The notes beneath the pieces were generated by a model. That model made no database searches. It saw only the letters and a program-made list of their open reading frames with translations, and was not told the DNA's origin. Position numbers and translations under genes: made by a program. A stretch of DNA of 64,000 nt. Source: Sulfuricurvum sp. Its GTDB lineage: Bacteria; Campylobacterota; Campylobacteria; Campylobacterales; Sulfurimonadaceae. The stretch is from contig NZ_JAUYFF010000001.1 in assembly GCF_030691015.1 (NCBI RefSeq), positions 186,001-250,000 on the forward strand, written 5' to 3'. Shown here in pieces: positions 1 to 64,000 of this stretch (position 1 is its first letter; the number at the start of each line of letters is the position of its first letter).

Positions 1-80
1 AGTCCCGAGTTATCCCATCCCTCTTGTATTACGAAAGGGGAGAGTTCATCAAGATAGGTATAAATCTCTCGTACCGTCAT
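1..80 (-). CDS. Nif3-like dinuclear metal-centre protein, N-terminal fragment
   Basis: Partial gene running off the left edge; only the first 26 codons are present. The peptide starts M-T-V-R-E-I-Y and contains E-G-W-D-N-S-G-L. This matches the usual beginning of the Nif3/YbgI/YqfO family, where an E-x-W-D-N-x-G-L motif follows a short amphipathic helix. Family members are hexameric proteins with a two-metal site, often annotated as GTP cyclohydrolase 1 type 2 homologues; their real role is poorly settled. The ATG shares an ATGA overlap with the stop of the NYN gene before it, and AAGGAG lies about nine bases upstream, so the two are translationally coupled. Identification rests on a short peptide. 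Confidence 0.7.
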   Translation of the reverse strand, partial: MTVREIYTYLDELSPFVIQEGWDNSG

Positions 81-817
81 TTTTCATAACTCCTTTTATG
101 CCGCTTGAGTCGAACATGAACTGCCTGTGAGCCTGAAAGGGGATCGGAAAATTTGAACTCAAACTCTCCTAAGGACTCAATCAAATCTAGAAGTTTTTTA
201 TGCCCGTAACTGCGCGGATCGAATTCGGGAGATTTGTTGATCAGATTTTGCCCGATAGAGCCCAAATACGACCATCCCGCTTCGTTGGTCGTGTCCTCGA
301 CCGCATTGCGTACCAAGGCCAACAGAGCTTTATTATCCGGTTTGATTTTCGTAGCGGTAGGTTCTTTATGATTAGCATCGCGGCGAAGGTTTTCGGTAAA
401 AATGAATTTATCGCACACCCCGATAAACGCTTTAGGCGTTTTTTGCTCCCCAAACCCGTATACTTTTATCCCCGATTCACGGATACGGCTGGCAAGTCGG
501 GTAAAATCGCTGTCGCTGGAGACAATACAAAATCCGTCGAAGTTTTTCGTATAGAGCAGATCCATCGCATCGATAATCATCGCGCTGTCGGTCGCATTTT
601 TCCCCGTCGTGTAGGCAAACTGCTGCATCGGATGGAGACCGTGTTCTAAAAGGACGTTTTTCCACCCTTTAAGTTTCGTATCGGTCCAATCCCCGTAAAT
701 CCGCTTTACACTGGCGATACCGTGGGAGGCGATCTCATCCATAAGTCCTGCGATGATAGAGGGCTGAGAGTTGTCTGCATCGATTAAAACGGCGAGGCGT
801 GCTTGATCATCAATCAT
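77..817 (-). CDS. NYN-domain nuclease-like protein with C-terminal LOTUS (OST-HTH) domain
   Basis: 246 residues. Residues 8-145 form a NYN (PIN-like, LabA/DUF88) domain. The acidic residues expected of its metal site are visible: D13 and D15 in L-I-D-A-D-N, D77 in N-A-T-D-S-A-M, and D102/D104 in S-S-D-S-D-F. Residues about 160-235 look like an OST-HTH/LOTUS domain, a fold that binds RNA in other proteins. The combination suggests an RNA-targeting nuclease or RNA-binding regulator, but the substrate is unknown. The gene sits between a TPR membrane protein and a Nif3-like gene, with ATGA overlaps on both sides, so the three are probably one transcript. Domain calls are firm; function is inference. 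Confidence 0.85.
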   Translation of the reverse strand: MIDDQARLAVLIDADNSQPSIIAGLMDEIASHGIASVKRIYGDWTDTKLKGWKNVLLEHGLHPMQQFAYTTGKNATDSAMIIDAMDLLYTKNFDGFCIVSSDSDFTRLASRIRESGIKVYGFGEQKTPKAFIGVCDKFIFTENLRRDANHKEPTATKIKPDNKALLALVRNAVEDTTNEAGWSYLGSIGQNLINKSPEFDPRSYGHKKLLDLIESLGEFEFKFSDPLSGSQAVHVRLKRHKRSYEK

Positions 818-1392
818 TGATAGCTCCCCAACGACAAGAGTGCTTCACGTGCCTGCGGGAAGTCGCTCTGTAGGTCTAACGCACGCTTGTACATATTCCG
901 CGCTTCTTCAATCTCTCCCATATCCACGAGAAGATTGGCATAGTTATAATAGGTCTGCGCGTACGAGGCATCAATCTCTATCGCTTTGAGGTAATGATCT
1001 TGGGAATGTTCATACGCATTTTCGGCGCGGTACAGCGAAGCGATAGCGTTATGGGTAAGATCATCGTTCTCATCCAGTTCCAACGATTGCTCATACAGCT
1101 CTATCGCTTTAAGCCGATCACCCGTTTTTGCAGTGATAAATGCCAGTTTATTTAAAATTTCGGGATTTGCAGGATCGAGAGCTAACGCCTCTTCAAGAAA
1201 TCCTCTGGCGCTATCAACCTCCCCTTTTTCATACGCGTTGTCGGCTTCCTCAACCAAATTTAAAGCAGAAGGCTCCGTCGCACTCAGTTCACTCTCCGGG
1301 GCTTTGGAATCCTCTAGCGTTTGGACATGACGATAGATTTGATAGGCGAAAAAAAGCGTTGCGGCAAACATTAAAATCTGAAAAGTGCTCAT
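814..1392 (-). CDS. Membrane-anchored TPR-repeat protein
   Basis: 192 residues. An N-terminal hydrophobic segment (about residues 3-20) followed by a charged stretch suggests a single membrane anchor. Residues 45-190 are built of four or so tetratricopeptide repeats, recognisable by repeated Y-x-x-A-L/I-x-L-D-P-like ends such as A-L-A-L-D-P-A-N-P and A-I-E-L-Y-E-Q-S-L. TPR proteins act as scaffolds, so no specific reaction can be assigned. AAGGAA precedes the ATG. The gene is first in the TPR/NYN/Nif3 unit and its promoter overlaps that of the divergent ppk gene. Hypothetical in function. Confidence 0.85.
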   Translation of the reverse strand: MSTFQILMFAATLFFAYQIYRHVQTLEDSKAPESELSATEPSALNLVEEADNAYEKGEVDSARGFLEEALALDPANPEILNKLAFITAKTGDRLKAIELYEQSLELDENDDLTHNAIASLYRAENAYEHSQDHYLKAIEIDASYAQTYYNYANLLVDMGEIEEARNMYKRALDLQSDFPQAREALLSLGSYQ

Positions 1393-1409
1393 TAGTGTTC
1401 CTTTTGAAA

Positions 1410-1430
1410 CCTAAGTATAATATAATCACG
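1410..1430. promoter_or_regulatory. Overlapping divergent promoters for ppk and the TPR gene
   Basis: The AT-rich core at 1415-1426 reads TATAAT twice on the plus strand (1416-1421 and 1421-1426). On the minus strand it reads TATATT and TATACT. No good -35 box is seen, which is usual for vegetative promoters of Campylobacterota. Since both -10 boxes lie within about a dozen bases, RNA polymerase probably cannot load in both directions at once. Predicted from sequence only. Confidence 0.55.
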
Positions 1431-1459
1431 TTAACTTAAAACCAAAATCGGTAGAAACT

Positions 1460-3559
1460 ATGCCTAATAACTACAAAGATCCAGCACTTTATATCAACCG
1501 CGAGCTTTCATGGCTCCAATTCAACACCCGTGTTTTACAACAGGCACAGGATGAGTCCTTACCACTTCTTGAACGTCTAAAATTTTTGGCCATTTACGGA
1601 ACCAATCTGGATGAATTTTATATGATCCGCGTGGCGGGATTAAAAAAACTCTTCAGCGCAGGGGTCAATGTTTCGGGGGCAGATCGCTTTACACCCCTCC
1701 ACCAACTTCGTGAAATTCGTACGTATCTGCATAACGAACAACGGGTTGTCGAAGAGTGCTTACTCGGTATTATGCAACGTCTTGAAAAAGAGGGGATATT
1801 TTTTAAATCCTATAAAGAGCTGACAGCGCAACAACGTCACTACCTTGATGCCTATTTCAAAGAGAATATCTATCCGGTTATCGTCCCTATCGCGATCGAT
1901 GCCACCCACCCTTTCCCGCACCTCAACAATCTCGGTTTTGGCCAAATCATCAAACTGCGTGATAAAGATGAGCCGAGTGTTGAGCGCTACGGTCTCATCC
2001 GAATTCCGCGTGTTCTCCCTCGATTTGTCGACATCGACAACCGTATCTATGTCCCGATCGGGAGTATTGTTTCTGAACATATCCAAGACCTTTTCCCCGG
2101 ATACGAACTGATTAAATTCTCTGCTTTCCGAGTCACCCGAAATGCCGATATCGCGATCGAAGAAGAGGAAGCGGATGATTTTATGGAGATCCTCGAAGAG
2201 GGGTTAAAACTTCGTAAAAAAGGGGAGATTGTACGGCTTGAACTCAGTAATCATGCCGATGATGATCTCCTCAACTTCTTTAACCGCCATGCGAATGTTT
2301 TTAAAGACGATATTTACCGTTTCCAAACCTATCTTAATCTCGGTGCCCTCTGGCAAGTGGTCGGAAACAAAGATTTTGCCCATCTCACAACTCCGAGCTT
2401 TAAGCCGCGCAATCTCCCCCCTCTCGATTCGGATGAGAGTCTCTATACCATTCTTGATAAAGAAGATCTCGTTCTTTTCCACCCGTTTGAGAGTTTTGAG
2501 CCGGTGGTACGACTCATACAAACAGCGGCAAAAGATCCCGATGTCGTCTCTATCCGTATGACACTGTACCGATCCGGTTCCAAATCGGTCATTGTCCAGT
2601 CCTTGATCGCAGCTGCCGAATCGGGCAAACAAGTCACCGTTATGGTGGAACTGCGCGCTCGCTTTGATGAAGAGAACAATCTCCAATGGGCAAAAGCACT
2701 AGAGAGTGCAGGAGCGCACGTTATCTACGGTATTACCGGATTCAAAGTTCACGCCAAAGCGGCTCTCATCACACGCCGTGTGGATGGAAAGGTCAAACAG
2801 TACGCCCATTTAGGGACAGGTAACTACAACCCCTCTACCGCAACCGTCTATACGGACATCAGCTATATGACCAGCAATGATGCGATCACCTATGATCTCA
2901 CTCGATTCTTTCACTTTTTAACCGGATTCAGTAAAAAAGGGAAGCTTAACGAACTCTATATGGCACCGACTCAGATCAAGCCAAAAATTCTCTCGCTGAT
3001 CCACAACGAGACCCGTATGGGAGAGGAAGGGGTCATCATCGCAAAAATGAATGCACTGGTCGATGAAGATATCATCAAAGCACTCTATAAAGCCTCTCAG
3101 TCAGGGGTAAAAATCCAGCTCATTATTCGCGGTGTCTGCTGCTTACGCCCTGGGATACCGGGTATGAGTGACAATATCCGTGTCATCTCCATCATCGGAA
3201 AATATCTCGAACATGCACGTATTTTCTTTTTTAAACACTCCACTCCGCAGACCTATATCTCCAGTGCCGACTGGATGCCGAGAAATTTGCTGCGCCGTAT
3301 TGAGTTGCTCACACCGATTAGCGGTGAAGAGAGTACGAATAAACTGCTTCAAATACTGCAGCTCCAAAGTTCCGATAACGTATTGGCCTACGAGTTGCAA
3401 AATGATGGCAGTTATGTCAAAGTAACCCATGAAGCCGGCAATCTGATCGACAGCCACAAGATCGTTGAAACCCATACCAACAAAGTGTATAATTCGGTCA
3501 AAAAACATGCTCCCAATTACGTGCAGCAACTCACGGCACGACTCTTTAAAGAGAGCTGA
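1460..3559 (+). CDS. ppk: Polyphosphate kinase 1
   Basis: 699 residues, the normal length of PPK1. The enzyme reversibly transfers the terminal phosphate of ATP to inorganic polyphosphate. The N-terminal helical domain begins with N-R-E-L-S-W-L-Q-F-N. The two phospholipase-D-like catalytic domains are clear: K-V-H-A-K-A-A-L holds the expected phosphorylated histidine (H431), followed by H-L-G-T-G-N-Y-N and, near the end, S-S-A-D-W-M-P-R-N. Expressed from the divergent promoter at 1421-1426. The following gamma-carbonic anhydrase gene starts 13 bases downstream. The ppx/gppA gene at 48524, whose product could degrade polyphosphate, is not linked to it. Confidence 0.97.
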   Translation: MPNNYKDPALYINRELSWLQFNTRVLQQAQDESLPLLERLKFLAIYGTNLDEFYMIRVAGLKKLFSAGVNVSGADRFTPLHQLREIRTYLHNEQRVVEECLLGIMQRLEKEGIFFKSYKELTAQQRHYLDAYFKENIYPVIVPIAIDATHPFPHLNNLGFGQIIKLRDKDEPSVERYGLIRIPRVLPRFVDIDNRIYVPIGSIVSEHIQDLFPGYELIKFSAFRVTRNADIAIEEEEADDFMEILEEGLKLRKKGEIVRLELSNHADDDLLNFFNRHANVFKDDIYRFQTYLNLGALWQVVGNKDFAHLTTPSFKPRNLPPLDSDESLYTILDKEDLVLFHPFESFEPVVRLIQTAAKDPDVVSIRMTLYRSGSKSVIVQSLIAAAESGKQVTVMVELRARFDEENNLQWAKALESAGAHVIYGITGFKVHAKAALITRRVDGKVKQYAHLGTGNYNPSTATVYTDISYMTSNDAITYDLTRFFHFLTGFSKKGKLNELYMAPTQIKPKILSLIHNETRMGEEGVIIAKMNALVDEDIIKALYKASQSGVKIQLIIRGVCCLRPGIPGMSDNIRVISIIGKYLEHARIFFFKHSTPQTYISSADWMPRNLLRRIELLTPISGEESTNKLLQILQLQSSDNVLAYELQNDGSYVKVTHEAGNLIDSHKIVETHTNKVYNSVKKHAPNYVQQLTARLFKES

Positions 3560-3571
3560 TAAGGATATTTG

Positions 3572-4108
3572 ATGATCGGAAATTATCTGCACTACACCCC
3601 TGAGATGAAAGAGCGCGTTTGGATAGCGGACTCTGCCGATGTCATCGGGCGGGTATCGATGGGAGAGGATGTCAGTATCTGGTTCGGATGTGTCGTACGC
3701 GGTGACGTCCACTTTATCACTATCGGTGATCGAAGCAATATTCAAGATTTAAGTATGGTTCACGTTACCCACCACAAACGCGATGATATGTCGGATGGCT
3801 ACCCGACGATTATTGGCAATGATGTTACGGTAGGACATCGCGTTATGCTCCACGGTTGCACGATAGAAGATGCCTGTCTGATCGGGATGTCTGCAACTAT
3901 CCTCGATGGTGCGGTGATCGGAAAAGAGTCGATTGTCGGAGCCGGAGCGTTAGTAACCAAAAACAAAGTCTTTCCTCCCCGCTCACTCATCATGGGAAGC
4001 CCCGCGAAAGTAGTACGAGAGCTTACCGATGAAGAGGTCGCCGAACTCTACGCATCGGCTGCACGGTATGTGAGTTTTAAAGAAAATTACCGTTCTCCCA
4101 ATGTTTGA
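3572..4108 (+). CDS. Gamma-carbonic anhydrase family hexapeptide-repeat protein
   Basis: 178 residues from the ATG at 3572. I prefer this to the in-frame TTG three bases upstream because AAGGA is six bases before the ATG. It is a left-handed beta-helix protein with hexapeptide repeats (I-G-D-R-S-N-I-Q-D, V-G-A-G-A-L-V). Histidines in V-T-H-H and V-G-H-R-V-M-L-H-G-C are placed like the zinc ligands of gamma-class carbonic anhydrases (YrdA/CaiE-like group). Many members of this group have no proven CO2-hydrating activity, so the enzyme call is family-based. The end overlaps the next gene by 8 bases. An exported beta-class enzyme lies 1.5 kb downstream. Confidence 0.88.
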   Translation: MIGNYLHYTPEMKERVWIADSADVIGRVSMGEDVSIWFGCVVRGDVHFITIGDRSNIQDLSMVHVTHHKRDDMSDGYPTIIGNDVTVGHRVMLHGCTIEDACLIGMSATILDGAVIGKESIVGAGALVTKNKVFPPRSLIMGSPAKVVRELTDEEVAELYASAARYVSFKENYRSPNV

Positions 4109-4718
4109 TCTTGTCGTTGCTGCCGATATACTGGGTATTTGTGCCTTCACATTGAGCGGGTTTTTGGTCGGCGTACGCAATAAACTCGACCTCCTCGGTC
4201 TGATTATCTCTGCTTCTCTCACTGCCCTCGGCGGCGGTGTAGTACGGGATGTTATTTTAGGGCGTACTCCGTTTGCCTTCAACGAATACTATCCCGCAAT
4301 CACGGTAATGAGCACCATTCTACTAGCCTTTATTTTTCGTCTCTATCGGCGTGAGCAAATTGAGCGTCAGTGGCTTTTTGTCATCTCCGATACCATCGGC
4401 TTGGTCGCTTTTAGTATTACGGGAGCATTACTCGCAATCGAAGTTGAGTTTAATTTTTTCGGCGTTATGATACTCAGCTTTCTCACGGCTGTCGGGGGAG
4501 GGGTATTACGCGATACAATGATCAACCAAGTCCCCTCTGTCTTAATCAGTGATTTTTACGGCTCCATCGCGATCATCGTCTCTGTTTTACTCCTTCTTTT
4601 AGCCCAAATGGATCTAATTAACACATGGGGGGTTGCAGCGGTTGCGGGATTTGCAATCTTTTTACGGCTTCTCGCTTACACTAAACAATGGCATCTGCCT
4701 ACACTCAATATGGATTAA
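4101..4718 (+). CDS. UPF0126/TRIC-family seven-helix membrane protein
   Basis: 205 residues, almost wholly hydrophobic, with about seven membrane helices. Two halves repeat the same signature, A-L-G-G-G-V-V-R-D (near residue 45) and A-V-G-G-G-V-L-R-D (near 130), each ahead of a proline/threonine loop. That is the internal duplication of UPF0126 (YadS/YicG, trimeric intracellular cation channel fold). In bacteria these proteins are thought to conduct monovalent cations, or in some cases glycine, but no substrate can be read from sequence. It overlaps the carbonic anhydrase gene by 8 bases, and mtgA starts two bases after its stop. Confidence 0.9.
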   Translation: MFDLVVAADILGICAFTLSGFLVGVRNKLDLLGLIISASLTALGGGVVRDVILGRTPFAFNEYYPAITVMSTILLAFIFRLYRREQIERQWLFVISDTIGLVAFSITGALLAIEVEFNFFGVMILSFLTAVGGGVLRDTMINQVPSVLISDFYGSIAIIVSVLLLLLAQMDLINTWGVAAVAGFAIFLRLLAYTKQWHLPTLNMD

Positions 4719-4720
4719 CA

Positions 4721-5587
4721 ATGCGCACTTTTAAACTCGTTTTTTTGCTTCTCATCCTCGGAGGAGTTATCGATATCGGCCGTTTCTTCCTCTACCCCAC
4801 TATTTCCGATTTAAAAGAGATTAACCCTGTCCCTACGGCATTTATGGAGTATCGCCAGGAGGAGTGGGCGGAGCAAAATCGTGATAAAGAGATTCAGCAC
4901 CAATGGGTCAGTATGAATAAAATCTCTCCCAACATTATCAAAGCCGTTTTAATCGCCGAAGATGACGGATTTTGGAATCACGACGGATTCGATGTTAAGG
5001 GGATGGAAAATGCTATCGAGCGAAGTCTAAAAAAAGGGGTTGTGGCGGGTGGAAGCACTATTAGTCAACAGCTCTCTAAAAATCTCTATCTCTCTCCGAG
5101 CAAAAATCCTGTTCGTAAAATCAAAGAGGCAATTATCACGTGGCGTATCGAAAACACCCTCTCCAAACGCCGTATTTTGGAAATTTATCTCAATGTTGCC
5201 GAATGGGGAGACGGAATTTTCGGAATCGAAGCGGCGGCACGTCATTACTATGGAAAAAGTGCTAAAAAGCTCACTGCTCGTGAGGCTTCTCGCTTGGCAT
5301 CCGTTCTCCCGAATCCGATCAAATACAGCCCGATCGGAGATCAAAGATACGTCAAAAACCGTTCCCGTATTATCTATAAAATTATGCAACGCAGAGGAGT
5401 CGTTATCCCCGAGTTTAAAGAGGTGATGACTCCTCCGAAGGCCGAAGAGAGTATGACCCAAGAGAGTAACGAAAGCATCAGCGGTTTATTTAGCGAAACC
5501 GCTCCGGAAGAGACCCCGTTAGTCGAGACGGAAACTCCGCAAGTGAGTGAAGAAACGGGAGAGGGAAATGGTTCACTGACGTTTTAA
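4721..5587 (+). CDS. mtgA: Monofunctional biosynthetic peptidoglycan transglycosylase
   Basis: 288 residues from the ATG at 4721. An in-frame ATG at 4688 lies inside the preceding gene and would spoil the membrane anchor. The anchor (residues 4-22) is followed by a GT51 domain that polymerises lipid II into glycan strands. Diagnostic motifs: A-E-D-D-x-F-W-N-H-D-G-F with the catalytic glutamate, G-G-S-T-I-S-Q-Q-L-S-K-N, R-K-I-K-E and E-I-Y-L-N-V-A-E-W-G-D. After about residue 230 there is an acidic Ser/Thr/Glu/Pro-rich tail of some 55 residues that the E. coli enzyme lacks. There is no transpeptidase domain. Confidence 0.95.
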   Translation: MRTFKLVFLLLILGGVIDIGRFFLYPTISDLKEINPVPTAFMEYRQEEWAEQNRDKEIQHQWVSMNKISPNIIKAVLIAEDDGFWNHDGFDVKGMENAIERSLKKGVVAGGSTISQQLSKNLYLSPSKNPVRKIKEAIITWRIENTLSKRRILEIYLNVAEWGDGIFGIEAAARHYYGKSAKKLTAREASRLASVLPNPIKYSPIGDQRYVKNRSRIIYKIMQRRGVVIPEFKEVMTPPKAEESMTQESNESISGLFSETAPEETPLVETETPQVSEETGEGNGSLTF

Positions 5588-5590
5588 TTT

Positions 5591-5625
5591 TATGGTACAC
5601 TATCCTACTTAGTACAAAGGATAAA
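5591..5625 (+). promoter_or_regulatory. Putative promoter and RBS of the exported carbonic anhydrase
   Basis: The 42-base gap after mtgA contains -10-like hexamers TACACT (5596-5601) and TATCCT (5601-5606). AAAGGAT (5616-5622) follows as ribosome binding site ahead of the ATG at 5630. There is no clear -35 box and no terminator for mtgA, so read-through from upstream is also likely. Confidence 0.35.
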
Positions 5626-5629
5626 CCAA

Positions 5630-6400
5630 ATGAACAAACGGACGTTTCTCAAATTTTTTGCCCTCACTACCGGCTCGCTGGCATTAGCTTCATCAACCGA
5701 GCATGGCGCATCGGCTTCTCACCATAGCGCTCCAAACACCCAAGAATTACAGGAAATGGCGAATAAAATGTTTGCCGAAGTAATCTCTCAAAACGATTAT
5801 TACGTCAACCACCAAGGTTCCGCTTTTTTCGAAAAACTCAAAAATTCCCAACACCCCCGTGCAACTATCATCGGATGTTCGGATTCCCGTTTCCAAAGCG
5901 ATGCACTCGATAAAACAGCCGAAAATGATCTCTTTATTATCCGTAATATCGGTAACCAATTCAGCTCCAACATGGGGAGTGTCGAATACGGAATCCGCCA
6001 TCTTAATACGCCCTTGTTAATTATCGTCGGCCACTCACGATGCGGTGCCATCAAAGCGGCTCTCAGTGATTACTCTGCCGAGGGGCCGCATATCATCCAA
6101 GAACTCGATTCCCTCTCATTAGCAGTACGTAAAACGTCCCTGAGCGGTACGGAAGAGGCCAAATGGCTCTCAGCGGTTATTAGCAACGTTCATCAGCAAG
6201 CCTATTACGCACAAAAAGAGTTTAAAGCAGATGTAGAAAGCGGAAAGCTTACTATCGTCGGAGTCGTTTACGATCTTGCTAATGACTTCAACAACGGCTA
6301 CGGTCGTCTTAAAATCGTTAACATCAACGGAGAGACTAACCCTGAGAAAATTATGCAATTTCCTCTAATGAAATCACTCTTTAAGCCGGTACACGTCTAA
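5630..6400 (+). CDS. Beta-carbonic anhydrase with export signal
   Basis: 256 residues. Residues 1-30 form a signal peptide with a Tat-like start (K-R-T-F-L-K then a hydrophobic stretch). The usual twin arginine is K-R here, so Sec export is possible. The mature part is a beta-class carbonic anhydrase: C83, D85 and R87 in G-C-S-D-S-R, and H135 and C138 in G-H-S-R-C-G-A, give the Cys-His-Cys zinc site and the Asp-Arg dyad. The enzyme interconverts CO2 and bicarbonate. A periplasmic location would help a chemolithoautotroph supply inorganic carbon or balance periplasmic pH. Its 3' end overlaps the convergent MFS gene by 20 bases. Confidence 0.93.
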   Translation: MNKRTFLKFFALTTGSLALASSTEHGASASHHSAPNTQELQEMANKMFAEVISQNDYYVNHQGSAFFEKLKNSQHPRATIIGCSDSRFQSDALDKTAENDLFIIRNIGNQFSSNMGSVEYGIRHLNTPLLIIVGHSRCGAIKAALSDYSAEGPHIIQELDSLSLAVRKTSLSGTEEAKWLSAVISNVHQQAYYAQKEFKADVESGKLTIVGVVYDLANDFNNGYGRLKIVNINGETNPEKIMQFPLMKSLFKPVHV

Positions 6401-7619
6401 GGACAATCCACCCGATCAGTGATGTTGCGGCGATAAGAGACGCCGGAGCGTACGGATCGCCGCTCAGTTTCTCCAGCGAAGTCATCAAAACGGGGGTTAA
6501 TCCCCCGACAATCCCTGCCGCACTTCCCAAAATAACCGCCGTAAACGATGCACGATACCCATGGTACTTTAACGCCATGACGGTGGAAGCAAAAATCGGT
6601 GCTTGAAATGCACACAAGAAGATGACCATAACGATCGTCCCCGCTAACGATGCCCAGTACCCGCCGATGCTCATCCCTACCATCAGCGGATAAATCCCTA
6701 TCGCAAGTCCTAACGCCGCGATCCGCATCACCCGAAATGAACCTACTTTATCGGCAACCATTGCCATCAAGGGGATAAAAATGACCCCGACGATAATGGA
6801 CAGGGTATTGATCTGCCCCGCTTCTGCCTTACTGAGTCCCGCACTTCCCTGAAGCCAGATAGGAAGATATACAAATACGGTATAGTAAAAAATCCAAATT
6901 GCCGATGCAACGCTCAAAAATCGCCAAAATTCAGCGCGATGATGACGTAAAATTGCCACAATAGGGACGGTTTTATCTTCACTCGGCTGATACTCATCGG
7001 TTAGATTACGGCGCAGATACAATCCTGCCGCCGCAATTATGATACTAACCCAAAACGGGATTCTCCATCCCCACTCCCCCATTGCATCTTCACCTAAATA
7101 CCATAGCAACGCGCCGCACAATCCTGAGCCTAGAGCCATCCCGATCTTTGCCCCGACAGAGACAAAAGAGCCGTAAAGATTTTGGCGATTAGGGGAGGAT
7201 TGCTCAACCAGATAGACAATAGAGCTGGCGTATTCACCCCCGACAGAGAGCCCCTGAATCATCCGAAGAGCGACAAGGAGAATCGGAGCCAATATTCCGA
7301 TTTGTGCATAAGTAGGCAAAAAACCGATCAAAAATGTGGGAAGTGCCATAAGCGCAAGCGAACTCATCAACGCAAAACGCCGACCGATCCGATCGCCGAT
7401 ATGACCGAAAACAAGTGCCCCTACGGGACGCATAATCATCCCTGCGGCAAAAGCTCCGAAAGAGCCTAATAATGAGAGAAAAGGATCGTGTGATGGGAAA
7501 AACAGATTCCCCATCATCACCGCTAAAAAACCGATGAGTGCAAAATCATAATACTCGATAACATTACCGATAATCCCAGCCGCTACAATTTTTTGCTTCG
7601 GCGTTATCAAATAATCCAC
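6381..7619 (-). CDS. MFS transporter, metabolite:H+ symporter type
   Basis: 412 residues with about twelve membrane helices. The motif after helix 2, G-H-I-G-D-R-I-G-R-R, is the classic MFS loop signature. The start (G-N-V-I-E-Y-Y-D-F-A-L-I-G) and Q-G-L-S-V-G-G-E-Y are typical of the metabolite:H+ symporter subfamily that includes ProP, KgtP and ShiA. The substrate cannot be read; an organic acid or compatible solute is likely. The reading frame opens with GTG at 7619 inside the end of mnmA, with no strong ribosome site, so a TTG three codons later is an alternative. It is the last gene of the long minus-strand unit. Confidence 0.88.
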   Translation of the reverse strand: MDYLITPKQKIVAAGIIGNVIEYYDFALIGFLAVMMGNLFFPSHDPFLSLLGSFGAFAAGMIMRPVGALVFGHIGDRIGRRFALMSSLALMALPTFLIGFLPTYAQIGILAPILLVALRMIQGLSVGGEYASSIVYLVEQSSPNRQNLYGSFVSVGAKIGMALGSGLCGALLWYLGEDAMGEWGWRIPFWVSIIIAAAGLYLRRNLTDEYQPSEDKTVPIVAILRHHRAEFWRFLSVASAIWIFYYTVFVYLPIWLQGSAGLSKAEAGQINTLSIIVGVIFIPLMAMVADKVGSFRVMRIAALGLAIGIYPLMVGMSIGGYWASLAGTIVMVIFLCAFQAPIFASTVMALKYHGYRASFTAVILGSAAGIVGGLTPVLMTSLEKLSGDPYAPASLIAATSLIGWIVLRRVPA

Positions 7620-8626
7620 CCACCGCCGAGTAATTTTTCTCCGTCGTAAAATACACCCGCTTGACCTGAGGCTACACCCAAGACCGGTTCATGTAGTTCG
7701 ACAACCGCATGATCGCCGTCGATTTTCACGGAGCATCGTACCGCCGTAGTTCGGTAGCGAAGTTTGACATCACATTCAAACTCACGAGCGCTATCAAACA
7801 TATTGACCCTCTCCAGTTCGACGCGTCTGCACTCTAAATCTTCGCGTGTTCCAACAACGATTTGGTTGGTATCAGGTTTGATCGCAACGACAAAATGGGG
7901 ATCGTGTGCACCGTGAACATTGAACCCTTTACGCTTGCCGATCGTGTAGTGCATGTACCCTTTGTGTTTCCCGACCACTTTCCCCTCAAGATTCAACACA
8001 TCACCCTCTTGGTCTACCGGAACATACGGTTTGAGGACATCCATATAGGTTGTCTCGACAAAACATATTTCGCTCGATTCGCTTTGCGATGCAAACGATT
8101 CCAATCCCTCGATACCCGCAGCATACGCTTTGATATCACTTTTATGACGCTCGCCCAACGGAAACAGAAGTCGCGATACCAATGCCGGATCAATGTAAAA
8201 AAGAAAATAGCTTTGATCTTTTGTATCATCCTGTGCTTGAAGGAGATATTGTCCGTCATGACGGATATAGTGACCCGTGGCAATGTAGTCGGCACCGATG
8301 CTGTCCGCATAAGCGACCATTGCTCCGAATTTGATATTACGGTTGCACAGCGCACAGGGGTTCGGAGTTTTTCCCTCACGATACGTTTCGATAAACGGAA
8401 GAAAAACTTTCTCATTAAATTGTTCTTGAAGATCAAGTATATGAAGTTTTACCCCTGCAAAGTCCGCCGCTTTCTGTGCACGGGCCTGATGAATCTCATG
8501 GTAGCCCGGTTTGGAATGGAGTTTCATGTAAACGCCCTCCACTTCATACCCTTCTTCCTTAAGCAGTAGCGTTGAAACAGTTGAATCAACTCCGCCGCTC
8601 ATACCGATCAATACTTTTTTAGCCAT
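7607..8626 (-). CDS. mnmA: tRNA-specific 2-thiouridylase
   Basis: 339 residues. MnmA thiolates U34 of tRNA(Lys, Glu, Gln) using ATP and a persulfide sulfur relay. Visible: the PP-loop G-M-S-G-G-V-D-S-T at residue 8, the catalytic cysteine in N-P-C-A-L-C-N-R, and the second in S-S-E-I-C-F-V-E. The C-terminal beta-barrel domains follow. It shares a TAATG overlap with the LOG-family gene upstream, and its last codons overlap the MFS gene. Cytoplasmic housekeeping enzyme. Confidence 0.97.
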   Translation of the reverse strand: MAKKVLIGMSGGVDSTVSTLLLKEEGYEVEGVYMKLHSKPGYHEIHQARAQKAADFAGVKLHILDLQEQFNEKVFLPFIETYREGKTPNPCALCNRNIKFGAMVAYADSIGADYIATGHYIRHDGQYLLQAQDDTKDQSYFLFYIDPALVSRLLFPLGERHKSDIKAYAAGIEGLESFASQSESSEICFVETTYMDVLKPYVPVDQEGDVLNLEGKVVGKHKGYMHYTIGKRKGFNVHGAHDPHFVVAIKPDTNQIVVGTREDLECRRVELERVNMFDSAREFECDVKLRYRTTAVRCSVKIDGDHAVVELHEPVLGVASGQAGVFYDGEKLLGGGWII

Positions 8627-9414
8627 TAGATACTGCTCTCATCAACTTTATCTCTATCTGCCATATACGAAGAGAGAACTTGATAATATTTTGTGTCATC
8701 CAATCCCTCTTTTTCTAATGTTACCATCTGTGCAATCAACGATTTTTCAATCTCTTTAACAACAAAGGAGAGATCATCGGTCAATATCATCAATTTCAAA
8801 TCCGCTTCGTCGATCATCCCCTCAGCCAGCATTTTGTCTCGGATGAACTGGACCAGCGGCGTATAAAACTCCGTCCCGATGATAAACAGTCGAACACCCC
8901 ATACTTTACGGGTCTGGATCAGAGTTAGAGCTTCAAACATCTCATCAAGAGTTCCGAATCCCCCCGGAAAAATGACATACGCCATCGAGTATTTGACCAA
9001 CATCACTTTACGGGAGAAAAAATAGTCGAAGCTTCTCCCTTTGGTGATATAAGGATTCGGCTGTTGTTCTGATGCCAGTTCAATGTTCAAACCGATCGAT
9101 TCGACATCTTCATGCTCATACGCACCGCGATTGGCCGCTTCCATAACACCCGGCCCGCCGCCGGTAATAACGTTGTAACCACGGGCACCCAGCATACTAG
9201 AGAGTTCCATCGCTTGCAAGTAATAGGGATGATTTTCATCAACACGAGCGCTGCCGAAAATAGTTACGGAGGGTCCCAAATCCCCTAATTCATCAAAGCC
9301 CTGTACAAAGTCGGCAATAATCTTAAAGACACTCCAAACATCAGCCGATTTTATGTCTTTAACGTAACGGCTGCTTGGGTACTCTTTTTCTTTCTTTTTA
9401 TGATGCGGAGGCAT
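8626..9414 (-). CDS. LOG-family (TIGR00730) Rossmann protein
   Basis: 262 residues. Signature motifs of the LOG/putative lysine-decarboxylase family are present: G-G-G-P-G-V-M-E-A-A-N-R-G-A (about residue 85) and P-G-G-F-G-T-L-D-E-M-F-E (about 150). Family members hydrolyse nucleotide 5'-monophosphates. Plant-type LOG enzymes release free cytokinins, and the lysine decarboxylase name is a misnomer. The basic N-terminus (H-H-K-K-K-E-K-E) is extra. The start is three bases after the fliY stop, so it is co-transcribed with flagellar genes without an obvious functional link. Confidence 0.88.
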   Translation of the reverse strand: MPPHHKKKEKEYPSSRYVKDIKSADVWSVFKIIADFVQGFDELGDLGPSVTIFGSARVDENHPYYLQAMELSSMLGARGYNVITGGGPGVMEAANRGAYEHEDVESIGLNIELASEQQPNPYITKGRSFDYFFSRKVMLVKYSMAYVIFPGGFGTLDEMFEALTLIQTRKVWGVRLFIIGTEFYTPLVQFIRDKMLAEGMIDEADLKLMILTDDLSFVVKEIEKSLIAQMVTLEKEGLDDTKYYQVLSSYMADRDKVDESSI

Positions 9415-9417
9415 TAA

Positions 9418-10281
9418 CTAACCTTTGAGTTTATTCAATCGATCGCGTTTGGTTCCGATAGAGGTGATTTGGACACCAAAGTTTCCATCCACGATAACGA
9501 CTTCACCTTGTGCAATGACATGATCATCCACTAAGATATCGAGCGGATCGTTGGCGAGCTGATTTAGCTCAATAACTGAACCGATATCCATACTGAGAAC
9601 ATCTTTGAGAAGCATTTTCTTCTTTCCGATTCGGACGCGAACAGGAAGTTTGACCCCCATGATCAAACCGATATTTTTCATCTCTCCGTCTTCAAGTTTT
9701 ACCGTCGGTTCAGAAGAGGGAGCGTCAAAAATATTTCCGCTGACACTCGGTTTCGCAGGTGAGGGTTTTTCTCCGCTCAAGGCATCATTGATTGTTGAAT
9801 CAATCGCCAACATCATCAAAGAGTTAATAGACCCCAGCGAAAAAGTGAATACAAACATTTTTGCATAGGCATCAAGATTGACCTCTCCGCTCTCTTGGAT
9901 GAATTCAGCACGTTCTGGCTTAATCGTAAATTTCGGCAACTCTTTTTGTGAAGATAGCGATGTGCTCATGGCTCCCACGATATTGGAAACGATCTCTTTG
10001 GCCGCATCCATATCTTCATCCGACATAGTATCTTGGGCTTCCCCCTCACCGCCGAGCATCATATCGCCCAATGCCGTTGCCAGCTGTGGAGGCATCATCA
10101 CAATCCCGCGTCCTGAAGCCGCACCGCTGAAACTCACATGAATCTGTGCAATAGGAGGAATCACATTAGAGATGATGGAGATATCTTCTGCTTCTTTAAG
10201 GGTGATAGTAGGTGCCTGCCCCGTTAATCCCTCAATCGTGGCAACCGCTTCGGCTGCAAATACCCCTGGAAAATCACTCAT
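9418..10281 (-). CDS. fliY: Flagellar motor switch protein FliY
   Basis: 287 residues from the ATG at 10281. This start is chosen because AGGAGG lies six bases upstream; in-frame ATGs at 10287 and 10296 sit on or before that site. The N-terminal half is CheC-like, with E-I-V-S-N-I resembling the phosphatase E-x-x-N motif. The C-terminal third (about 205-287) is a FliN-type SpoA domain (I-M-G-V-K-L-P-V-R-V-R-I-G). FliY is part of the cytoplasmic C-ring that sets rotation direction, and in some bacteria it also dephosphorylates CheY-P. It overlaps fliM by 8 bases, as in other Campylobacterota. Confidence 0.95.
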   Translation of the reverse strand: MSDFPGVFAAEAVATIEGLTGQAPTITLKEAEDISIISNVIPPIAQIHVSFSGAASGRGIVMMPPQLATALGDMMLGGEGEAQDTMSDEDMDAAKEIVSNIVGAMSTSLSSQKELPKFTIKPERAEFIQESGEVNLDAYAKMFVFTFSLGSINSLMMLAIDSTINDALSGEKPSPAKPSVSGNIFDAPSSEPTVKLEDGEMKNIGLIMGVKLPVRVRIGKKKMLLKDVLSMDIGSVIELNQLANDPLDILVDDHVIAQGEVVIVDGNFGVQITSIGTKRDRLNKLKG

Positions 10282-11368
10282 CTTCATCCTCCTCATCTAT
10301 AGGTCCGCGTATCATCTCTTTAACCCCGCTGATACGGGCCTTACGTTTCGTCTCAAACTCTTTAAGTGCCCGTTTAACCGCATCTTTTTCGGTATCGATA
10401 AGGGATGTAATCTGTATCGATTTGCGAAATCGCCGTAGTCCCATCTGTCCGACGAAGCGTGCTTTTCCATCCACACTGACATTGACGACATCATCGGCCG
10501 GAATATTTAGCCGAATTATATCCCCTTCACCTAAGTCTAAAAGCTCATGGAGACTCAACTCTGCTTCCCCAAGATTCACTTCAACATTAACGTGGGCTCC
10601 ACCGAGTAGAACTTGCAACTCTTGGTTACGGCTTTTTTTCGAACTGGTTTCATTCAGCATCAAATCACGGCTCGCCAATTTCGGCAATACCGGTTCCAAT
10701 GCGATAACGGGATAACAGATATTCATCATTCCGGAACTGTGCCCGATAATGATCTCCATAACGACCATAACGACAATCTCATTTTGGGCAACGATTTGGA
10801 CAACGTTAGGACTGGACTCTTTCGATTCGACCTGCGGATAAAGATCGGTAACGGGTCCCCATGCCTCACGAAGCGTCCCCATCATTACCCGTAAAATTGT
10901 CTCAAATAAAGAGAGTTCGATATCGGAAAACTCTCGATTAGCTTCAAAAGGTTCACCCTTTCCGCCGAGAATACGATCCAACATCGGAAAAGCAATCGAT
11001 GGATTAATCTCTAAAACACCGTTCCCTTCCAGAGGCTTCATCGAAAAGACGTTAAAGCTCGTCGGATTGGGGAGCGACATCAAAAATTCCCCATAGGTCA
11101 TCTGATCGACCGAATGAAGCTGTATCTCTACGATGGAGCGCATGATGGCGGAAATCTGTGACGCGATAGAGCGCGCCATCTTATCGTGAATCCCTCGAAA
11201 GGCGCGAAGCTGCTCTTTTGAGACACGGTTAGGACGTTTAAAATCGTATAGGGTAATTTGACGCTGTTGGTACAGGGGATCGTCATTCGATTCGAGGACC
11301 CCATCCCCTTCATCGTCTACAACGTCTAAAAGGGCGTCGATCTCTTCTTGGGATAATATATCTGCCAT
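10274..11368 (-). CDS. fliM: Flagellar motor switch protein FliM
   Basis: 364 residues. The N-terminus carries the CheY-P binding peptide L-S-Q-E-E-I-D-A-L-L. It is followed by the CheC-like middle domain (about 45-235) and a C-terminal SpoA domain that contacts FliN/FliY. FliM forms the middle tier of the C-ring. It has an acidic C-terminal tail (D-E-E-D-E-D-E). The start shares an ATG/TAA overlap with fliA, so sigma-28 and switch proteins are translated together. Confidence 0.96.
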   Translation of the reverse strand: MADILSQEEIDALLDVVDDEGDGVLESNDDPLYQQRQITLYDFKRPNRVSKEQLRAFRGIHDKMARSIASQISAIMRSIVEIQLHSVDQMTYGEFLMSLPNPTSFNVFSMKPLEGNGVLEINPSIAFPMLDRILGGKGEPFEANREFSDIELSLFETILRVMMGTLREAWGPVTDLYPQVESKESSPNVVQIVAQNEIVVMVVMEIIIGHSSGMMNICYPVIALEPVLPKLASRDLMLNETSSKKSRNQELQVLLGGAHVNVEVNLGEAELSLHELLDLGEGDIIRLNIPADDVVNVSVDGKARFVGQMGLRRFRKSIQITSLIDTEKDAVKRALKEFETKRKARISGVKEMIRGPIDEEDEDE

Positions 11369-12060
11369 TACTGCCCTCCTACCGCTTCTTTAATCCGCCG
11401 AATCACCGATTTGTGAATTTGTGAAATTCGTGATTCGGTAATATTGACGATTTCACTGATCTCTTTGAGTGTCAGCTCTTCAAAATAATAGAGCTGAATA
11501 ATAATTTGTTCACGCTCTTCAAATCCCATTAAAACTTCTTGGATACTCTCGATCAGATCTTCATGTTCCAGCCTCTCTAGAACACCGCCCTCTTCAGGAG
11601 TTCCTAACTGATCATCCAGCGGCAGTACGGTGTAAATATCCGACGCTATCCGAGCTTCACGTACTTTTTCTTCTTCAATCCCTAATATGAGGGAGAGTTC
11701 ATTATCACTCGGTTCATCGTCATGATCGGCCATATAAACCTCAATGGCATGATCGATCTCTTTGATCAGCCGTCTGCTTGAGCGGCTTACCATATCAAGA
11801 GAACGGAGATAATCAAGCATCGCACCGTATACCCGTGTTTTGGCATATCCCCAAAACGAATCGTTTTGAGCCTCATCATAGCGACGCGCCAATTTCACCA
11901 ATTCTTCGGTTCCGATAGCACATAAATCCATATAATCGATAGAGCTAGGAAGACGCTCTTTCAGACGAAAAGACATCGCTTTGACCGCAGGAAGAAACTG
12001 AAGTGCCAGTTGATCTTCACGATGTTTTAACTCTTGAGTATAAACATTGGCACCGCTCAT
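11368..12060 (-). CDS. fliA: Flagellar sigma factor 28
   Basis: 230 residues, the normal size for FliA. Region 2 is seen at S-F-W-G-Y-A-K-T-R-V-Y-G-A-M-L-D-Y-L-R. Region 4 is seen at L-T-L-K-E-I-S-E-I-V-N-I-T-E-S-R-I-S-Q, the helix-turn-helix for -35 recognition. FliA directs transcription of late flagellar genes and is held by FlgM until the hook is complete. It overlaps the upstream membrane-protein gene by four bases (ATGA). No sigma-28 promoter was recognised in the window. Confidence 0.96.
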   Translation of the reverse strand: MSGANVYTQELKHREDQLALQFLPAVKAMSFRLKERLPSSIDYMDLCAIGTEELVKLARRYDEAQNDSFWGYAKTRVYGAMLDYLRSLDMVSRSSRRLIKEIDHAIEVYMADHDDEPSDNELSLILGIEEEKVREARIASDIYTVLPLDDQLGTPEEGGVLERLEHEDLIESIQEVLMGFEEREQIIIQLYYFEELTLKEISEIVNITESRISQIHKSVIRRIKEAVGGQ

Positions 12061-12383
12061 ACTTTCCCCCGCCCCTGATGATCATCCAGCAACTCTGATT
12101 TATGCATATAAAAAGCGTCAATAAACTGCTCGCGCTTATTGATTTCCCGTACAAAAAAGTCGAGATTGTGCTCATGCGCTTTTTTAGGAAACGATTGCGC
12201 TTTAACTCCCAACGATTGAAAAAAGAATCCGACGAATAAATGGGCAAAAAGGTAAAAAAAGAGGCTAATGAGGAGAACATATCCTAAAAAACTCTCTGCA
12301 GAATCCGATTGAAGTATCCCAAAAACAATACCGATAAAAAATCCCTGTACTGTTAGAAAAGAGACAAAATTCGAACCCCGCAT
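12057..12383 (-). CDS. Small two-helix membrane protein of the flagellar operon (Cj0062c-like position)
   Basis: 108 residues. Two membrane helices, about residues 8-26 and 33-54, are followed by a charged cytoplasmic tail rich in K, E and H. I recognise no named domain. Its position between flhG and fliA is the same as that of the uncharacterised membrane protein Cj0062c in C. jejuni (recalled from memory), so the gene is probably conserved and flagella-related. AAGGAT precedes the ATG. A 71-base gap separates it from flhG, and its end overlaps fliA by four bases. Confidence 0.8.
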   Translation of the reverse strand: MRGSNFVSFLTVQGFFIGIVFGILQSDSAESFLGYVLLISLFFYLFAHLFVGFFFQSLGVKAQSFPKKAHEHNLDFFVREINKREQFIDAFYMHKSELLDDHQGRGKV

Positions 12384-12454
12384 ATCTTTTTATCCTTATC
12401 GTAGCTGTCTATCCAAAAAAGCAGTATGTGCCGTAATTCTGCAAACACTGTGGA

Positions 12455-13327
12455 TTAAAAATGTTCCATTAGACGTTTAAACAGCCCACCTAACCCGCTC
12501 TCTTTGGGATCTACCAGCACGTTTCGTTCCAGTTTTTTTGCGATACGCTTAACAATCAGTTCTAATTCATTCGTCGGTGTTGCTGTCGGAAAATCACGCG
12601 AGAAAAGGGCTCTTTTTTTGACACTTGTCGATATTTTAGGATCACTTGAAATCTGACCTAAATAACTAAGCTTCAAAGAGCCTCCGATATTTGCGGCCGC
12701 GACTTTGTGAATTTTTTCAAATAACCCCTCCGCCTCTTTACTGGAACGGACTTGATTCATAATGACGTTAATCTCATCGCGCAATCTAGCGGTTACCTTG
12801 ATTGTAGCATACGCATCGGTAATTGCAGCGGGATCGGGAACCGTTACAACGATGACATCATCACACGCACGCAAAAAGAGCTGAATATGTTCCCCGATCC
12901 CCGCACCCGTATCGATAATCATCACATCCAAATCATCCAAAACATTGGCTTGCTCCATAAAGCGCTCGAACAATCCCCCCGAAGCGTATTTAAAAATCTC
13001 TTCACCGCTCTCACCGGGGATCAAGACCAGATTCGGCTCAATCGGAACCAAAATCTCCTCAACGGTCGCTTCCCCTTTAAGGACATGCAAAATATTTTTT
13101 TTGATTTTGACGTTAAACATAACATCGAGATTGGCAAGCCCGATATCGGCATCGAATATTCCCACTTTCAGCCCGTACTTAGCCATCACATAGGCCATAT
13201 TGGAGCTGATCGTACTTTTTCCGACTCCCCCTTTACCGCTTGTAATCGCAATAAATCTGGTTTTTTTCGCTACCAGATTTCGGTTTTGGTTAACAAGGGC
13301 TTCGAGTTTGGAAGCTTGGTGAGTCAT
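12455..13327 (-). CDS. flhG: Flagellar number regulator FlhG (MinD-like ATPase)
   Basis: 290 residues. Deviant Walker A S-G-K-G-G-V-G-K-S-T near residue 30 and the MinD/ParA features G-I-F-D-A-D-I-G-L-A-N-L-D and I-I-D-T-G-A-G are present. FlhG (YlxH/FleN) limits flagellar number and placement by acting on FlhF; in Campylobacter it also influences division-site placement. It overlaps flhF by four bases (ATGA). Cytoplasmic and membrane-associated through a C-terminal amphipathic helix in the family. Confidence 0.95.
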   Translation of the reverse strand: MTHQASKLEALVNQNRNLVAKKTRFIAITSGKGGVGKSTISSNMAYVMAKYGLKVGIFDADIGLANLDVMFNVKIKKNILHVLKGEATVEEILVPIEPNLVLIPGESGEEIFKYASGGLFERFMEQANVLDDLDVMIIDTGAGIGEHIQLFLRACDDVIVVTVPDPAAITDAYATIKVTARLRDEINVIMNQVRSSKEAEGLFEKIHKVAAANIGGSLKLSYLGQISSDPKISTSVKKRALFSRDFPTATPTNELELIVKRIAKKLERNVLVDPKESGLGGLFKRLMEHF

Positions 13328-14592
13328 GTACGCTCACCTCTGCTAAATCCGTTCATCAGGCAATCGACTAAAAAATCGCTTGTTGCCGCAACCAAATCTT
13401 CAGGCACTTCCTGACCGACTGAAAAATAGCTGATCGGCACTTTGGTCTCATATACGAGTGAGAAAATATTTCCGAATCCTCTCGTCTCATCAAGTTTCGT
13501 AAACATCATCGTATCGATCCCAAGCGGTGCAAAATTCTCATAGGTTGCTTTAAGATCATCATACTTGATCGAGCTTGGCATGACCAAAACGACATCCACA
13601 CTGTAATCGGTGTTATTATCACGTAGACATTCATATATCTTCTCGATTTTCCCTTTATCGTACGGTGAGCTTCCCATTGTATCGATCAAGATATAGTCAC
13701 TGTAACGCAACGCGTTGAGGGCGCTCGAAAACTCCGGAGGATCGACGACTGTCTCAATCCCAAGCTTCATCATACGTGCGTATTGCATCAGCTGCTCTAC
13801 CGCCCCGATACGGTAGGTATCAAGTACCACTAGCCCTACTTTATATTTTTTCTCCAACAGATACGAAAAGCGTGCCGCCAGCTTCGCAATCGAAGTCGTT
13901 TTACCGACACCGGTAGGGCCGACCAGCATAATTACTTTTTTACTTCCCGGTTTCGGCGGTGTCTCCATACGGACAGGGATCATTTTTCGCATCAGTACCT
14001 GAAAATAGCGTTTGACGGTTTCGGAGCTCTCTCTCATTTTGGAGGGCATATGCTCCAATGTAAGGTGCATAATCTCATCGAGGTGATCTTGATCCATTCC
14101 GCTTTGTTGCGCGAGACGATAAATCTCGGCAAATTCAGGGGGGATAGCGGCAGTCGTTTTCGGGGATTTTTCCGACCAAAACATATTTTGAATCAATTTA
14201 ACTTTATCACCCAGTTTTTCGATCTCTTCTTTAATCCGCTTGAGATCTTCACTCTCTCTCACAGGGGCTTGGCGGGAGGGGCGTTCTTCTTCGGTTACTT
14301 CGGCAATTTTGGAGATTTGTTTTGCCGCTTCGGAAATATTATAGAGGACATCACTGCTTTTTTGTGCCAACGGACGCTGTTTCATAAACGTCTCTTCCGC
14401 TTTAGGCTTGGCTTTAGGGGTAGGGATAGAGTTTTCTTCGACTCCTACCACAATCTCATACAGAGCATTTTTTCCAAGCGATTTTTTCTGTACTTCGCGA
14501 GTTTCGATCAACATCGCTTCCTCGCCTACCTCCAATTGTGCTTTTTTAAGCGCTTCAGCAGGGGTGGCACCGCTAAATGTCAAGATTTTCAT
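13324..14592 (-). CDS. flhF: Flagellar biosynthesis GTPase FlhF
   Basis: 422 residues. An N-terminal B domain (about 1-140, low-complexity, charged) is followed by an SRP-type NG domain. The P-loop is G-P-T-G-V-G-K-T-T near residue 230, with L-D-T-Y-R-I-G-A-V-E-Q and T-K-L-D-E-T-R-G-F. FlhF marks the pole for flagellar assembly. In Campylobacterota it is also needed for sigma-54-dependent flagellar gene expression. GGAGAT precedes the ATG, and the first 20 bases overlap the end of folK. Confidence 0.96.
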   Translation of the reverse strand: MKILTFSGATPAEALKKAQLEVGEEAMLIETREVQKKSLGKNALYEIVVGVEENSIPTPKAKPKAEETFMKQRPLAQKSSDVLYNISEAAKQISKIAEVTEEERPSRQAPVRESEDLKRIKEEIEKLGDKVKLIQNMFWSEKSPKTTAAIPPEFAEIYRLAQQSGMDQDHLDEIMHLTLEHMPSKMRESSETVKRYFQVLMRKMIPVRMETPPKPGSKKVIMLVGPTGVGKTTSIAKLAARFSYLLEKKYKVGLVVLDTYRIGAVEQLMQYARMMKLGIETVVDPPEFSSALNALRYSDYILIDTMGSSPYDKGKIEKIYECLRDNNTDYSVDVVLVMPSSIKYDDLKATYENFAPLGIDTMMFTKLDETRGFGNIFSLVYETKVPISYFSVGQEVPEDLVAATSDFLVDCLMNGFSRGERT

Positions 14593-15097
14593 AATATCTC
14601 CGTGCGCTCTTTCGAGCTAAACTTCCAAGCGGTATAGTTACACTCACCCGCTCACGCCAATGAGGATGAGGAATACTCAACTCTTTGGTTCGAATGAACC
14701 GTTTCTCAAAGAATAGTATATCCAAGTCTAACGTCCTCGGCGCATTCGCAAAACTGCGACGCCGCCCAAAACGTTTTTCGATCCGCCAAATCAACCGTAA
14801 AAGGGCTTTAGGTTCCAGTGAGGTTACAATTTCAATGACGGTATTCTCAAAATCATTCTGCTCCGTATACCCGAAAGGGGGATTGCGAAGAATCACCCCG
14901 CTTTTCAGAGGAGCGAGCATCGATAAACGACGCAAATGAATCCACAAATGATTCATCCGCCGCTTTACATCGCCGATATTCCCCCCTACTCCCAAAAGGG
15001 CGTGGTAACGAAATCCGTCCGCTTGAGGGAGTGTTTTTGGGAAATTATGATCCACATAAACGGTATGTTTCTCATCTAGTTTGCGACGAAGCGGCAT
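14573..15097 (-). CDS. folK: HPPK, folate biosynthesis pyrophosphokinase
   Basis: 174 residues. The enzyme moves pyrophosphate from ATP to 6-hydroxymethyl-7,8-dihydropterin. Recognised motifs: L-G-V-G-G-N-I-G-D, N-P-P-F-G-Y-T-E-Q-N-D-F-E-N, R-F-G-R-R-R-S-F-A-N-A-P-R-T-L-D-L-D-I-L and I-P-H-P. About 30 extra residues precede the HPPK core. The aroQ-folK-flhF order matches C. jejuni Cj0066c-Cj0064c (recalled). The folB gene of the same pathway is at 45829. Confidence 0.95.
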   Translation of the reverse strand: MPLRRKLDEKHTVYVDHNFPKTLPQADGFRYHALLGVGGNIGDVKRRMNHLWIHLRRLSMLAPLKSGVILRNPPFGYTEQNDFENTVIEIVTSLEPKALLRLIWRIEKRFGRRRSFANAPRTLDLDILFFEKRFIRTKELSIPHPHWRERVSVTIPLGSLARKSARRYYENLDI

Positions 15098-15100
15098 CGC

Positions 15101-15589
15101 TTATTCTTCTTCTGCACCTTGTTGTGCCGGTGCTTGAGCCTGACGCATTGCATTGATTTCGCTGAGAATCTGCATCATCCCGACCATTGCCAAATGATAA
15201 CCGAAAGGTCCGAATCCGATGACCGAAGATGTACACGCAGGAGCCGTCATACTTTTTTGACGAAACTCTTCACGACGGTAGATGTTGCTGATATGAACTT
15301 CGATCGTCGGAAGATTCACCGCACTGATCGCATCACGGATTGCGATAGAGGTGTGAGTATAGGCCGCAGGGTTGATAATGATCCCATCGGCATCGCCATA
15401 ACACTCTTGGATACGATCAACAATCTCACCCTCCAAATTGCTTTGGTAAAACTCGATCTCTACCCCGTTTTGAGTTGCAACATCTTTCATCTGTGCATGA
15501 ATCTGCTCTAAACGCATCGGTCCGTACACTTGTTGTTCCCGAACTCCTAACATATTGAGATTCGGCCCTTGGATAACGACTATTTTCAT
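15101..15589 (-). CDS. aroQ: Type II 3-dehydroquinate dehydratase
   Basis: 162 residues. It carries out the third step of the shikimate pathway (3-dehydroquinate to 3-dehydroshikimate). Motifs are G-P-N-L-N-M-L-G-x-R with the active tyrosine in V-Y-G, the loop [10 protein letters not shown], and [15 protein letters not shown] short Ala/Gln/Glu tail extends the C-terminus. First gene of the long minus-strand unit, with its own candidate promoters just upstream. Confidence 0.97.
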
Positions 15590-15619
15590 TGATTAAACCT
15601 TGATTGATGTTTTAAGGTA

Positions 15620-15648
15620 TAGATTATAAGAGGTTCTATATTATAAGG
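15620..15648 (-). promoter_or_regulatory. Candidate promoters of the aroQ-folK-flagellar unit
   Basis: Two TATAAT hexamers read on the minus strand, at 15645-15640 and 15629-15624, in the 78-base gap between the diguanylate cyclase gene and aroQ. The second would start transcription about 30 bases before the aroQ ATG. No -35 consensus is evident. No terminator hairpin for the cyclase gene was recognised in this gap. Confidence 0.5.
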
Positions 15649-15667
15649 AACTAAATTTCACTCTCGC

Positions 15668-16954
15668 TTATATGCATTCGACCCGATTACGCCCGTTTTC
15701 TTTAGCACGGTACAGTGATGAATCCGCCCTGTGTATCATACTCTCCTGCGTATCTCCGGGAGCAAAAATACTCACTCCGAATGAAGAGGTGATCGTTCCC
15801 GCATCGGCAAAATGAAGTTCTTCAACGGCCAGACGGAGTTTTTCGGCGACGTAAAGTGCTTTTTCCATATCAACATCCGGCAAAAGGCATACAAACTCTT
15901 CACCGCCCCAGCGCGCTAAAATATCTCCGGTACGGATCGTTTGTGAAAAAGCCTGGGCTACCTCGATTAATACTTTGTCTCCGCTTTGGTGTCCATACGT
16001 ATCATTAACCCGTTTAAAATGATCTACATCCGCAATAATCAGGCCAAAAGTATGGTTCTCATCCCAATGACGACGACGAATCATATTTTCAAACACTTCA
16101 TTAAATTTATGCCGATTAAAGAGTTTAGTCAGCGGATCGGTAATGGAGAGGAGTTCTATCCGTTTCTTATCGCTGATATCGTGAAAAATAACCGTATAGG
16201 ACAATGTACCGTTCTCATCGTCATTCAAAGGGGTTACAACGGTATCAAACCATACTTCTTCCCCGTTCGCCAAGACGGCTTTGACTTCACCTGACCATTT
16301 TTGCTGACGCGCGATGGCATCACATATTTGGATCGTATCAAAATCAACCGAAACGTCCCCAAATACCTGAGAGAGATACGCACCAATCACACTCTCTTTT
16401 TTGTACCCGAAAAACTCCAAAAACGCTTGAGTTGCTTCGACAATCCTGCACTCTTCATCGATTTTGGTGATCAGAAGATTGGCATCGATAATCATTTTGT
16501 CTCTGTGCAGTTCACTGTTCAGCTCAGAAATTTTTTCCATCTGGGACTGAAGGGTAAGCTTCAACTCATGCAAATCGCTGATATCGTATATGGATACCAT
16601 TACAAGCCCCTCTTCGACGACATAAGGTGAGATTGTCACCTGAAGCTGCATATTAATCAGCAATGAAGTCGTAATTTTTGTACGGGGTATTTCGATAAAA
16701 CGATTTTGCAATGATGCATCATAAAAGGTGGGAGACGCTAGGCGCAAAGTTGTCCGTATCTTCCGCGAAAATACTTTATAGTCAATCTGAGGATAAACAT
16801 CATGAAGATTCTTACCGATCATTTCGGATGCTAAATGAGCGGTATTGATCTCTAGCCATTGATTCCAGTAACGGATTTCAAAACTTTCATCGATAACCAT
16901 AACCCCTATTTCAAGGGCATCGAGAAGTACATTAGGATAAGGGATTGTAACCAT
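15668..16954 (-). CDS. PAS-PAS-GGDEF diguanylate cyclase
   Basis: 428 residues. Two PAS-type sensor segments are apparent: about 5-120 (I-R-Y-W-N-Q-W-L) and about 150-265 (F-F-G-Y-K-K-E-S-V-I-G-A-Y-L), the latter ending in a typical PAC stretch. They are joined by a helical linker near 120-150. The GGDEF domain (about 265-428) has an intact active site G-G-E-E-F. The inhibitory RxxD site, R-T-G-D, lies five residues before it, so c-di-GMP synthesis with product feedback is expected. No membrane segment, so it is cytosolic. It starts on the TAATG overlap with the CheC-like gene, forming a three-gene signalling unit. Confidence 0.93.
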   Translation of the reverse strand: MVTIPYPNVLLDALEIGVMVIDESFEIRYWNQWLEINTAHLASEMIGKNLHDVYPQIDYKVFSRKIRTTLRLASPTFYDASLQNRFIEIPRTKITTSLLINMQLQVTISPYVVEEGLVMVSIYDISDLHELKLTLQSQMEKISELNSELHRDKMIIDANLLITKIDEECRIVEATQAFLEFFGYKKESVIGAYLSQVFGDVSVDFDTIQICDAIARQQKWSGEVKAVLANGEEVWFDTVVTPLNDDENGTLSYTVIFHDISDKKRIELLSITDPLTKLFNRHKFNEVFENMIRRRHWDENHTFGLIIADVDHFKRVNDTYGHQSGDKVLIEVAQAFSQTIRTGDILARWGGEEFVCLLPDVDMEKALYVAEKLRLAVEELHFADAGTITSSFGVSIFAPGDTQESMIHRADSSLYRAKENGRNRVECI

Positions 16955-17571
16955 TAGGCGTACAACTCTTCGAGTTTACGATCGATAAGTTCTTTTAAAC
17001 TTCCGATCATCCCGTCTTTCGTGAGGATAAAAATCTGTCCGTTGATATTTTGATGCTGAAATTCCATCTCCGTACTGATGATAATGATCCTATGATAATT
17101 GATAATATCCTCTTGGCTGATCAGAGAATTTCCGTCCACCAATTCTGTCGAAGGGACGAAAAACTGCACTTTGGTATTAAGTTCTTCCGTCAATCGACTG
17201 ATAATCGTCGCACTGAGAATATTGGTCAGTTCAATGACGGCATCCAGAATATCTCCATCCGATGGGTTATCGACATCATACAGGTGATGCCCCAGATGCA
17301 ATGCGGATTCTTCCGAAATAACAAATAGGAACTCACCGCTAAAGAGCCCTCCGAAAAGCTGTTTTGTCACGTAGTTACGCTGATCGTTAGGTATCGATTG
17401 CTGAATATAGCTATCCAGCCCCTCCATATCACTGATCATAATTTGGGGGATATGCATTTTTCCGAATGCTTCGAGCAAATCGGCAATACTGGCCGTAGCG
17501 TTCCCCATAGCGATATTCATCAACTCCCGAAGCATATCAAGATGATCGTCTGTAAATCCGTTTTGTTGCAT
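16954..17571 (-). CDS. CheC-like CheY-P phosphatase
   Basis: 205 residues. Two E-x-x-N helices typical of the CheC/CheX/FliY phosphatases are visible: R-E-L-M-N-I-A-M-G-N near residue 15 and I-E-L-T-N-I-L-S-A near residue 112. They probably dephosphorylate a receiver protein. The obvious partner is the single-domain receiver encoded 10 bases upstream. No CheD gene is nearby. In this unit the module would link receiver state to the diguanylate cyclase; that link is inference from gene order. Confidence 0.85.
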   Translation of the reverse strand: MQQNGFTDDHLDMLRELMNIAMGNATASIADLLEAFGKMHIPQIMISDMEGLDSYIQQSIPNDQRNYVTKQLFGGLFSGEFLFVISEESALHLGHHLYDVDNPSDGDILDAVIELTNILSATIISRLTEELNTKVQFFVPSTELVDGNSLISQEDIINYHRIIIISTEMEFQHQNINGQIFILTKDGMIGSLKELIDRKLEELYA

Positions 17572-17581
17572 TCTTAACTCT

Positions 17582-17941
17582 TTATATGGAAAGTTGCTGC
17601 AATACAGTCAACATTTTTTCGCTATTAATCGGCTTGGGAACCATCATTTTGGCACCCGATTCGAGAACAGTGGACTGTGCCTGTGCTTGAATATCAGCCG
17701 AAACAATAACAACTTGCGCTTTGGAATCAATTTTTATAATCTCTTTCAACGCTTCATACCCGTCCATGACCGGCATAGTCAAATCTAAAAAAACAGCGCT
17801 CGGTCTTTCCTGCTTAAATAATTCGACCGCAATCAGTCCATTCTCCGCTTCTAAAATTTCAGCCATAGGCTCCAGTTCTTTTAGCGTTTTAATCAGAAAT
17901 AAACGTGCTAGTTTAGAGTCATCGACGACAAGTATTTTCAA
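17582..17941 (-). CDS. Single-domain CheY-like response regulator
   Basis: 119 residues, a receiver domain only. D7/D8, the phosphoacceptor D53 in F-L-D-L-T-M-P, the serine in V-S-A-D and the lysine in P-K-P are all present. So phosphorylation should be functional. The start codon is TTG at 17941; AAAAGGAT is seven bases upstream and no in-frame ATG exists earlier. First gene of the receiver/CheC/diguanylate cyclase unit. The kinase is unknown; none is adjacent. Confidence 0.9.
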   Translation of the reverse strand: MKILVVDDSKLARLFLIKTLKELEPMAEILEAENGLIAVELFKQERPSAVFLDLTMPVMDGYEALKEIIKIDSKAQVVIVSADIQAQAQSTVLESGAKMMVPKPINSEKMLTVLQQLSI

Positions 17942-18138
17942 TATAATCCTTTTATATTTCCCTATGTTTTATTATAACGCAATACTCTTTAATCGGACTA
18001 TTTGAAACACTCTTTCATGCTCTGGCTCAGCAATCTTAAAAAATTTGATTCTAAGTTGCTAAAAAGAGAAATGGGTTGTATTCCCTATGATACAATTCTA
18101 GCCATTAAAAAAACTCTGATACGCTTGGACATTACTGT
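17942..18138. promoter_or_regulatory. Divergent intergenic region with promoters for cheY-like and aminofutalosine deaminase genes
   Basis: The largest gap in the window (197 bases). On the minus strand TATAAT at 17976-17971 serves the receiver gene. On the plus strand the extended -10 TGATACAAT (18088-18096) serves the deaminase gene. The middle part (about 18000-18070) holds no reading frame or hairpin that I can support. Confidence 0.55.
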
Positions 18139-19350
18139 ATGAAAATATTATTAGCCGATACCCTTTTTAGCGACGGAGTGATCCTCCGTGATCACGGTAT
18201 CGTATTTGACAAAACCATTATCGACGTTTCCTCTAACGATAATTTACGCTCCCGTTACGGTGAGCAATGTATCGAGTTGGGAGAGGGTTCCGTTTTGGTT
18301 CCGGGACTCATCAACTCCCATGTCCATTTGGAGTTCAGTGCCAACCGCTCCACCCTCACCTACGGGGAGTTTATGCCGTGGCTCTCAAGTGTTATCGCCG
18401 CACGGGATGAATTGGTTAACGACTGCGATGATGGGTGCACGACGCGTGCTATAGAGATGATGCTCTCCAACGGCATCACGGCGTTCGGTGCGGTGAGTTC
18501 CTACGGTTTTGATTTGGAGCCGTGTTTCAAAGCCCCTCAAAAAGTGGTCTTTTTCAACGAACTCATCGGCTCCGATCCCATGATGGCGGATGCATTATAT
18601 GGCAATTTTCAGGAGCGGCTTTTTGCCTCCCAAGAACTAACACGGGACGGTTTTTATCCCTCCGTTGCCATCCATTCCCCCTACTCCGTCCATCGGGTAT
18701 TGATCCAAAAAGGACTCAAATACGCACAAGATAAAGAACTGCGTGTCACCACTCATTTCATGGAAAGCCCGGCTGAGCGCGAATGGCTCGATAGTAACAG
18801 CGGAGCTTTCGCACCGTTTTTTCAAAACTTTCTCAAACAGACCCAAGCCGCCAATACCGCTGAAGAGTTTTTGAGCTATTTTCGTGACGTTCCTACCCTC
18901 TTTACCCACGCGGTTCACGCTTCCGATGAGGAGTTAGCGGCCATCTCCGAGGGGAACCACACCATCATCCACTGCCCTATCTCAAACCGCCTCCTCGGAA
19001 ACGGTGTACTCGATCTGCAACCTCTAGAAGAGAAACATATCCGCTTCGTCTGCGGAACCGACGGTCTGAGTTCCAACTACACCCTCGATCTGTTTGAAGA
19101 GATGAAAATTGCCCTCTTTATCCACCCGAACGATGATCTCCTTTCCCTAGCGCAAAAACTGTGGAAAGGAGTCACATCGGAAGCGGCGGAAGCATTGCGT
19201 CTCAATTGTGGTAAAATCATGCCCGATTACGATGCGGACTTTCTTGTTATGCGAGTCAATTATCCTATTAATGAGCAACTACCGATACATCTCATCAATC
19301 AGCCTCGCGTCATCGAATCGATCTATATTCAAGGGGAGAAAGTACAATGA
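18139..19350 (+). CDS. mqnX: Aminofutalosine deaminase-type amidohydrolase (menaquinone biosynthesis)
   Basis: 403 residues. Amidohydrolase superfamily: H-x-H in N-S-H-V-H-L-E-F for metal binding, a further histidine in T-T-H-F-M-E, H-C-P-I-S-N-R-L-L, and the catalytic aspartate in G-T-D-G-L-S-S-N. Campylobacterota make menaquinone by the futalosine route. Relatives of this enzyme (C. jejuni Cj0067 position; a Nitratiruptor homologue was characterised) deaminate 6-amino-6-deoxyfutalosine. I infer that role from family and synteny, with sppA next as in C. jejuni. A different purine or pterin deaminase cannot be excluded by reading alone. Confidence 0.82.
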   Translation: MKILLADTLFSDGVILRDHGIVFDKTIIDVSSNDNLRSRYGEQCIELGEGSVLVPGLINSHVHLEFSANRSTLTYGEFMPWLSSVIAARDELVNDCDDGCTTRAIEMMLSNGITAFGAVSSYGFDLEPCFKAPQKVVFFNELIGSDPMMADALYGNFQERLFASQELTRDGFYPSVAIHSPYSVHRVLIQKGLKYAQDKELRVTTHFMESPAEREWLDSNSGAFAPFFQNFLKQTQAANTAEEFLSYFRDVPTLFTHAVHASDEELAAISEGNHTIIHCPISNRLLGNGVLDLQPLEEKHIRFVCGTDGLSSNYTLDLFEEMKIALFIHPNDDLLSLAQKLWKGVTSEAAEALRLNCGKIMPDYDADFLVMRVNYPINEQLPIHLINQPRVIESIYIQGEKVQ

Positions 19351-20219
19351 TGGAATTTATCAAAAAAATCGGCTCGTGTATGGTTACGGGACTCAAATTC
19401 ATACAAGAGCATTTTAAAGCAACCGTTTTGGTTTTATTTGTCCTTTGGCTCTTTCTCCCCTCGGGCGATGAGGGAATTACTCCCCATAACCTCCAAAAAA
19501 TAATCCTAACGGGACCTATTTTGGATGCGACATCGATTGTCGAACAACTCGACGAAGCACGTGAAAAAAAGGATATTAAGGGGGTCTTGTTCAGTATCGA
19601 CTCTCCCGGCGGAGCCGTCGCCCCATCCGTTGAGATTGCCTACGCCATCAAACGGCTCAGTGAAGTTAAACCGACTGTCGTCTATGCGGCAGGGATCATG
19701 GCAAGCGGCGGATACTACTCCGCTATCTGGGGGAATGAGATTATCGCCAACCCCGGCAGTATGATCGGTTCCATCGGCGTCATAATGCAAGGGGCTGATA
19801 TTTCCGAACTCATGGAAAAAGTGGGAGTAAAAACGCAAACCGTCCATGCCGGAACCTACAAACAGGTGGGAACATTTGATCGTAAATGGAGTGAGGTTGA
19901 ACGCGCCGAACTTGACAAAGTGATCGGCGGAACCTATGCGATGTTTGTTACCGATGTCGCACGTGCTCGAAAACTCGATCCTAATCTCAGCAGCAATTAT
20001 GCGGATGCTCACATTTTCACCGCAGCTCAAGCACAAAAAGTGGGGCTTATCGACTCTATAGGGGTTGAATTTGATGCTAAAAAACGGGTAGAAACTCTTA
20101 GTAAAGTAGCTGAACCGATCTGGAATAAAGAAGACCCGATGGATAAGTTTTTCAAACGGTTCGCCGCAGAGGGAGCCAGTTTGGCCCACATGTACTTTCC
20201 GCCCGTATCATTGCAATAA
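19347..20219 (+). CDS. sppA: Signal peptide peptidase SppA (short form)
   Basis: 290 residues, the short 36K-type SppA. A membrane anchor lies at about residues 27-44. The peptidase S49 core has the nucleophile serine in M-A-S-G-G-Y-Y and the general-base lysine in G-T-Y-K-Q-V-G. It degrades cleaved signal peptides in the membrane. It overlaps the previous gene by four bases (ATGA). Converges on xseA with only three bases between the stop codons. Confidence 0.95.
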   Translation: MMEFIKKIGSCMVTGLKFIQEHFKATVLVLFVLWLFLPSGDEGITPHNLQKIILTGPILDATSIVEQLDEAREKKDIKGVLFSIDSPGGAVAPSVEIAYAIKRLSEVKPTVVYAAGIMASGGYYSAIWGNEIIANPGSMIGSIGVIMQGADISELMEKVGVKTQTVHAGTYKQVGTFDRKWSEVERAELDKVIGGTYAMFVTDVARARKLDPNLSSNYADAHIFTAAQAQKVGLIDSIGVEFDAKKRVETLSKVAEPIWNKEDPMDKFFKRFAAEGASLAHMYFPPVSLQ

Positions 20220-20222
20220 AAA

Positions 20223-21476
20223 TTAAATCGAAACGATCTCTACTACTTCCGAGCGGACAACTCTCCGCTCGTTCATAGCTTCAAACCGATCTCCGACGCT
20301 CAACACATCCAAATCGATCACTTTCCCCTCGCGGGCGATCTGCGCAAATCCGCTTTTGTTTTTATTCTTGGGATGATTGGCACTAAAGCTTTCGGTGAGC
20401 TGTGTAATCATAAACTGCTTTTGTCGCAGTGTTGATTCGATGCTTTGGGTTAACCGCTCTATCAACGGAGTAATCTCCCGTCGGCTTTGCTCCAATCGTT
20501 GTGTCATCTGTCGATTTAACCGCTCTCGTAGCTCTTTGACCAGCTCGAGCTGCACCTCTAAACGATGTTCTACTCCGTGGCGTTTAAACGCCTCTTGCAT
20601 CGAGAGGAGCTGTTCACGTTTACGCTCCAAACGCTGAGTAATCATCCCATAGGCACTGTATCGAATCTCATCGATACTTTGAGAGAGTTCGTTTTGATCG
20701 GGGAGGAGCATCTGCATTGCGGCACTCGGTGTCGGGGCGCGCATATCGCACACGTAGTCGCTGATAACCCAGTCGATCTCGTGCCCTACGGCGGACATTA
20801 CGGGAGTGTTCATCGCGAAAATCGCATCGGCAACGATCTCCTCATTAAACGCCCATAAATCTTCGATACTTCCACCACCTCGTCCGACAACGACCGCATC
20901 CGCGTTTAGTGTATCGGCATATCTCAGCGCAGAGCCGATCTGTCCCGCCGCGCGCTCCCCTTGAACTAATACATCCAAAACGATGAGTTTGACCAGCGGC
21001 CATCGATGTGAGGCGACTCTCTGCATATCTTGCAACGCCGCCCCTGTCGCGGAAGTAACTAAAATAATCGTTTGGGGGAATTTCGGGAAACTTTTTTTAC
21101 GTGTCGGGTCGAAGTACCCTTTTGATTCTAACTTTTGTTTGAGCTGCTCGAACGCTACCGCCAACGCCCCCGCACCGTAGGGTTCGGCACTGAATGCGTT
21201 GATCTGATACTCGCCACGCGGTTTGTAGAGGGAGAGTGCCCCGTGTAGGATGATATGCGCCCCCTCTTCGAGAGAGAACTTCAATCGTGCGGCGTTGCCT
21301 TTGAACATGACACATTTGATCGCAGAATCGTTGTCTTTGAGGGTGAAGTAGATGTGTCCGCTACCGTGTTTGGTGACACGGGAGAGTTCCCCCTCGACGC
21401 TGACAAATTCAAAGGAGGTCTCTAATAGCGTCTTAATCTGCTCATTGAGAGAAGAGACACTGAGGGTTGTTGCCAT
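20223..21476 (-). CDS. xseA: Exodeoxyribonuclease VII large subunit
   Basis: 417 residues. An N-terminal OB fold (about 1-100, S-V-E-G-E-L-S-R-V-T) is followed by the nuclease domain (G-R-G-G-G-S-I-E-D-L-W-A-F-N-E, S-A-V-G-H-E-I-D) and a coiled-coil C-terminal part. With XseB it degrades single-stranded DNA to oligonucleotides. No xseB gene is adjacent. It follows menG by four bases and is the last gene of the lpxC-to-xseA minus-strand run. Confidence 0.96.
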   Translation of the reverse strand: MATTLSVSSLNEQIKTLLETSFEFVSVEGELSRVTKHGSGHIYFTLKDNDSAIKCVMFKGNAARLKFSLEEGAHIILHGALSLYKPRGEYQINAFSAEPYGAGALAVAFEQLKQKLESKGYFDPTRKKSFPKFPQTIILVTSATGAALQDMQRVASHRWPLVKLIVLDVLVQGERAAGQIGSALRYADTLNADAVVVGRGGGSIEDLWAFNEEIVADAIFAMNTPVMSAVGHEIDWVISDYVCDMRAPTPSAAMQMLLPDQNELSQSIDEIRYSAYGMITQRLERKREQLLSMQEAFKRHGVEHRLEVQLELVKELRERLNRQMTQRLEQSRREITPLIERLTQSIESTLRQKQFMITQLTESFSANHPKNKNKSGFAQIAREGKVIDLDVLSVGDRFEAMNERRVVRSEVVEIVSI

Positions 21477-21480
21477 TGGG

Positions 21481-22191
21481 TTACTTTTTACGGGCGATCA
21501 TCAACGTCGAAATATCCATTGAAAAGCTTTTGGTATAGAGCATCTCAAATCCCGCTTCTTCAAGCTCGCGAGACATTTTTCCCACCGTTAAAAAACCTTC
21601 GATAGAGTCAGGTAGATAGCGGTACGCTTCGTAGTTGTTTGAGATCAATCCGCCGATGCTGGGGAGGATATTGTTCATATACCAATCACGCACTTTTCCG
21701 AGCATAGAGGGATTTTCATTCTTCATAAATTCCAAAATAACGACAAGCCCCCCCGGTTTAAGGACACGGTTAAATTCGTGGAGCCCCTCTTGGCGCTCTA
21801 CAACATTACGGATTCCATAGGATATGCTGATGATATCGGCTGAGCTGTCCTCTTTGGGAAGTTGTGTCGCAGGGGCAATGTGAAACGACATATCCGGAAA
21901 TTTTTCACGTCCTACCCCGACCATCCCCTCACTCGGGTCAATACCGACAATACGATCAACACTCAATCCCGCTTTATCGGCACGACGTTTCCAATACCCC
22001 ATCATATCCCCCGTACCGCATGCAACATCAACGATAGAGTCAATTTTTTTCGAGGGGCAGTAACCAAACGCCAAATCGCATGCCTTACGACGCCAAAAGG
22101 TATCGATACCCATACTGAGCACTCGATTAGCACGATCATATGTCGGAGCTATATCGTTGAACATCGATACGATTTTCTCTTGTTTGGTCAT
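21481..22191 (-). CDS. menG: Demethylmenaquinone methyltransferase
   Basis: 236 residues from the ATG at 22191. AGGA lies six bases upstream of it; a longer frame from 22218 would overlap ribD by 19 bases. SAM-binding motif V-D-V-A-C-G-T-G-D-M and the UbiE/MenG signatures Y-D-R-A-N-R-V-L-S-M-G and R-V-L-K-P-G-G. It methylates demethylmenaquinone in the last step of menaquinone synthesis. The futalosine-pathway gene at 18139 supports menaquinone rather than ubiquinone as substrate. Could also be labelled ubiE. Confidence 0.93.
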   Translation of the reverse strand: MTKQEKIVSMFNDIAPTYDRANRVLSMGIDTFWRRKACDLAFGYCPSKKIDSIVDVACGTGDMMGYWKRRADKAGLSVDRIVGIDPSEGMVGVGREKFPDMSFHIAPATQLPKEDSSADIISISYGIRNVVERQEGLHEFNRVLKPGGLVVILEFMKNENPSMLGKVRDWYMNNILPSIGGLISNNYEAYRYLPDSIEGFLTVGKMSRELEEAGFEMLYTKSFSMDISTLMIARKK

Positions 22192-22199
22192 AAATAGTC

Positions 22200-23210
22200 C
22201 TATTTTTTCTTCATCCAAAGGATAATATTGTCAGTGATTTTAGCGTTCATTACCTCAAAATCCTCTTGAATGATACCAAGAGTTTGTGATCCGCCCCCAA
22301 TTTTAGGCGCAATGTAACTGAGATACCAATTTATGACCTTAGACGCAGCTTCCATCATCCCCGCGCCCCCCTCAATCATCACCAATCGGTATCCGTTTAT
22401 TTTTTCCAGCGACGATTCAACAAAAACATTCCGATTCGGTACACTAAAAAGGGGAATGGATCGGTCAAAATCATTCTGATGAGAATAAATGAGTACATCA
22501 GGTGCCCTCCCCGCTACCAATCGTGCATCGAGCGTCGGACGATCATGACGCACCGTATTACCGCCGATAACGATCAAGTCGCACCGATCGCGCAGAGCGT
22601 GCATATGTTCACGTGAGCTTTTTGAACTGATCGTCCCTTTATCAATCGTCCCATCAAGTCGCTGTGCCCATTTAAAAAAAACAAAAGGGGTCTCTTGCCA
22701 TTTCAAAAACGGCTCTAACAGTTTTTTCCCCTCTGATTCCATGACACAAAATTCACATACTATCCCTGATTCTTCGAGGATTTTTCCCCCCTCTGCCGCT
22801 TCAGGATTAGAATCTTTACACGCAATGGCAAGCTTTTGTAGTCCCAAATCTCGGATGAGTAATGCGCATGAGGGTGTTTTACCGATGTGGGAGCACGGTT
22901 CGAGTGTTACTGCCATCGAAACAGAGTTAAAAATGCCGTTATGGTGGGTACGAAGATACTCATGGATATGGTGGGCGTCGTCGGAGTCCGCAATGGTAGT
23001 ATCGCCCGATAGGAGAGCATAAGCATCACGAAGTGCATACACTTCGGCATGAGGACCGCCTGCACGTTTGTGAGCACCGATAGAGAGGATAGTACCTTCT
23101 TTGGAAAAACAAACGGCACCGACGGCTGGGTTAGGAAACGTAAGGAGTTGATAATCCCACGCTGCAGCCAGCGCGAGTGTCATAGCATGATGTTCCGTAG
23201 AGGGTTTCAT
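22200..23210 (-). CDS. ribD: Bifunctional riboflavin biosynthesis deaminase/reductase
   Basis: 336 residues from the ATG at 23210, which forms a TAATG overlap with the rimP stop; a GTG two codons upstream is less likely. The N-terminal deaminase has the zinc site H-A-E in G-P-H-A-E-V-Y-A-L and the two cysteines in E-P-C-S-H-I-G-K-T-P-S-C. The C-terminal reductase domain (about 175-336) has G-G-N-T-V-R-H-D-R-P-T-L-D and E-G-G-A-G. Together they convert the pyrimidine product of RibA to the ribitylamino-uracil phosphate. Confidence 0.95.
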   Translation of the reverse strand: MKPSTEHHAMTLALAAAWDYQLLTFPNPAVGAVCFSKEGTILSIGAHKRAGGPHAEVYALRDAYALLSGDTTIADSDDAHHIHEYLRTHHNGIFNSVSMAVTLEPCSHIGKTPSCALLIRDLGLQKLAIACKDSNPEAAEGGKILEESGIVCEFCVMESEGKKLLEPFLKWQETPFVFFKWAQRLDGTIDKGTISSKSSREHMHALRDRCDLIVIGGNTVRHDRPTLDARLVAGRAPDVLIYSHQNDFDRSIPLFSVPNRNVFVESSLEKINGYRLVMIEGGAGMMEAASKVINWYLSYIAPKIGGGSQTLGIIQEDFEVMNAKITDNIILWMKKK

Positions 23211-23641
23211 TACCACTCGAAGTAGGTTTTTGCCTTGCTGATCGAGCGAAAAGGGATCCGTTTTTCACCCTCTTCTTTGGTGTTAAGGATGATCTCTTCG
23301 TTTTCAACGCCGATCATTTCACCCTCATATTTCTCTTTAGAAATGGTGCTCAAAGCAACTTTTTCACCTACCGATTGAACAAAGTGCTCTAGTGTTTTGA
23401 GACGACGCTCAATCCCCGGTGAGCTTACTTCGAGACGATACTCACCGCTTACCGGAGAGGTAACGTCTAATAACGGATTGATAAGATGGGTGAGCTCAGC
23501 ACATTGGTTGAGCGTTACACCGCCCGGTGCCGTAACACTAACACGGAAAATGGTGTTCTCATTTTCGTTAAGTACGGCAGTGTCGTAGAGAGACAAGCCG
23601 ATGGATTCGACCATTTTTTTGATGTCAGATTCAAGACTCAT
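23210..23641 (-). CDS. rimP: Ribosome maturation factor RimP
   Basis: 143 residues from the ATG at 23641. AAGGAG is placed just upstream. An in-frame extension to 23710 runs within rbfA and adds a basic stretch untypical of the family. The core E-V-S-S-P-G-I-E-R-R-L is the RimP signature. It assists 30S subunit maturation. Overlaps rbfA by 11 bases and ribD by one (TAATG). Confidence 0.94.
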   Translation of the reverse strand: MSLESDIKKMVESIGLSLYDTAVLNENENTIFRVSVTAPGGVTLNQCAELTHLINPLLDVTSPVSGEYRLEVSSPGIERRLKTLEHFVQSVGEKVALSTISKEKYEGEMIGVENEEIILNTKEEGEKRIPFRSISKAKTYFEW

Positions 23642-23996
23642 CTTTTTTCTCCTTGGCGATTTGGGCGAATAACGCCTCGATATTTTGGCTTCGTTTGAGG
23701 GTATCATCAAACACGAAGGTCATACGGGGGCTACGAAACCACCCTTGATCTTTCATACAATGCTCTTCGATGATCGGACGGGCTTTTTCAAGCAGTTTTA
23801 AAAAGACGGCTTGTTCTTGCGGAGTGTAATGGTGCGGATCAAGATAGACTTTTGCATCGCTTCGTCCGCGTGAACAATGGACATCGATAACATCCACTTC
23901 ACGCACACGCGCATCGGAGAGTTGGCTGATCGCTTCGGGGATCAACTCTTTGAGAATTGATTCCGTTCGCTTGATTTTTATTTGTGCCGGAGTCAC
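23631..23996 (-). CDS. rbfA: Ribosome-binding factor A
   Basis: 121 residues, KH-fold. Features include [14 protein letters not shown], the V-Y-L-D-P-H-H segment and a C-terminal [11 protein letters not shown]. It binds the 30S subunit and aids 16S rRNA 5'-end maturation. Lies between infB and rimP as in most bacteria, overlapping infB by four bases. Confidence 0.95.
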
Positions 23997-26527
23997 AGGG
24001 ATACTTTAGTCTCGATTTTTTTGAAGGTTTCGATAACGTCACCCACTTTGACATCGGTGTAGCCGTTGAGAACAACACCACAATCCATCCCTTTACCAAC
24101 CTCTTTGACATCGTCTTTGAAACGTCGGAGTGATGTAAGATCACCCTCATGGATAACGACACCCTCACGGATAACGCGAACCATTCCGCCGCGTACGAGT
24201 TTACCATCAACAACCACACATCCTGCGATGGTTCCTGCACCTTTAGGCATAGGGAACGTATCACGAACTTCGGCTTGTCCGGTGTTCTCTTCACGGAATT
24301 GCGGTGCCATCATACCGCCGAGCAACAATTTAACATCGTCGATCAACTGATAAATGATAGAGTAGGTTTTGATCTCTACACCCATCTGTTTAGCCATAGC
24401 GTTAACATTACCCGTAGGACGAACGTTGAATCCGAGTAGTGCACAGTTTTCACTGTTGTTGACTAATGCAATGTCATTTTCAGTGATACCACCGACACCG
24501 CTGGAGATCACTTCAACTTTGACCTCTTCGTTACGTAACTCTGCAAGCGCCGATTTAATCGCTTCGAGAGATCCGTGAACGTCGGTTTTAAGAACGACTT
24601 TAAGGGCTTTAATACGACCTTCAGCGATCAACGAGGTCAAATCATCAAACGATGCTTTGGTGCTCAATGAGAGTTCACGGTGACGATCGTACTCAGCACG
24701 TTTTTGTGCTACTTCACGCGCTTCACGATCACTCTCCATCACCATCATCACTTCACCCGATGGCGGTACGTCACTGAGTCCTACAACAACGGCGGTTTGA
24801 CTCGGCCCGATCTGTTGAAGCTGTGCTTTACGATCACTGATCAATGCACGAACGCGCCCATAAGCACCACCGCACACGATGTTATCACCGACGCGTAATG
24901 TTCCGTTTTGAACGATAACGGTAGCAACCGGTCCACGACCTTTTTCCAATGTAGACTCAACGACAACTGCTTTTGCCATAACATCAGGGTTTGCTTTGAG
25001 TTCCATCACTTCGGATTGGAGCAAGATCGCCTCTAAAAGCTCATCGATTCCCGTCATTGCTTTAGCCGATACACCGACAAACTCGACATCTCCGCCCCAC
25101 TCGGTAGGGTTAAGTCCAAGTTCTGCCATTTGTGCTTTAACCATATCGGGGTTAGCACCCGGTTTGTCCATTTTGTTCACCGCAACGATAACCGGAACTT
25201 TTGCATCTTTGGCGTGTTGAACCGATTCGCGGGTTTGAGGTTTAACCCCATCATCTGCCGCGACAACGATAACGATAATATCGGTAAGTTGTGCACCGCG
25301 TGAACGCATCGCACTAAACGCTTCATGCCCCGGAGTATCCAAGAACGTGATCAATTTACCTTTTTGCTCTACTGAATAGGCACCGATATGCTGAGTGATC
25401 CCACCCGCTTCACCGTTTGCCACTTTAGCATTACGGATCGCATCGAGAAGAGAGGTTTTACCATGGTCAACGTGACCCATAATAGTGATAACCGGAGGTC
25501 GCTCAACGGCACCTTCACTGTCTTCGTGCTCTTCATCGTACGCGCTCTCAAGATTAAACGCATCTTTTGGATCGATGGTGGTTACTTCAACACCGAATTC
25601 ACTCGCCAAAATCTCGATTTCATCTTTGCCCAAAAAGTCATTTTTGGTAACCATCATTCCAAGGTCAAAAAGGACTTTAATGACCGCAGAGATTGTTTGT
25701 CCTACTTTTTCGGCAAATTCATAGACACGAACGTCTTCAGCAATTTCAACGTGAGTAATAACTTCGTCTTCTTTAGTATCTTTCGTATAACGTTTACGTG
25801 CTTCACGAGAGACTTGACGCGGCTTACCACGGTTAGCACCCTGTTTTTTACCCGCATTACGACCGATCGGTTTTTTCTCTTTCGGTTTTTGCTCTTCTTC
25901 CGGCGGCAAATTAGCACCCAAATCGTTGAAATCCATCAATACGACTTGATCTTGTTCATAGTCCATAGATACATCGGAGATTCCGCCGCCGAAAATATCA
26001 AGGCGAACCCCTTGATCTTTTTTCTGTACCGGAGAACTGCTATTTTGTGTTTTTTTCGCTCGTTTCGCTTCCAATTCACGTTGAGCCTGCTCACTTAGTT
26101 TACCGTAACTAGAAACGTGGCTACTTTCATGGCGAACCGGAGCAACAAACTCTTCTTCTTGAGGCCGTTTTTTCTTAACAATTTTCAAACCTGAACGCTT
26201 AGGAACTTCTTGCTCGACTAATACTTCTTCCGAACTCTCTTCTTTTACTTCTGCAATCGGTGCAACACTCGGAGCACTCTCTACTACTGCAGCGGCAACA
26301 ACCGATACTTCTTCAGAAGGGGTTGTTTTTGGAGAAGACTTAGGCGTTGCAGCTTCCGTAGATGCGCCGCTCATGATATAGTTCATGATTTGCTCAGCTT
26401 CTTCGATCGAAACCGAACTCGAGGCAGTTTTCACATTAAGCCCCATTGCAGCTGCTTTGTCTACTACCTCTTTTGAATTGATACCAAGCTCTTTGGCAAT
26501 TTCATGAACTCTAACTTTATCCATCAT
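23993..26527 (-). CDS. infB: Translation initiation factor IF-2
   Basis: 844 residues. The N-terminal IF2N helix bundle ([11 protein letters not shown]) is followed by a long charged Ala/Glu/Lys-rich region to about residue 330. The GTPase domain comes next, with [10 protein letters not shown] at the P-loop, D-T-P-G-H-E-A-F and N-K-M-D-K-P. Domains II-IV follow. It brings initiator fMet-tRNA to the 30S subunit. Two ATGs (26527 and 26524) are possible starts; GGAG is suitably upstream. Overlaps ylxR by 11 bases. Confidence 0.97.
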
Positions 26528-26771
26528 TAACGATGATCTCCTTTAACCGATTCATCAGCTCTACGCTAGCGCCGCTTTTACATTGACGGGACAGCTGCCC
26601 CGGAGTTTTCTTATGATCGGTACAAGACCTGCACATATAAAAACTTCTCCCTGCATTCGTATAAGGTTCTAAGACCCCATTACGACATTGAAGGCGTAAA
26701 AGTGCTACTTGAGCAAAGCGCTCACGACATACCACGCACATGCGGATAGGCTGATGTAACTTTTGCGCCAT
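26517..26771 (-). CDS. YlxR-family (DUF448) RNA-binding protein
   Basis: 84 residues from the ATG at 26771; an in-frame TTG at 26780 is the only longer option. The motif [10 protein letters not shown], the later C-R-S-C and A-G-R-S-F-Y-M-C are typical of the small YlxR family. Family members are found beside infB and nusA, bind nucleic acid, and in some bacteria modulate transcription or RNase P. Here it precedes infB as Cj0135 does in C. jejuni (recalled). Confidence 0.88.
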
Positions 26772-26791
26772 TATATCCAATACTTTCTTAG

Positions 26792-27673
26792 TTATCGTTC
26801 GACAACTAAACCGTCATTATCGAAGCCTAAAATTTTGACCTCGAAATCGGTGAACTCCGACTTAAATTTATCGGCCAACATTTGGGCATCTTGGTCATAG
26901 ACCATATTAAAAAAAGTCGATCCGCTGCCCGATAGTGTGGACATCAAAGCTCCGTTATCGTACGCCATTTTTTGAACGGCAAAAAGTTCAGGAAGCATCT
27001 TCATCCGTACTTTTTGATGGAACCGATCTTGAGTAGCAAGGCGAAGCATCTCCCAATCTTCATTAAAAAAGGCCCCCACCGTCACCGCCGTATGGGAAAG
27101 GTTAAAGACGGCATTTTCTTTGCTGTACGATTTAGGAAGCGTTGTTCGTGATTTCGCGGTTGAGATCGGCTTGTTCGGGATAACAACGACCGCTTTCAGA
27201 TAATCGGGAAGATGTTTTTGCTGTGAAAAAACCTTTTGCTTCTCTACCATCGCCGCATTAAATCCCCCCATTACCGCAGGAGTAATGTTATCGGGATGGC
27301 TTTCATACACAAGGGCATGATTAAGGATGCGACGTTTGGACACTTTGACTCCGGCAGCTTCATGAGCACAGCTGATAGCACTGACGATGACGGCAGAAGA
27401 ACTCCCCAATCCACGTGACATAGGAATCTGATTGTAAAACGTAAACTTGAAGTTTTGTCGTTTTTGGGTTAGACGACGGTAGTGTTCGTTGAAAATAGAG
27501 ACGAAGAGATTGTTCCCTTTGAGGCGCGGGTTATTCTCCCCCTCCCCTTTGATAGAGACGGCAAAAAAACGTGACGGCACCAGCTCGACTTGATTACGCA
27601 AATCGACGGCAAGGCCTAATGAATCAAATCCGGGTCCTAAATTAGCACTCGTTGCGGGTACACTAACGAACAA
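26792..27673 (-). CDS. thrB: Homoserine kinase
   Basis: 293 residues, GHMP-kinase family. It phosphorylates homoserine in threonine synthesis. The N-terminal [15 protein letters not shown] and the ATP loop [11 protein letters not shown] are diagnostic; T-L-S-G-S-G-S-T-F is the third GHMP motif. It follows tsaB by nine bases. Confidence 0.96.
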
Positions 27674-27682
27674 ATAATTTCC

Positions 27683-28135
27683 TTATCCAACGGCATCAAT
27701 CCCATAATAGGGAAGATTGTCCGAATTAAATTTTTCTAATTCTATAGTTTTGGGAAGTTCAAAACCGATAATCTCAGGTGAGGTCAGCGGTTCTAACTCG
27801 ATTGTTGTCCTATTTTTAACAAAATAGAGCTTTCCAACTGCTTTGATGGGGCTATTTTGGTTAAAAAAGAAGGCATCCGTTGCCAAAAGGGGGATTTTTC
27901 GTACAATGCTGAGCGTTTTTAGAAAAACATAGGTGACCTTGATCCCCATAAAACTCCCGGGACCTTTGGCATACATCAAATGCGAAAAAGTATACCGCTC
28001 TAACAGCGAATCAAAAATCTCCGCCAGCACATCCGAACTCATCCCCTCGTTTTTAATCTCTTCGACTAAAACTCCATCTTTGTAAATTCCCACCAATACG
28101 GGGGAACTTAACGCGATGACAAGAGCGTCATGCAT
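27683..28135 (-). CDS. tsaB: tRNA threonylcarbamoyladenosine biosynthesis protein TsaB, short form
   Basis: 150 residues from the ATG at 28135, which overlaps the lpxC stop by 8 bases. Longer in-frame extensions lie inside lpxC. The family loop is A-K-G-P-G-S-F-M-G-I-K (threonine of the usual S-F-T-G replaced by methionine), in the ASKHA N-terminal domain. E. coli TsaB is about 230 residues; this form keeps the N-terminal domain and a much reduced C-terminal part, as in other Campylobacterota. It should partner TsaD and TsaE in t6A formation. Confidence 0.82.
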   Translation of the reverse strand: MHDALVIALSSPVLVGIYKDGVLVEEIKNEGMSSDVLAEIFDSLLERYTFSHLMYAKGPGSFMGIKVTYVFLKTLSIVRKIPLLATDAFFFNQNSPIKAVGKLYFVKNRTTIELEPLTSPEIIGFELPKTIELEKFNSDNLPYYGIDAVG

Positions 28136-29012
28136 ACGCTTTTGCCAACTCTTTCGACTCTGCGTGTGCGAGTTCAACGACCTCATAATTCGCTGGATCT
28201 TTTAAAAGCTCTAACGTCAATTTATGGTTCAGATCATGACTCCCTGCGAACGCTTCGTAGTTACCGATGAAATTCATTCCAATCAGCGACATATCTCCTA
28301 TCGCATCGAGAATTTTGTGACGCACAAACTCATCACCGAATCGAAGCCCCTCAGGGTTGAGCACTTTTTTATCATCTAATACAACCGCATTTTCCAAACT
28401 TCCGCCCAGTGCGAGCCCTTTGGAGCGGAGATATTGCACTTCATGGACAAATCCGAATGTTCGAGCACGTGCAATCTCTTTTTTATAATTCTCTTTTGTA
28501 AAAGAGAGGACATAGCTTTGCTGATCAATAACGGGGTGTGAAAACTTAATCGTAAAGTCGTAGTTCATATCATTGGAAGGGATCAATTTAACGTATTTAT
28601 CTCCCTCTTGAACGATCACCTCTTTTTTGATTCGCATAATCTTTTTAGGCTCGTCCTGTGCTACGATTCCGGCCTCTTCAAGAAGCATACAAAAGCTCAT
28701 GGAGGAACCGTCCATAACGGGGACTTCATCCGCATCGACAATAACGCGAAGATTATCGACACCGTAGGCATAGATCGCCGAGAGCATATGCTCGATCGTC
28801 GAAATCGTTACCCCTTCGCGCCCGATAACCGTTGCCATTTTCGTATCAACAACATTCTCAGGGATCAACGGAATCGATACTCCGGCATCACTGCGATAAA
28901 AGACGATACCGCTGTTAGCCCCTAACGGTTCAAGCCGTAGTTTAACCGGGGAGCCTCGGTGCAAACCTATACCCACGAGTTCGACACTTTTACCGATCGT
29001 TGTTTGCATCAT
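28128..29012 (-). CDS. lpxC: UDP-3-O-acyl-N-acetylglucosamine deacetylase
   Basis: 294 residues. It performs the committed step of lipid A synthesis. Zinc-site motifs are visible: I-E-H-M-L-S-A-I, H-K-I-L-D-A-I-G-D, and the catalytic H in A-G-S-H-D-L-N-H. The N-terminus T-I-G-K-S-V-E-L-V-G-I-G-L-H is typical. A TATAAT box at 29047-29042 suggests it heads the transcript running to xseA. Shows that the organism makes lipid A. Confidence 0.97.
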   Translation of the reverse strand: MMQTTIGKSVELVGIGLHRGSPVKLRLEPLGANSGIVFYRSDAGVSIPLIPENVVDTKMATVIGREGVTISTIEHMLSAIYAYGVDNLRVIVDADEVPVMDGSSMSFCMLLEEAGIVAQDEPKKIMRIKKEVIVQEGDKYVKLIPSNDMNYDFTIKFSHPVIDQQSYVLSFTKENYKKEIARARTFGFVHEVQYLRSKGLALGGSLENAVVLDDKKVLNPEGLRFGDEFVRHKILDAIGDMSLIGMNFIGNYEAFAGSHDLNHKLTLELLKDPANYEVVELAHAESKELAKAYA

Positions 29013-29039
29013 GTGCGTATTATCCTTAGCTCTATTGTG

Positions 29040-29060
29040 AAATTATACCGTGTTTCAACG
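29040..29060 (-). promoter_or_regulatory. Candidate promoter of lpxC
   Basis: TATAAT reads on the minus strand at 29047-29042, about 30 bases before the lpxC ATG. AAGGAT precedes the start codon. The box lies eight bases past the stop of the M23 peptidase gene, so lpxC can also be reached by read-through. Confidence 0.5.
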
Positions 29061-30425
29061 TTGGTTAATGATTAGTTTAGCACTCTCAATAACACTGGTA
29101 ATATTATCGTAGATCCATTTTGTGTCCATCCACTCTTCCGGACGCACTTCAATGCCCTGTACCAAAATACCGAAATGGAGATGGTCTCCCATCGCATAGC
29201 CGCTAAGCCCTGTTTTAGCAATCGCTTGCCCGAGTGCTGCGACATCTCCCTCTTGCACATGAACTTCCGAACAGTGCCCATAAAGGGTATAGAGCCCAAA
29301 TCCGTGATCGATAATAGGTAAGTTCCCGTAAATTCCGTTAGGTTGAGAGAAAACAACTTTACCGCCGTTGGAGGACGTAATCGATCCCATAGCAACACTC
29401 GCTAAATCAAGCCCCATATGGTACGCTTGAGAAACATTTTCTTTCCCTTTATAGCTGTAAATACGGTGATCTCCAAAATCGGCTACTTTTTGACCGTTGA
29501 CCAACGGATAAAAAGGCTCCGGAGTAAAATCAAGTATCATGTTTGTAGAGACCTTCGAGGTAATGCCATGGATGATTTTCTCATTATCGGCACGCACTTT
29601 TTCGTTAATGATGCGAAACTGCTCCAGTCGGTCATCTACACCTGCCGTTTGTTCGTATTCATTAGCAAGTTCCGCAATTTTACCGTCCAAAAATGCATCA
29701 CTGAGTTCAATATTGGATACGCGGTAAACATGATCTTTCAGACGAAGCGGTATGGCGCTTTTTGTTTCGTTTCCGGCGCGGTCACGGGCAATTACGGTCG
29801 CACTGAAGGTTTGCTCTTGAACAGGCCATGCAACCAAAGAAGCGTAGTATCCCTCTTTCATAAAGGGCTGTGCAACAAATGTTTTACCGAAAGAAGTTTC
29901 AATTTTTAAGCTCTGCATATGGGGATCTTCAGCTTTAAATATGACAATCGCCGATCCCCCTTTTTGAATTTTATACGAGTTTGCGATAATCGCAAGAACC
30001 GGACGGCGCTGATCGATCACAAGGGTGATCTCCTCTTTATAGGTATTCCCCATAAAGAGACCCCATAAGCTATTGTCGGTCGCTTCGATTTTCAACACGA
30101 TAGAAGTCGCTTCAACTCTGCGTACTCCTTTGGGAGGGAGGATATCAAATACTTTTTTTATTTCTGAAGACTTCATATTTTCTTCAGCAACGACCCACTC
30201 CTCATGAGGAGTTGCAATCGTCACTTTAAACGATTTCAGCCCGCTTGCATCTTCCACATTGACGTGGATAGGGTCTCTAAAATTCCAATATCCATCTTGT
30301 GAAAGAGTAACTTTTGGCTCATCTCTCTCAAACAGCGGTGAAAAACCCATAAAACCGACGGCACTCAAAACCAAAACAACTATAATCCATCCAACAATTC
30401 CCGAACCGTTTCGGCCTCTTCTCAC
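29055..30425 (-). CDS. M23-family zinc peptidase, membrane-anchored
   Basis: 456 residues. One N-terminal membrane helix (about 10-28) is followed by a beta-rich region (30-310) and a LytM/M23 domain (about 330-440). H-M-G-L-D-L-A and the final H-L-H-F-G give the zinc site, and Y-G-H-C the other histidine. Family enzymes cut peptide cross-links of peptidoglycan. The same gene precedes lpxC in C. jejuni (Cj0131, recalled), where M23 proteins of this kind affect cell shape. It overlaps the DHH gene by four bases. Confidence 0.92.
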   Translation of the reverse strand: MRRGRNGSGIVGWIIVVLVLSAVGFMGFSPLFERDEPKVTLSQDGYWNFRDPIHVNVEDASGLKSFKVTIATPHEEWVVAEENMKSSEIKKVFDILPPKGVRRVEATSIVLKIEATDNSLWGLFMGNTYKEEITLVIDQRRPVLAIIANSYKIQKGGSAIVIFKAEDPHMQSLKIETSFGKTFVAQPFMKEGYYASLVAWPVQEQTFSATVIARDRAGNETKSAIPLRLKDHVYRVSNIELSDAFLDGKIAELANEYEQTAGVDDRLEQFRIINEKVRADNEKIIHGITSKVSTNMILDFTPEPFYPLVNGQKVADFGDHRIYSYKGKENVSQAYHMGLDLASVAMGSITSSNGGKVVFSQPNGIYGNLPIIDHGFGLYTLYGHCSEVHVQEGDVAALGQAIAKTGLSGYAMGDHLHFGILVQGIEVRPEEWMDTKWIYDNITSVIESAKLIINQR

Positions 30426-31354
30426 ATAAACTCCTTTGTTATCATCACCATAATATTTTTGACGAACTCATCACAATTCTCTTGTTTTATCCGTGTCCCT
30501 GCACGTTTCACGTGCCCACCGCCGCCGAATGACATCATAATTTTAGCTGCATCAACCGCGCCGTCTGTGCGCAAAGAGAGTTTTATCCCACCTTGTGGGT
30601 GTTCCAGCACCATAATGGCGGCTTGAACACTTCGCATCCCTAAAGCTTCGTCGAGCACCCGTTTACACTCAGAAATCGTGGCTCCGGTCTCTTCCAACAA
30701 CGGAAGGGAAACCTCAAATACCGCAAGTCGGGCATCCGATAACAGCTTCATCTGTTTAAGCAGGATTCCGCGTATTCTCAAGGAAGCCAGAGAACGGCGT
30801 CGGTAAAGCCACTCAATACACATCGCATGATCAGCTCCAAGTTCCAAGAGTGCTTGCGCCATCGCAAATGTTTTCGTGCTGCATTCGGGTGCACTAAAAC
30901 ATTTCGAATCATCGAGCAGTCCGGCATAAAGCGAAAGTGCTATTTTACCATTGATTTTTATACCGTTGGCAACAAAATAGTCATAAATAACTTCAGTTGT
31001 ACTAATCGCACTGCTATCTACAAGGTTATGTGTACCGTAAAAGTCATTACTGACATGATGATCGATATTAATAAGCGGCAACTCTTTTTCAATCCCAAGC
31101 CGTCCATAGCTGCCGCAGTCAAAGCTAATAAGCAAATCGGCATCTTCGGGAAAACGGTCGGTTATTTTGTCAAACCACGGTAAAAAAGCAAGATTAGGAT
31201 TCAATTCATCTGAGACACAAAAAAGGGTAATTTTTTTTTGACTGCGAAGAAGGTGAGAGTAAAAAGCACACGCCGAGCCGAGTGAATCGGCATCCGGATT
31301 TTTATGCGCTATTAAAACGATATGGTTAGATGAATCGATTAAAGCTGAGGGCAT
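30422..31354 (-). CDS. DHH/DHHA1 phosphoesterase, NrnA-like
   Basis: 310 residues. DHH motifs are visible: H-K-N-P-D-A-D-S-L-G near residue 17, F-D-C-G-S, N-I-D-H-H-V-S-N-D near 95. The C-terminal DHHA1 glycine loop is G-G-G-G-H-V-K-R-A-G. NrnA-type enzymes hydrolyse short oligoribonucleotides and often pAp or linear dinucleotides left from c-di-AMP or c-di-GMP. Which substrate applies here is unknown. TATAAT at 31389-31384 (minus) is a likely promoter. Confidence 0.9.
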   Translation of the reverse strand: MPSALIDSSNHIVLIAHKNPDADSLGSACAFYSHLLRSQKKITLFCVSDELNPNLAFLPWFDKITDRFPEDADLLISFDCGSYGRLGIEKELPLINIDHHVSNDFYGTHNLVDSSAISTTEVIYDYFVANGIKINGKIALSLYAGLLDDSKCFSAPECSTKTFAMAQALLELGADHAMCIEWLYRRRSLASLRIRGILLKQMKLLSDARLAVFEVSLPLLEETGATISECKRVLDEALGMRSVQAAIMVLEHPQGGIKLSLRTDGAVDAAKIMMSFGGGGHVKRAGTRIKQENCDEFVKNIMVMITKEFM

Positions 31355-31383
31355 GAATACTCTATGATAGTGAAAATATCCCG

Positions 31384-31423
31384 ATTATAGCACCTCTCTC
31401 CCCTATTTGAGAGAGAAAAGTGA
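31384..31423 (-). promoter_or_regulatory. Promoter of the DHH gene with adjoining inverted repeat
   Basis: TATAAT on the minus strand at 31389-31384. Immediately upstream lies an inverted repeat, arms CTCTCTC (31394-31400) and GAGAGAG (31409-31415) around an 8-base loop, extended by CAC/GTG with mismatched spacing. No T-run follows it on either strand, so it is not an obvious terminator; it may be an operator. The whole gap is 31355-31450. Confidence 0.4.
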
Positions 31424-31450
31424 TTAAATTTTCACCATGCTCACAAAATT

Positions 31451-32350
31451 TTATTCAACCGTACTTTGAAGTACCGCTTCAAAATCTTTCTGTGCTTGCA
31501 TCAATACGGCCTTCCCCTCGGGATCACTGACACGTGCGCTACTCATCCAGTTGTAAACTCCCGGGAATCCCATCACGATTTCATTTGCATCTTTTTTCTT
31601 GTATACCATCAAGGTGCACGGTGCAAAAGCCGCCGCTTCAGGACGAGTTTTCGCTACCGTGTAAATCACTTTAAGTTTACAAATCGAGTAGGTATCGTAA
31701 AAATCAAACGGACTTTTTTCACCGAGGGCAAAATTATAATCGGTGAAGTTCGACATCACAAACCCCGCCGGTTTGAGACCGTCTTCGATCATCATTTCCG
31801 TCTCTTCTTTATCACTCGTCCAACTCTCTTTGCTGCTTGCTTTGACGTATCGGCTTAAAAGTTTCCCCTCGGCAGGGAGTGACGTTTCGCTCGTTGAGAC
31901 TTTCGCATTCGGTAGCGCTTTTTTCAATACGCTTAACGCCTCTTTTTCAATTAGGGGAAACTCTTTTGCCTTGAACCCCGCAATTTTTGCCATGGCTTCA
32001 GCACTCAAGATTGAGACATGAAGCTCTTTCTCCCCGCTTCGTTGATAAATACCAAATCCCATCGGAACAAAAATTCCCGCATCAGGATTTGCTTTTACCA
32101 ATGTTTCCGAATGAACTTTATGATATGCGGTCAATAGATTGAACTGTGTAAAATCACTTTGTCCGAATTGAATTTTAAACGGGCCGTTCATTTCACTGTT
32201 TGCCGAAATGACAAAGCCGTTGGCTTCCAGTGCTTTTTCTATGACAGCAGCATTGTATTTTCCATCCGCATTCGGAACACTCAATAGGTGTAAATCACCG
32301 CCAAAAAGGGATAAAAACCCCGCCAAAACTGTTATGAGAAAAATTTTCAT
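31451..32350 (-). CDS. Exported protein with two DUF302-like repeats
   Basis: 299 residues with a signal peptide (residues 1-18). The mature protein looks internally duplicated: P-D-A-G-I-F-V-P ... I-Y-Q-R-S-G-E-K-E-L (about 90-110) and P-E-A-A-A-F-A-P ... V-Y-K-K-K-D-A-N-E-I (about 238-258). Both resemble the DUF302 core. DUF302 proteins are common in sulfur and metal-oxidising bacteria but have no assigned function. Last gene of the sox-linked run, 10 bases after the DsrE-like gene. AAGGAAG precedes the ATG. Confidence 0.8.
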   Translation of the reverse strand: MKIFLITVLAGFLSLFGGDLHLLSVPNADGKYNAAVIEKALEANGFVISANSEMNGPFKIQFGQSDFTQFNLLTAYHKVHSETLVKANPDAGIFVPMGFGIYQRSGEKELHVSILSAEAMAKIAGFKAKEFPLIEKEALSVLKKALPNAKVSTSETSLPAEGKLLSRYVKASSKESWTSDKEETEMMIEDGLKPAGFVMSNFTDYNFALGEKSPFDFYDTYSICKLKVIYTVAKTRPEAAAFAPCTLMVYKKKDANEIVMGFPGVYNWMSSARVSDPEGKAVLMQAQKDFEAVLQSTVE

Positions 32351-32360
32351 GTTTACTTCC

Positions 32361-32798
32361 TTAAGGTTGAATATAAAATGCGCCCTCTGTGGCGCGCTCG
32401 ATCACTTCCGCAATCCCTGCACTCACGACCTCGACATCAGGCGTTAGCTGATCGGGGGTGATTTTTTTGGTCTCCATCGTATTGCCGCAGGCGACAAATT
32501 CGACACCGTATTGCTGGAGGGCCCGTACACGCAAGGCAATCTCTTTTTCACTTTTGAGCACTGTTCGGATGCCGTGATAATAAGCGACAATCCGTAAATG
32601 AATCTTCTCCGGACCGTAGAATTTGAGGAGATTGTTCGCCGTACTGAGGCCATGGTGAATCGATTCATCATCACCATGACTGATCCCCATTACTACTTCA
32701 CGCGGCTTATCGATAGAGGGTTCAGGCTGTGCGAAACGGATATCCCCAAAAGCTAGAGTAGAGAATACGAAAACTAAAAACACTAATTGTTTCATCAT
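32361..32798 (-). CDS. Exported DsrE/DsrF-like protein with single conserved cysteine
   Basis: 145 residues from the ATG at 32798, which makes a TAATG overlap with the preceding metallohydrolase gene. Residues 1-17 are a signal peptide. The mature part is a DsrE-like alpha/beta fold, with H-G-D-D-E near the start and one cysteine, C104, in V-E-F-V-A-C-G-N-T-M. DsrE/TusD proteins carry sulfur as persulfide on such a cysteine, but normally in the cytoplasm. Its place four genes after soxB suggests a periplasmic sulfur-handling role (inference). A paralogue at 61850 has the same V-E-F-x-x-C-x-x-x-M pattern. Confidence 0.82.
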   Translation of the reverse strand: MMKQLVFLVFVFSTLAFGDIRFAQPEPSIDKPREVVMGISHGDDESIHHGLSTANNLLKFYGPEKIHLRIVAYYHGIRTVLKSEKEIALRVRALQQYGVEFVACGNTMETKKITPDQLTPDVEVVSAGIAEVIERATEGAFYIQP

Positions 32799-33706
32799 TA
32801 TTCCCACTCGAGTACTCGATACGAAGCTTCGACGTTATGGCGATGCGTACCCTCATAGAGTTTGTATTTTTTATAACCGTCCATCGTTACTTTTTTGAGG
32901 GTATCATCAATGCTAAGACCCTCAGCAATTGCGGCACGAATCTCGTTACGCATCTGCGTGAAATAGTCTCTCGTCATCGCAGCCGCATCTTTATCGGTGC
33001 GGTTTCCATGTCCTCCGACCACGTGTTTGGCTTTTAAAGTATCAAGCTCATCAAGTGCCAAGAGCCACCCGTTAATATCTCCCCCTCGGACGGAAGGGAG
33101 ACGGTCGTTAAAAACCAAATCAGCGGCAATAAGTACTTCCGATTTCGACACATACACGACCATATCTTTTGCCGTATGGGCTTTATGTTTAGCAATTTTA
33201 AGCTCAAGTTTTTGGTTACCGATGTTCAACGTTGTATCACTACTGATCATCTCAGTCGGCAATGTGGGCTTCGTCTTAGCATACGCTTCGCCAGAGATAT
33301 AGGTTTGCATTCGGGTAGGCTCGCTCATATCAGCACTCACCTTGAAATCATCGGATCCTAACACACGAATTCCCTGCTCGGTAAAATAGTTGTTGCCCAG
33401 CCAGTGATCATCATGGATATGGGTGTTGATAACGAGTTTAACGGGGAGGGATTTTATTTTTTGCATTGCATTGTAGGCCGATTGGGCATACGCATAAGAG
33501 GGACCGGTGTCGACGACAACGTATCCCTCTCCCGCATCGATATAACAGCTGTTGACGATATTTCCGTTGTTGGTTTTATCCATAATCTCGGGTTTCCCAA
33601 AAAAACAGTGGACGTCCGAGGTGACACGTACCGGTTTAAGGGCGTAATCATACGCACTCAAACTCGTTACTGCTAGCAATAAAGTTCCCAACAACGCTCT
33701 CATCAT
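32798..33706 (-). CDS. SoxH-like exported metallo-beta-lactamase-fold hydrolase
   Basis: 302 residues with a signal peptide (about 1-18). The MBL zinc motif is T-H-I-H-D-D-H-W-L-G-N near residue 95, with further ligands in K-A-H-T-A-K-D-M, A-D-L-V-F-N-D and G-G-H-G-N-R. Similar secreted MBL proteins are called SoxH or quinoprotein-relay metallohydrolases and lie in sox clusters, where SoxH is not strictly essential for thiosulfate oxidation. Starts eight bases after the porin stop. Reaction unknown; thiol-ester or sulfur-adduct hydrolysis is a guess. Confidence 0.83.
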   Translation of the reverse strand: MMRALLGTLLLAVTSLSAYDYALKPVRVTSDVHCFFGKPEIMDKTNNGNIVNSCYIDAGEGYVVVDTGPSYAYAQSAYNAMQKIKSLPVKLVINTHIHDDHWLGNNYFTEQGIRVLGSDDFKVSADMSEPTRMQTYISGEAYAKTKPTLPTEMISSDTTLNIGNQKLELKIAKHKAHTAKDMVVYVSKSEVLIAADLVFNDRLPSVRGGDINGWLLALDELDTLKAKHVVGGHGNRTDKDAAAMTRDYFTQMRNEIRAAIAEGLSIDDTLKKVTMDGYKKYKLYEGTHRHNVEASYRVLEWE

Positions 33707-33713
33707 TTAGCCT

Positions 33714-35261
33714 TTAAAAGAGGTAGTTAATTTCGAAACGATACTCGTTATATGATTCACCATCAACAACTAAAGTTGGACTTGTTTTTGTAGAAGCTTC
33801 TGCATCAATTGCCGCAAAACGGAATTTAAATTCCATATTTGGAAGTGTTTTAAACGTTTGAATCAAATCTAAATGTATGATCGAACGATCACTTAAATCA
33901 GATGCCACTGCCAACATTTTTTTATCATCAAAATCCATATCAGCATACGATAATGCACCGATAAGTCCCGGAACAACTCCCGCTTTATCGAAATTATAAT
34001 CGGCTTTTACCATCCATGATTGAGTATTAGCAATCCAGTTTAACTGTGCCATATCACGAGTATATCCACCCGTCGGGAATCCGCGCCACGGAGCAATAAT
34101 ATCTGCTTTATCGGCAACATCAGAATATCCTGCCATCAATGATAAAGGACCATTAGCCAATACTAAACGCCCCATCCAAATATTCCCATCTACACTTGAA
34201 GGGTTAGTATACGAATTACGTGCAGTAAGATTTCCGCCATTAGCATTTGTAGCTACTTTTCCATTTAACGAAGCACCTCCGATCTTACCTGCACCATCAT
34301 CCATTTGTCCAAGATAACGGATACCCGGAGTCAATGTCCAACCATTGCCCACAGCAATTTGATAATTGGCTTCTGCAACCACTGTTGAAAAATATCCATC
34401 AATACCAACATATTCTGCATCGAGTTTCAAATTAGGAATTGATTTATTCTCAACTATAGCCAATACCATCTCAGGATTCGCATCTTCATTCAATGCACGA
34501 ATATTTTTAACACTCAACCCTTTGTGAACACCTGAATCATCATTCTGATAAATTTTGTCCACTTTACTTGATCCACTTGTACCGCTATCATACGCCAAAA
34601 TACTGTGAAAAGTTTGGTGGTCACGAAGTTTTTGGCTCATTACATATCCGGCACGAATTGTTGTACTCGGAATATCTTTATTCTCAACCATTGCTGCTTC
34701 AAAGGTATTTGGAACCATTTTCGTATCATTTGTTGCGAGCATAATACTGTCTATGCCTTGGCGACCTACTTTTAGATTGGTTTTACCCGCTTTGTACTCA
34801 CCATACGCTTCCGCAAATACGCCGATCCCGCTTTCTTTTCCATCAATACTCGTACGATAGGCATCTTTACCTGCTTTACCTGAGTTACTCGTTGTTCCTG
34901 GAACAAGATTTTCATTTGATATAGGTGTTGTACCGTAAAAACCGACAGTAGCCCCTAAACCGTTATAAAAACCGGTTTTATAGACTAAACTTCCACCGAT
35001 GCCCCATACATTATTATCAGCCGTACCGCCAGCAACATGGTATTCATTTTCCCAATCCCACCAGAACATATTGGATCGCATACGTCCGTAAACTTCACCC
35101 TCGGTAAACATCTCACCGATAGAGTTTACCGCACCCGGTGCTTTTAGATATTCAATTTGACCGTTTGCTTTGAGGTTACGATCTTCCGTTTTAAGCGCAT
35201 GCGCCGACGTTGCTAACAAACATGTAGCTGCTGCTACGATACTGAGATTGACTAATTTCAT
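33714..35261 (-). CDS. Outer-membrane porin, Campylobacterota Opr family
   Basis: 515 residues. Signal peptide 1-22 (A-T-S-A-H-A). The mature part has alternating beta-strands and ends in N-Y-L-F, the aromatic C-terminus needed for BAM recognition. Motifs such as K-V-G-R-Q-G-I-D and M-V-P-N-T-F-E-A are shared with the second porin at 62312. Probably a diffusion channel for anions or other small solutes. It follows soxB after a hairpin terminator and has no clear promoter of its own, so expression likely depends on read-through from sox. Confidence 0.88.
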   Translation of the reverse strand: MKLVNLSIVAAATCLLATSAHALKTEDRNLKANGQIEYLKAPGAVNSIGEMFTEGEVYGRMRSNMFWWDWENEYHVAGGTADNNVWGIGGSLVYKTGFYNGLGATVGFYGTTPISNENLVPGTTSNSGKAGKDAYRTSIDGKESGIGVFAEAYGEYKAGKTNLKVGRQGIDSIMLATNDTKMVPNTFEAAMVENKDIPSTTIRAGYVMSQKLRDHQTFHSILAYDSGTSGSSKVDKIYQNDDSGVHKGLSVKNIRALNEDANPEMVLAIVENKSIPNLKLDAEYVGIDGYFSTVVAEANYQIAVGNGWTLTPGIRYLGQMDDGAGKIGGASLNGKVATNANGGNLTARNSYTNPSSVDGNIWMGRLVLANGPLSLMAGYSDVADKADIIAPWRGFPTGGYTRDMAQLNWIANTQSWMVKADYNFDKAGVVPGLIGALSYADMDFDDKKMLAVASDLSDRSIIHLDLIQTFKTLPNMEFKFRFAAIDAEASTKTSPTLVVDGESYNEYRFEINYLF

Positions 35262-35290
35262 TCCTAACTCCTTAAGTTTGATGGATTAAC

Positions 35291-35312
35291 AAAAAGGTGC
35301 TTAGCACCCTTT
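35291..35312 (-). terminator. Intrinsic terminator overlapping the soxB stop codon
   Basis: On the minus strand GGTGC-TAA-GCACC forms a hairpin (35308-35296) followed by TTTTT. The TAA loop is the soxB stop codon. A competing perfect 10-base pairing exists: AAAAAGGTGC, starting about 14 bases upstream, with the same GCACCTTTTT. This would give a loop of 13 bases. Either structure plus the T-run should cause partial termination between soxB and the porin gene. Confidence 0.7.
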
Positions 35313-37067
35313 CGCACCTTTTTTGGGACATCCGCAGTCATAATCCATCAAACGGACATTACTGTTACCGCTGATGTTGACGTTTTTCTGACGGCGAATA
35401 TAGGCTGACGTTACGTCATAGACAGGACGTGTCAAAGAGTCTTTTAGGTTGCTTCCCGCATTTTGCAGGTTGCCGCCCCATGAAGAGACTTTATACACTT
35501 TAGTATCATTGAGAGGCTTGCCGCCTACCATGATATTCGTGATACGTTTACCGCTGGCAGCACCGACACGGATTTCGTATGTGACTCCGCCCAGACGGCT
35601 CATATCGCCCCCTTGCTGATAAAGCGGGTTGGCGTTAAATACGTTATCGGCGATATCTTCGAGCAACGTACGGATATGAAGACCACTTAGTTCGAATGTA
35701 TACACATTCGGATAAGTGATCGCCGTCATATCATAGACATCGTCCATCGTGATTTTATCACCGGCGAGAACCGTAGTTCCCCATCGGTATCCCGGAGTAA
35801 ACGAGATGTCCGAATCCATCGCATCGATGATCGAATCGTTGATCAGCTGATCGAATGTCGAGTGGAACGTGTCGCGTTTAAACAACGTCGATTTCGTAAT
35901 CCCCAACACTTCGGAGAGTTCGGAATCATACGGCGAATACAACTCTTTGACTAGCGCTTCACCCTCAGGATCAGCCGGAATCAGGTTAGAGGCTACGGGA
36001 ATCAGTTTGTACTCATACCCTTTAACCTTATGGTTTTGGATATCGATATCCAAACGCCCTACGTATTTACCGTGACTTCCCGCGATTACAATGACCGTAC
36101 CGTTGATGACGGTCGGACGAGGCGACGGATCGTGCGTGTGTCCGCTGAGGATAAAATCGATCCCTTTGACTTGACGGGCAACCTCTTGGTCAACGCTGAA
36201 ACCATCGTGAGAGAGGACTACGACGCAGTCCACTTTTTCCTCTTTACGAAGTTTATCCACATACGTTTGAAGAGTATCTAAACGTAGGCCAAAACTCCAC
36301 CCTTGGGTAAATTCTTTCGGATTCGCCGTAGAGGTGAACGGAAACGATTGGCCGATAATACCGATCTTCGCTCCGCCGCGCTCCATAACAGTATAGGGTT
36401 CAAAAATCAATTCTTCAAAATCATCGGCAAAGGAATCATCTCCGACGACGTTTTGAGAAACAAATTTCGCATTCAACATCTCGATCAGTTCTTTGACCCG
36501 TGTTTTACCGTAGGTAAACTCCCAGTGTCCGACCATGACGTCGACACCGAGATAGTTTTGCGCTTTTACGATCGCTTCACCTTTGGTTTTCAATGCAACA
36601 CCGGTACCTTGCCACGTATCACCTGAATCGAGGAGCATCACATTGTCGGCACCGCGCTCTTTTTTGATATGGTTGATGAGGGTTTTCATGTGTGAAATCC
36701 CCCCCATTTTTCCAAACTTAGAGGCTAATGCGTCAAAATTCATAAACGTATCGAAATAAGCATCCAGAGTTTTACCCTGCATCCCATAATGTTTCAAAAA
36801 CGATTCGCCGCATAAAAATCCCGGTGTTCCGGTGAGGTTCGGCGCTGATATAAGTGTCGAAGGCTCTCTCCAATACAGCGGTTTGATATGAGCATGCATA
36901 TCGCAGATATGCAACAATGTTACATTTCCCTTCGCGTTAAATCCATAAATATCTTTGAGGCTAACCTCATCAGCACGTTTAGGTGTTGATGCCGCTGATG
37001 AAAGAGTCGGAACCCCTATTCCCAGTGCCGCAGCAATATGGAAAAAATCTCTTCGTGATAAATCCAT
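35301..37067 (-). CDS. soxB: Thiosulfohydrolase SoxB
   Basis: 588 residues. Tat signal S-R-R-D-F-F at residue 4, then a dinuclear-manganese metallophosphatase-like core: C-D-M-H-A-H (about 55), D-S-G-D-T-W-Q-G-T-G, G-H-W-E-F-T-Y-G, L-S-H-D-G-F and S-G-H-T-H-D-P. SoxB hydrolyses the sulfonate from SoxY-bound S-thiosulfonate to release sulfate in the periplasm. The C-terminus is unusual, Y-D-C-G-C-P-K-K-G-A-K-G-C, three cysteines in the last dozen residues. Follows soxA by ten bases. Terminator overlaps its stop. Confidence 0.97.
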   Translation of the reverse strand: MDLSRRDFFHIAAALGIGVPTLSSAASTPKRADEVSLKDIYGFNAKGNVTLLHICDMHAHIKPLYWREPSTLISAPNLTGTPGFLCGESFLKHYGMQGKTLDAYFDTFMNFDALASKFGKMGGISHMKTLINHIKKERGADNVMLLDSGDTWQGTGVALKTKGEAIVKAQNYLGVDVMVGHWEFTYGKTRVKELIEMLNAKFVSQNVVGDDSFADDFEELIFEPYTVMERGGAKIGIIGQSFPFTSTANPKEFTQGWSFGLRLDTLQTYVDKLRKEEKVDCVVVLSHDGFSVDQEVARQVKGIDFILSGHTHDPSPRPTVINGTVIVIAGSHGKYVGRLDIDIQNHKVKGYEYKLIPVASNLIPADPEGEALVKELYSPYDSELSEVLGITKSTLFKRDTFHSTFDQLINDSIIDAMDSDISFTPGYRWGTTVLAGDKITMDDVYDMTAITYPNVYTFELSGLHIRTLLEDIADNVFNANPLYQQGGDMSRLGGVTYEIRVGAASGKRITNIMVGGKPLNDTKVYKVSSWGGNLQNAGSNLKDSLTRPVYDVTSAYIRRQKNVNISGNSNVRLMDYDCGCPKKGAKGC

Positions 37068-37077
37068 AATCTAATCC

Positions 37078-37851
37078 TTAACGTTTCACGCTAGGAACAC
37101 TGATATTGTTCCCTTTGGTTTTGTTCGTAACATATACTTCCAATGCTACGATCTCTTTCGAGCCAAGTGGAATCTCAGCTAAAAGGGCATTTTTCATACA
37201 TTGTTGCATACGTTTGTCCAATGTTACCATTTGACTCTGGGTCATACGATACGCCGGCCATGTTCCCGCAGCTGCCGTCTCTTTAGCCCCTAAATCAGGC
37301 AACGGCTGCATACGTAGACGCTGACCGACAATATCGGCACTGTGACAGTTGTTACAGGAAAGTCCGCGACCGCCGCGACGCTCTTCAAACACTTGTTGTC
37401 CGAGTTTCATCATCTCAACCATGTGCTTATTTGCTTTAACATCAATATTGGTTTTTTGTCCGTTTGCAATTGATTTCACATACGCAGACATTTTAACCAT
37501 CTCTTTACTCTCAAGCTTAGGAACCGCTTTTTCATTTGCCGCAGCAGCCATTTGGATACTCTGTGCCAACGTCACTACTTTTTTAGCACTCTCGAGGTAG
37601 CGAGGAAATCCTGCAATAGTTTTAGGAAGGTCTTTCTCTTTAACACCTAACATTTTTGCATAATTTGCCGTTCCGACAAGTTCGCCGAAAAGCTGTTCAC
37701 CCTCGGATACTTCCATCTCTGCGGGATTATTATCCAAAAGCTCCGCGTACATCGCTTTATCCGCATCGGACATGCTGAGTTTTTCTTCAGCGTTAGCCGT
37801 TCCCAATAGTGCTAAACACACCAATGCAGCCGTGATTGATAGGGTACGCAT
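37078..37851 (-). CDS. soxA: SoxA, single-haem c-type cytochrome subunit of SoxAX
   Basis: 257 residues with a signal peptide (1-21). One haem site only, C-N-N-C-H at 166-170. C218 in R-M-Q-Q-C is a candidate for the axial (persulfurated) cysteine ligand conserved in SoxA. The N-terminal haem site of dihaem SoxA (as in Rhodovulum) is absent. SoxAX couples thiosulfate oxidatively to the SoxY cysteine. Three-base gap after soxZ. Confidence 0.95.
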   Translation of the reverse strand: MRTLSITAALVCLALLGTANAEEKLSMSDADKAMYAELLDNNPAEMEVSEGEQLFGELVGTANYAKMLGVKEKDLPKTIAGFPRYLESAKKVVTLAQSIQMAAAANEKAVPKLESKEMVKMSAYVKSIANGQKTNIDVKANKHMVEMMKLGQQVFEERRGGRGLSCNNCHSADIVGQRLRMQPLPDLGAKETAAAGTWPAYRMTQSQMVTLDKRMQQCMKNALLAEIPLGSKEIVALEVYVTNKTKGNNISVPSVKR

Positions 37852-37854
37852 AGT

Positions 37855-38181
37855 TTATCCTTTTGGAGTGATTTGTGTCGTACTCTCGACGCTTTGGCCC
37901 TTGTTATCTTTTGCAATAACTTTGAGTGTCCCTGCACCCGGCACTTTAAAACTGATAGACATAAGCGGGTTAACTGAGAGGGATTCCCAAATAACCATTT
38001 TTGTAATCAAAGTGTCGTTAAACATAAACTTAACTTCATCAATGTATTCAGCCGGAATCAATGCTCCCGTGTCTTTGTTTTTACGCATACCGGTTTCCAT
38101 CGGGTGCATCGCCATAAAATCGATTTTTACAACATCGCCTGCTTTGTAATCTTTCGGTTTGATTTTAATCAGTGTTTTCAT
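37855..38181 (-). CDS. soxZ: SoxZ, partner of the SoxY carrier
   Basis: 108 residues, an immunoglobulin-like fold without cysteine or signal peptide. It forms the SoxYZ heterodimer and is co-exported with SoxY through the Tat signal of the latter. Recognised by I-K-P-K-D-Y-K-A-G-D-V-V-K, the M-A-M-H-P-M-E-T-G segment and the G-A-G-T-L-K-V-I-A-K-D core. Separated from soxY by 50 bases with a small hairpin at the soxY stop. Confidence 0.95.
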   Translation of the reverse strand: MKTLIKIKPKDYKAGDVVKIDFMAMHPMETGMRKNKDTGALIPAEYIDEVKFMFNDTLITKMVIWESLSVNPLMSISFKVPGAGTLKVIAKDNKGQSVESTTQITPKG

Positions 38182-38216
38182 AATATTAATCCTTTATCAA
38201 TTTTTACTAAACGTTA

Positions 38217-38240
38217 TAGAGTTGATTAAAATCAACCACA
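38217..38240 (-). promoter_or_regulatory. Small hairpin at the soxY stop codon
   Basis: GTTGAT (38236-38231 on minus) pairs with ATCAAC (38226-38221) around a four-base TTTA loop. The soxY stop TGA lies in the 5' arm. No T-run follows, so it is not a terminator. It may stabilise or mark a processing point between soxY and soxZ. Function is inferred. Confidence 0.35.
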
Positions 38241-38702
38241 TCCGCCGATCGTTACTTTTACGTTTTGTTTTGCACTAAGGAAAGTTCCGTCACTCATCTC
38301 TGCAATAGCAACGACATCTTGGGTTCCACCTAATTTGATACGCGTTCCGAAAAATGCTTCACCGTTTGCCGGTGTCAAATAGATATTCGCACAACGAACG
38401 TTTCCGTTTTTCGATGCAAGTACATGGATGGCTTTTACATACTCTTTTGATGTCATTGGGCTATCAACGGTTACTTTAACCGGTACAACCGCACCGTTTT
38501 CCGCAATTTCAGGAGCTTCCATTTTGACTTTAGCCGAAGCGATCACTGCTTTACCGCCGGTAATTGCCGCTACTGCCGTCTCAAAATTCATCTCATTCGG
38601 GCCGCCCGATTTTTTCTCTTCTGCCGCACTTGCTACATGAGGCAATGCAATCGCACATGCTGCCGCTGCTCCAAAACCTTTTAAAAATGATCTTCGTTCC
38701 AT
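38232..38702 (-). CDS. soxY: SoxY, thiosulfate-carrier protein
   Basis: 156 residues. Tat signal E-R-R-S-F-L-K at the start, cleavage near residue 26. The C-terminus ends I-G-G-C-G, with C155 as the sulfur-substrate attachment cysteine. The canonical ending is G-G-C-G-G, so one glycine is missing here. SoxY carries pathway intermediates on the swinging C-terminal arm. Second gene of the soxXYZAB cluster. Confidence 0.95.
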   Translation of the reverse strand: MERRSFLKGFGAAAACAIALPHVASAAEEKKSGGPNEMNFETAVAAITGGKAVIASAKVKMEAPEIAENGAVVPVKVTVDSPMTSKEYVKAIHVLASKNGNVRCANIYLTPANGEAFFGTRIKLGGTQDVVAIAEMSDGTFLSAKQNVKVTIGGCG

Positions 38703-38720
38703 AATGTCTCTCCTTGAAAT

Positions 38721-39242
38721 TTATTTTTTAACTGCTGTGATATACGATACCAAATCGCACACTTCACGCTCGTTCATAAGGCCGTTAGCCAAATTAACCG
38801 TCATGGCCGATTTTGGGTTATCGAAACGCGGGTCTGCGATTTTTTGGTACATAAACTGAGGATTACGTACGCCGCTATCCATGTAAAGTTCTTTGTACTT
38901 ACTCAAATCAGGGCCGATATTACCGTACCCTTTGGCACCTTCGATGTTGTGACAGGCAACACAGTTACCCATTTGTTTCTCTTTTCCATCAGGAAGGAGT
39001 CTGGTAAGCCCCTCCGGCGGATTCTCTTTTGCATCTTTTCCGTTTAGGTTATGGAAGATATAGCTTCCACGGGCAATCGCTTTAGGGTCAGTACTGACAC
39101 ACCCCTCTGGCATAACATACGCTTTAGCTGCAGGCAAGGCATCTTTTTTCAAAATAGCCGTCGCATCCGGGGTTTCAATTACCTGCGATAAATCGGCTGC
39201 ACTTAAAAAAGTAGCAAGTCCGAGCATAATCACTTTTCGCAT
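38721..39242 (-). CDS. soxX: SoxX, c-type cytochrome subunit of SoxAX
   Basis: 173 residues with a signal peptide (1-15). Haem motif C-V-A-C-H at 94-98; the methionine in K-S-A-M-T-V-N is the likely distal ligand. Extra cysteines C48 and C157 could form a disulfide. First gene of the sox cluster. AGGAG stands upstream of the ATG, and a -10 box with two 11-base direct repeats lies further upstream. Confidence 0.94.
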   Translation of the reverse strand: MRKVIMLGLATFLSAADLSQVIETPDATAILKKDALPAAKAYVMPEGCVSTDPKAIARGSYIFHNLNGKDAKENPPEGLTRLLPDGKEKQMGNCVACHNIEGAKGYGNIGPDLSKYKELYMDSGVRNPQFMYQKIADPRFDNPKSAMTVNLANGLMNEREVCDLVSYITAVKK

Positions 39243-39273
39243 TGGCTCTCCTAATTTCTATATTTCAAGGAGC

Positions 39274-39305
39274 ATTGTAAGGTAGGAATGTAAAATTAAT
39301 GTAAA
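39274..39305 (-). promoter_or_regulatory. soxX promoter with two tandem 11-base direct repeats
   Basis: On the minus strand TACAAT (39279-39274) is the -10 box. Upstream are two abutting 11-base units, TTTACATTAAT (39305-39295) and TTTACATTCCT (39294-39284), differing in two positions. They cover the place of a -35 box, which is absent. Tandem 11-base repeats are the usual binding form of OmpR/PhoB-type regulators. The OmpR-type regulator gene at 40474 is directly upstream. The link between them is inference. Confidence 0.6.
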
Positions 39306-39317
39306 AAAAGTAAAAAT

Positions 39318-40484
39318 TTACCCGTTAATATAAAGGGGGGGGAAGAAAGTATAGGTAAAGGTGCTTCCTTCTCCGTAAATAGAGTCTATTTGAAGTTCGA
39401 TACCCGCTTTGTCCACAATCGATTTGACGATATTCAGACCTATCCCGAATCCGCCCTTGTCACGATTTTCACGGTAATACCGCTCGAAAATACGATTGAT
39501 ATCCTCAATCCCGACTCCGTTGTCACGAAATCGGATTACACACTTCGTTTCAAAACGCTCCAAAATGACTTCGATTTTTCCCTCTTCATGCGAATATTTG
39601 ATCGCATTGGAAATATTATTGTCAATAATGCGCTGCAACTGTGTGGGATTAAAGACAATGGCAACCCCTTTGTCGATGTGCGGAATAAGGGTAATATTTT
39701 TGAGTGCGGCAACTTCGGAAAAGTAATCAATCCTCTCTTGCAAATAGTGACTTAAATCGATCGTTTCATATTCAAATGCCAAACGCTCGTTTTTTATAAG
39801 ATAATCCATATCATTGTAAAGGGTTGCGAGTGTTTTGGTAGCTGCTTTGATCCGCTGCAGATATTTATTCGTAGGATTGGCGCGATTATACAGATCAATA
39901 TTCACATTAATGATAGAGAGCGGTGTGTTAATCTCATGCATCGAATCTTTTATAAACTGATCCAGACGCTGATTAATTCTCTGAAACGGTAAAGCAAACC
40001 TATCCAGAAAAAACAGAGATAGAACAAAGATCAATGCAGTAATGGAGAGCAAAATAACCACAACATCTTGATAAATTCGGGCGTACGAGATATTCCCCCC
40101 AACCACCAGATAGGATGCTCCGAAATAACGCCCCTCAGGAAGAGCTATAACCAGATACGCATAAGAATCTTGGATATGGTACCCTGTTTTTTGAACACCA
40201 AGGGGTGATTGAATGACACTAAAGAGAGGGTTAAAATGGACATCATAAAGCCCAGATTGAAACGAGCGGAATCTCGGATACTCAAACGGCTTATTCTCAT
40301 TGGAGTCAAACTCTTCCATCGTACGGATAATCAAATGGGACTGCCGCTTGAGTTTAAACTCATACTGAATTTCGTGAACATACTTCATATAAGTGACATA
40401 CAGATAGGTCGGTAGCAACAGCAGCACTGCGACCAGCATTGTGTAGAGAAATGCATTTTTAAGTGCGTAGCGATTATCGTTCAA
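39318..40484 (-). CDS. Sensor histidine kinase of the sox-adjacent two-component system
   Basis: 388 residues. Membrane helices at about 12-31 and 145-168 enclose a short periplasmic domain of some 110 residues. No HAMP signature is obvious. H-box M-H-E-I-N-T-P-L near residue 194, N-box N-N-I-S-N-A-I-K-Y, G-boxes R-D-N-G-V-G-I and G-G-F-G-I-G-L. A complete kinase. Its gene overlaps the regulator gene by 11 bases and ends 75 bases before soxX, suggesting control of sulfur oxidation. Confidence 0.93.
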   Translation of the reverse strand: MNDNRYALKNAFLYTMLVAVLLLLPTYLYVTYMKYVHEIQYEFKLKRQSHLIIRTMEEFDSNENKPFEYPRFRSFQSGLYDVHFNPLFSVIQSPLGVQKTGYHIQDSYAYLVIALPEGRYFGASYLVVGGNISYARIYQDVVVILLSITALIFVLSLFFLDRFALPFQRINQRLDQFIKDSMHEINTPLSIINVNIDLYNRANPTNKYLQRIKAATKTLATLYNDMDYLIKNERLAFEYETIDLSHYLQERIDYFSEVAALKNITLIPHIDKGVAIVFNPTQLQRIIDNNISNAIKYSHEEGKIEVILERFETKCVIRFRDNGVGIEDINRIFERYYRENRDKGGFGIGLNIVKSIVDKAGIELQIDSIYGEGSTFTYTFFPPLYING

Positions 40485-41127
40485 TGATGTATCCCAGCCC
40501 GCGACGGTTTTGTATGATCTCTAGAGGAAGTTTTTTACGAAGATTATTGATTTGAACCCGTATATTAGCCGGATCGACATATTCCCCCCAAATCTCATCT
40601 TGGAACATCTCCACCGAGACGACTTGATTCGTATGCTTGAGTAATACGGTAAAAATCTCTTTTTCCGTTTTACTGAGGGCAATATTATGATCGTTGTGCA
40701 TCAAGGTGAAGTTTTCGGTATCGTAAATCAACCCTTCGCCGAAATCGATTCGGTTTTCCCCCTCATGATAGAAACTTTTCATGGCATGCATAATCCGTAT
40801 CTGCAATTCGGTCAGATCAAACGGTTTGCGGATATAGTCACAGCACCCCGACTTATACCCCTCTTGTAAATCAGACACGTTGACCATAGAAGTAAGAAAA
40901 ATGGCAGGTGTTTTATTTCCCTCTTTACGCAGTGTCCGAAGTAACTCAAATCCGTTCATCCCCGGAACATTCACATCGAGAAGATAGAGATCGAAGTGGG
41001 TTTCATATACCGCATCAAAGGCTCTCTCCCCATTGCTAAATCCAAAAACTTCAAATCCCAACTCTTCCAAAAATTCGGTGATACTGACACGCAGCATGTA
41101 TTCATCTTCGAGTAATAGTACTTTCAT
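40474..41127 (-). CDS. OmpR-type response regulator of the sox-adjacent two-component system
   Basis: 217 residues. Receiver: E7/D8/E9, phosphoacceptor D51 in L-L-D-V-N-V-P, T80 and the lysine in R-K-P-F. The C-terminal winged helix (about 125-217) has S-K-T-E-K-E-I-F-T-V-L-L and N-R-R-G-L-G-Y. It should bind tandem direct repeats such as those before soxX. Overlaps the Cache gene by four bases and the kinase by 11. Confidence 0.94.
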   Translation of the reverse strand: MKVLLLEDEYMLRVSITEFLEELGFEVFGFSNGERAFDAVYETHFDLYLLDVNVPGMNGFELLRTLRKEGNKTPAIFLTSMVNVSDLQEGYKSGCCDYIRKPFDLTELQIRIMHAMKSFYHEGENRIDFGEGLIYDTENFTLMHNDHNIALSKTEKEIFTVLLKHTNQVVSVEMFQDEIWGEYVDPANIRVQINNLRKKLPLEIIQNRRGLGYIIER

Positions 41128-42254
41128 CGAATCTCCCCTTTGATCTCTTTGGTTACTTTGTAATCGAGCATTATCCCGATCAATTCCTCTTTGGAATAGG
41201 CATTCAGCCGCTCACGCGCTTCTTGTAGATAAAGCTCTCGATCTTCCGGAGCAACGGTATCTTTGAGATAAAGTAGCTCTTTGTCGTATACACTTTGAAA
41301 TTGCGCATTTTCTAGCGATTTTTTGACCATTACATCGTACAGTTCATTGCGAGACAGATGGATCAAAAAGGAGATGTCCTCTTCATCCGAATGGGCATAC
41401 GCACTAATCTGCTTCGGCGAAAGGGAAAAGATGAAAGCACCGATCGTCTCTCCCTCACCGTTTTTCATCGGTTCATAAAACAGATAACGCCCTCCGCTAA
41501 AAACTACTCGAGTCATTTTTAACGTTTTGAAATTGATCCCCTCCAAAAGCTTTAAATCACTTTGGGTATATTTCGGATTGGCTAAAATATACTCTTTTCC
41601 GATCGCCGGATTTTCTTGCATAAATACCGCTGTTTCGTAAAAACGTTCATCCATCAGAATATATAAATCAATCCCCAAACGATCAAAATATTCTTGCGTC
41701 GATTCGAAAAAAGAGACCACTTCCACAAATCCGACCATCTGCTCGGTATGATAGATCGGAACCGTTGCTTTAACCCCTATCTTTCGCCCTACTTCGATAG
41801 CGGAGCGGGGTTTTTTATGATTTTGAAAATAGAGGAGATCGGGACGATGAAAATCCAAAGGCATCCCTGCATACGAGTTGTCCCAGCTCCGTGCAAAAAT
41901 AACATAATCGGCGGTAATAATCTGTGAACGTATGAGTGAATCGGTATGAAGCTTAATCGACTCCATTACCTCGGATAGAATTTCAAAACCTTTCTCTTCA
42001 TCTTCTTGCTCTAATGCATCACTGAGTGAATTGTTTTGTCCCAGTATCAAAGCATAGCGCAATGCGGTGGAACGCTCTTTTTCGAGTTGAGAGTTGAGTG
42101 CGAGTGAGAGTTGGTCGCTAAGACGTTCTAGCGTTTGGGATGTCACTTTTTGTTCCAAATACAACAAGGTTCCCCCCAGAAGCGTCATGATGAGCAAAAA
42201 TACGCCGGCAATAATTTTTTTATCGGCAAAAAACGCTAACCAGCGATCCATCAC
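41124..42254 (-). CDS. Periplasmic Cache-type sensor protein without output domain
   Basis: 376 residues. One membrane helix (about 14-32) and no second one, so the rest should be periplasmic. Residues 35-280 look like a double-Cache ligand-binding region (helical start, then S-A-I-E-V-G-R-K-I-G-V-K-A-T-V-P-I-Y and later F-Y-E-P-M-K-N-G-E-G-E-T-I-G-A-F). The last 85 residues are charged and helical, of unknown kind. No kinase, HAMP, methyl-acceptor or GGDEF part is present. Overlaps flhB and the response regulator by four bases each. Probably an accessory sensor for the kinase; the ligand is unknown. Confidence 0.72.
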   Translation of the reverse strand: MMDRWLAFFADKKIIAGVFLLIMTLLGGTLLYLEQKVTSQTLERLSDQLSLALNSQLEKERSTALRYALILGQNNSLSDALEQEDEEKGFEILSEVMESIKLHTDSLIRSQIITADYVIFARSWDNSYAGMPLDFHRPDLLYFQNHKKPRSAIEVGRKIGVKATVPIYHTEQMVGFVEVVSFFESTQEYFDRLGIDLYILMDERFYETAVFMQENPAIGKEYILANPKYTQSDLKLLEGINFKTLKMTRVVFSGGRYLFYEPMKNGEGETIGAFIFSLSPKQISAYAHSDEEDISFLIHLSRNELYDVMVKKSLENAQFQSVYDKELLYLKDTVAPEDRELYLQEARERLNAYSKEELIGIMLDYKVTKEIKGEIR

Positions 42255-43318
42255 AAGCTATCCTTCCGTTTTTTGCCCATCTTATAGACATACGCCAGTA
42301 CTTCGGCCACTGCGGCAAAGAGCATATCGGGAATTGGACGATCAACATCAACCTCTGCGTAAAGAGATCGTGCAAGAGGAGGATTTTGGACAATATGTAC
42401 CCCATTTTCCCGTGCCACTTTTTTAATCTGTATCGCCATATTGTCGACCCCTTTGGCGACCACGACGGGAGCATTGTGTTTCGTATCATCGTAGACTATC
42501 GCTACGGCATAGTGGGTCGGATTGGTGATAACGACATCGGCGGTAGGGACAGCCGACATCATCCGCTTCCGTGCCGCCTGCATCTGAATCTGGCGAATTT
42601 TCGCTTTGATGTGAGGATCCCCTTCCATATTCTTCATCTCATCTTTGATCTCTTGAAGTGACATTTTGAGCTTATCAAAATAGTTTTTTCGGACTAAAAA
42701 GAGGTCTACAATAGCGTACAGAAAAATGATAATAAGCATAATGGAAGCTAAAATGATCGCTTTGTCCCGCAACCAAATCATCTGATCGTGCAGGTTAAAC
42801 AACGCAACCGTCGGCAACTCTTCCATAAAATACCAAAAATAGAGAAATCCGATCCCCAAAGCCGTAAGGGATTTAAAGGTTATTTTGACCGATTCCAGTG
42901 CTTTTTGAAGGGTAAAAAGATTGGCAAATCCCTTAATCGGGTCAAGTTTTGAGAAGTTAGGGACGAGAGGTTTGGTCGTAAAATTGAATCCGATCTGACC
43001 GACTGTCCCCATGACCCCTGCAATAGCGACAACCACTGAGATAGGCAATGCCATAATGAGGAACTCTTTCATCGTAACTATTGCCATATCCAGCATCAGC
43101 TCACGATCCAGAGGCTGATTCATCAAGGAAAAGTAATAGCGGGCAAGATTGAGCATCCGCTCGGCAATAAAAACAAACATCATTATTAGAGCCAAAATAG
43201 CGACGAGCAGTACCACTACCCCGACAATATCCTGACTTTTGGGGACATTCCCTTCAGCACGCGCATCTTCTATCTTCTTGGCGGTGGGTTCTTCGGTCTT
43301 TTCTGTGTCGTCAGCCAC
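42251..43318 (-). CDS. flhB: Flagellar export apparatus protein FlhB
   Basis: 355 residues. Four membrane helices between about 30 and 215, then the cytoplasmic domain with the self-cleaving N-P-T-H motif (in V-I-T-N-P-T-H-Y-A-V). FlhB switches the export apparatus from rod/hook to filament substrates. The N-terminus A-D-D-T-E-K-T-E-E-P-T is typical. Here it is sandwiched between nadC and the sensor genes, away from the other flagellar genes. Confidence 0.96.
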   Translation of the reverse strand: MADDTEKTEEPTAKKIEDARAEGNVPKSQDIVGVVVLLVAILALIMMFVFIAERMLNLARYYFSLMNQPLDRELMLDMAIVTMKEFLIMALPISVVVAIAGVMGTVGQIGFNFTTKPLVPNFSKLDPIKGFANLFTLQKALESVKITFKSLTALGIGFLYFWYFMEELPTVALFNLHDQMIWLRDKAIILASIMLIIIFLYAIVDLFLVRKNYFDKLKMSLQEIKDEMKNMEGDPHIKAKIRQIQMQAARKRMMSAVPTADVVITNPTHYAVAIVYDDTKHNAPVVVAKGVDNMAIQIKKVARENGVHIVQNPPLARSLYAEVDVDRPIPDMLFAAVAEVLAYVYKMGKKRKDSL

Positions 43319-43321
43319 TTA

Positions 43322-44137
43322 TTAATCCATTTTCATTGACATATCGATCCAATTGGCTTGGTGAATGAGGGAACCCGTACTGATTGCATCAACACCTGTT
43401 TTAGCATACTCTTCTATGGTATCCAGAGTAATATTGCCGCTCGCTTCGAGCAATACACTGCTGTGGTGTTCCCATTTGTACTCAACCACTTCACGGAGCG
43501 CTTCGGCAGACATATTGTCACACATTACGATATCGGCACCCACTTCCATAGCATGCTTCGCCATCTCTATCGTCTCAGCTTCAATCTCTATCTTCGCGGT
43601 AAAGGGTATTTTTGCCCGCGCCTCTTCCATAAAAAGCTCTAAATTTGGAATCGTTTTGAGATGGGTATCTTTGAGCATCAGTGCATCGTCCAGCCCCATC
43701 CGATGGTTCGTCGCCCCGCCGATACGGGTCGCGTATTTCTCGAAATTGCGCAGCAAAGGGCGAGTTTTTCGGGTATCGAGGAGTTTCGTCCCATACGGTG
43801 CGATGAGATCGACATATTTACGGGTCAGTGTCGCGATAGAACTCGCATGAAGGAGCATATTAAGAAGCGTCCTCTCTATCCGAAGGAGTGTGTGCGAATC
43901 GCCGCTAAGCTCCATCAGCACCTCCCCTTTTACAAACCTCTCACCGTCTTGTTTGTGCCATGTAATAGTGAACTTTTCGATATCCGACAATACCCGTAGA
44001 TACGCTTCCCCCGCTAAAACACCGTCACTTTTCGCGATGATCTTCGCACTGGCAGGTGCCGCATCGGAAACCCGCGCATACAAATCCCCGCGCCCCACAT
44101 CTTCGGCTAATACTTCACGGATAAATTGTTCAATCAT
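43322..44137 (-). CDS. nadC: Quinolinate phosphoribosyltransferase
   Basis: 271 residues from the ATG at 44137, an ATGA overlap with the nadA stop; an upstream in-frame start lies inside nadA. The enzyme makes nicotinate mononucleotide from quinolinate and PRPP. Motifs: E-D-V-G-R-G-D, L-D-T-R-K-T-R-P, G-G-A-T-N-H-R, and E-A-S-G-N-I-T near the end. Pairs with nadA; no nadB is in the window. Confidence 0.96.
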   Translation of the reverse strand: MIEQFIREVLAEDVGRGDLYARVSDAAPASAKIIAKSDGVLAGEAYLRVLSDIEKFTITWHKQDGERFVKGEVLMELSGDSHTLLRIERTLLNMLLHASSIATLTRKYVDLIAPYGTKLLDTRKTRPLLRNFEKYATRIGGATNHRMGLDDALMLKDTHLKTIPNLELFMEEARAKIPFTAKIEIEAETIEMAKHAMEVGADIVMCDNMSAEALREVVEYKWEHHSSVLLEASGNITLDTIEEYAKTGVDAISTGSLIHQANWIDMSMKMD

Positions 44138-45138
44138 AACGCCATCATCCTCTCTAACGCGATTTTTGCCCAATACGCCGTATCCTCATCCACTTCGATC
44201 TCGTTGATCGGCGCACCGTCTTCAATCGATTTAAGGACATTATACAAATCTTCCAACGTCGTTTCATTCATCGTCGGACATTCGGGTTTGGTGCTGGAAA
44301 GAATATACGTATTGGATGGGCGGAGGCGGTTGACCATATTAAACTCTGTCCCTACCGCCACCTTTTGATCCGCTGGAAGTTCCATGATGTATTTGATGAG
44401 TTGCGACGTCGAACCGACGAAATCGGCTCGGTCACAGATAGCAGGGTCGCACTCAGGGTGGACGGCGATCAAAATCCCCGGATATTTCTTACGGTAAAAC
44501 TCGATATCCTCGACACTAAAGAGTTGATGCACCGAGCAAAATCCGTCGTAGCAAATAATGTCCGCTTCTTTGGGGTCAGACCCATCCCCGATGACGCATG
44601 ATTTCAATCCCATCATATTGGCGATATTTTGTCCCAAACAGCGATCAGGGACGAAAAGGATCTTTTTCCCCTCGGCAAGGGCTTTGGTGATAATCGTTTT
44701 GGCGTTGGAACTGGTGCAAACCATCCCCCCCATTTTTCCGACACGGGCTTTTACCGCCGCATCGGAGTTGATGTAAGTGATCGGGAGGATATCGTCCGCT
44801 TTGATCCCCGCCTCTTCGAGTTTTTGGATCGATTGATCGTAATAGAGGCCATCAATCATTTTTGCCATCGCACAACAGGCGACTTTCGGCATCACAACCC
44901 GTTTTTCAGGGCTGAGGATTTTGACACTTTGCCCCATAAATCCGACCCCGCAGAATACGACGAACTCTTTATCATCCGCCATCGTCCGTTTCGCGAGTTC
45001 GAGCGAATCTCCCGTAATATCCCCCATCTCAAACACTTCATCGCGCTGATAAAAATGGGCAACAACGGTGACGCTGAGACGGCTTTTAAGATCAATAATT
45101 TTTTGTTTTAACTCTTCTGCGCTAGTATTCAAAATCAT
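44134..45138 (-). CDS. nadA: Quinolinate synthase A
   Basis: 334 residues. Condenses iminoaspartate with dihydroxyacetone phosphate using a [4Fe-4S] cluster. Candidate ligand cysteines lie in K-V-A-C-C-A-M-A, M-V-C-T-S-S-N-A and H-P-E-C-D-P-A-I-C. The N-terminal V-V-A-H-F-Y-Q-R-D-E-V is typical. First gene of the nadA-nadC-flhB-Cache-RR-HK run. TATAAT at 45166-45161 (minus) is its probable promoter. Confidence 0.96.
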   Translation of the reverse strand: MILNTSAEELKQKIIDLKSRLSVTVVAHFYQRDEVFEMGDITGDSLELAKRTMADDKEFVVFCGVGFMGQSVKILSPEKRVVMPKVACCAMAKMIDGLYYDQSIQKLEEAGIKADDILPITYINSDAAVKARVGKMGGMVCTSSNAKTIITKALAEGKKILFVPDRCLGQNIANMMGLKSCVIGDGSDPKEADIICYDGFCSVHQLFSVEDIEFYRKKYPGILIAVHPECDPAICDRADFVGSTSQLIKYIMELPADQKVAVGTEFNMVNRLRPSNTYILSSTKPECPTMNETTLEDLYNVLKSIEDGAPINEIEVDEDTAYWAKIALERMMAL

Positions 45139-45217
45139 TCCTTACTCTCATTAGGATGTTATTATATCTTTTGAAATATAATACCATCCAAAATTTACCA
45201 ACAAAGAGTCACCTATT
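45139..45217. promoter_or_regulatory. Divergent promoters of nadA and plsY
   Basis: TATAAT on the minus strand at 45166-45161 for nadA and on the plus strand at 45177-45182 for plsY. The two boxes are ten bases apart, pointing away from each other, in a 79-base gap. Confidence 0.6.
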
Positions 45218-45832
45218 ATGGATTTTTTATTTAACCTCAATGTTCAGTTTTATCTCGCCGCCTATCTCCTCGGCGGTATCCCGTTCGGACTTATTTTGGC
45301 AAAAGTGTTTGCAGGGGTCAATATCACCGATTCAGGCTCGGGAAGTATCGGGGCGACCAATGTACTGCGCGTTGTCAAAGAGACCAATCCTAAGCTTGCT
45401 AAAAAGCTCGGTGCCGCGACCCTCGCTCTGGATGCACTCAAAGGGATTATTGTTGTCCTCGCCGCTAAATATTTTGAAATGAGTGATTCGGTTCAATGGA
45501 TGGTTGCCGTTCTCGCCGTTATCGGGCACTGTTTTAGTCCGTATATGTGGTTTGAGGGGGGCAAAGGAGTTGCAACAGGGATGGGCGTTATGGCCGTAAT
45601 GCTCCCGATTCCTACCGCCATCGCCCTTATCGTGTGGGGAGTTGCGGCAAAAACGATCCGTATCTCGTCACTCTCTTCAATGCTCGGACTTCTTGCCCTT
45701 ATCATTGCTTCTTTTGTTTTATATCCTACGATGTTCCATGCTCCGGTACTTTTCATCGCCTTTATCCTTTTTTACAAACATATTCCTAACTTTGTCCGCC
45801 TTTTCAAAGGGGAAGAGAAACGGGTCGCATGA
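45218..45832 (+). CDS. plsY: Acyl-phosphate:glycerol-3-phosphate acyltransferase PlsY
   Basis: 204 residues with five or so membrane helices. The three family motifs are present: G-S-G-S-I-G-A-T-N-V-L-R (about 45), the H-C-F-S-P-Y-M-W-F-E-G-G-K-G-V-A-T-G loop (about 105) and H-I-P-N-F-V-R-L near the end. It starts membrane phospholipid synthesis by acylating glycerol-3-phosphate from acyl-phosphate. Overlaps folB by four bases (ATGA). Confidence 0.96.
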   Translation: MDFLFNLNVQFYLAAYLLGGIPFGLILAKVFAGVNITDSGSGSIGATNVLRVVKETNPKLAKKLGAATLALDALKGIIVVLAAKYFEMSDSVQWMVAVLAVIGHCFSPYMWFEGGKGVATGMGVMAVMLPIPTAIALIVWGVAAKTIRISSLSSMLGLLALIIASFVLYPTMFHAPVLFIAFILFYKHIPNFVRLFKGEEKRVA

Positions 45833-46155
45833 CCATTCTTATCGAGAATCTCACCTTTGATACTATTATCGGGATTCTTGAACATGAACGCACCATCCCG
45901 CAGAGGGTTCAAATCGACTGCACTATTGACTATTCTTATACATCCACCCTTTTCATTAATTACGCTGACGTTGCCCGAATGATTGAAGATACAATGAAAA
46001 CTGAAAAGTTTGAATTGATCGAAACGGCATTGGAGGTACTCGGCGTTACGCTCAAAAAACATTTCCCTCTTATTGAAACCCTTTTTCTTACCATTCGCAA
46101 ACCTGATATTCTCCAAAATTGCACCGTCGGTGTTCAAAAAAATTTCATTTTTTAA
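45829..46155 (+). CDS. folB: Dihydroneopterin aldolase
   Basis: 108 residues. I-G-I-L-E-H-E-R and Q-R-V-Q-I-D-C-T-I correspond to the FolB signatures (I-G-x-x-x-x-E-R and Q-x-x-x-x-D). The helix with I-E-T-A-L-E-V-L-G follows. A little shorter than the E. coli enzyme of about 120 residues. It cleaves dihydroneopterin in folate synthesis. The same gene flanks cosR in C. jejuni (Cj0356c, recalled). Confidence 0.85.
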   Translation: MTILIENLTFDTIIGILEHERTIPQRVQIDCTIDYSYTSTLFINYADVARMIEDTMKTEKFELIETALEVLGVTLKKHFPLIETLFLTIRKPDILQNCTVGVQKNFIF

Positions 46156-46172
46156 AAAAAATTGAAAAAAAG

Positions 46173-46201
46173 TTTAAAAAATTCTAAAAGTATGGTATCA
46201 T
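46173..46201 (+). promoter_or_regulatory. Promoter of the HsrA/CosR-like regulator gene
   Basis: TTTAAA (46173-46178) and TATCAT (46196-46201) are spaced by 17 bases, set in an A-rich tract beginning right after the folB stop. Short and strongly AT-biased, it resembles vegetative Campylobacterota promoters. Confidence 0.5.
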
Positions 46202-46235
46202 TTCGGCAAAATTTCCGTATAAATGAGGAATCTGA

Positions 46236-46907
46236 ATGCGTATTCTGATCATTGAAGATGAAGTAACCCTCAATAAAACCCTTGCAGAAGGGCTCAAAGA
46301 ATTTGGTTACCAAAGCGACGTCGTCGAAACACTAAAAGACGGCGAGTATTATCTCGATATCCGTAACTATGACCTAATCTTGATGGATTGGATGCTACCT
46401 GATGGTAATAGCGTCGATATCATCCCAGACATCAAAAGCAATACTCCTAAAACTGTAGTTGTTGTTCTCTCAGCACGTGATGACAATGCAAGCGAAATTG
46501 AAGCCCTTAAAGCTGGTGCGGACGATTATATCCGTAAACCGTTTGATTTCGATGTCCTTGTTGCTCGTATTGAAGCACGTTTACGTTTCGGCGGTAGCAA
46601 TATCATCGAAATTGATGATTTGACGATCAATCCTGAAGAGGAAAAAATCATCTATAAAGAAAAAGAGATTGAACTCAAAGGTAAACCTTTCGAAGTATTG
46701 ACTCACCTTGCACGTCATCGTGACCAAATCGTATCCAAAGAGCAATTGTTGGATGCCATCTGGGAAGAGCCTGAACTCGTTACTCCGAATGTTATCGAGG
46801 TTGCGATCAACCAAATTCGTCAGAAAATGGATAAACCGCTCGGTATCACCACTATCGAAACCGTGCGCCGCCGAGGATACCGTTTTTGTTTTCCAAAAGA
46901 AGCATAA
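46236..46907 (+). CDS. HsrA/CosR-type response regulator with canonical phosphorylation site
   Basis: 223 residues, the same length as H. pylori HP1043 (HsrA). The C-terminal half is nearly identical to what I recall of HP1043/CosR: V-A-R-I-E-A-R-L-R-F, L-T-H-L-A-R-H-R-D-Q-I-V-S-K-E and E-V-A-I-N-Q-I-R-Q-K-M-D. The receiver, unlike those essential orphan regulators, has E7/D8/E9, phosphoacceptor D51 (L-M-D-W-M-L-P), S79 and K101 (R-K-P-F). Flanking folB, ferredoxin and ppx/gppA match C. jejuni Cj0356c-Cj0353c. It overlaps a histidine kinase gene by 22 bases. Likely controls redox or growth genes. Confidence 0.9.
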   Translation: MRILIIEDEVTLNKTLAEGLKEFGYQSDVVETLKDGEYYLDIRNYDLILMDWMLPDGNSVDIIPDIKSNTPKTVVVVLSARDDNASEIEALKAGADDYIRKPFDFDVLVARIEARLRFGGSNIIEIDDLTINPEEEKIIYKEKEIELKGKPFEVLTHLARHRDQIVSKEQLLDAIWEEPELVTPNVIEVAINQIRQKMDKPLGITTIETVRRRGYRFCFPKEA

Positions 46908-48187
46908 GACGACGCTTTCTCTTCCAACTCATTGTCGCTTCGGCGGCATTGGTTATCCTTTTTTCCTCCTTTTTATATCTCTTTATCAAACAATCTATTT
47001 ACGATGAAAAACAAGCTGAACTAATCGGTTACGCTGAAAACATATCTTCCAATAAATCCCTTTTGTCCGCACAGCAGAACAATACGGAAACACTTATGGG
47101 ACTTGACGTTGAGTTGATTACCCTCACCCCAAATGAAGAACACCTCGATTTTTATGAAAAAACAAATAAAGATAAAACAACGACCCTTGTTCTTATCTAT
47201 CCGTTTGATTTTGAAAACTCCTCGTATCTAAAAGTGAGTCGGGATATCACTCCGACCAAGCGGCTCTTAACAAAAATCATGAACTCTATTTATCTCATCA
47301 ATGCCGTCGGTTTTGTCGTCATTATCCTTTATGCTATAGCCTTTTCAAAAATGTTGATTGCCCCGATCACTGCCCTCAGCCGCCGTCTTGCCAACATGAA
47401 CGAGCACCTTATACGCCCTATCAAAGTTGAACAGCTTCCCGATGAGTTCGAACCTCTGGGAGAGACGCTCAATCGTCTCATAGCCCGTATCCAAAATTTC
47501 GTCAAATACCAAAAAGAGCTCTTTATCGGTGCGGCACATGAACTCAAAACCCCTCTCGCCGTTATTAAACTCAAAAATCAAGTTACGTTGATTAAAAAGC
47601 GAACCGCGGAAGAGTATATCGAAGCGATCAAAATAACCAATCAAAGTGTTGATGAGATGAATAAAATCGTCGCCGATATTCTCAACATAGGTCGTCAAGA
47701 GGGGGCACAGCTCGAAATTCCTGTCCAAACCGATGTCATCCAAATTCTCAAAAAATGGGAGGGGGATTTTAAACTCTTGGCAAACAGTGAAAATAAAACG
47801 CTCAAAACCCATTTTGAACCGGATGCCTTTAATGCCGTATTGCAGGTTACTCTGCTCAATCAAATTTTGCAGAATTTTTTACAAAATGCCCTCAAGTTTA
47901 CCCCTGAGGGGAAAGTAATTACCTTCCAAAGTCGTCTCAACGGAGTCGGAATTGTCATTGAAGTGATCGATGAGGGGTGCGGTATCGATGAAAGCGTCGA
48001 TCTCTTCGCCCCGTTTAAGCGCCAAGGAAACAAATCAGGGGTTGGGTTGGGACTATTTTTAGCCAAAAGTGCTGCCGAAGCGATCGGTGCCGTTATTACG
48101 CTAACCAATAGAGAAGATGGAATGGACGGTTCATGTGCTCGTCTTATTCTCCCTTCGAAGCTGTGTTGCGTCCTTCCATTACGATAA
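46886..48187 (+). CDS. Histidine kinase, likely partner of the HsrA/CosR-like regulator
   Basis: 433 residues, starting at a TTG (46886) inside the regulator gene, with GAGG about nine bases upstream; no ATG occurs before the first membrane helix. Helices at about 12-35 and 133-155 enclose a periplasmic sensor of about 100 residues. A HAMP-like linker is followed by H-box A-H-E-L-K-T-P-L, N-box Q-N-A-L-K-F-T and G-boxes D-E-G-C-G-I and G-V-G-L-G-L. Complete. H. pylori and Campylobacter have no kinase at this place. Confidence 0.9.
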   Translation: MFSKRSIRRRFLFQLIVASAALVILFSSFLYLFIKQSIYDEKQAELIGYAENISSNKSLLSAQQNNTETLMGLDVELITLTPNEEHLDFYEKTNKDKTTTLVLIYPFDFENSSYLKVSRDITPTKRLLTKIMNSIYLINAVGFVVIILYAIAFSKMLIAPITALSRRLANMNEHLIRPIKVEQLPDEFEPLGETLNRLIARIQNFVKYQKELFIGAAHELKTPLAVIKLKNQVTLIKKRTAEEYIEAIKITNQSVDEMNKIVADILNIGRQEGAQLEIPVQTDVIQILKKWEGDFKLLANSENKTLKTHFEPDAFNAVLQVTLLNQILQNFLQNALKFTPEGKVITFQSRLNGVGIVIEVIDEGCGIDESVDLFAPFKRQGNKSGVGLGLFLAKSAAEAIGAVITLTNREDGMDGSCARLILPSKLCCVLPLR

Positions 48188-48268
48188 GATTCTCTACTTT
48201 AAAACTCCTCAAAGGTTCCTTTCGCTATAAATCGCGCAATAACCAAATACATAACCGAGGTTTAACCT

Positions 48269-48523
48269 ATGCCACTATTAATTGTCGATGAATGTATCGC
48301 ATGCGACGCATGCCGTGAAGAATGCCCAATGGACGCAATCGAAGAGGGCGATCCGATTTATATCATCGATCCGGACCGTTGTACCGAGTGTGTAGGAACC
48401 TACGATGAACCTGCTTGTATTGCCGTATGTCCGGTCGATTGTATTATCCCCGATAAAGATAATGTGGAAACCATGCAAGAACTCCTCTATAAACACAAGC
48501 AATTGATGGAGGAAGAGGAGTAA
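48269..48523 (+). CDS. YfhL-type 2[4Fe-4S] ferredoxin
   Basis: 84 residues. First cluster motif C-I-A-C-D-A-C-R-E-E-C-P. The second is extended, C-T-E-C-V-G-T-Y-D-E-P-A-C-I-A-V-C-P, with an insert of several residues typical of YfhL/Alvin-type ferredoxins. A low-potential electron carrier of the cytoplasm; partner unknown. Corresponds in position to C. jejuni fdxB (Cj0354c, recalled). GAGG precedes the ATG. The 81-base gap before it has no firm promoter. Confidence 0.93.
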   Translation: MPLLIVDECIACDACREECPMDAIEEGDPIYIIDPDRCTECVGTYDEPACIAVCPVDCIIPDKDNVETMQELLYKHKQLMEEEE

Positions 48524-49990
48524 ATGGCAAAATCAACCGCCGTTATCGACATAGGAAGCAATTCCATGCGAATGGCGGTCTTTCAAAAAACCAGCCGTTT
48601 TGCTTTTCATATTCTCCACGAAGTCAAAAGTTCTGTCCGTATCAGTGAAAACGCTTATAAAAATGAAGGTTATCTTCAGAGTGACGCTATGGATCGTACC
48701 GCTCAGGCAATCGGAGAGTTTTTATCGATTGCCAAATCTTTCGGTGTTCGAAAAATATTATGTGTTGCGACATCCGCTCTACGTGATGCACCGAATGCTT
48801 CTTCTTTTCTCTCCCGTATCAAACGTGAACATGACCTATCTATCAAAGTGATCACAGGAGAGAGAGAAGCCTATTTAGGAGGAATGGCCTGTGCCAATCT
48901 CCTTCCGAGCCTCTCAGATGCCATTACGGTCGATGTAGGGGGAGGTTCCAGTGAGTTTACCCTTCTTCGCAACGGGAAAGTTGAGCAACTCTTCTCTCTC
49001 AATGTCGGAACTGTTCGAATCAAAGAACTTTTCTTCGATCGTGATGATGTGGAGGGAGCCATTGGCTATATCGATGAAGCACTCAAACAGCTTCCACCAT
49101 TTGATACCGATACTCTGATCGGTATAGGAGGAAGCTTTCGCGCCCTCACCCGTGCTCTGATGAAAAAAGAGGAGTATCCTCTTAAAAAGCTTCACGCATA
49201 CACCACAGATGAAGCCTCTTTTTTACACTTTAATGAGCAAATCCTCTCTGCGGGTTCCAAAAAACTTCGCTCGTTATTTATTAAGCCCGATCGTTTTGAT
49301 ACCATCAAGCCCGGTGCCCTTATCTTAGAGCGTATTATTCGTCATACCCAAATCAAAACACTTATCTGTAGTGGAGTCGGGGTACGCGAAGGGGTATTTC
49401 TAACCGATTTACTTCGTAATTCAGGAGATCGCTTCCCTGCCAATTATAACCCCAGTGTTCGGTATCTTCTCGATACCTATGGTCTCCACAGTACGCATGC
49501 ACAGCAATGTGCCCATCTTAGTAAACGTCTCTTTGAATTGCTGCATGTTTCTCTCGGGATTGCCCCTAAATTTCAACAAGAGCTTGCTATTGCCGCCAAA
49601 CTTCTCTCCATAGGGGTTGATGTCCGTTATTATGCTTATCAGCGCCACAGTCACTATCTAGCGATGAACACACTCGACTATGGTCTCAATCATTCACAGA
49701 TTGCCCTTATCTCACACCTTCTCCTCTTTAAAAAAGGGCACTCTTCCTCTGATCTCATCCCTAAAGGATCATTAAGCTCACTATTGCCGGAGAAAGAGAC
49801 TCTGGATGCTCTTGGTATGTTACTGTGGCTTGCACATATCCTTTTGGCATCAAGAGTCAATGCTTCTGAGATCTCGCTTGTGCTGGAAAATGGGACATTG
49901 AGTGTTAGCGGAAAACATCTCTATCTTGCTCGTGAACAACTCAAAAATATTATTCTACCTGAAAATATCACCCTTATACTAAAGGACTAA
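48524..49990 (+). CDS. Ppx/GppA-family exopolyphosphatase/guanosine pentaphosphatase
   Basis: 488 residues. ASKHA fold with D-I-G-S-N-S-M-R at residue 6, A-T-S-A-L-R-D-A, V-D-V-G-G-G-S-S-E-F and I-G-G-S-F-R-A-L. The C-terminal part (about 310-480) is the HD-like domain of the family. It hydrolyses polyphosphate ends or pppGpp; sequence alone does not tell which. Starts immediately after the ferredoxin stop. Counterpart of ppk at the other end of the window. Confidence 0.92.
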   Translation: MAKSTAVIDIGSNSMRMAVFQKTSRFAFHILHEVKSSVRISENAYKNEGYLQSDAMDRTAQAIGEFLSIAKSFGVRKILCVATSALRDAPNASSFLSRIKREHDLSIKVITGEREAYLGGMACANLLPSLSDAITVDVGGGSSEFTLLRNGKVEQLFSLNVGTVRIKELFFDRDDVEGAIGYIDEALKQLPPFDTDTLIGIGGSFRALTRALMKKEEYPLKKLHAYTTDEASFLHFNEQILSAGSKKLRSLFIKPDRFDTIKPGALILERIIRHTQIKTLICSGVGVREGVFLTDLLRNSGDRFPANYNPSVRYLLDTYGLHSTHAQQCAHLSKRLFELLHVSLGIAPKFQQELAIAAKLLSIGVDVRYYAYQRHSHYLAMNTLDYGLNHSQIALISHLLLFKKGHSSSDLIPKGSLSSLLPEKETLDALGMLLWLAHILLASRVNASEISLVLENGTLSVSGKHLYLAREQLKNIILPENITLILKD

Positions 49991-50941
49991 ATGATGGCAG
50001 GTAGCAGCTTACTCCTTCTGATTGATGATATTACCCTTCTCTTAGACGACGTCGCGGCAATGAGTAAAGTAGCTGCGAAAAAGACTGCCGGAGTCCTCGG
50101 TGATGATCTTGCAGTCAATGCACAGCAAGTCGCCGGGATTCGAGCAGAGAGGGAACTCCCCGTCGTCTGGGGAGTTGCAAAAGGGTCTTTCAAAAACAAA
50201 CTGATCCTCGTCCCTGCAGCATTAGGGTTAAGTGCCTTTGCACCGTGGTCGATCACCCCCATCTTGATGGTTGGGGGAGCGTACCTTTGTTATGAAGGGT
50301 TTGAAAAAATAGCCCACCCTTTTCTCGCTTCCCGTGAAGAGGAAGAACATCAGCATCAGTTGATTGAAGCCTTTCACAACCCCGAAATCGATTTGGAAGC
50401 GTTTGAGAAAGAGAAAATCCAAGGGGCTGTCCGTACCGACTTTATCCTCTCGGCAGAGATCATCGCTATTGCACTGGGAACCGTCGCTGATAAAGATATC
50501 ATGACCCAAACGATCGTTGTTTCGGGGATTGCAATCGCCATCACGATCGGAGTGTATGGAATTGTGGCCGCAATCGTTAAAATGGACGATGTCGGATTAC
50601 ACCTCCTCCATAATGCTCCGGAGGGCAAACGAGGGATACTTCACCGCAATGTCGGGCAGGGATTGCTCAGTTTTGCTCCGAAACTGATGAAAATTCTTAC
50701 CATAGTCGGAACCGCGGCAATGTTCCTCGTCGGAGGAAGTATCTTGCTTCACGGACTCCCCGATGCGCACCATATCGTAGAAACTGCGGTTCAAACAGCC
50801 GAAAAGATACCTGCCATTGGTAATGTGCTAGGGTGGATGACGCCGGTGCTATTAGATGCTGTAGCGGGAATCGTTGCGGGCGGTATTGTGATGGGGACAG
50901 TCGAAATTATTTCAAAAATTGTAAGAGTGTTTAAAAAGTAA
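49991..50941 (+). CDS. DUF808 (YedI-like) membrane protein
   Basis: 316 residues. The start G-S-S-L-L-L-L-I-D-D-I, then D-V-A-A-M-S-K-V-A-A-K-K-T-A-G-V-L-G-D-D-L, is a clear DUF808 signature. Several membrane helices (about 75-105, 155-195, 225-255, 275-300) follow. Inner-membrane protein of unknown function. Directly behind ppx/gppA with no gap; ends against a REP-like palindrome. Confidence 0.9.
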   Translation: MMAGSSLLLLIDDITLLLDDVAAMSKVAAKKTAGVLGDDLAVNAQQVAGIRAERELPVVWGVAKGSFKNKLILVPAALGLSAFAPWSITPILMVGGAYLCYEGFEKIAHPFLASREEEEHQHQLIEAFHNPEIDLEAFEKEKIQGAVRTDFILSAEIIAIALGTVADKDIMTQTIVVSGIAIAITIGVYGIVAAIVKMDDVGLHLLHNAPEGKRGILHRNVGQGLLSFAPKLMKILTIVGTAAMFLVGGSILLHGLPDAHHIVETAVQTAEKIPAIGNVLGWMTPVLLDAVAGIVAGGIVMGTVEIISKIVRVFKK

Positions 50942-50945
50942 GTTT

Positions 50946-50984
50946 CTTTCGTCCACCCTTCAACTAGCTCAGGGGGAACGAAAT
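50946..50984. repeat. REP-like imperfect palindrome between convergent genes
   Basis: Outer arms TTTCGT (50947-50952) and ACGAAA (50978-50983) enclose an inner CCCT/AGGG pair around CCCTTCAACTAGCTCAGGG (50956-50974). The core resembles a short palindrome I recall as widespread in bacterial genomes and linked to REP-associated transposases. It fills almost the whole space between the stops of the DUF808 gene and bamA and could act as a two-way terminator. I saw no second copy in the window. Confidence 0.55.
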
Positions 50985-50989
50985 GTATT

Positions 50990-53227
50990 TTAGAATCTCT
51001 GTCCGATGGTAAATTCGAAGTGGGTAATATCATCACCCGGTTTGTCTCCGATAGGGTTTGCGAAAACAAGTTGAAGCGGTCCGACAGGGCTGAACCACTC
51101 AAGTGATACCCCATATCCTCCGCGCTTGATTTCAGTTAAACTCTTCTCACCTATCATACCGTAATCGATAAATGCCGTAGCCCGCATACGAGCTTCTGGG
51201 ACAAGAGGAACACTGAATTCGAGTGAATTTGAAAAGGTTTGAGTCCCCCCGATTTTAAACGGGTCACCGCTGCTGTCAACCCCGTCTACTGGGGAAATCG
51301 AATACCCCTGATAGCCGCGAACCGAACCGATTCCCCCCATGTAAAACTTTTCACCCAACGGTAAATAGCCGCTTTCATCCGCATAATTGAACCGTGCTTT
51401 ATAACGGAGAATCAAATCAAAATCCGTCAATTTTTGAAGTCCCTGATACGCACCGAAGGTGGTACGGCTTTTAATAAAGTCGGCGTCTCCTCCTACCCCC
51501 GCTTTTTCAATACTTTGAGAAAAACTAATTCCCTCACGAGGAATATAAAAATCATCGGTATTGTCAAATGTTGCCGAAGCGATCAGCGAGCTTTTCGCAT
51601 AATTCGCATAATAACGAGGGTCAAGGGTTGAGGTCGTCGAATCGATATCGCTGTAATCATTTTTAGAGTAATTGTATCCCATATAACCGCTCCAATAACG
51701 GTTAAAACGGTGTCCTACTCCGATGCTTGTCCCCAAAGAAGAGGTGGTATAGCTGTCGTATTCCGTTGAGCTGTTGAAAACGGAGAAGTTACCGCTGAAA
51801 TCACTGTCGTTGAGACGCGGATTAGAGATATTGAATGAGTAATTGCTGGTACGTTGAGAACGCTCTAGATTGAGTCCGACATTGATCCCTGAACCGAAAA
51901 TATTACGGTCACTGATCGCAACGCTGAGGAGTATTCCGCCGAAACTGCCGTATCCTCCGCCGAGCTGGATATTTCCGGTAGGAGCCTCTTTGGTTTGGAC
52001 GATGAGATCCATCGACTCATCGTCGATCCGTTTCTCTTCGATTGTATTACTCTCGAAATATCCCGTTCGCCCCAACGCATTACGGGAATCTTTAAGATCG
52101 CTCAAGCTGTACAAATCTCCCGGTGCAAGGAAAAGCTCACGACGTACTACTCTATCAAGAGTACGGTTATTTCCGGAAACGATAACGTTGCGAATGCGAA
52201 CTTTTTTACCCGGAGTGATACGGTAGACGACATCGACGCTTTTAGCCTCTTTGTCTTTTTTCAAATCGGGCTGTACCTGCACGTACGCATATCCCAAATC
52301 GGCGATTTTTGTTTTGATCCGCTCCGCATCTTCTCGGAACGTTTTAATATTAAAAGGTTTATTTTTCTCTAACGCAATAATCTCAAGAAGCTCTTTGTCA
52401 TCGATTACCTGTGTATCTTGGAAGACCAAAATATCGGATACGCGATAGATATCCCCCTCAAAAATACTATAGCTCATCTGTGCTTCGTAGTGATCGAAAT
52501 CGACCGCTACAAACGGTTCGTCGATTTTCGCATCAAGATAACCGCGCTGCATATAAAAGTCGCGGATACGAAGCGGATCATACTGTAACTCGGCAACTTT
52601 CATCTTCCCGTCGTTGCGGCCCCACATCCACCCCATAAACTGCTCTTCTTTATTGGCGATCATACTGTCGAAATCATCGGCGTCTTGGGTCAAAACTCCC
52701 GCGTAGGTGAGTTTTTTAATGATAATCTCTTCACCCTCATTGACGATAAAGGTGACTTGCATACTGCCGTTGTCCAGTTTTTCGGAATCAATCTCAACAA
52801 CGGAATCGATTTTTCCGTCTTGACTTAGAGCTTCAACGATCCGTTTTTTGGCTCCCTCAAGCCGCTTTTCATCATACAAGGCACCTTTATCAATTTGCAA
52901 CAGTGTTTTTTGCGCCTCTTCATCGTTCTCTTTGTACCCTTTGAGCTCGATTTTAGAGATAATCGGTTTCTCTTTGAAATGAAAGGTCACTTTCCCCTCA
53001 TCCTCTTCTGCCCATACGTCTTCAAAATAACCTTGATCGAAGAAGTTTTTGATCGTTTTGTCTACTGCGGCAGCATCTAAAGGCTCTCCGACTTTGACCT
53101 CATTAAGCCGTTTGGCAACGGTCTCGGAAATATGGATCATTCCATCATACTGAATCGATTGGACGTTTTGCGTAGATGCGTGCGCCAATGCACTCGCGAC
53201 TATCAATGAGAGGGTAATTGTTTTCAA
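50990..53227 (-). CDS. bamA: Outer-membrane protein assembly factor BamA
   Basis: 745 residues. The start codon is TTG at 53227, giving a signal peptide M-K-T-I-T-L-S ending near A-H-A-S. Five POTRA domains (about 20-400) precede a 16-strand barrel. G-S-V-R-G-Y is the conserved loop-6 motif, and the chain ends I-G-Q-R-F with the aromatic last residue. Inserts and folds outer-membrane proteins, including the two porins in this window. Candidate -10 TGATAGAAT at 53269-53261 (minus). Confidence 0.96.
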   Translation of the reverse strand: MKTITLSLIVASALAHASTQNVQSIQYDGMIHISETVAKRLNEVKVGEPLDAAAVDKTIKNFFDQGYFEDVWAEEDEGKVTFHFKEKPIISKIELKGYKENDEEAQKTLLQIDKGALYDEKRLEGAKKRIVEALSQDGKIDSVVEIDSEKLDNGSMQVTFIVNEGEEIIIKKLTYAGVLTQDADDFDSMIANKEEQFMGWMWGRNDGKMKVAELQYDPLRIRDFYMQRGYLDAKIDEPFVAVDFDHYEAQMSYSIFEGDIYRVSDILVFQDTQVIDDKELLEIIALEKNKPFNIKTFREDAERIKTKIADLGYAYVQVQPDLKKDKEAKSVDVVYRITPGKKVRIRNVIVSGNNRTLDRVVRRELFLAPGDLYSLSDLKDSRNALGRTGYFESNTIEEKRIDDESMDLIVQTKEAPTGNIQLGGGYGSFGGILLSVAISDRNIFGSGINVGLNLERSQRTSNYSFNISNPRLNDSDFSGNFSVFNSSTEYDSYTTSSLGTSIGVGHRFNRYWSGYMGYNYSKNDYSDIDSTTSTLDPRYYANYAKSSLIASATFDNTDDFYIPREGISFSQSIEKAGVGGDADFIKSRTTFGAYQGLQKLTDFDLILRYKARFNYADESGYLPLGEKFYMGGIGSVRGYQGYSISPVDGVDSSGDPFKIGGTQTFSNSLEFSVPLVPEARMRATAFIDYGMIGEKSLTEIKRGGYGVSLEWFSPVGPLQLVFANPIGDKPGDDITHFEFTIGQRF

Positions 53228-53342
53228 GCCAAAGTTTCCATTGCGTTAAAATAGTCTCCCATTCTATCACTCTAACGATTAATTGTTCTGTAAATTAAAC
53301 TTAAAAGGGTTAAAATAGCACCATTAGAGTCAAAGGGGTGTC
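53228..53342. promoter_or_regulatory. Divergent promoters of bamA and tyrA
   Basis: For bamA, extended -10 TGATAGAAT on the minus strand (53269-53261). For tyrA, TAAAAT (53311-53316) on the plus strand, followed by AAAGGGG before the ATG. No -35 boxes are clear. Confidence 0.45.
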
Positions 53343-54179
53343 ATGAAAATCGGTATTGTAGGGTTAGGGTTAATGGGAGGTTCGATGGCACTTGCCCTCA
53401 AACACCGTTCCTTTATCTCCTCCATTATCGGATGTGACCACAACGAAGAGCACCAAATGATCGCCCTTCAACGAGGGCTTGTCGAATCTTTTATGAGCTT
53501 TGAAGAGCTTAAAGCACATTGCGATGTGATCTTTCTAGCTGTCCCCGTAAACGGTGTTATTGAGTTTCTTCAAAAATCAACCGACTTGGCCGGAAGTGAT
53601 AAAACGCTGATCGATTTGGGAAGTACTAAAGCCCTTATCGTCGATGCGATCCCCGCCGTTATCCGTAAAAATGTCGTCGCCGCCCATCCGATGACGGGTA
53701 CGGAACAATTTGGCCCCAGTGCAGCGCTGGAGGGGTTATACGCAGAGAAAGTAGTCGTACTGTGTGACTTGGAACACAGCGGCGACACACAGCGCGATAC
53801 GGCTTTACGGATTTTTCAGGCGATCGGTATGCAAATACGCACTATGGGAGCAGCCCAACATGACCGTCATGCGGCATTTATCAGCCACATGCCCCACGTT
53901 ATCTCGTATGCGCTCGCAAACACTGTGTTAGCCCAAGAAGAGAAAGAGAATATCCTCACCCTCGCGGCGGGGGGCTTTCGCTCCATGAGCCGACTGGCTA
54001 AAAGTTCTCCCGCGATGTGGGAAGATATTTTTCGTCAAAACCGTGAAAATGTCCTTGAAGCGGTAGAACTCTTTGAAGTCGAACTTCAAGCACTTAAATC
54101 TGCCCTCAAAAACAAAGATTATGCCGAGCTTCGCCGTGAGATGAAAGGTGCCAATAAGCTCTACGATATTTTTAAATAA
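53343..54179 (+). CDS. tyrA: Prephenate dehydrogenase
   Basis: 278 residues. NAD-binding start I-G-I-V-G-L-G-L-M-G-G-S; A-A-H-P-M-T-G-T-E-Q-F-G-P holds the active-site histidine. A C-terminal helical dimer domain follows (G-G-F-R-S-M-S-R-L). Oxidatively decarboxylates prephenate to 4-hydroxyphenylpyruvate for tyrosine. No chorismate mutase or ACT domain. Its stop abuts that of the last Bat gene. Confidence 0.95.
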   Translation: MKIGIVGLGLMGGSMALALKHRSFISSIIGCDHNEEHQMIALQRGLVESFMSFEELKAHCDVIFLAVPVNGVIEFLQKSTDLAGSDKTLIDLGSTKALIVDAIPAVIRKNVVAAHPMTGTEQFGPSAALEGLYAEKVVVLCDLEHSGDTQRDTALRIFQAIGMQIRTMGAAQHDRHAAFISHMPHVISYALANTVLAQEEKENILTLAAGGFRSMSRLAKSSPAMWEDIFRQNRENVLEAVELFEVELQALKSALKNKDYAELRREMKGANKLYDIFK

Positions 54180-55325
54180 TCACCATTCAAATAATTTTGT
54201 TTCTCTCTTAAAATGCTTTAGCCCTTGTGGAAGGGTTGAAGCTTCCGATCGAGCCGTCTCTTTTACATCACCTTTCTTTTGTTCCTCAACCTCTTCTATT
54301 TTCCTAATACTCTGTTTTAAATTATGCCTTGCCCGCTCCCGCAAGAGAGGATCAGAGGTATAAACCTTCTCATACCAATACTTAGCCCTCGCATAGCGCC
54401 CGCTCATATAAAGAGCATTGGCACGGTTATAGCGTACCTGCGGTGAATCGTGTGCCAATTGATACTCTCTGTAAAGGCGTTCGCTTTTCTCATACGCCCC
54501 TGCTTCATACGCTTGTGAAGCGTCTGCGAGCAGCTTAAAATCCAAAATTCCCGCATTGCCGGAATCCGGTGATAGAGTAAAAAGGATAAGTACTGTTCCC
54601 ACACTTACGCTTTGACGTTTACTCATGGACGAAAGGGCAAAAAGAATCAACACCATCGCCAAGCCCAAAGGGTAGAAAAAGAGGGGGATATGCATCCTCA
54701 ATCGATGTGTGTCTCTGAGCTGAAGGAGTTTTTCATGGACGTTGATAATATCTGCCGATGAAGAGACCCGTAGCAATAAACCGCTCTCAATCGGCTGATG
54801 TGTGATGACAACTACCATATCAACATCATCCATTCGTGAGAGTTTTTCTTCTAAAAGCATTTGATTGAACCGTTTCGAAGAGGGGGATAGATCTCGTATC
54901 AATTCACCCAATATCCCTCCGTCATTGCTGCGCGGAGAAATACCGTACACCTTCTCATCAAACGCCATCACCTCTATCTCTTCACCCAAAAGGGTATAAA
55001 GGCTCGAGAGCGCTAAAGAGCGGGTCAGCTCAAAGTTCTCTTCACCCCTATCGATCGCCATCACGATATGAAGCCCCTTCCCTTTTATCGGAGTTGAATC
55101 GAGGATCACCGGTTGCGCCATCGTGATAATCAACAATACGGCGGAGAGGAGAAAAAGGGTGTTTCTCCCTTGCAACCCCATGGTTGTCTCGGGGGCGCGC
55201 AGTTTTTCGAGTATCTCCTCGCGCACATTGAGAGTTCTCAACGGTTTTTGGGTGAGCCAAAAATAAAAAAGGATGAGGGTCGGAGCCAAAAGCCAGAGTA
55301 AAAACTCCGGATGCAAAAAACTCAT
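54180..55325 (-). CDS. BatB/BatC-like protein with degenerate von Willebrand domain and TPRs
   Basis: 381 residues. N-terminal helices about 7-25 and 55-75, then a von Willebrand-like domain (about 80-195). Its metal-site motif D-x-S-x-S is replaced by D-R-G-E-E, so it cannot form the normal MIDAS site. A further membrane helix (about 200-225) is followed by TPR repeats (about 265-340) and a charged tail. This is the BatB-BatC layout of the larger gene at 59311, so a diverged copy is likely. Last gene of the operon, ATGA overlap upstream. Confidence 0.75.
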   Translation of the reverse strand: MSFLHPEFLLWLLAPTLILFYFWLTQKPLRTLNVREEILEKLRAPETTMGLQGRNTLFLLSAVLLIITMAQPVILDSTPIKGKGLHIVMAIDRGEENFELTRSLALSSLYTLLGEEIEVMAFDEKVYGISPRSNDGGILGELIRDLSPSSKRFNQMLLEEKLSRMDDVDMVVVITHQPIESGLLLRVSSSADIINVHEKLLQLRDTHRLRMHIPLFFYPLGLAMVLILFALSSMSKRQSVSVGTVLILFTLSPDSGNAGILDFKLLADASQAYEAGAYEKSERLYREYQLAHDSPQVRYNRANALYMSGRYARAKYWYEKVYTSDPLLRERARHNLKQSIRKIEEVEEQKKGDVKETARSEASTLPQGLKHFKRETKLFEW

Positions 55326-56056
55326 CGAAGCCCCTTCTGATTGCGTCCATACAAATAGGCGAGCATCGCTAAAAATCCGAGAAACAGCGGATAGATGTAA
55401 AAATACTCAAAATATTTCTGCACACCGATAACACTGAACGCTGGGTGAGAACGATCAAGTGCTTCAACCCAATCCTCGCTGGGGGCTATTATAGAGGTCT
55501 CTTTATCTACCGGAAGCGATCGGACAAAGTGTTTAGGCTCCTCAGAGAGAAGTATGATCCATCCTCTCCCCTCGGATGTGGTAGAAAAAAACCGATCAAT
55601 CTGCCGTGTTATCTTCTCCTCTGTCGGGACTACACTCAGCTGGGCAACGATCTTTAAAAGTTTCTCGTAATCATCGCTAAGGGGGATCATAATATCGGAT
55701 GAAGCAGGGACGAAAAGGGCAAAACGATCATTTTCCCTCCCTTTTATAAAGGTTTGAATATCGCTAAGGGTTTCAGAGGTAAGCGATTGGGGATCGATAG
55801 CGAAAAGGATATCATACCCCTCTACCTCCTCTTTGGTCTCCCGCACGGGAGACATCAATGCCACGATAAAAAAGGAGATCATCGCCCATTTCGCAATCCA
55901 CATCCATAAAGGTGGTCTCATCTTTGATTCACCGAATAATAGTGTTCGGGGAAAATAGAGAGCATTGGTGCGCAGAGGGCACAACGCCTCACACGCTAAA
56001 AAGAAAAAGAGTATAAAACTGAGTTTGGGAAACTGGAAATAGATCCCCTCAAACAT
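55322..56056 (-). CDS. BatA-like membrane protein with degenerate von Willebrand domain
   Basis: 244 residues. N-terminal BatA-type segment (F-Q-F-P-K-L-S-F-I-L-F) with two membrane helices, then a von Willebrand-like domain (about 78-190) whose metal motif reads D-P-Q-S-L in place of D-x-S-x-S. A closing membrane helix lies at about 218-238. It resembles the canonical BatA at 60834 in layout but is shorter. Likely a structural or regulatory partner of the degenerate BatB-like protein that follows with a four-base overlap. Confidence 0.72.
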   Translation of the reverse strand: MFEGIYFQFPKLSFILFFFLACEALCPLRTNALYFPRTLLFGESKMRPPLWMWIAKWAMISFFIVALMSPVRETKEEVEGYDILFAIDPQSLTSETLSDIQTFIKGRENDRFALFVPASSDIMIPLSDDYEKLLKIVAQLSVVPTEEKITRQIDRFFSTTSEGRGWIILLSEEPKHFVRSLPVDKETSIIAPSEDWVEALDRSHPAFSVIGVQKYFEYFYIYPLFLGFLAMLAYLYGRNQKGLR

Positions 56057-56444
56057 CGATAATCTCTAAATAGAGACGATAATACCCCAACGTCTCCTCA
56101 TCGATCTTCTCTACTTTTGGAGCATATTTATAGGGAGCCAACCGCTCGAAGAGGTTGTGATACGCTTTTGCCGTCCGTTCATTGTCGGAGGCAAACACAC
56201 GTCCGAGCTCACTGATCGCATAGGCGGCACGCTTAGGATCGGAAAAATCGATCGTTGAGAGTGCACTAAGACACTCTTTTCTGAGATTCACTTTACGTTT
56301 TCGCATCTGTTTAAGGAGTGCTAAAAAGAGTGCCACGCTCACAGCAATTCCGATAAGAACCACTGCGATAAAGTAATAGAGTGAGTAATCGGGTATCTCG
56401 ACAAGAGGAGCGATATCGTTTAGCGGAATATTAAGATCTTTCAT
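56049..56444 (-). CDS. DUF4381-like small membrane protein of the Bat operon
   Basis: 131 residues. One membrane helix (about 24-46) with a preceding segment rich in prolines and aspartates (L-N-D-I-A-P-L-V-E-I-P), then a cytoplasmic part of charged helices ending in A-P-Y-K-Y-A-P. Position between the DUF58 and von Willebrand genes and the layout match DUF4381 proteins of MoxR/Bat operons. No known activity. Overlaps both neighbours. Confidence 0.7.
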   Translation of the reverse strand: MKDLNIPLNDIAPLVEIPDYSLYYFIAVVLIGIAVSVALFLALLKQMRKRKVNLRKECLSALSTIDFSDPKRAAYAISELGRVFASDNERTAKAYHNLFERLAPYKYAPKVEKIDEETLGYYRLYLEIIDV

Positions 56445-57274
56445 ACTCTCCCCTCAAACAATCGGCGCAACGTCACCACCGCATTTGCATCGGTATAGAG
56501 TTTCGTTCCCCTTACTCCCGCTTTACGAAACGATTCAAAGAGTTCGATATCGTGCGCCTTTACCCGATCACGGTAACGCTTGATACTCCGTTCATTAAAA
56601 TCCCCCTCTAACACTGCACCGCTCTCGGGATCGATCAGGGCAGTAAATCCCATCTCACTCGGATTCTCCTCCGCACGATCACGTACCACGACGGCAACCA
56701 CTTCGTGCTTTCGGGCGAGGAGGCGCAGATCGGGAATCTCGAAAAAATCGCCGATCAATACCATCAGAGACCTTCGCTTCGTTCGTCGATACAGCTCTTT
56801 TATCGTATGGTGCAGATCGACATGATGATGCAAAATCTCCGCATCCAAAACACTTTGCGTCGCCTGCTGTACCGAAAAACGCTTTTTCGCAGGACGGATT
56901 TCATTGCGTAAACTCTCAGAATAGTTACAATGACCAAATACGTCTCCGTTCGCCACCGCAGAGTACCCGATCAATGCCACCGCTTCGGCAACGCTCTCGA
57001 TTTTAAACTTCTCCGACCCAAAATGAAGTCCTCCGCCGAGAAGTGCCACGGTGAGGACATTAAGTTCCCTCTCCTCCCGAAACACTTTGACGAACGGTTT
57101 TCCCATCTTTGCCGTCACATTCCAGTCGATGTGACGGGTATCATCACCGCTGACGTATTCGCGCAGTTCGATGAAATCGTACCCCTCCCCCCGAAACATG
57201 GAGGGGTTATTTCCAATACGGTCCCCGATGATCTGACGACGGGCTTTAAGGAGAATCTGAGCGCTGTTTTTCAT
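56441..57274 (-). CDS. DUF58 protein of the MoxR/Bat operon
   Basis: 277 residues. Contains the DUF58 signature G-E-G-Y-D-F-I-E-L-R-E-Y-V-S-G-D-D-T-R-H-I-D-W, near residue 27, split here into overlapping parts. A von Willebrand-related fold follows (L-M-V-L-I-G-D-F-F-E-I-P). DUF58 proteins regularly accompany MoxR ATPases and are thought to be adaptors. No membrane helix. TAATG overlap with moxR; ATGA overlap with the next gene. Confidence 0.9.
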   Translation of the reverse strand: MKNSAQILLKARRQIIGDRIGNNPSMFRGEGYDFIELREYVSGDDTRHIDWNVTAKMGKPFVKVFREERELNVLTVALLGGGLHFGSEKFKIESVAEAVALIGYSAVANGDVFGHCNYSESLRNEIRPAKKRFSVQQATQSVLDAEILHHHVDLHHTIKELYRRTKRRSLMVLIGDFFEIPDLRLLARKHEVVAVVVRDRAEENPSEMGFTALIDPESGAVLEGDFNERSIKRYRDRVKAHDIELFESFRKAGVRGTKLYTDANAVVTLRRLFEGRV

Positions 57275-58221
57275 TACGGAATCGGTACCGCTTTAATGAT
57301 CTTCTCGATCAGTTCATCGCTCGTGATCCCCTCTGCTTCCGCTTCGTACGAGAGGACAAGGCGATGACGCATCAGCTCTTTGATGATCGAGGCGATGTCA
57401 CTCGGAGTTACAAACTCGCGACCGCGTAAAAACGCCACGGCACGCACCGCTTTGAACATATCGATGCTCACACGAGGAGAGGCACCGAACTGTAAAAATC
57501 CTTTGATCTCACCCAATCCGAACGCTTGCGGCTCACGCGTAGCGGTCACGAGGCTGATCATATATTTCTCTACCTCTTCGTCGATATGGATCTCTTTGAC
57601 TTTCTCTTTGAGTGCCATTAACACCGCCGAGTCAATCACGGCATTGATCGCCTCTCCCAATCCCGAACCGACACGCCGTGCAATGGAGAGTTCCTCTTCG
57701 GCAGTGTTATATCCGACGGTAATTTTGAGCATAAAACGGTCTAATTGCGCTTCGGGAAGAGGATAAACCCCTTCGTTCTCGATCGGATTCTGCGTCGCCA
57801 TAACGAGAAACGGAGGGGAGAGTTTAAAACTCTCATCCCCCAACGTCACCTGCCGCTCCTGCATCACTTCGAGCAGTGCCGACTGCACTTTTGCAGGTGC
57901 GCGGTTGATCTCATCGGCAAGGAGAAGATTGGTAAAAATAGGCCCTTTTTTGATTTTAAAGCCGTTCTCTTTCGGATCGTAGACCTCAGCGCCCAAAATA
58001 TCGCTCGGGAGCAGATCGGGGGTGAACTGCACCCGTTTAAACCCTAATCCCAACGTTTGTGAGAGGGCTTTGACCGTCGTCGTTTTCGCCAACCCCGGAA
58101 TCCCCTCGATCAAAATATGTCCGTCACACAATAATCCGATCAACAACCCGTCGATCATCTTCTCCTGACCGACAACAACTTTTGAAACTTCGGAGCGTAT
58201 TTGATTAATTACATCTATCAT
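57274..58221 (-). CDS. MoxR-family AAA+ ATPase
   Basis: 315 residues. Walker A in E-G-I-P-G-L-A-K-T-T, Walker B L-L-A-D-E-I-N-R-A-P-A-K, sensor 1 A-T-Q-N-P-I-E-N-E-G and sensor 2 G-A-S-P-R-V-S. MoxR ATPases act as chaperones for metal insertion or complex assembly with von Willebrand proteins. It lies fourth in the operon, after batA, batBC and batD, rather than first as is common. Confidence 0.93.
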   Translation of the reverse strand: MIDVINQIRSEVSKVVVGQEKMIDGLLIGLLCDGHILIEGIPGLAKTTTVKALSQTLGLGFKRVQFTPDLLPSDILGAEVYDPKENGFKIKKGPIFTNLLLADEINRAPAKVQSALLEVMQERQVTLGDESFKLSPPFLVMATQNPIENEGVYPLPEAQLDRFMLKITVGYNTAEEELSIARRVGSGLGEAINAVIDSAVLMALKEKVKEIHIDEEVEKYMISLVTATREPQAFGLGEIKGFLQFGASPRVSIDMFKAVRAVAFLRGREFVTPSDIASIIKELMRHRLVLSYEAEAEGITSDELIEKIIKAVPIP

Positions 58222-59330
58222 TATTTTTCCTCTTTATCTGTTGTGAGTTTATCAAGTTTCTTCTTAGCTTCACGCAAATCCACTCTCCCTGATTCGAGCA
58301 ATCCAATCACCTCTTCGTAACGTTTTTCTCCCGAAAGGGAGAGGAGCATCACCAACTCTTTGGATGTTTTGGCCTCATCCCAAAACCGCTTTGCCTTTCT
58401 CCGTGGTCTCAGTTTCCACAGTCGCCGCACTGCCTCACCCAGTACAATGCCCATAATCACTAAACCCGTATAAAGGGTATATCGCATCCAACCGCTCCAA
58501 TCACGCAAAGCGGGAGGGTCTAAGAGATTCGATCGCTCATATCCCTGCACCACTTCGATCGCTGCCGCTTCGCTTTGGAGCCGTTTTATTTTTTGCGTTG
58601 ACGTGTCGAAAACATCGATGGTGATGGAAGGGATAATAAAACTTTTAGAGCTGACAAGGGCAAATTCCTGACGTATCTCCCCGCTAAATCCCGCCGTATC
58701 GGGAGAGATATCACGCATCGGCTCTTCGGCAAAAATATTCACTCCGCTGATGTTTAGCTCATAGGGAACATACTGATCGAGGTTTCCCTTCCCGCGAAGA
58801 AAGAGGCTCACATGCACCGGTTCATGCGCTATGACGCTCCGTTTGTCGATTCTCACCTCCAACGCCATCTCTCCACTAAGTGCCGCGCTGTTAGGTTTGG
58901 CAGTGATGAGGACTTTCGGCAGATGCGCTGTCTCATCATCGAAGTCGTATTTTTTGACGTTATCGCGACCGATGGAGGCATTCTCAATCGAGGCAAACGT
59001 CGTGTGGCGGATCAATGCTTCCAATGCTATCTCGATATTCCCCTCTCTAAGCGGAGTGATAAGTACATCAAACGTCTGCACCCGCTTTCCCTTAACGATC
59101 TGATCGCGCTGGGTCAGGATTGAAGCACGATATTCTTCGGTGCTTGAGGGTTTAAAATCAATCGTGTAATCCGCCGCACTGGTCGAAAAGGTACACTCAT
59201 ACCGTACGACACCGCTTTGTTGAACATAGAGGCTCTGCGGAGCTTCAAGCATTTTCCACTCATAAGTCGCTCCCCATCCGCTCATGCTGAGGATCATCAG
59301 CGCGATGAGCTTACCAAGGCTTCGTTTCAT
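58221..59330 (-). CDS. BatD-like exported protein
   Basis: 369 residues from the ATG at 59330; AAGGAG is five bases upstream, and a GTG two codons earlier is less likely. Signal peptide 1-20, several immunoglobulin-like beta regions (25-260), a membrane helix (about 280-300), then a basic/charged cytoplasmic tail. This is the BatD layout. Its cellular role is unclear; in Bacteroides bat genes relate to aerotolerance. Confidence 0.83.
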   Translation of the reverse strand: MKRSLGKLIALMILSMSGWGATYEWKMLEAPQSLYVQQSGVVRYECTFSTSAADYTIDFKPSSTEEYRASILTQRDQIVKGKRVQTFDVLITPLREGNIEIALEALIRHTTFASIENASIGRDNVKKYDFDDETAHLPKVLITAKPNSAALSGEMALEVRIDKRSVIAHEPVHVSLFLRGKGNLDQYVPYELNISGVNIFAEEPMRDISPDTAGFSGEIRQEFALVSSKSFIIPSITIDVFDTSTQKIKRLQSEAAAIEVVQGYERSNLLDPPALRDWSGWMRYTLYTGLVIMGIVLGEAVRRLWKLRPRRKAKRFWDEAKTSKELVMLLSLSGEKRYEEVIGLLESGRVDLREAKKKLDKLTTDKEEK

Positions 59331-60837
59331 GCACACTCCTTTGATTGATCAATTCATACTGTTTTGAGCTAAGGGCTGCTTTGCCTTGCGACGTTGAGAA
59401 ACGGGGATCAGCCTGTGCTTTTTTCCCCGCATCTCCGGCACCGGAGGAGGCAATATCGCTTTGCATATTCGATCCGCCCCCCTCTTTGCTTTTCTTCCCC
59501 TCGCCTGTGGGTTTGTTTTCATCCGAGGTGAATTGATCTTTTTTCTCTTTACGGACATTGAGCGATTTTTGCTCCTGTGCCCCTGCAATAGCGCGGAGAT
59601 TTTGATCGGCTTGAGGCGTGTAACTCAGAGTGAGCGATTTGAGTAACGCGGTTCGAGCGTTTTCAAACTCACTGAGTCGAATATGGCAATTGGCCATATT
59701 ATAAAATACCTTCGATTTGAACAAAGGCTCTTCGGAGCGTATCGTGCGATACATAGCTAAGGCATCCTGATATTTTCCCATTTTATAGAGAGAAGCGGCA
59801 CGATTGAACCGTCCCCTCTCCGAATCGATCCGTCCATACCACTGAGCCGAGCGCTCATAATTGCCATGAGAATACGCATAGCTCCCTAATGTTTGATAGG
59901 GATAATCCAGCAGCCCCGCATTGGCGCTGATTCCCACCAGCGCGAGTAAAGGGATAAGAGATTTGCTCACTTTCTCTCCCACGCTCGTATAGGCGAGTAC
60001 AAAAGCGATCAGTGCCAACACCAGAGGAAAATAAAAAAGTTCGCTATAGCGTGTTACGGTAGACTCTCCCGCGAAATCTTCACTCCGTTCACGTTCGATC
60101 CACTCTCTCACAGCCTCCGCATCCGCTCCCTCAATCACTTTCCCGCCGCTTTGCTCGGCGATGGTGTTAATCGCATCATTGCGTGAACTTACGACGATAT
60201 GCCCCTCTTCATCTTTGAGCGAGCCGTTCTCGGAGGGGAGAGTACTTCCGCCTGATGTAGCGAGCATCACGATACACACTCTCAAACCCTTTTCCTCGGC
60301 ATACGCCGCCTCTTCCTCATACGAGAGTTCATCTCCGCCATCGGTAAATAAAACCACCAAAGGGTGCTGTGCGTGGGACATTTTACGGGCAAGTTCCAAC
60401 GCACTCATCACCTCCGTCCCTTTGGTAATAATCTGCGATTCATCGAGCGAGGCGAAGAGGTATTCGAGAAGCTCAGTATCTTTGGTCAGCGGTGAGAGGA
60501 CGATGGCACTGGTGGTGTGTGCCATAACGGCGAAGCGATCACGACTATCGGATCTAACAATCTCACTCAAAGCCTTTTTCGCCGCTTCCAAACGGTTCGG
60601 GGCGATATCGGTTGCTCTCATCGAATACGACACATCGACGGCTAAAATCACGTCACTCCCCGATTCTTCAACGCTGATCGGTTTTTCAGAGAGTACCGGA
60701 CGGGTAAGGGAGAGAATCAAAAAGAACACACTCACCATCATCCAAGCTTGCCTATGCCACCTATAGCGACGTGCACCCCAGAGATAGAGAGGAAGGATTA
60801 TGAGGGCAATGAGCCACAGAGGGGATAACAAACTCAT
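59311..60837 (-). CDS. BatB-BatC fusion: von Willebrand domain plus TPR repeats
   Basis: 508 residues from the ATG at 60837, an ATGA overlap with batA; an in-frame upstream start lies inside batA. Membrane helices near 5-20 and 40-58, then a von Willebrand domain with an intact MIDAS motif D-V-S-Y-S (about 80) and the T-K-G-T-E and F-T-D-G-G-D-E elements. Another helix (about 265-285) leads into TPRs (about 320-420). The tail (420-508) is low-complexity, rich in Lys, Ser, Gly and Gln. Overlaps batD by 20 bases. Confidence 0.88.
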   Translation of the reverse strand: MSLLSPLWLIALIILPLYLWGARRYRWHRQAWMMVSVFFLILSLTRPVLSEKPISVEESGSDVILAVDVSYSMRATDIAPNRLEAAKKALSEIVRSDSRDRFAVMAHTTSAIVLSPLTKDTELLEYLFASLDESQIITKGTEVMSALELARKMSHAQHPLVVLFTDGGDELSYEEEAAYAEEKGLRVCIVMLATSGGSTLPSENGSLKDEEGHIVVSSRNDAINTIAEQSGGKVIEGADAEAVREWIERERSEDFAGESTVTRYSELFYFPLVLALIAFVLAYTSVGEKVSKSLIPLLALVGISANAGLLDYPYQTLGSYAYSHGNYERSAQWYGRIDSERGRFNRAASLYKMGKYQDALAMYRTIRSEEPLFKSKVFYNMANCHIRLSEFENARTALLKSLTLSYTPQADQNLRAIAGAQEQKSLNVRKEKKDQFTSDENKPTGEGKKSKEGGGSNMQSDIASSGAGDAGKKAQADPRFSTSQGKAALSSKQYELINQRSVHETKPW

Positions 60838-61745
60838 CCTTTGACCCTCCTTCTCCAGCCTAGCCACACAATAATGAACAATGCCGCCGCCACCGCGTAC
60901 TGGTAATAGTGTTCGAAAAATGTGTGCTCGGCACTTTTGATGCGGGAACGCTCCAGCGTATTGATTTGAGCATACACCGCTTTCAACTCCTTCTCATTTC
61001 CCGCGCTAAAATATTCTCCTCCGCCATCACGCGCCATCTGGGCTAAAAGTTTGCTGTCAAACGCCCCCTTTTCACCGATCCCGATAGTGTAGAGTTTGAT
61101 CCCTGCTTTTTGAGCCATCGCTACCGACTCTTTGGGAGAGATCGCACCGCTGTTGTGCTCTCCGTCGGTGAGGAGGATAATGACCCGGCTCTTAGCTTTG
61201 GAATCTTTAAGCGCCCGAACAGCCTGAGCGACCCCCTCACCGATTGCCGTATTTTGCCCCGCCATACCGTGACTCAGATAGCTGATCATCTCGGCTATGA
61301 TCTCTTTCTCATAGGTCACGGGGGTCGCGATAAAGGCAAAATCCCCAAACACGACTACTCCTACGTTATCTTCGCGCCGTTTCATGACAAAATCAGAAGC
61401 GATTTTTTGGACGATCTCAAATCGGGTGGCACGGCTCTCATCACTCGAAAATCCCGAGGCGTTCATCGACCCGCTGGCATCGAGGCTTAGGACGATATCG
61501 ATCCCGTTACGGTTGCGCGGATCAGAAAAATCGACCACTACGGGTGTCGCCAACGCCCCCACCATCAATGTCACGGCAAGTGCTTTGAGAAGCCACTCGA
61601 TATTGCGCCATTTTCCCGGATTACCGAAAAATTGCAGATGGGGAAAATAGCGCTTTTGGGGGATGATTTTACAGCGGTAAAGGCAATAGAGGATGGGAGG
61701 AAGTGCTAAAAATGCCCACGGGAAATCAAATGACCAAATATTCAT
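60834..61745 (-). CDS. BatA-like von Willebrand domain membrane protein
   Basis: 303 residues. Start F-D-F-P-W-A-F-L-A-L-P, membrane helices about 7-25 and 50-70, then a von Willebrand domain (about 80-275) with intact MIDAS D-A-S-G-S, T-D-G-E-H and T-A-I-G-E-G. A final membrane helix lies at about 280-298. First gene of the Bat operon. No ribosome site is seen; a TATAAT box stands so close to the ATG that the message may be leaderless. Confidence 0.9.
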   Translation of the reverse strand: MNIWSFDFPWAFLALPPILYCLYRCKIIPQKRYFPHLQFFGNPGKWRNIEWLLKALAVTLMVGALATPVVVDFSDPRNRNGIDIVLSLDASGSMNASGFSSDESRATRFEIVQKIASDFVMKRREDNVGVVVFGDFAFIATPVTYEKEIIAEMISYLSHGMAGQNTAIGEGVAQAVRALKDSKAKSRVIILLTDGEHNSGAISPKESVAMAQKAGIKLYTIGIGEKGAFDSKLLAQMARDGGGEYFSAGNEKELKAVYAQINTLERSRIKSAEHTFFEHYYQYAVAAALFIIVWLGWRRRVKG

Positions 61746-61751
61746 AGATAA

Positions 61752-61757
61752 ATTATA
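61752..61757 (-). promoter_or_regulatory. -10 box of the Bat operon, unusually close to the start codon
   Basis: TATAAT on the minus strand at 61757-61752, only six bases from the batA ATG (61745-61743). A start point seven bases downstream would fall at or next to the A of the ATG. No Shine-Dalgarno sequence is present between them. Confidence 0.45.
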
Positions 61758-61812
61758 CCGATTTGAGGATTAAGTTTATTCAGGCTTTTTCGTTATTTTT
61801 ACACTCTTACTC

Positions 61813-61841
61813 TATAATCCTTTATAATTTGACCAAAAGGA
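61813..61841 (+). promoter_or_regulatory. Tandem -10 boxes and RBS for the second DsrE-like gene
   Basis: TATAAT occurs at 61813-61818 and again at 61823-61828 on the plus strand. AAAAGGA (61835-61841) follows, eight bases before the ATG at 61850. No -35 box is clear. Confidence 0.5.
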
Positions 61842-61849
61842 CTGCCAAG

Positions 61850-62311
61850 ATGAAAAAATTATTATTTCTCCTCGTACTCTGCGGAGTATTATTCGCAGAA
61901 GAAGGGGTTAAAAAAGTCGTTTTCGATCTCACCAGCGGAAAACTCGAAGCGATTGAGAAAAAGGTATTGAGCGGTATCGCTTTTAATAAAACCCATTATG
62001 AGAATCAACTCGAAAAACTCGATGTCGCCGTCGTGATTCACGGTGATGCTTATAAATTTTTCATCAAAGATCTCAAAAACTCCCCTTATAAAAATGACGC
62101 AAATCTTCTTAAAGCACACGACCAGCTCGGCAAACGGCTCATCGCTATGGCAAAAAACTACGATGTGGAATTTATCATGTGCGAATCAGGGATGAAATCT
62201 CTGAAAATCGACAAAAACACCCTCTATGATTTTGTGAAACTCACCCCGAGTTCTACGATCGGGTTGATCGATAAACAAAACGACCATTTTGCCTATGTGC
62301 CGATTCACTAA
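61850..62311 (+). CDS. Second exported DsrE-like protein with single conserved cysteine
   Basis: 153 residues from the ATG at 61850, which has AAGGA eight bases upstream and opens directly with a signal peptide (L-L-F-L-L-V-L-C-G-V-L-F-A). An earlier in-frame ATG would lie before the promoter boxes. The mature part is DsrE-like, with V-V-I-H-G-D-A and a single cysteine, C111, in V-E-F-I-M-C-E-S-G-M-K-S-L-K-I, aligning with C104 of the protein at 32361. Probable periplasmic thiol or sulfur carrier (inference). The porin gene follows with no gap. Confidence 0.82.
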   Translation: MKKLLFLLVLCGVLFAEEGVKKVVFDLTSGKLEAIEKKVLSGIAFNKTHYENQLEKLDVAVVIHGDAYKFFIKDLKNSPYKNDANLLKAHDQLGKRLIAMAKNYDVEFIMCESGMKSLKIDKNTLYDFVKLTPSSTIGLIDKQNDHFAYVPIH

Positions 62312-63568
62312 ATGAGCATCCGACTCAATACTATCATTCTACTCATTGGGAGCATTGCGCTCAATACTTCAGCTTTAGCTCAAAGTCTTGAAGAGATGTT
62401 TAGCAAAGGGAAAATGAATGCTCAGCTTCGCGCATTCTGGTACGACGGCGACCGTGAGCTACGGATCGACCGAACCGCCCTCACACTCGGAGGGATTTTG
62501 AGCTATAAAACAGCCCCTTACGAAGGGTTCAGCGGAGGCGTTTCGTTCTTTTCGAGTAACGGAGTTACCTCGCTGACACAGATGCCCGAATCGGGGCAAA
62601 CCCATAACCTCAACCCTAATGGCAGTTCCATCAACACTCTTGGCGAAGCCTACCTCCAATACAGTGGATATGATACCGTTGTGAAATACGGACGCCAGCG
62701 TCTCGACCTCCCCCTCTCAAACGACTACTACAACCGGATGCTCCCCAACAGTTTCGAAGCACTCAGTTGTGAGAATCGTTCCATCGACCATGTCACCCTC
62801 AAAGGTGCTTATATCACGGGGTGGAAATACAAAGGCTCCGATACCTTCGTCTCACCCACCTACTCGCTCGGGATTGACCGTGACATCGCCGTCCTGGGAG
62901 CGATCTATTCTCCGGCATCACCATGGAAAATCGAACTCTTCGACACCTATGTCCATGATGTGATGAACGCCCCTTATCTGCAAATCATCGACAATGCTAT
63001 TTGGAAATCGTCCGATGGGACAACCTTTTCGGGAGCATTACAATATCTGAGCGAACAGAGTATCGGAGACAATGCCGCAGGAGAAGTCGATACCTATCTG
63101 CTAGGGCTACGAGGAACTCTAACGAAGGGTGAGTGGAGTCTGAGCGCTCTATACACCCGTATCGGCGATCAGAGCTTGCTAGGGACAGGCGGACGGTATG
63201 AGAAGATGGGGTGGGGAGCCTTTATCACCTACACCGATCTGCAAATCGACGGAGAGAGTGAAAACGCAGGTGCGGAAGCGTACGGAGGAGTCCTCACCTA
63301 TCGCCCTGATTCGACGTTCGAGATTTCGGCCAAATATATGCGGATCGATCAAAGCGACGCTATCCAATCCAACCCCGCATCGCTCACCCAAAATCCCCGC
63401 CCCGATTCGGACGAGGTCAATATCGATGCGACCTATCAGCCGCGTAAAGAATTTCGTTTGCGAACCCGTTTAGCACGTATCAATTATGAGCGTGACAGCA
63501 CGTCACTCTATCAGAACAAAGCATACGATGAGACTAATGTGAGAATTATTGCCGATTATATGTTTTAA
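62312..63568 (+). CDS. Second outer-membrane porin, Campylobacterota Opr family
   Basis: 418 residues. Signal peptide about 1-23 (S-A-L-A-Q). Beta-strand-rich mature part ending A-D-Y-M-F. Shares K-Y-G-R-Q-R-L-D, M-L-P-N-S-F-E-A and the D-G-D or D-W-E loop near the N-terminus with the porin at 33714, but is about 100 residues shorter. Channel for small solutes, specificity unknown. Starts on the base after the DsrE-like stop, so the two are surely co-expressed. Confidence 0.87.
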   Translation: MSIRLNTIILLIGSIALNTSALAQSLEEMFSKGKMNAQLRAFWYDGDRELRIDRTALTLGGILSYKTAPYEGFSGGVSFFSSNGVTSLTQMPESGQTHNLNPNGSSINTLGEAYLQYSGYDTVVKYGRQRLDLPLSNDYYNRMLPNSFEALSCENRSIDHVTLKGAYITGWKYKGSDTFVSPTYSLGIDRDIAVLGAIYSPASPWKIELFDTYVHDVMNAPYLQIIDNAIWKSSDGTTFSGALQYLSEQSIGDNAAGEVDTYLLGLRGTLTKGEWSLSALYTRIGDQSLLGTGGRYEKMGWGAFITYTDLQIDGESENAGAEAYGGVLTYRPDSTFEISAKYMRIDQSDAIQSNPASLTQNPRPDSDEVNIDATYQPRKEFRLRTRLARINYERDSTSLYQNKAYDETNVRIIADYMF

Positions 63569-63575
63569 GTGATCG

Positions 63576-63926
63576 TTATAACTCAATCCCTATTTTGCCC
63601 AATACCCAGATCATCGCATAATAGGCCATAATAGTGATAAGCGCCGCTATCCCCAAACTCAGATAAAAGTTAAGCCCTTTTTTCAGCAGAAGAGGCAAAG
63701 TCGCAAAAAGTGTCAACGAAGGGATTACAAGCCAGAATATCGACATCGAGAGCTGAGATATTTTTTCGACGTCCTTTGTCTCGGTGTAAATCCATATCAT
63801 GGCTAGAATTGAGATCAATGGTAATGAAGCGAGAAGCCCTCCCATGAATGAACTCCGTTTGGCGACTTCAGCTATCGCCACGAGAAGAGATGCGGACAAT
63901 ACTATTTTTAGGATAATGTAGACCAT
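63576..63926 (-). CDS. DUF3147-family small membrane protein
   Basis: 116 residues with four membrane helices. The pattern S-S-F-M-G-G-L-L-A-S-L-P followed by W-I-Y-T-E-T is typical of DUF3147. No function is known. AAGGGAG precedes the ATG. Its stop lies seven bases from that of the convergent porin gene. Confidence 0.85.
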   Translation of the reverse strand: MVYIILKIVLSASLLVAIAEVAKRSSFMGGLLASLPLISILAMIWIYTETKDVEKISQLSMSIFWLVIPSLTLFATLPLLLKKGLNFYLSLGIAALITIMAYYAMIWVLGKIGIEL

Positions 63927-63943
63927 TTTTTTCTCCCTTTTAC

Positions 63944-64000
63944 CTACGCTGCAGCATCAAAACTCAAATACATCGATATAAATGTCAAGTCTATGCTGTG
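63944..64000 (-). CDS. Possible C-terminal fragment of a gene entering from the right
   Basis: An open frame of 18 codons enters from the right edge and ends in TAG at 63946-63944, with the peptide end M-Y-L-S-F-D-A-A-A. The stop lies 17 bases before the DUF3147 start, in keeping with the tight packing of this genome. Too short to identify, and an open frame of this length often arises by chance. Confidence 0.3.
   Translation of the reverse strand, partial: HSIDLTFISMYLSFDAAA

Follow-up and report, generated by a model that had tools for sequence, protein, structure and literature searches.

The three genes ahead of soxXYZAB

The window analyzed here is a 64,000-nucleotide stretch of a Sulfuricurvum genome, and its reverse strand carries soxXYZAB followed by genes for an OprD-like porin and a metallo-beta-lactamase-fold hydrolase (Table 1). 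An earlier note on this DNA had described a two-component system directly upstream of the sox genes. The Pfam domains of the regulator and the kinase support that description, but the system is a trio rather than a pair; the first gene, encoding a dCache_3 sensor protein, had been overlooked. In Sulfuricurvum the trio lies directly after flhB, with a 4-base overlap in the window, and this position suggests that the sensor is expressed as a housekeeping gene.

Table 1 Features of the locus and of the candidate second target (positions in the window)
Feature	Position	Strand	Evidence and remarks
dCache_3 sensor protein, 376 aa	41124..42254	-	Pfam dCache_3 5e-12; gene 1 of trio, conserved
OmpR/PhoB-type response regulator, 217 aa	40474..41127	-	Pfam Response_reg 2.6e-25, Trans_reg_C 1.3e-13
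Sensor histidine kinase, 388 aa	39318..40484	-	Pfam HisKA 3.2e-7, HATPase_c 2.2e-22
Candidate tandem 11-bp operator, soxX promoter	39284-39305	-	Kept in 95/98 soxX upstream regions of trio genomes
soxX -10 hexamer TACAAT	39274-39279	-	TA and T columns conserved among relatives
soxX	38721..39242	-	TIGR04485 1.4e-23, above cut-off
soxY	38232..38702	-	TIGR04488 2.1e-49, above cut-off
soxZ	37855..38181	-	TIGR04490 3.7e-31, above cut-off
soxA	37078..37851	-	TIGR04484 4.6e-64, above cut-off
soxB	35301..37067	-	TIGR04486 9.9e-246, above cut-off
OprD-like porin, downstream of soxB	33714..35261	-	Pfam OprD 3.3e-15; position conserved
Metallo-beta-lactamase-fold hydrolase, SoxH-like relative	32798..33706	-	Pfam Lactamase_B 8.4e-19; TIGR04559 1.7e-63, below cut-off
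Second candidate operator TTTTTCG-N4-TTTTACA	61786..61803	+	Relatives keep it ahead of their DsrE homologs
DsrE-like protein gene, candidate second target	61850..62311	+	Pfam DsrE 2.5e-11

The dCache_3 protein consists of one N-terminal membrane helix and a double Cache domain and contains neither a kinase nor an output domain. Modeled by AlphaFold (pLDDT 79), it resembles periplasmic double-Cache sensor domains such as that of DctB; the fold match points to no ligand, and a search of PDB sequences with the dCache_3 profile gave no useful match. Three residues, R122, W124 and R137, are invariant in 54 homologs. The gene overlaps that of the regulator by 4 bp, and this overlap together with the constant linkage of the genes suggests that the protein may partner the trio kinase. 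The kinase has a small periplasmic domain, modeled as a small beta domain flanked by two long helices, and an H-box reading HEINTPL in which H183 is invariant.

The receiver and winged-helix Trans_reg_C domains of the regulator exceed the curated Pfam cut-offs, the gene of a cognate HisKA/HATPase_c kinase adjoins its own, and a candidate tandem direct-repeat operator with a step of about 11 bp lies near the target promoter, all as in the OmpR/PhoB family. Against the NCBIfam equivalog model for PhoB itself it scores 107.5 bits, far below the cut-off of 296.2. Alignment places its recognition helix at PANIRVQINNLRKK.

Tandem repeats at the soxX promoter

A gap of 75 bases (39243-39317, from the sequence and a check of the open reading frames) separates the kinase gene from soxX on the same strand. 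It holds two abutting 11-base units, TTTACATTCCT (39284-39294) and TTTACATTAAT (39295-39305), identical at 9 of 11 positions, and four bases separate the proximal unit from the TACAAT -10 hexamer; no -35 hexamer was found 16-18 bp from this -10. The earlier note had given the gap, the units and the -35-less promoter, and our re-measurement reproduced each of them exactly. The better-conserved core is TTTTACA, at 39300-39306 and again at 39289-39295, with a step of 11 bp and 9 bases from the proximal copy to the -10. A TTTACA-N5-TTTACA pair without mismatch occurs once in the window, and exact TTTTACA-NNAA-TTTTACA matches once in the 2.33-Mb genome; when two mismatches to the extended pattern were allowed, matches in this genome showed no excess over a reversed-pattern control. 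We considered a third in-register repeat upstream and rejected it, since the TTTTTAC at about 39309-39316 is set off from its neighbor by 9 bp instead of 11 and is unconserved. There is no terminator between the kinase gene and soxX, and read-through transcription into sox is therefore possible.

The repeats are kept with the trio and decay without it

Nearly all sox-bearing Sulfuricurvum, most members of the family and representatives of at least six further families of the order share the gene order dCache_3, regulator, kinase, soxXYZAB, and the porin and metallo-beta-lactamase-fold genes often come next. Among 299 sampled genomes of the order, 54 of the 56 that have this type of soxB carry a strong kinase homolog, versus 17 of the 243 that lack it; in the regions examined, these 17 are mostly paralogous trios. 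Eight family members that lack soxB lack the kinase too. The arrangement recurs in most of the sulfur-oxidizing Campylobacterota examined.

Aligning 101 soxX upstream regions gave the motif TTTTAC(A/G)-N4-TTTTACA, followed after about 9-10 bases by a TA-N3-T hexamer, with the ACA of each half-site almost invariant. A motif score of at least 12 out of 14 was reached in 95 of 98 regions from trio genomes, one of which (L122) was counted after the motif had been located beyond an insertion of about 270 bases. The full score of 14 was reached in 62 of the 98 versus none of 2020 dinucleotide shuffles, while 51 of the 2020 shuffles reach 12. The half-sites are degraded in three trio genomes (L083, L127 and L240); in L083, where the sox cluster is inverted, the motif at soxX is weak but present. 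The insertion just mentioned, in genome G344 (L122 oriented 6480-6770), has inverted ends and lies between the soxX promoter and soxX.

We also considered whether the repeats are a leftover of the 3' end of the kinase gene, and rejected this because they stay with soxX after the kinase has moved. The motif remains at soxX where the kinase lies 1-3 kb away (L076, L096, L129, L135 and L143) and where a different contig carries the trio (G379, G418 and G419), and the repeats are intact or nearly so in four relatives with an unlinked trio.

Three genomes carry soxXYZAB without the sox kinase, namely the sisters G340 and G351 and the 81% complete G369; in each, the best match to the kinase is a remote paralog. 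The repeats are decayed in all three: the half-sites of G340 and G351 read TTTTAGG and TTTTATA, and no recognizable repeat was seen upstream of soxX in G369. The earlier note had proposed checking whether, among related genomes, the repeats are confined to those with this regulator, and this is the pattern obtained, with 95 of 98 trio genomes keeping them and 3 of 3 trio-less genomes having lost them (Fisher p=1.2e-4, uncorrected for relatedness and with only two independent losses, as G340 and G351 count as one). In G340 and G351 the -10 has become a perfect TATAAT, as would be expected after loss of an activator.

A probable small regulon beyond sox

A wide regulon was rejected, since the strict pattern matches soxX alone in this genome. 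Control of the second sox cluster (soxCDYZ) was likewise rejected: the repeats are absent from the soxCDYZ-type loci examined, where the sole match (G080) lies ahead of a SoxX-like gene. A second candidate operator, located only by way of relatives, precedes a DsrE-like gene in the window, with a TATAAT (61813-61818) 9 bases after it. The repeat pair is present in all 9 genomes of one paralog group of this gene, and the operator at the homolog of the window's own DsrE gene scores at least 12 out of 14 in most close relatives. A putative porin-like open reading frame (62312-63568) follows the DsrE-like gene.

In other Sulfuricurvum the repeat pair precedes the gene of a chemoreceptor with dCache_3, HAMP, MCP and CZB domains, in at least 8 of 17 readable promoters, and the sensor domain of this receptor aligns with the dCache_3 protein of the trio. 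No such repeat-preceded chemoreceptor gene is present in the genome studied here. Loci with the chemoreceptor under the same 11-bp repeats include L311:1153-3279(-), L301, L302, L313 and L317. The regulon is thus probably small, comprising soxX and the DsrE-like gene here and the chemoreceptor in some relatives. As for the earlier suggestion of a regulator dedicated to sox, the co-occurrence of repeats and trio supports the connection; at least one further promoter in the window, that of the DsrE-like gene, is probably controlled as well.

Paralogous trios and their operators

Related trios adjoin other genes. One clade lies beside tetraheme cytochrome genes and has a recognition helix identical to that of the sox trio, R-V-Q-I/V-x-N-L-R-K-K; exact TTTTACA-type pairs with the 11-bp step stand upstream of the cytochrome gene, sometimes of two. 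Examples are L265-L269, L273-L275, L277, L087 and L088, where the cytochrome promoter carries these repeats. Porin-linked trios with the helix NARVQINNLRRK have TTTTCA-type pairs at 11 bp, and tsdA-linked trios with the helix DIRMCIKRVREK have GTTACA/GTTATA pairs at 11 bp, both being small sets compared by eye. Across these trios, the repeat sequence varies together with the recognition helix of the regulator. In the tree, the sox, cytochrome and porin trios form one clade, and the tsdA- and Phs-linked trios, the latter adjoining phsA-like genes, fall outside it. TsdA was assigned from its match (1e-45) to thiosulfate dehydrogenases of solved structure. In three loci of other families (L097, L100 and L284), a related trio directly follows the gene of a TsdA-type cytochrome.

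A model for sox activation and its alternatives

From these comparative data we consider it highly likely that the trio is a dedicated Sox signaling system that activates soxXYZAB through the two TTTTACA half-sites. The dCache_3 protein, the periplasmic domain of the kinase, or both would read a periplasmic sulfur anion, most likely thiosulfate and possibly tetrathionate, and the kinase would phosphorylate the PhoB-like regulator. The latter would bind the two half-sites 11 bp apart as a head-to-tail dimer, cover the -35 region and bring RNA polymerase to the TACAAT -10, so that soxXYZAB, and probably the downstream porin and hydrolase genes too, are turned on.

Very probably the regulator binds at soxX and activates rather than represses it; activation is favored by the sharpened -10 in a lineage that lost the trio and by analogy to PhoB-type promoters and to PceP. 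A regulator that binds the repeats and mainly represses soxX by hindering RNA polymerase near the -35 until the signal arrives would suit a site that overlaps the -35 region, with 9 bases between it and the -10, and it predicts the same conservation. It does not predict the perfect TATAAT that accompanies trio loss in G340 and G351, which suggests compensation for a lost activator, albeit in one lineage only, and PceP of Sulfurospirillum, whose sites overlap the -35, was argued by its authors to be an activator (PMC7755780); we therefore regard repression as improbable. It is more improbable still that no regulator reads the repeats and that they belong to a general sigma-70 promoter of Campylobacterota, in which periodic T-rich tracts serve in place of a -35, because the ACA of the half-sites is nearly invariant, the exact pair occurs only once in the genome and is missing from the examined soxCDYZ-type loci, and the pair vanishes with the trio and varies with the recognition helix.

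The weakest step of the activation model is the signal; the gene neighborhoods make thiosulfate or a related sulfur anion the probable one. The trio might instead sense a cue other than sulfur, such as redox state, oxygen or another electron donor, with sox as one output of a broader respiratory response. Paralogous trios beside tetraheme cytochromes and porins, and dCache_3 proteins of this type that have no assigned ligand, would agree with such a cue, but trios also adjoin sox, tsdA and phsA-like genes, and the regulon in this genome looks narrow; we see the broader response as a serious, if lesser, possibility. Returning to a sulfur-anion signal, we tentatively propose, at somewhat less than even chances, that a three-gene sensor family reads sulfur anions throughout Campylobacterota and was duplicated for sox, tsdA, a Phs-like reductase and cytochromes, its recognition helix and 11-bp operator changing together, and that a chemoreceptor sharing this sensor domain is under the control of the sox regulator as well in some Sulfuricurvum. 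If so, a single signal would lead cells with such a chemoreceptor both to produce the enzyme and to swim toward the substrate.

Comparison with known systems

The pho boxes of PhoB/PhoR and of Bacillus PhoP-type systems consist of two direct repeats 11 bp apart that replace the -35; the trio differs from these systems in its regulon. We found no regulator of sox in Campylobacterota in the openly accessible literature, in agreement with the earlier remark that such control is little described there; subscription papers could hold a prior description. A 2019 review of how respiration is regulated in the phylum names no regulator in its passages on sox.

Of known systems, TspS/TspR, RsrS/RsrR, ThsS/ThsR and PceS/PceP come closest. 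TspS/TspR of Acidithiobacillus caldus, for which thiosulfate was proposed as the signal, likewise lies directly upstream of a soxXYZA-B cluster (sox-II), but TspR depends on sigma-54 and has a palindromic site upstream, whereas the regulator here has receiver and winged helix only, without the AAA+ domain of sigma-54 activators in its Pfam profile, and a sigma-70-type tandem repeat (PMC6335251). RsrS/RsrR of the same species resembles the trio in being EnvZ/OmpR-like, in serving periplasmic sulfur metabolism and in its short repeated operator; it differs in controlling the tetrathionate pathway rather than sox, in its site and in that no dCache_3 gene has been described with it (PMC6335251). 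ThsS/ThsR of Shewanella halifaxensis, for which a response to thiosulfate was shown, also adjoins sulfur-anion genes; unlike the trio, with its Trans_reg_C winged helix, it has a FixJ-like regulator and an inverted-repeat operator and serves thiosulfate reduction (PMC5408782). PceS/PceP of Sulfurospirillum shares with the trio the phylum, an OmpR-family regulator and direct repeats with an 11-bp step overlapping the -35, on which gel shifts were done, but PceS is described as having seven transmembrane helices, against two long helices around a small beta domain in our kinase model, the repeats read CTATW rather than TTTTACA, and the system serves tetrachloroethene respiration (PMC7755780). 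An ArsR-type SoxR repressor of the sulfane-sulfur kind does not fit the locus either, where the adjacent regulator, the only one considered, is OmpR-type. All five of these systems thus differ from the trio in regulator class, operator or target.

Sox-dependent Campylobacterota such as Sulfurimonas, Sulfuricurvum and their relatives are major sulfur oxidizers at vents, in redoxclines and in groundwater, and the trio with its defined operator makes the switching-on of thiosulfate oxidation directly testable. It would offer a candidate sulfur-anion sensor that, unlike ThsSR, has an OmpR-type output, and the trios together form a natural set for following the co-evolution of regulator specificity and operator. 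In two genomes (G032 and G023; loci L093 and L094), a second copy of soxYZB adjoins a different regulator/kinase pair.
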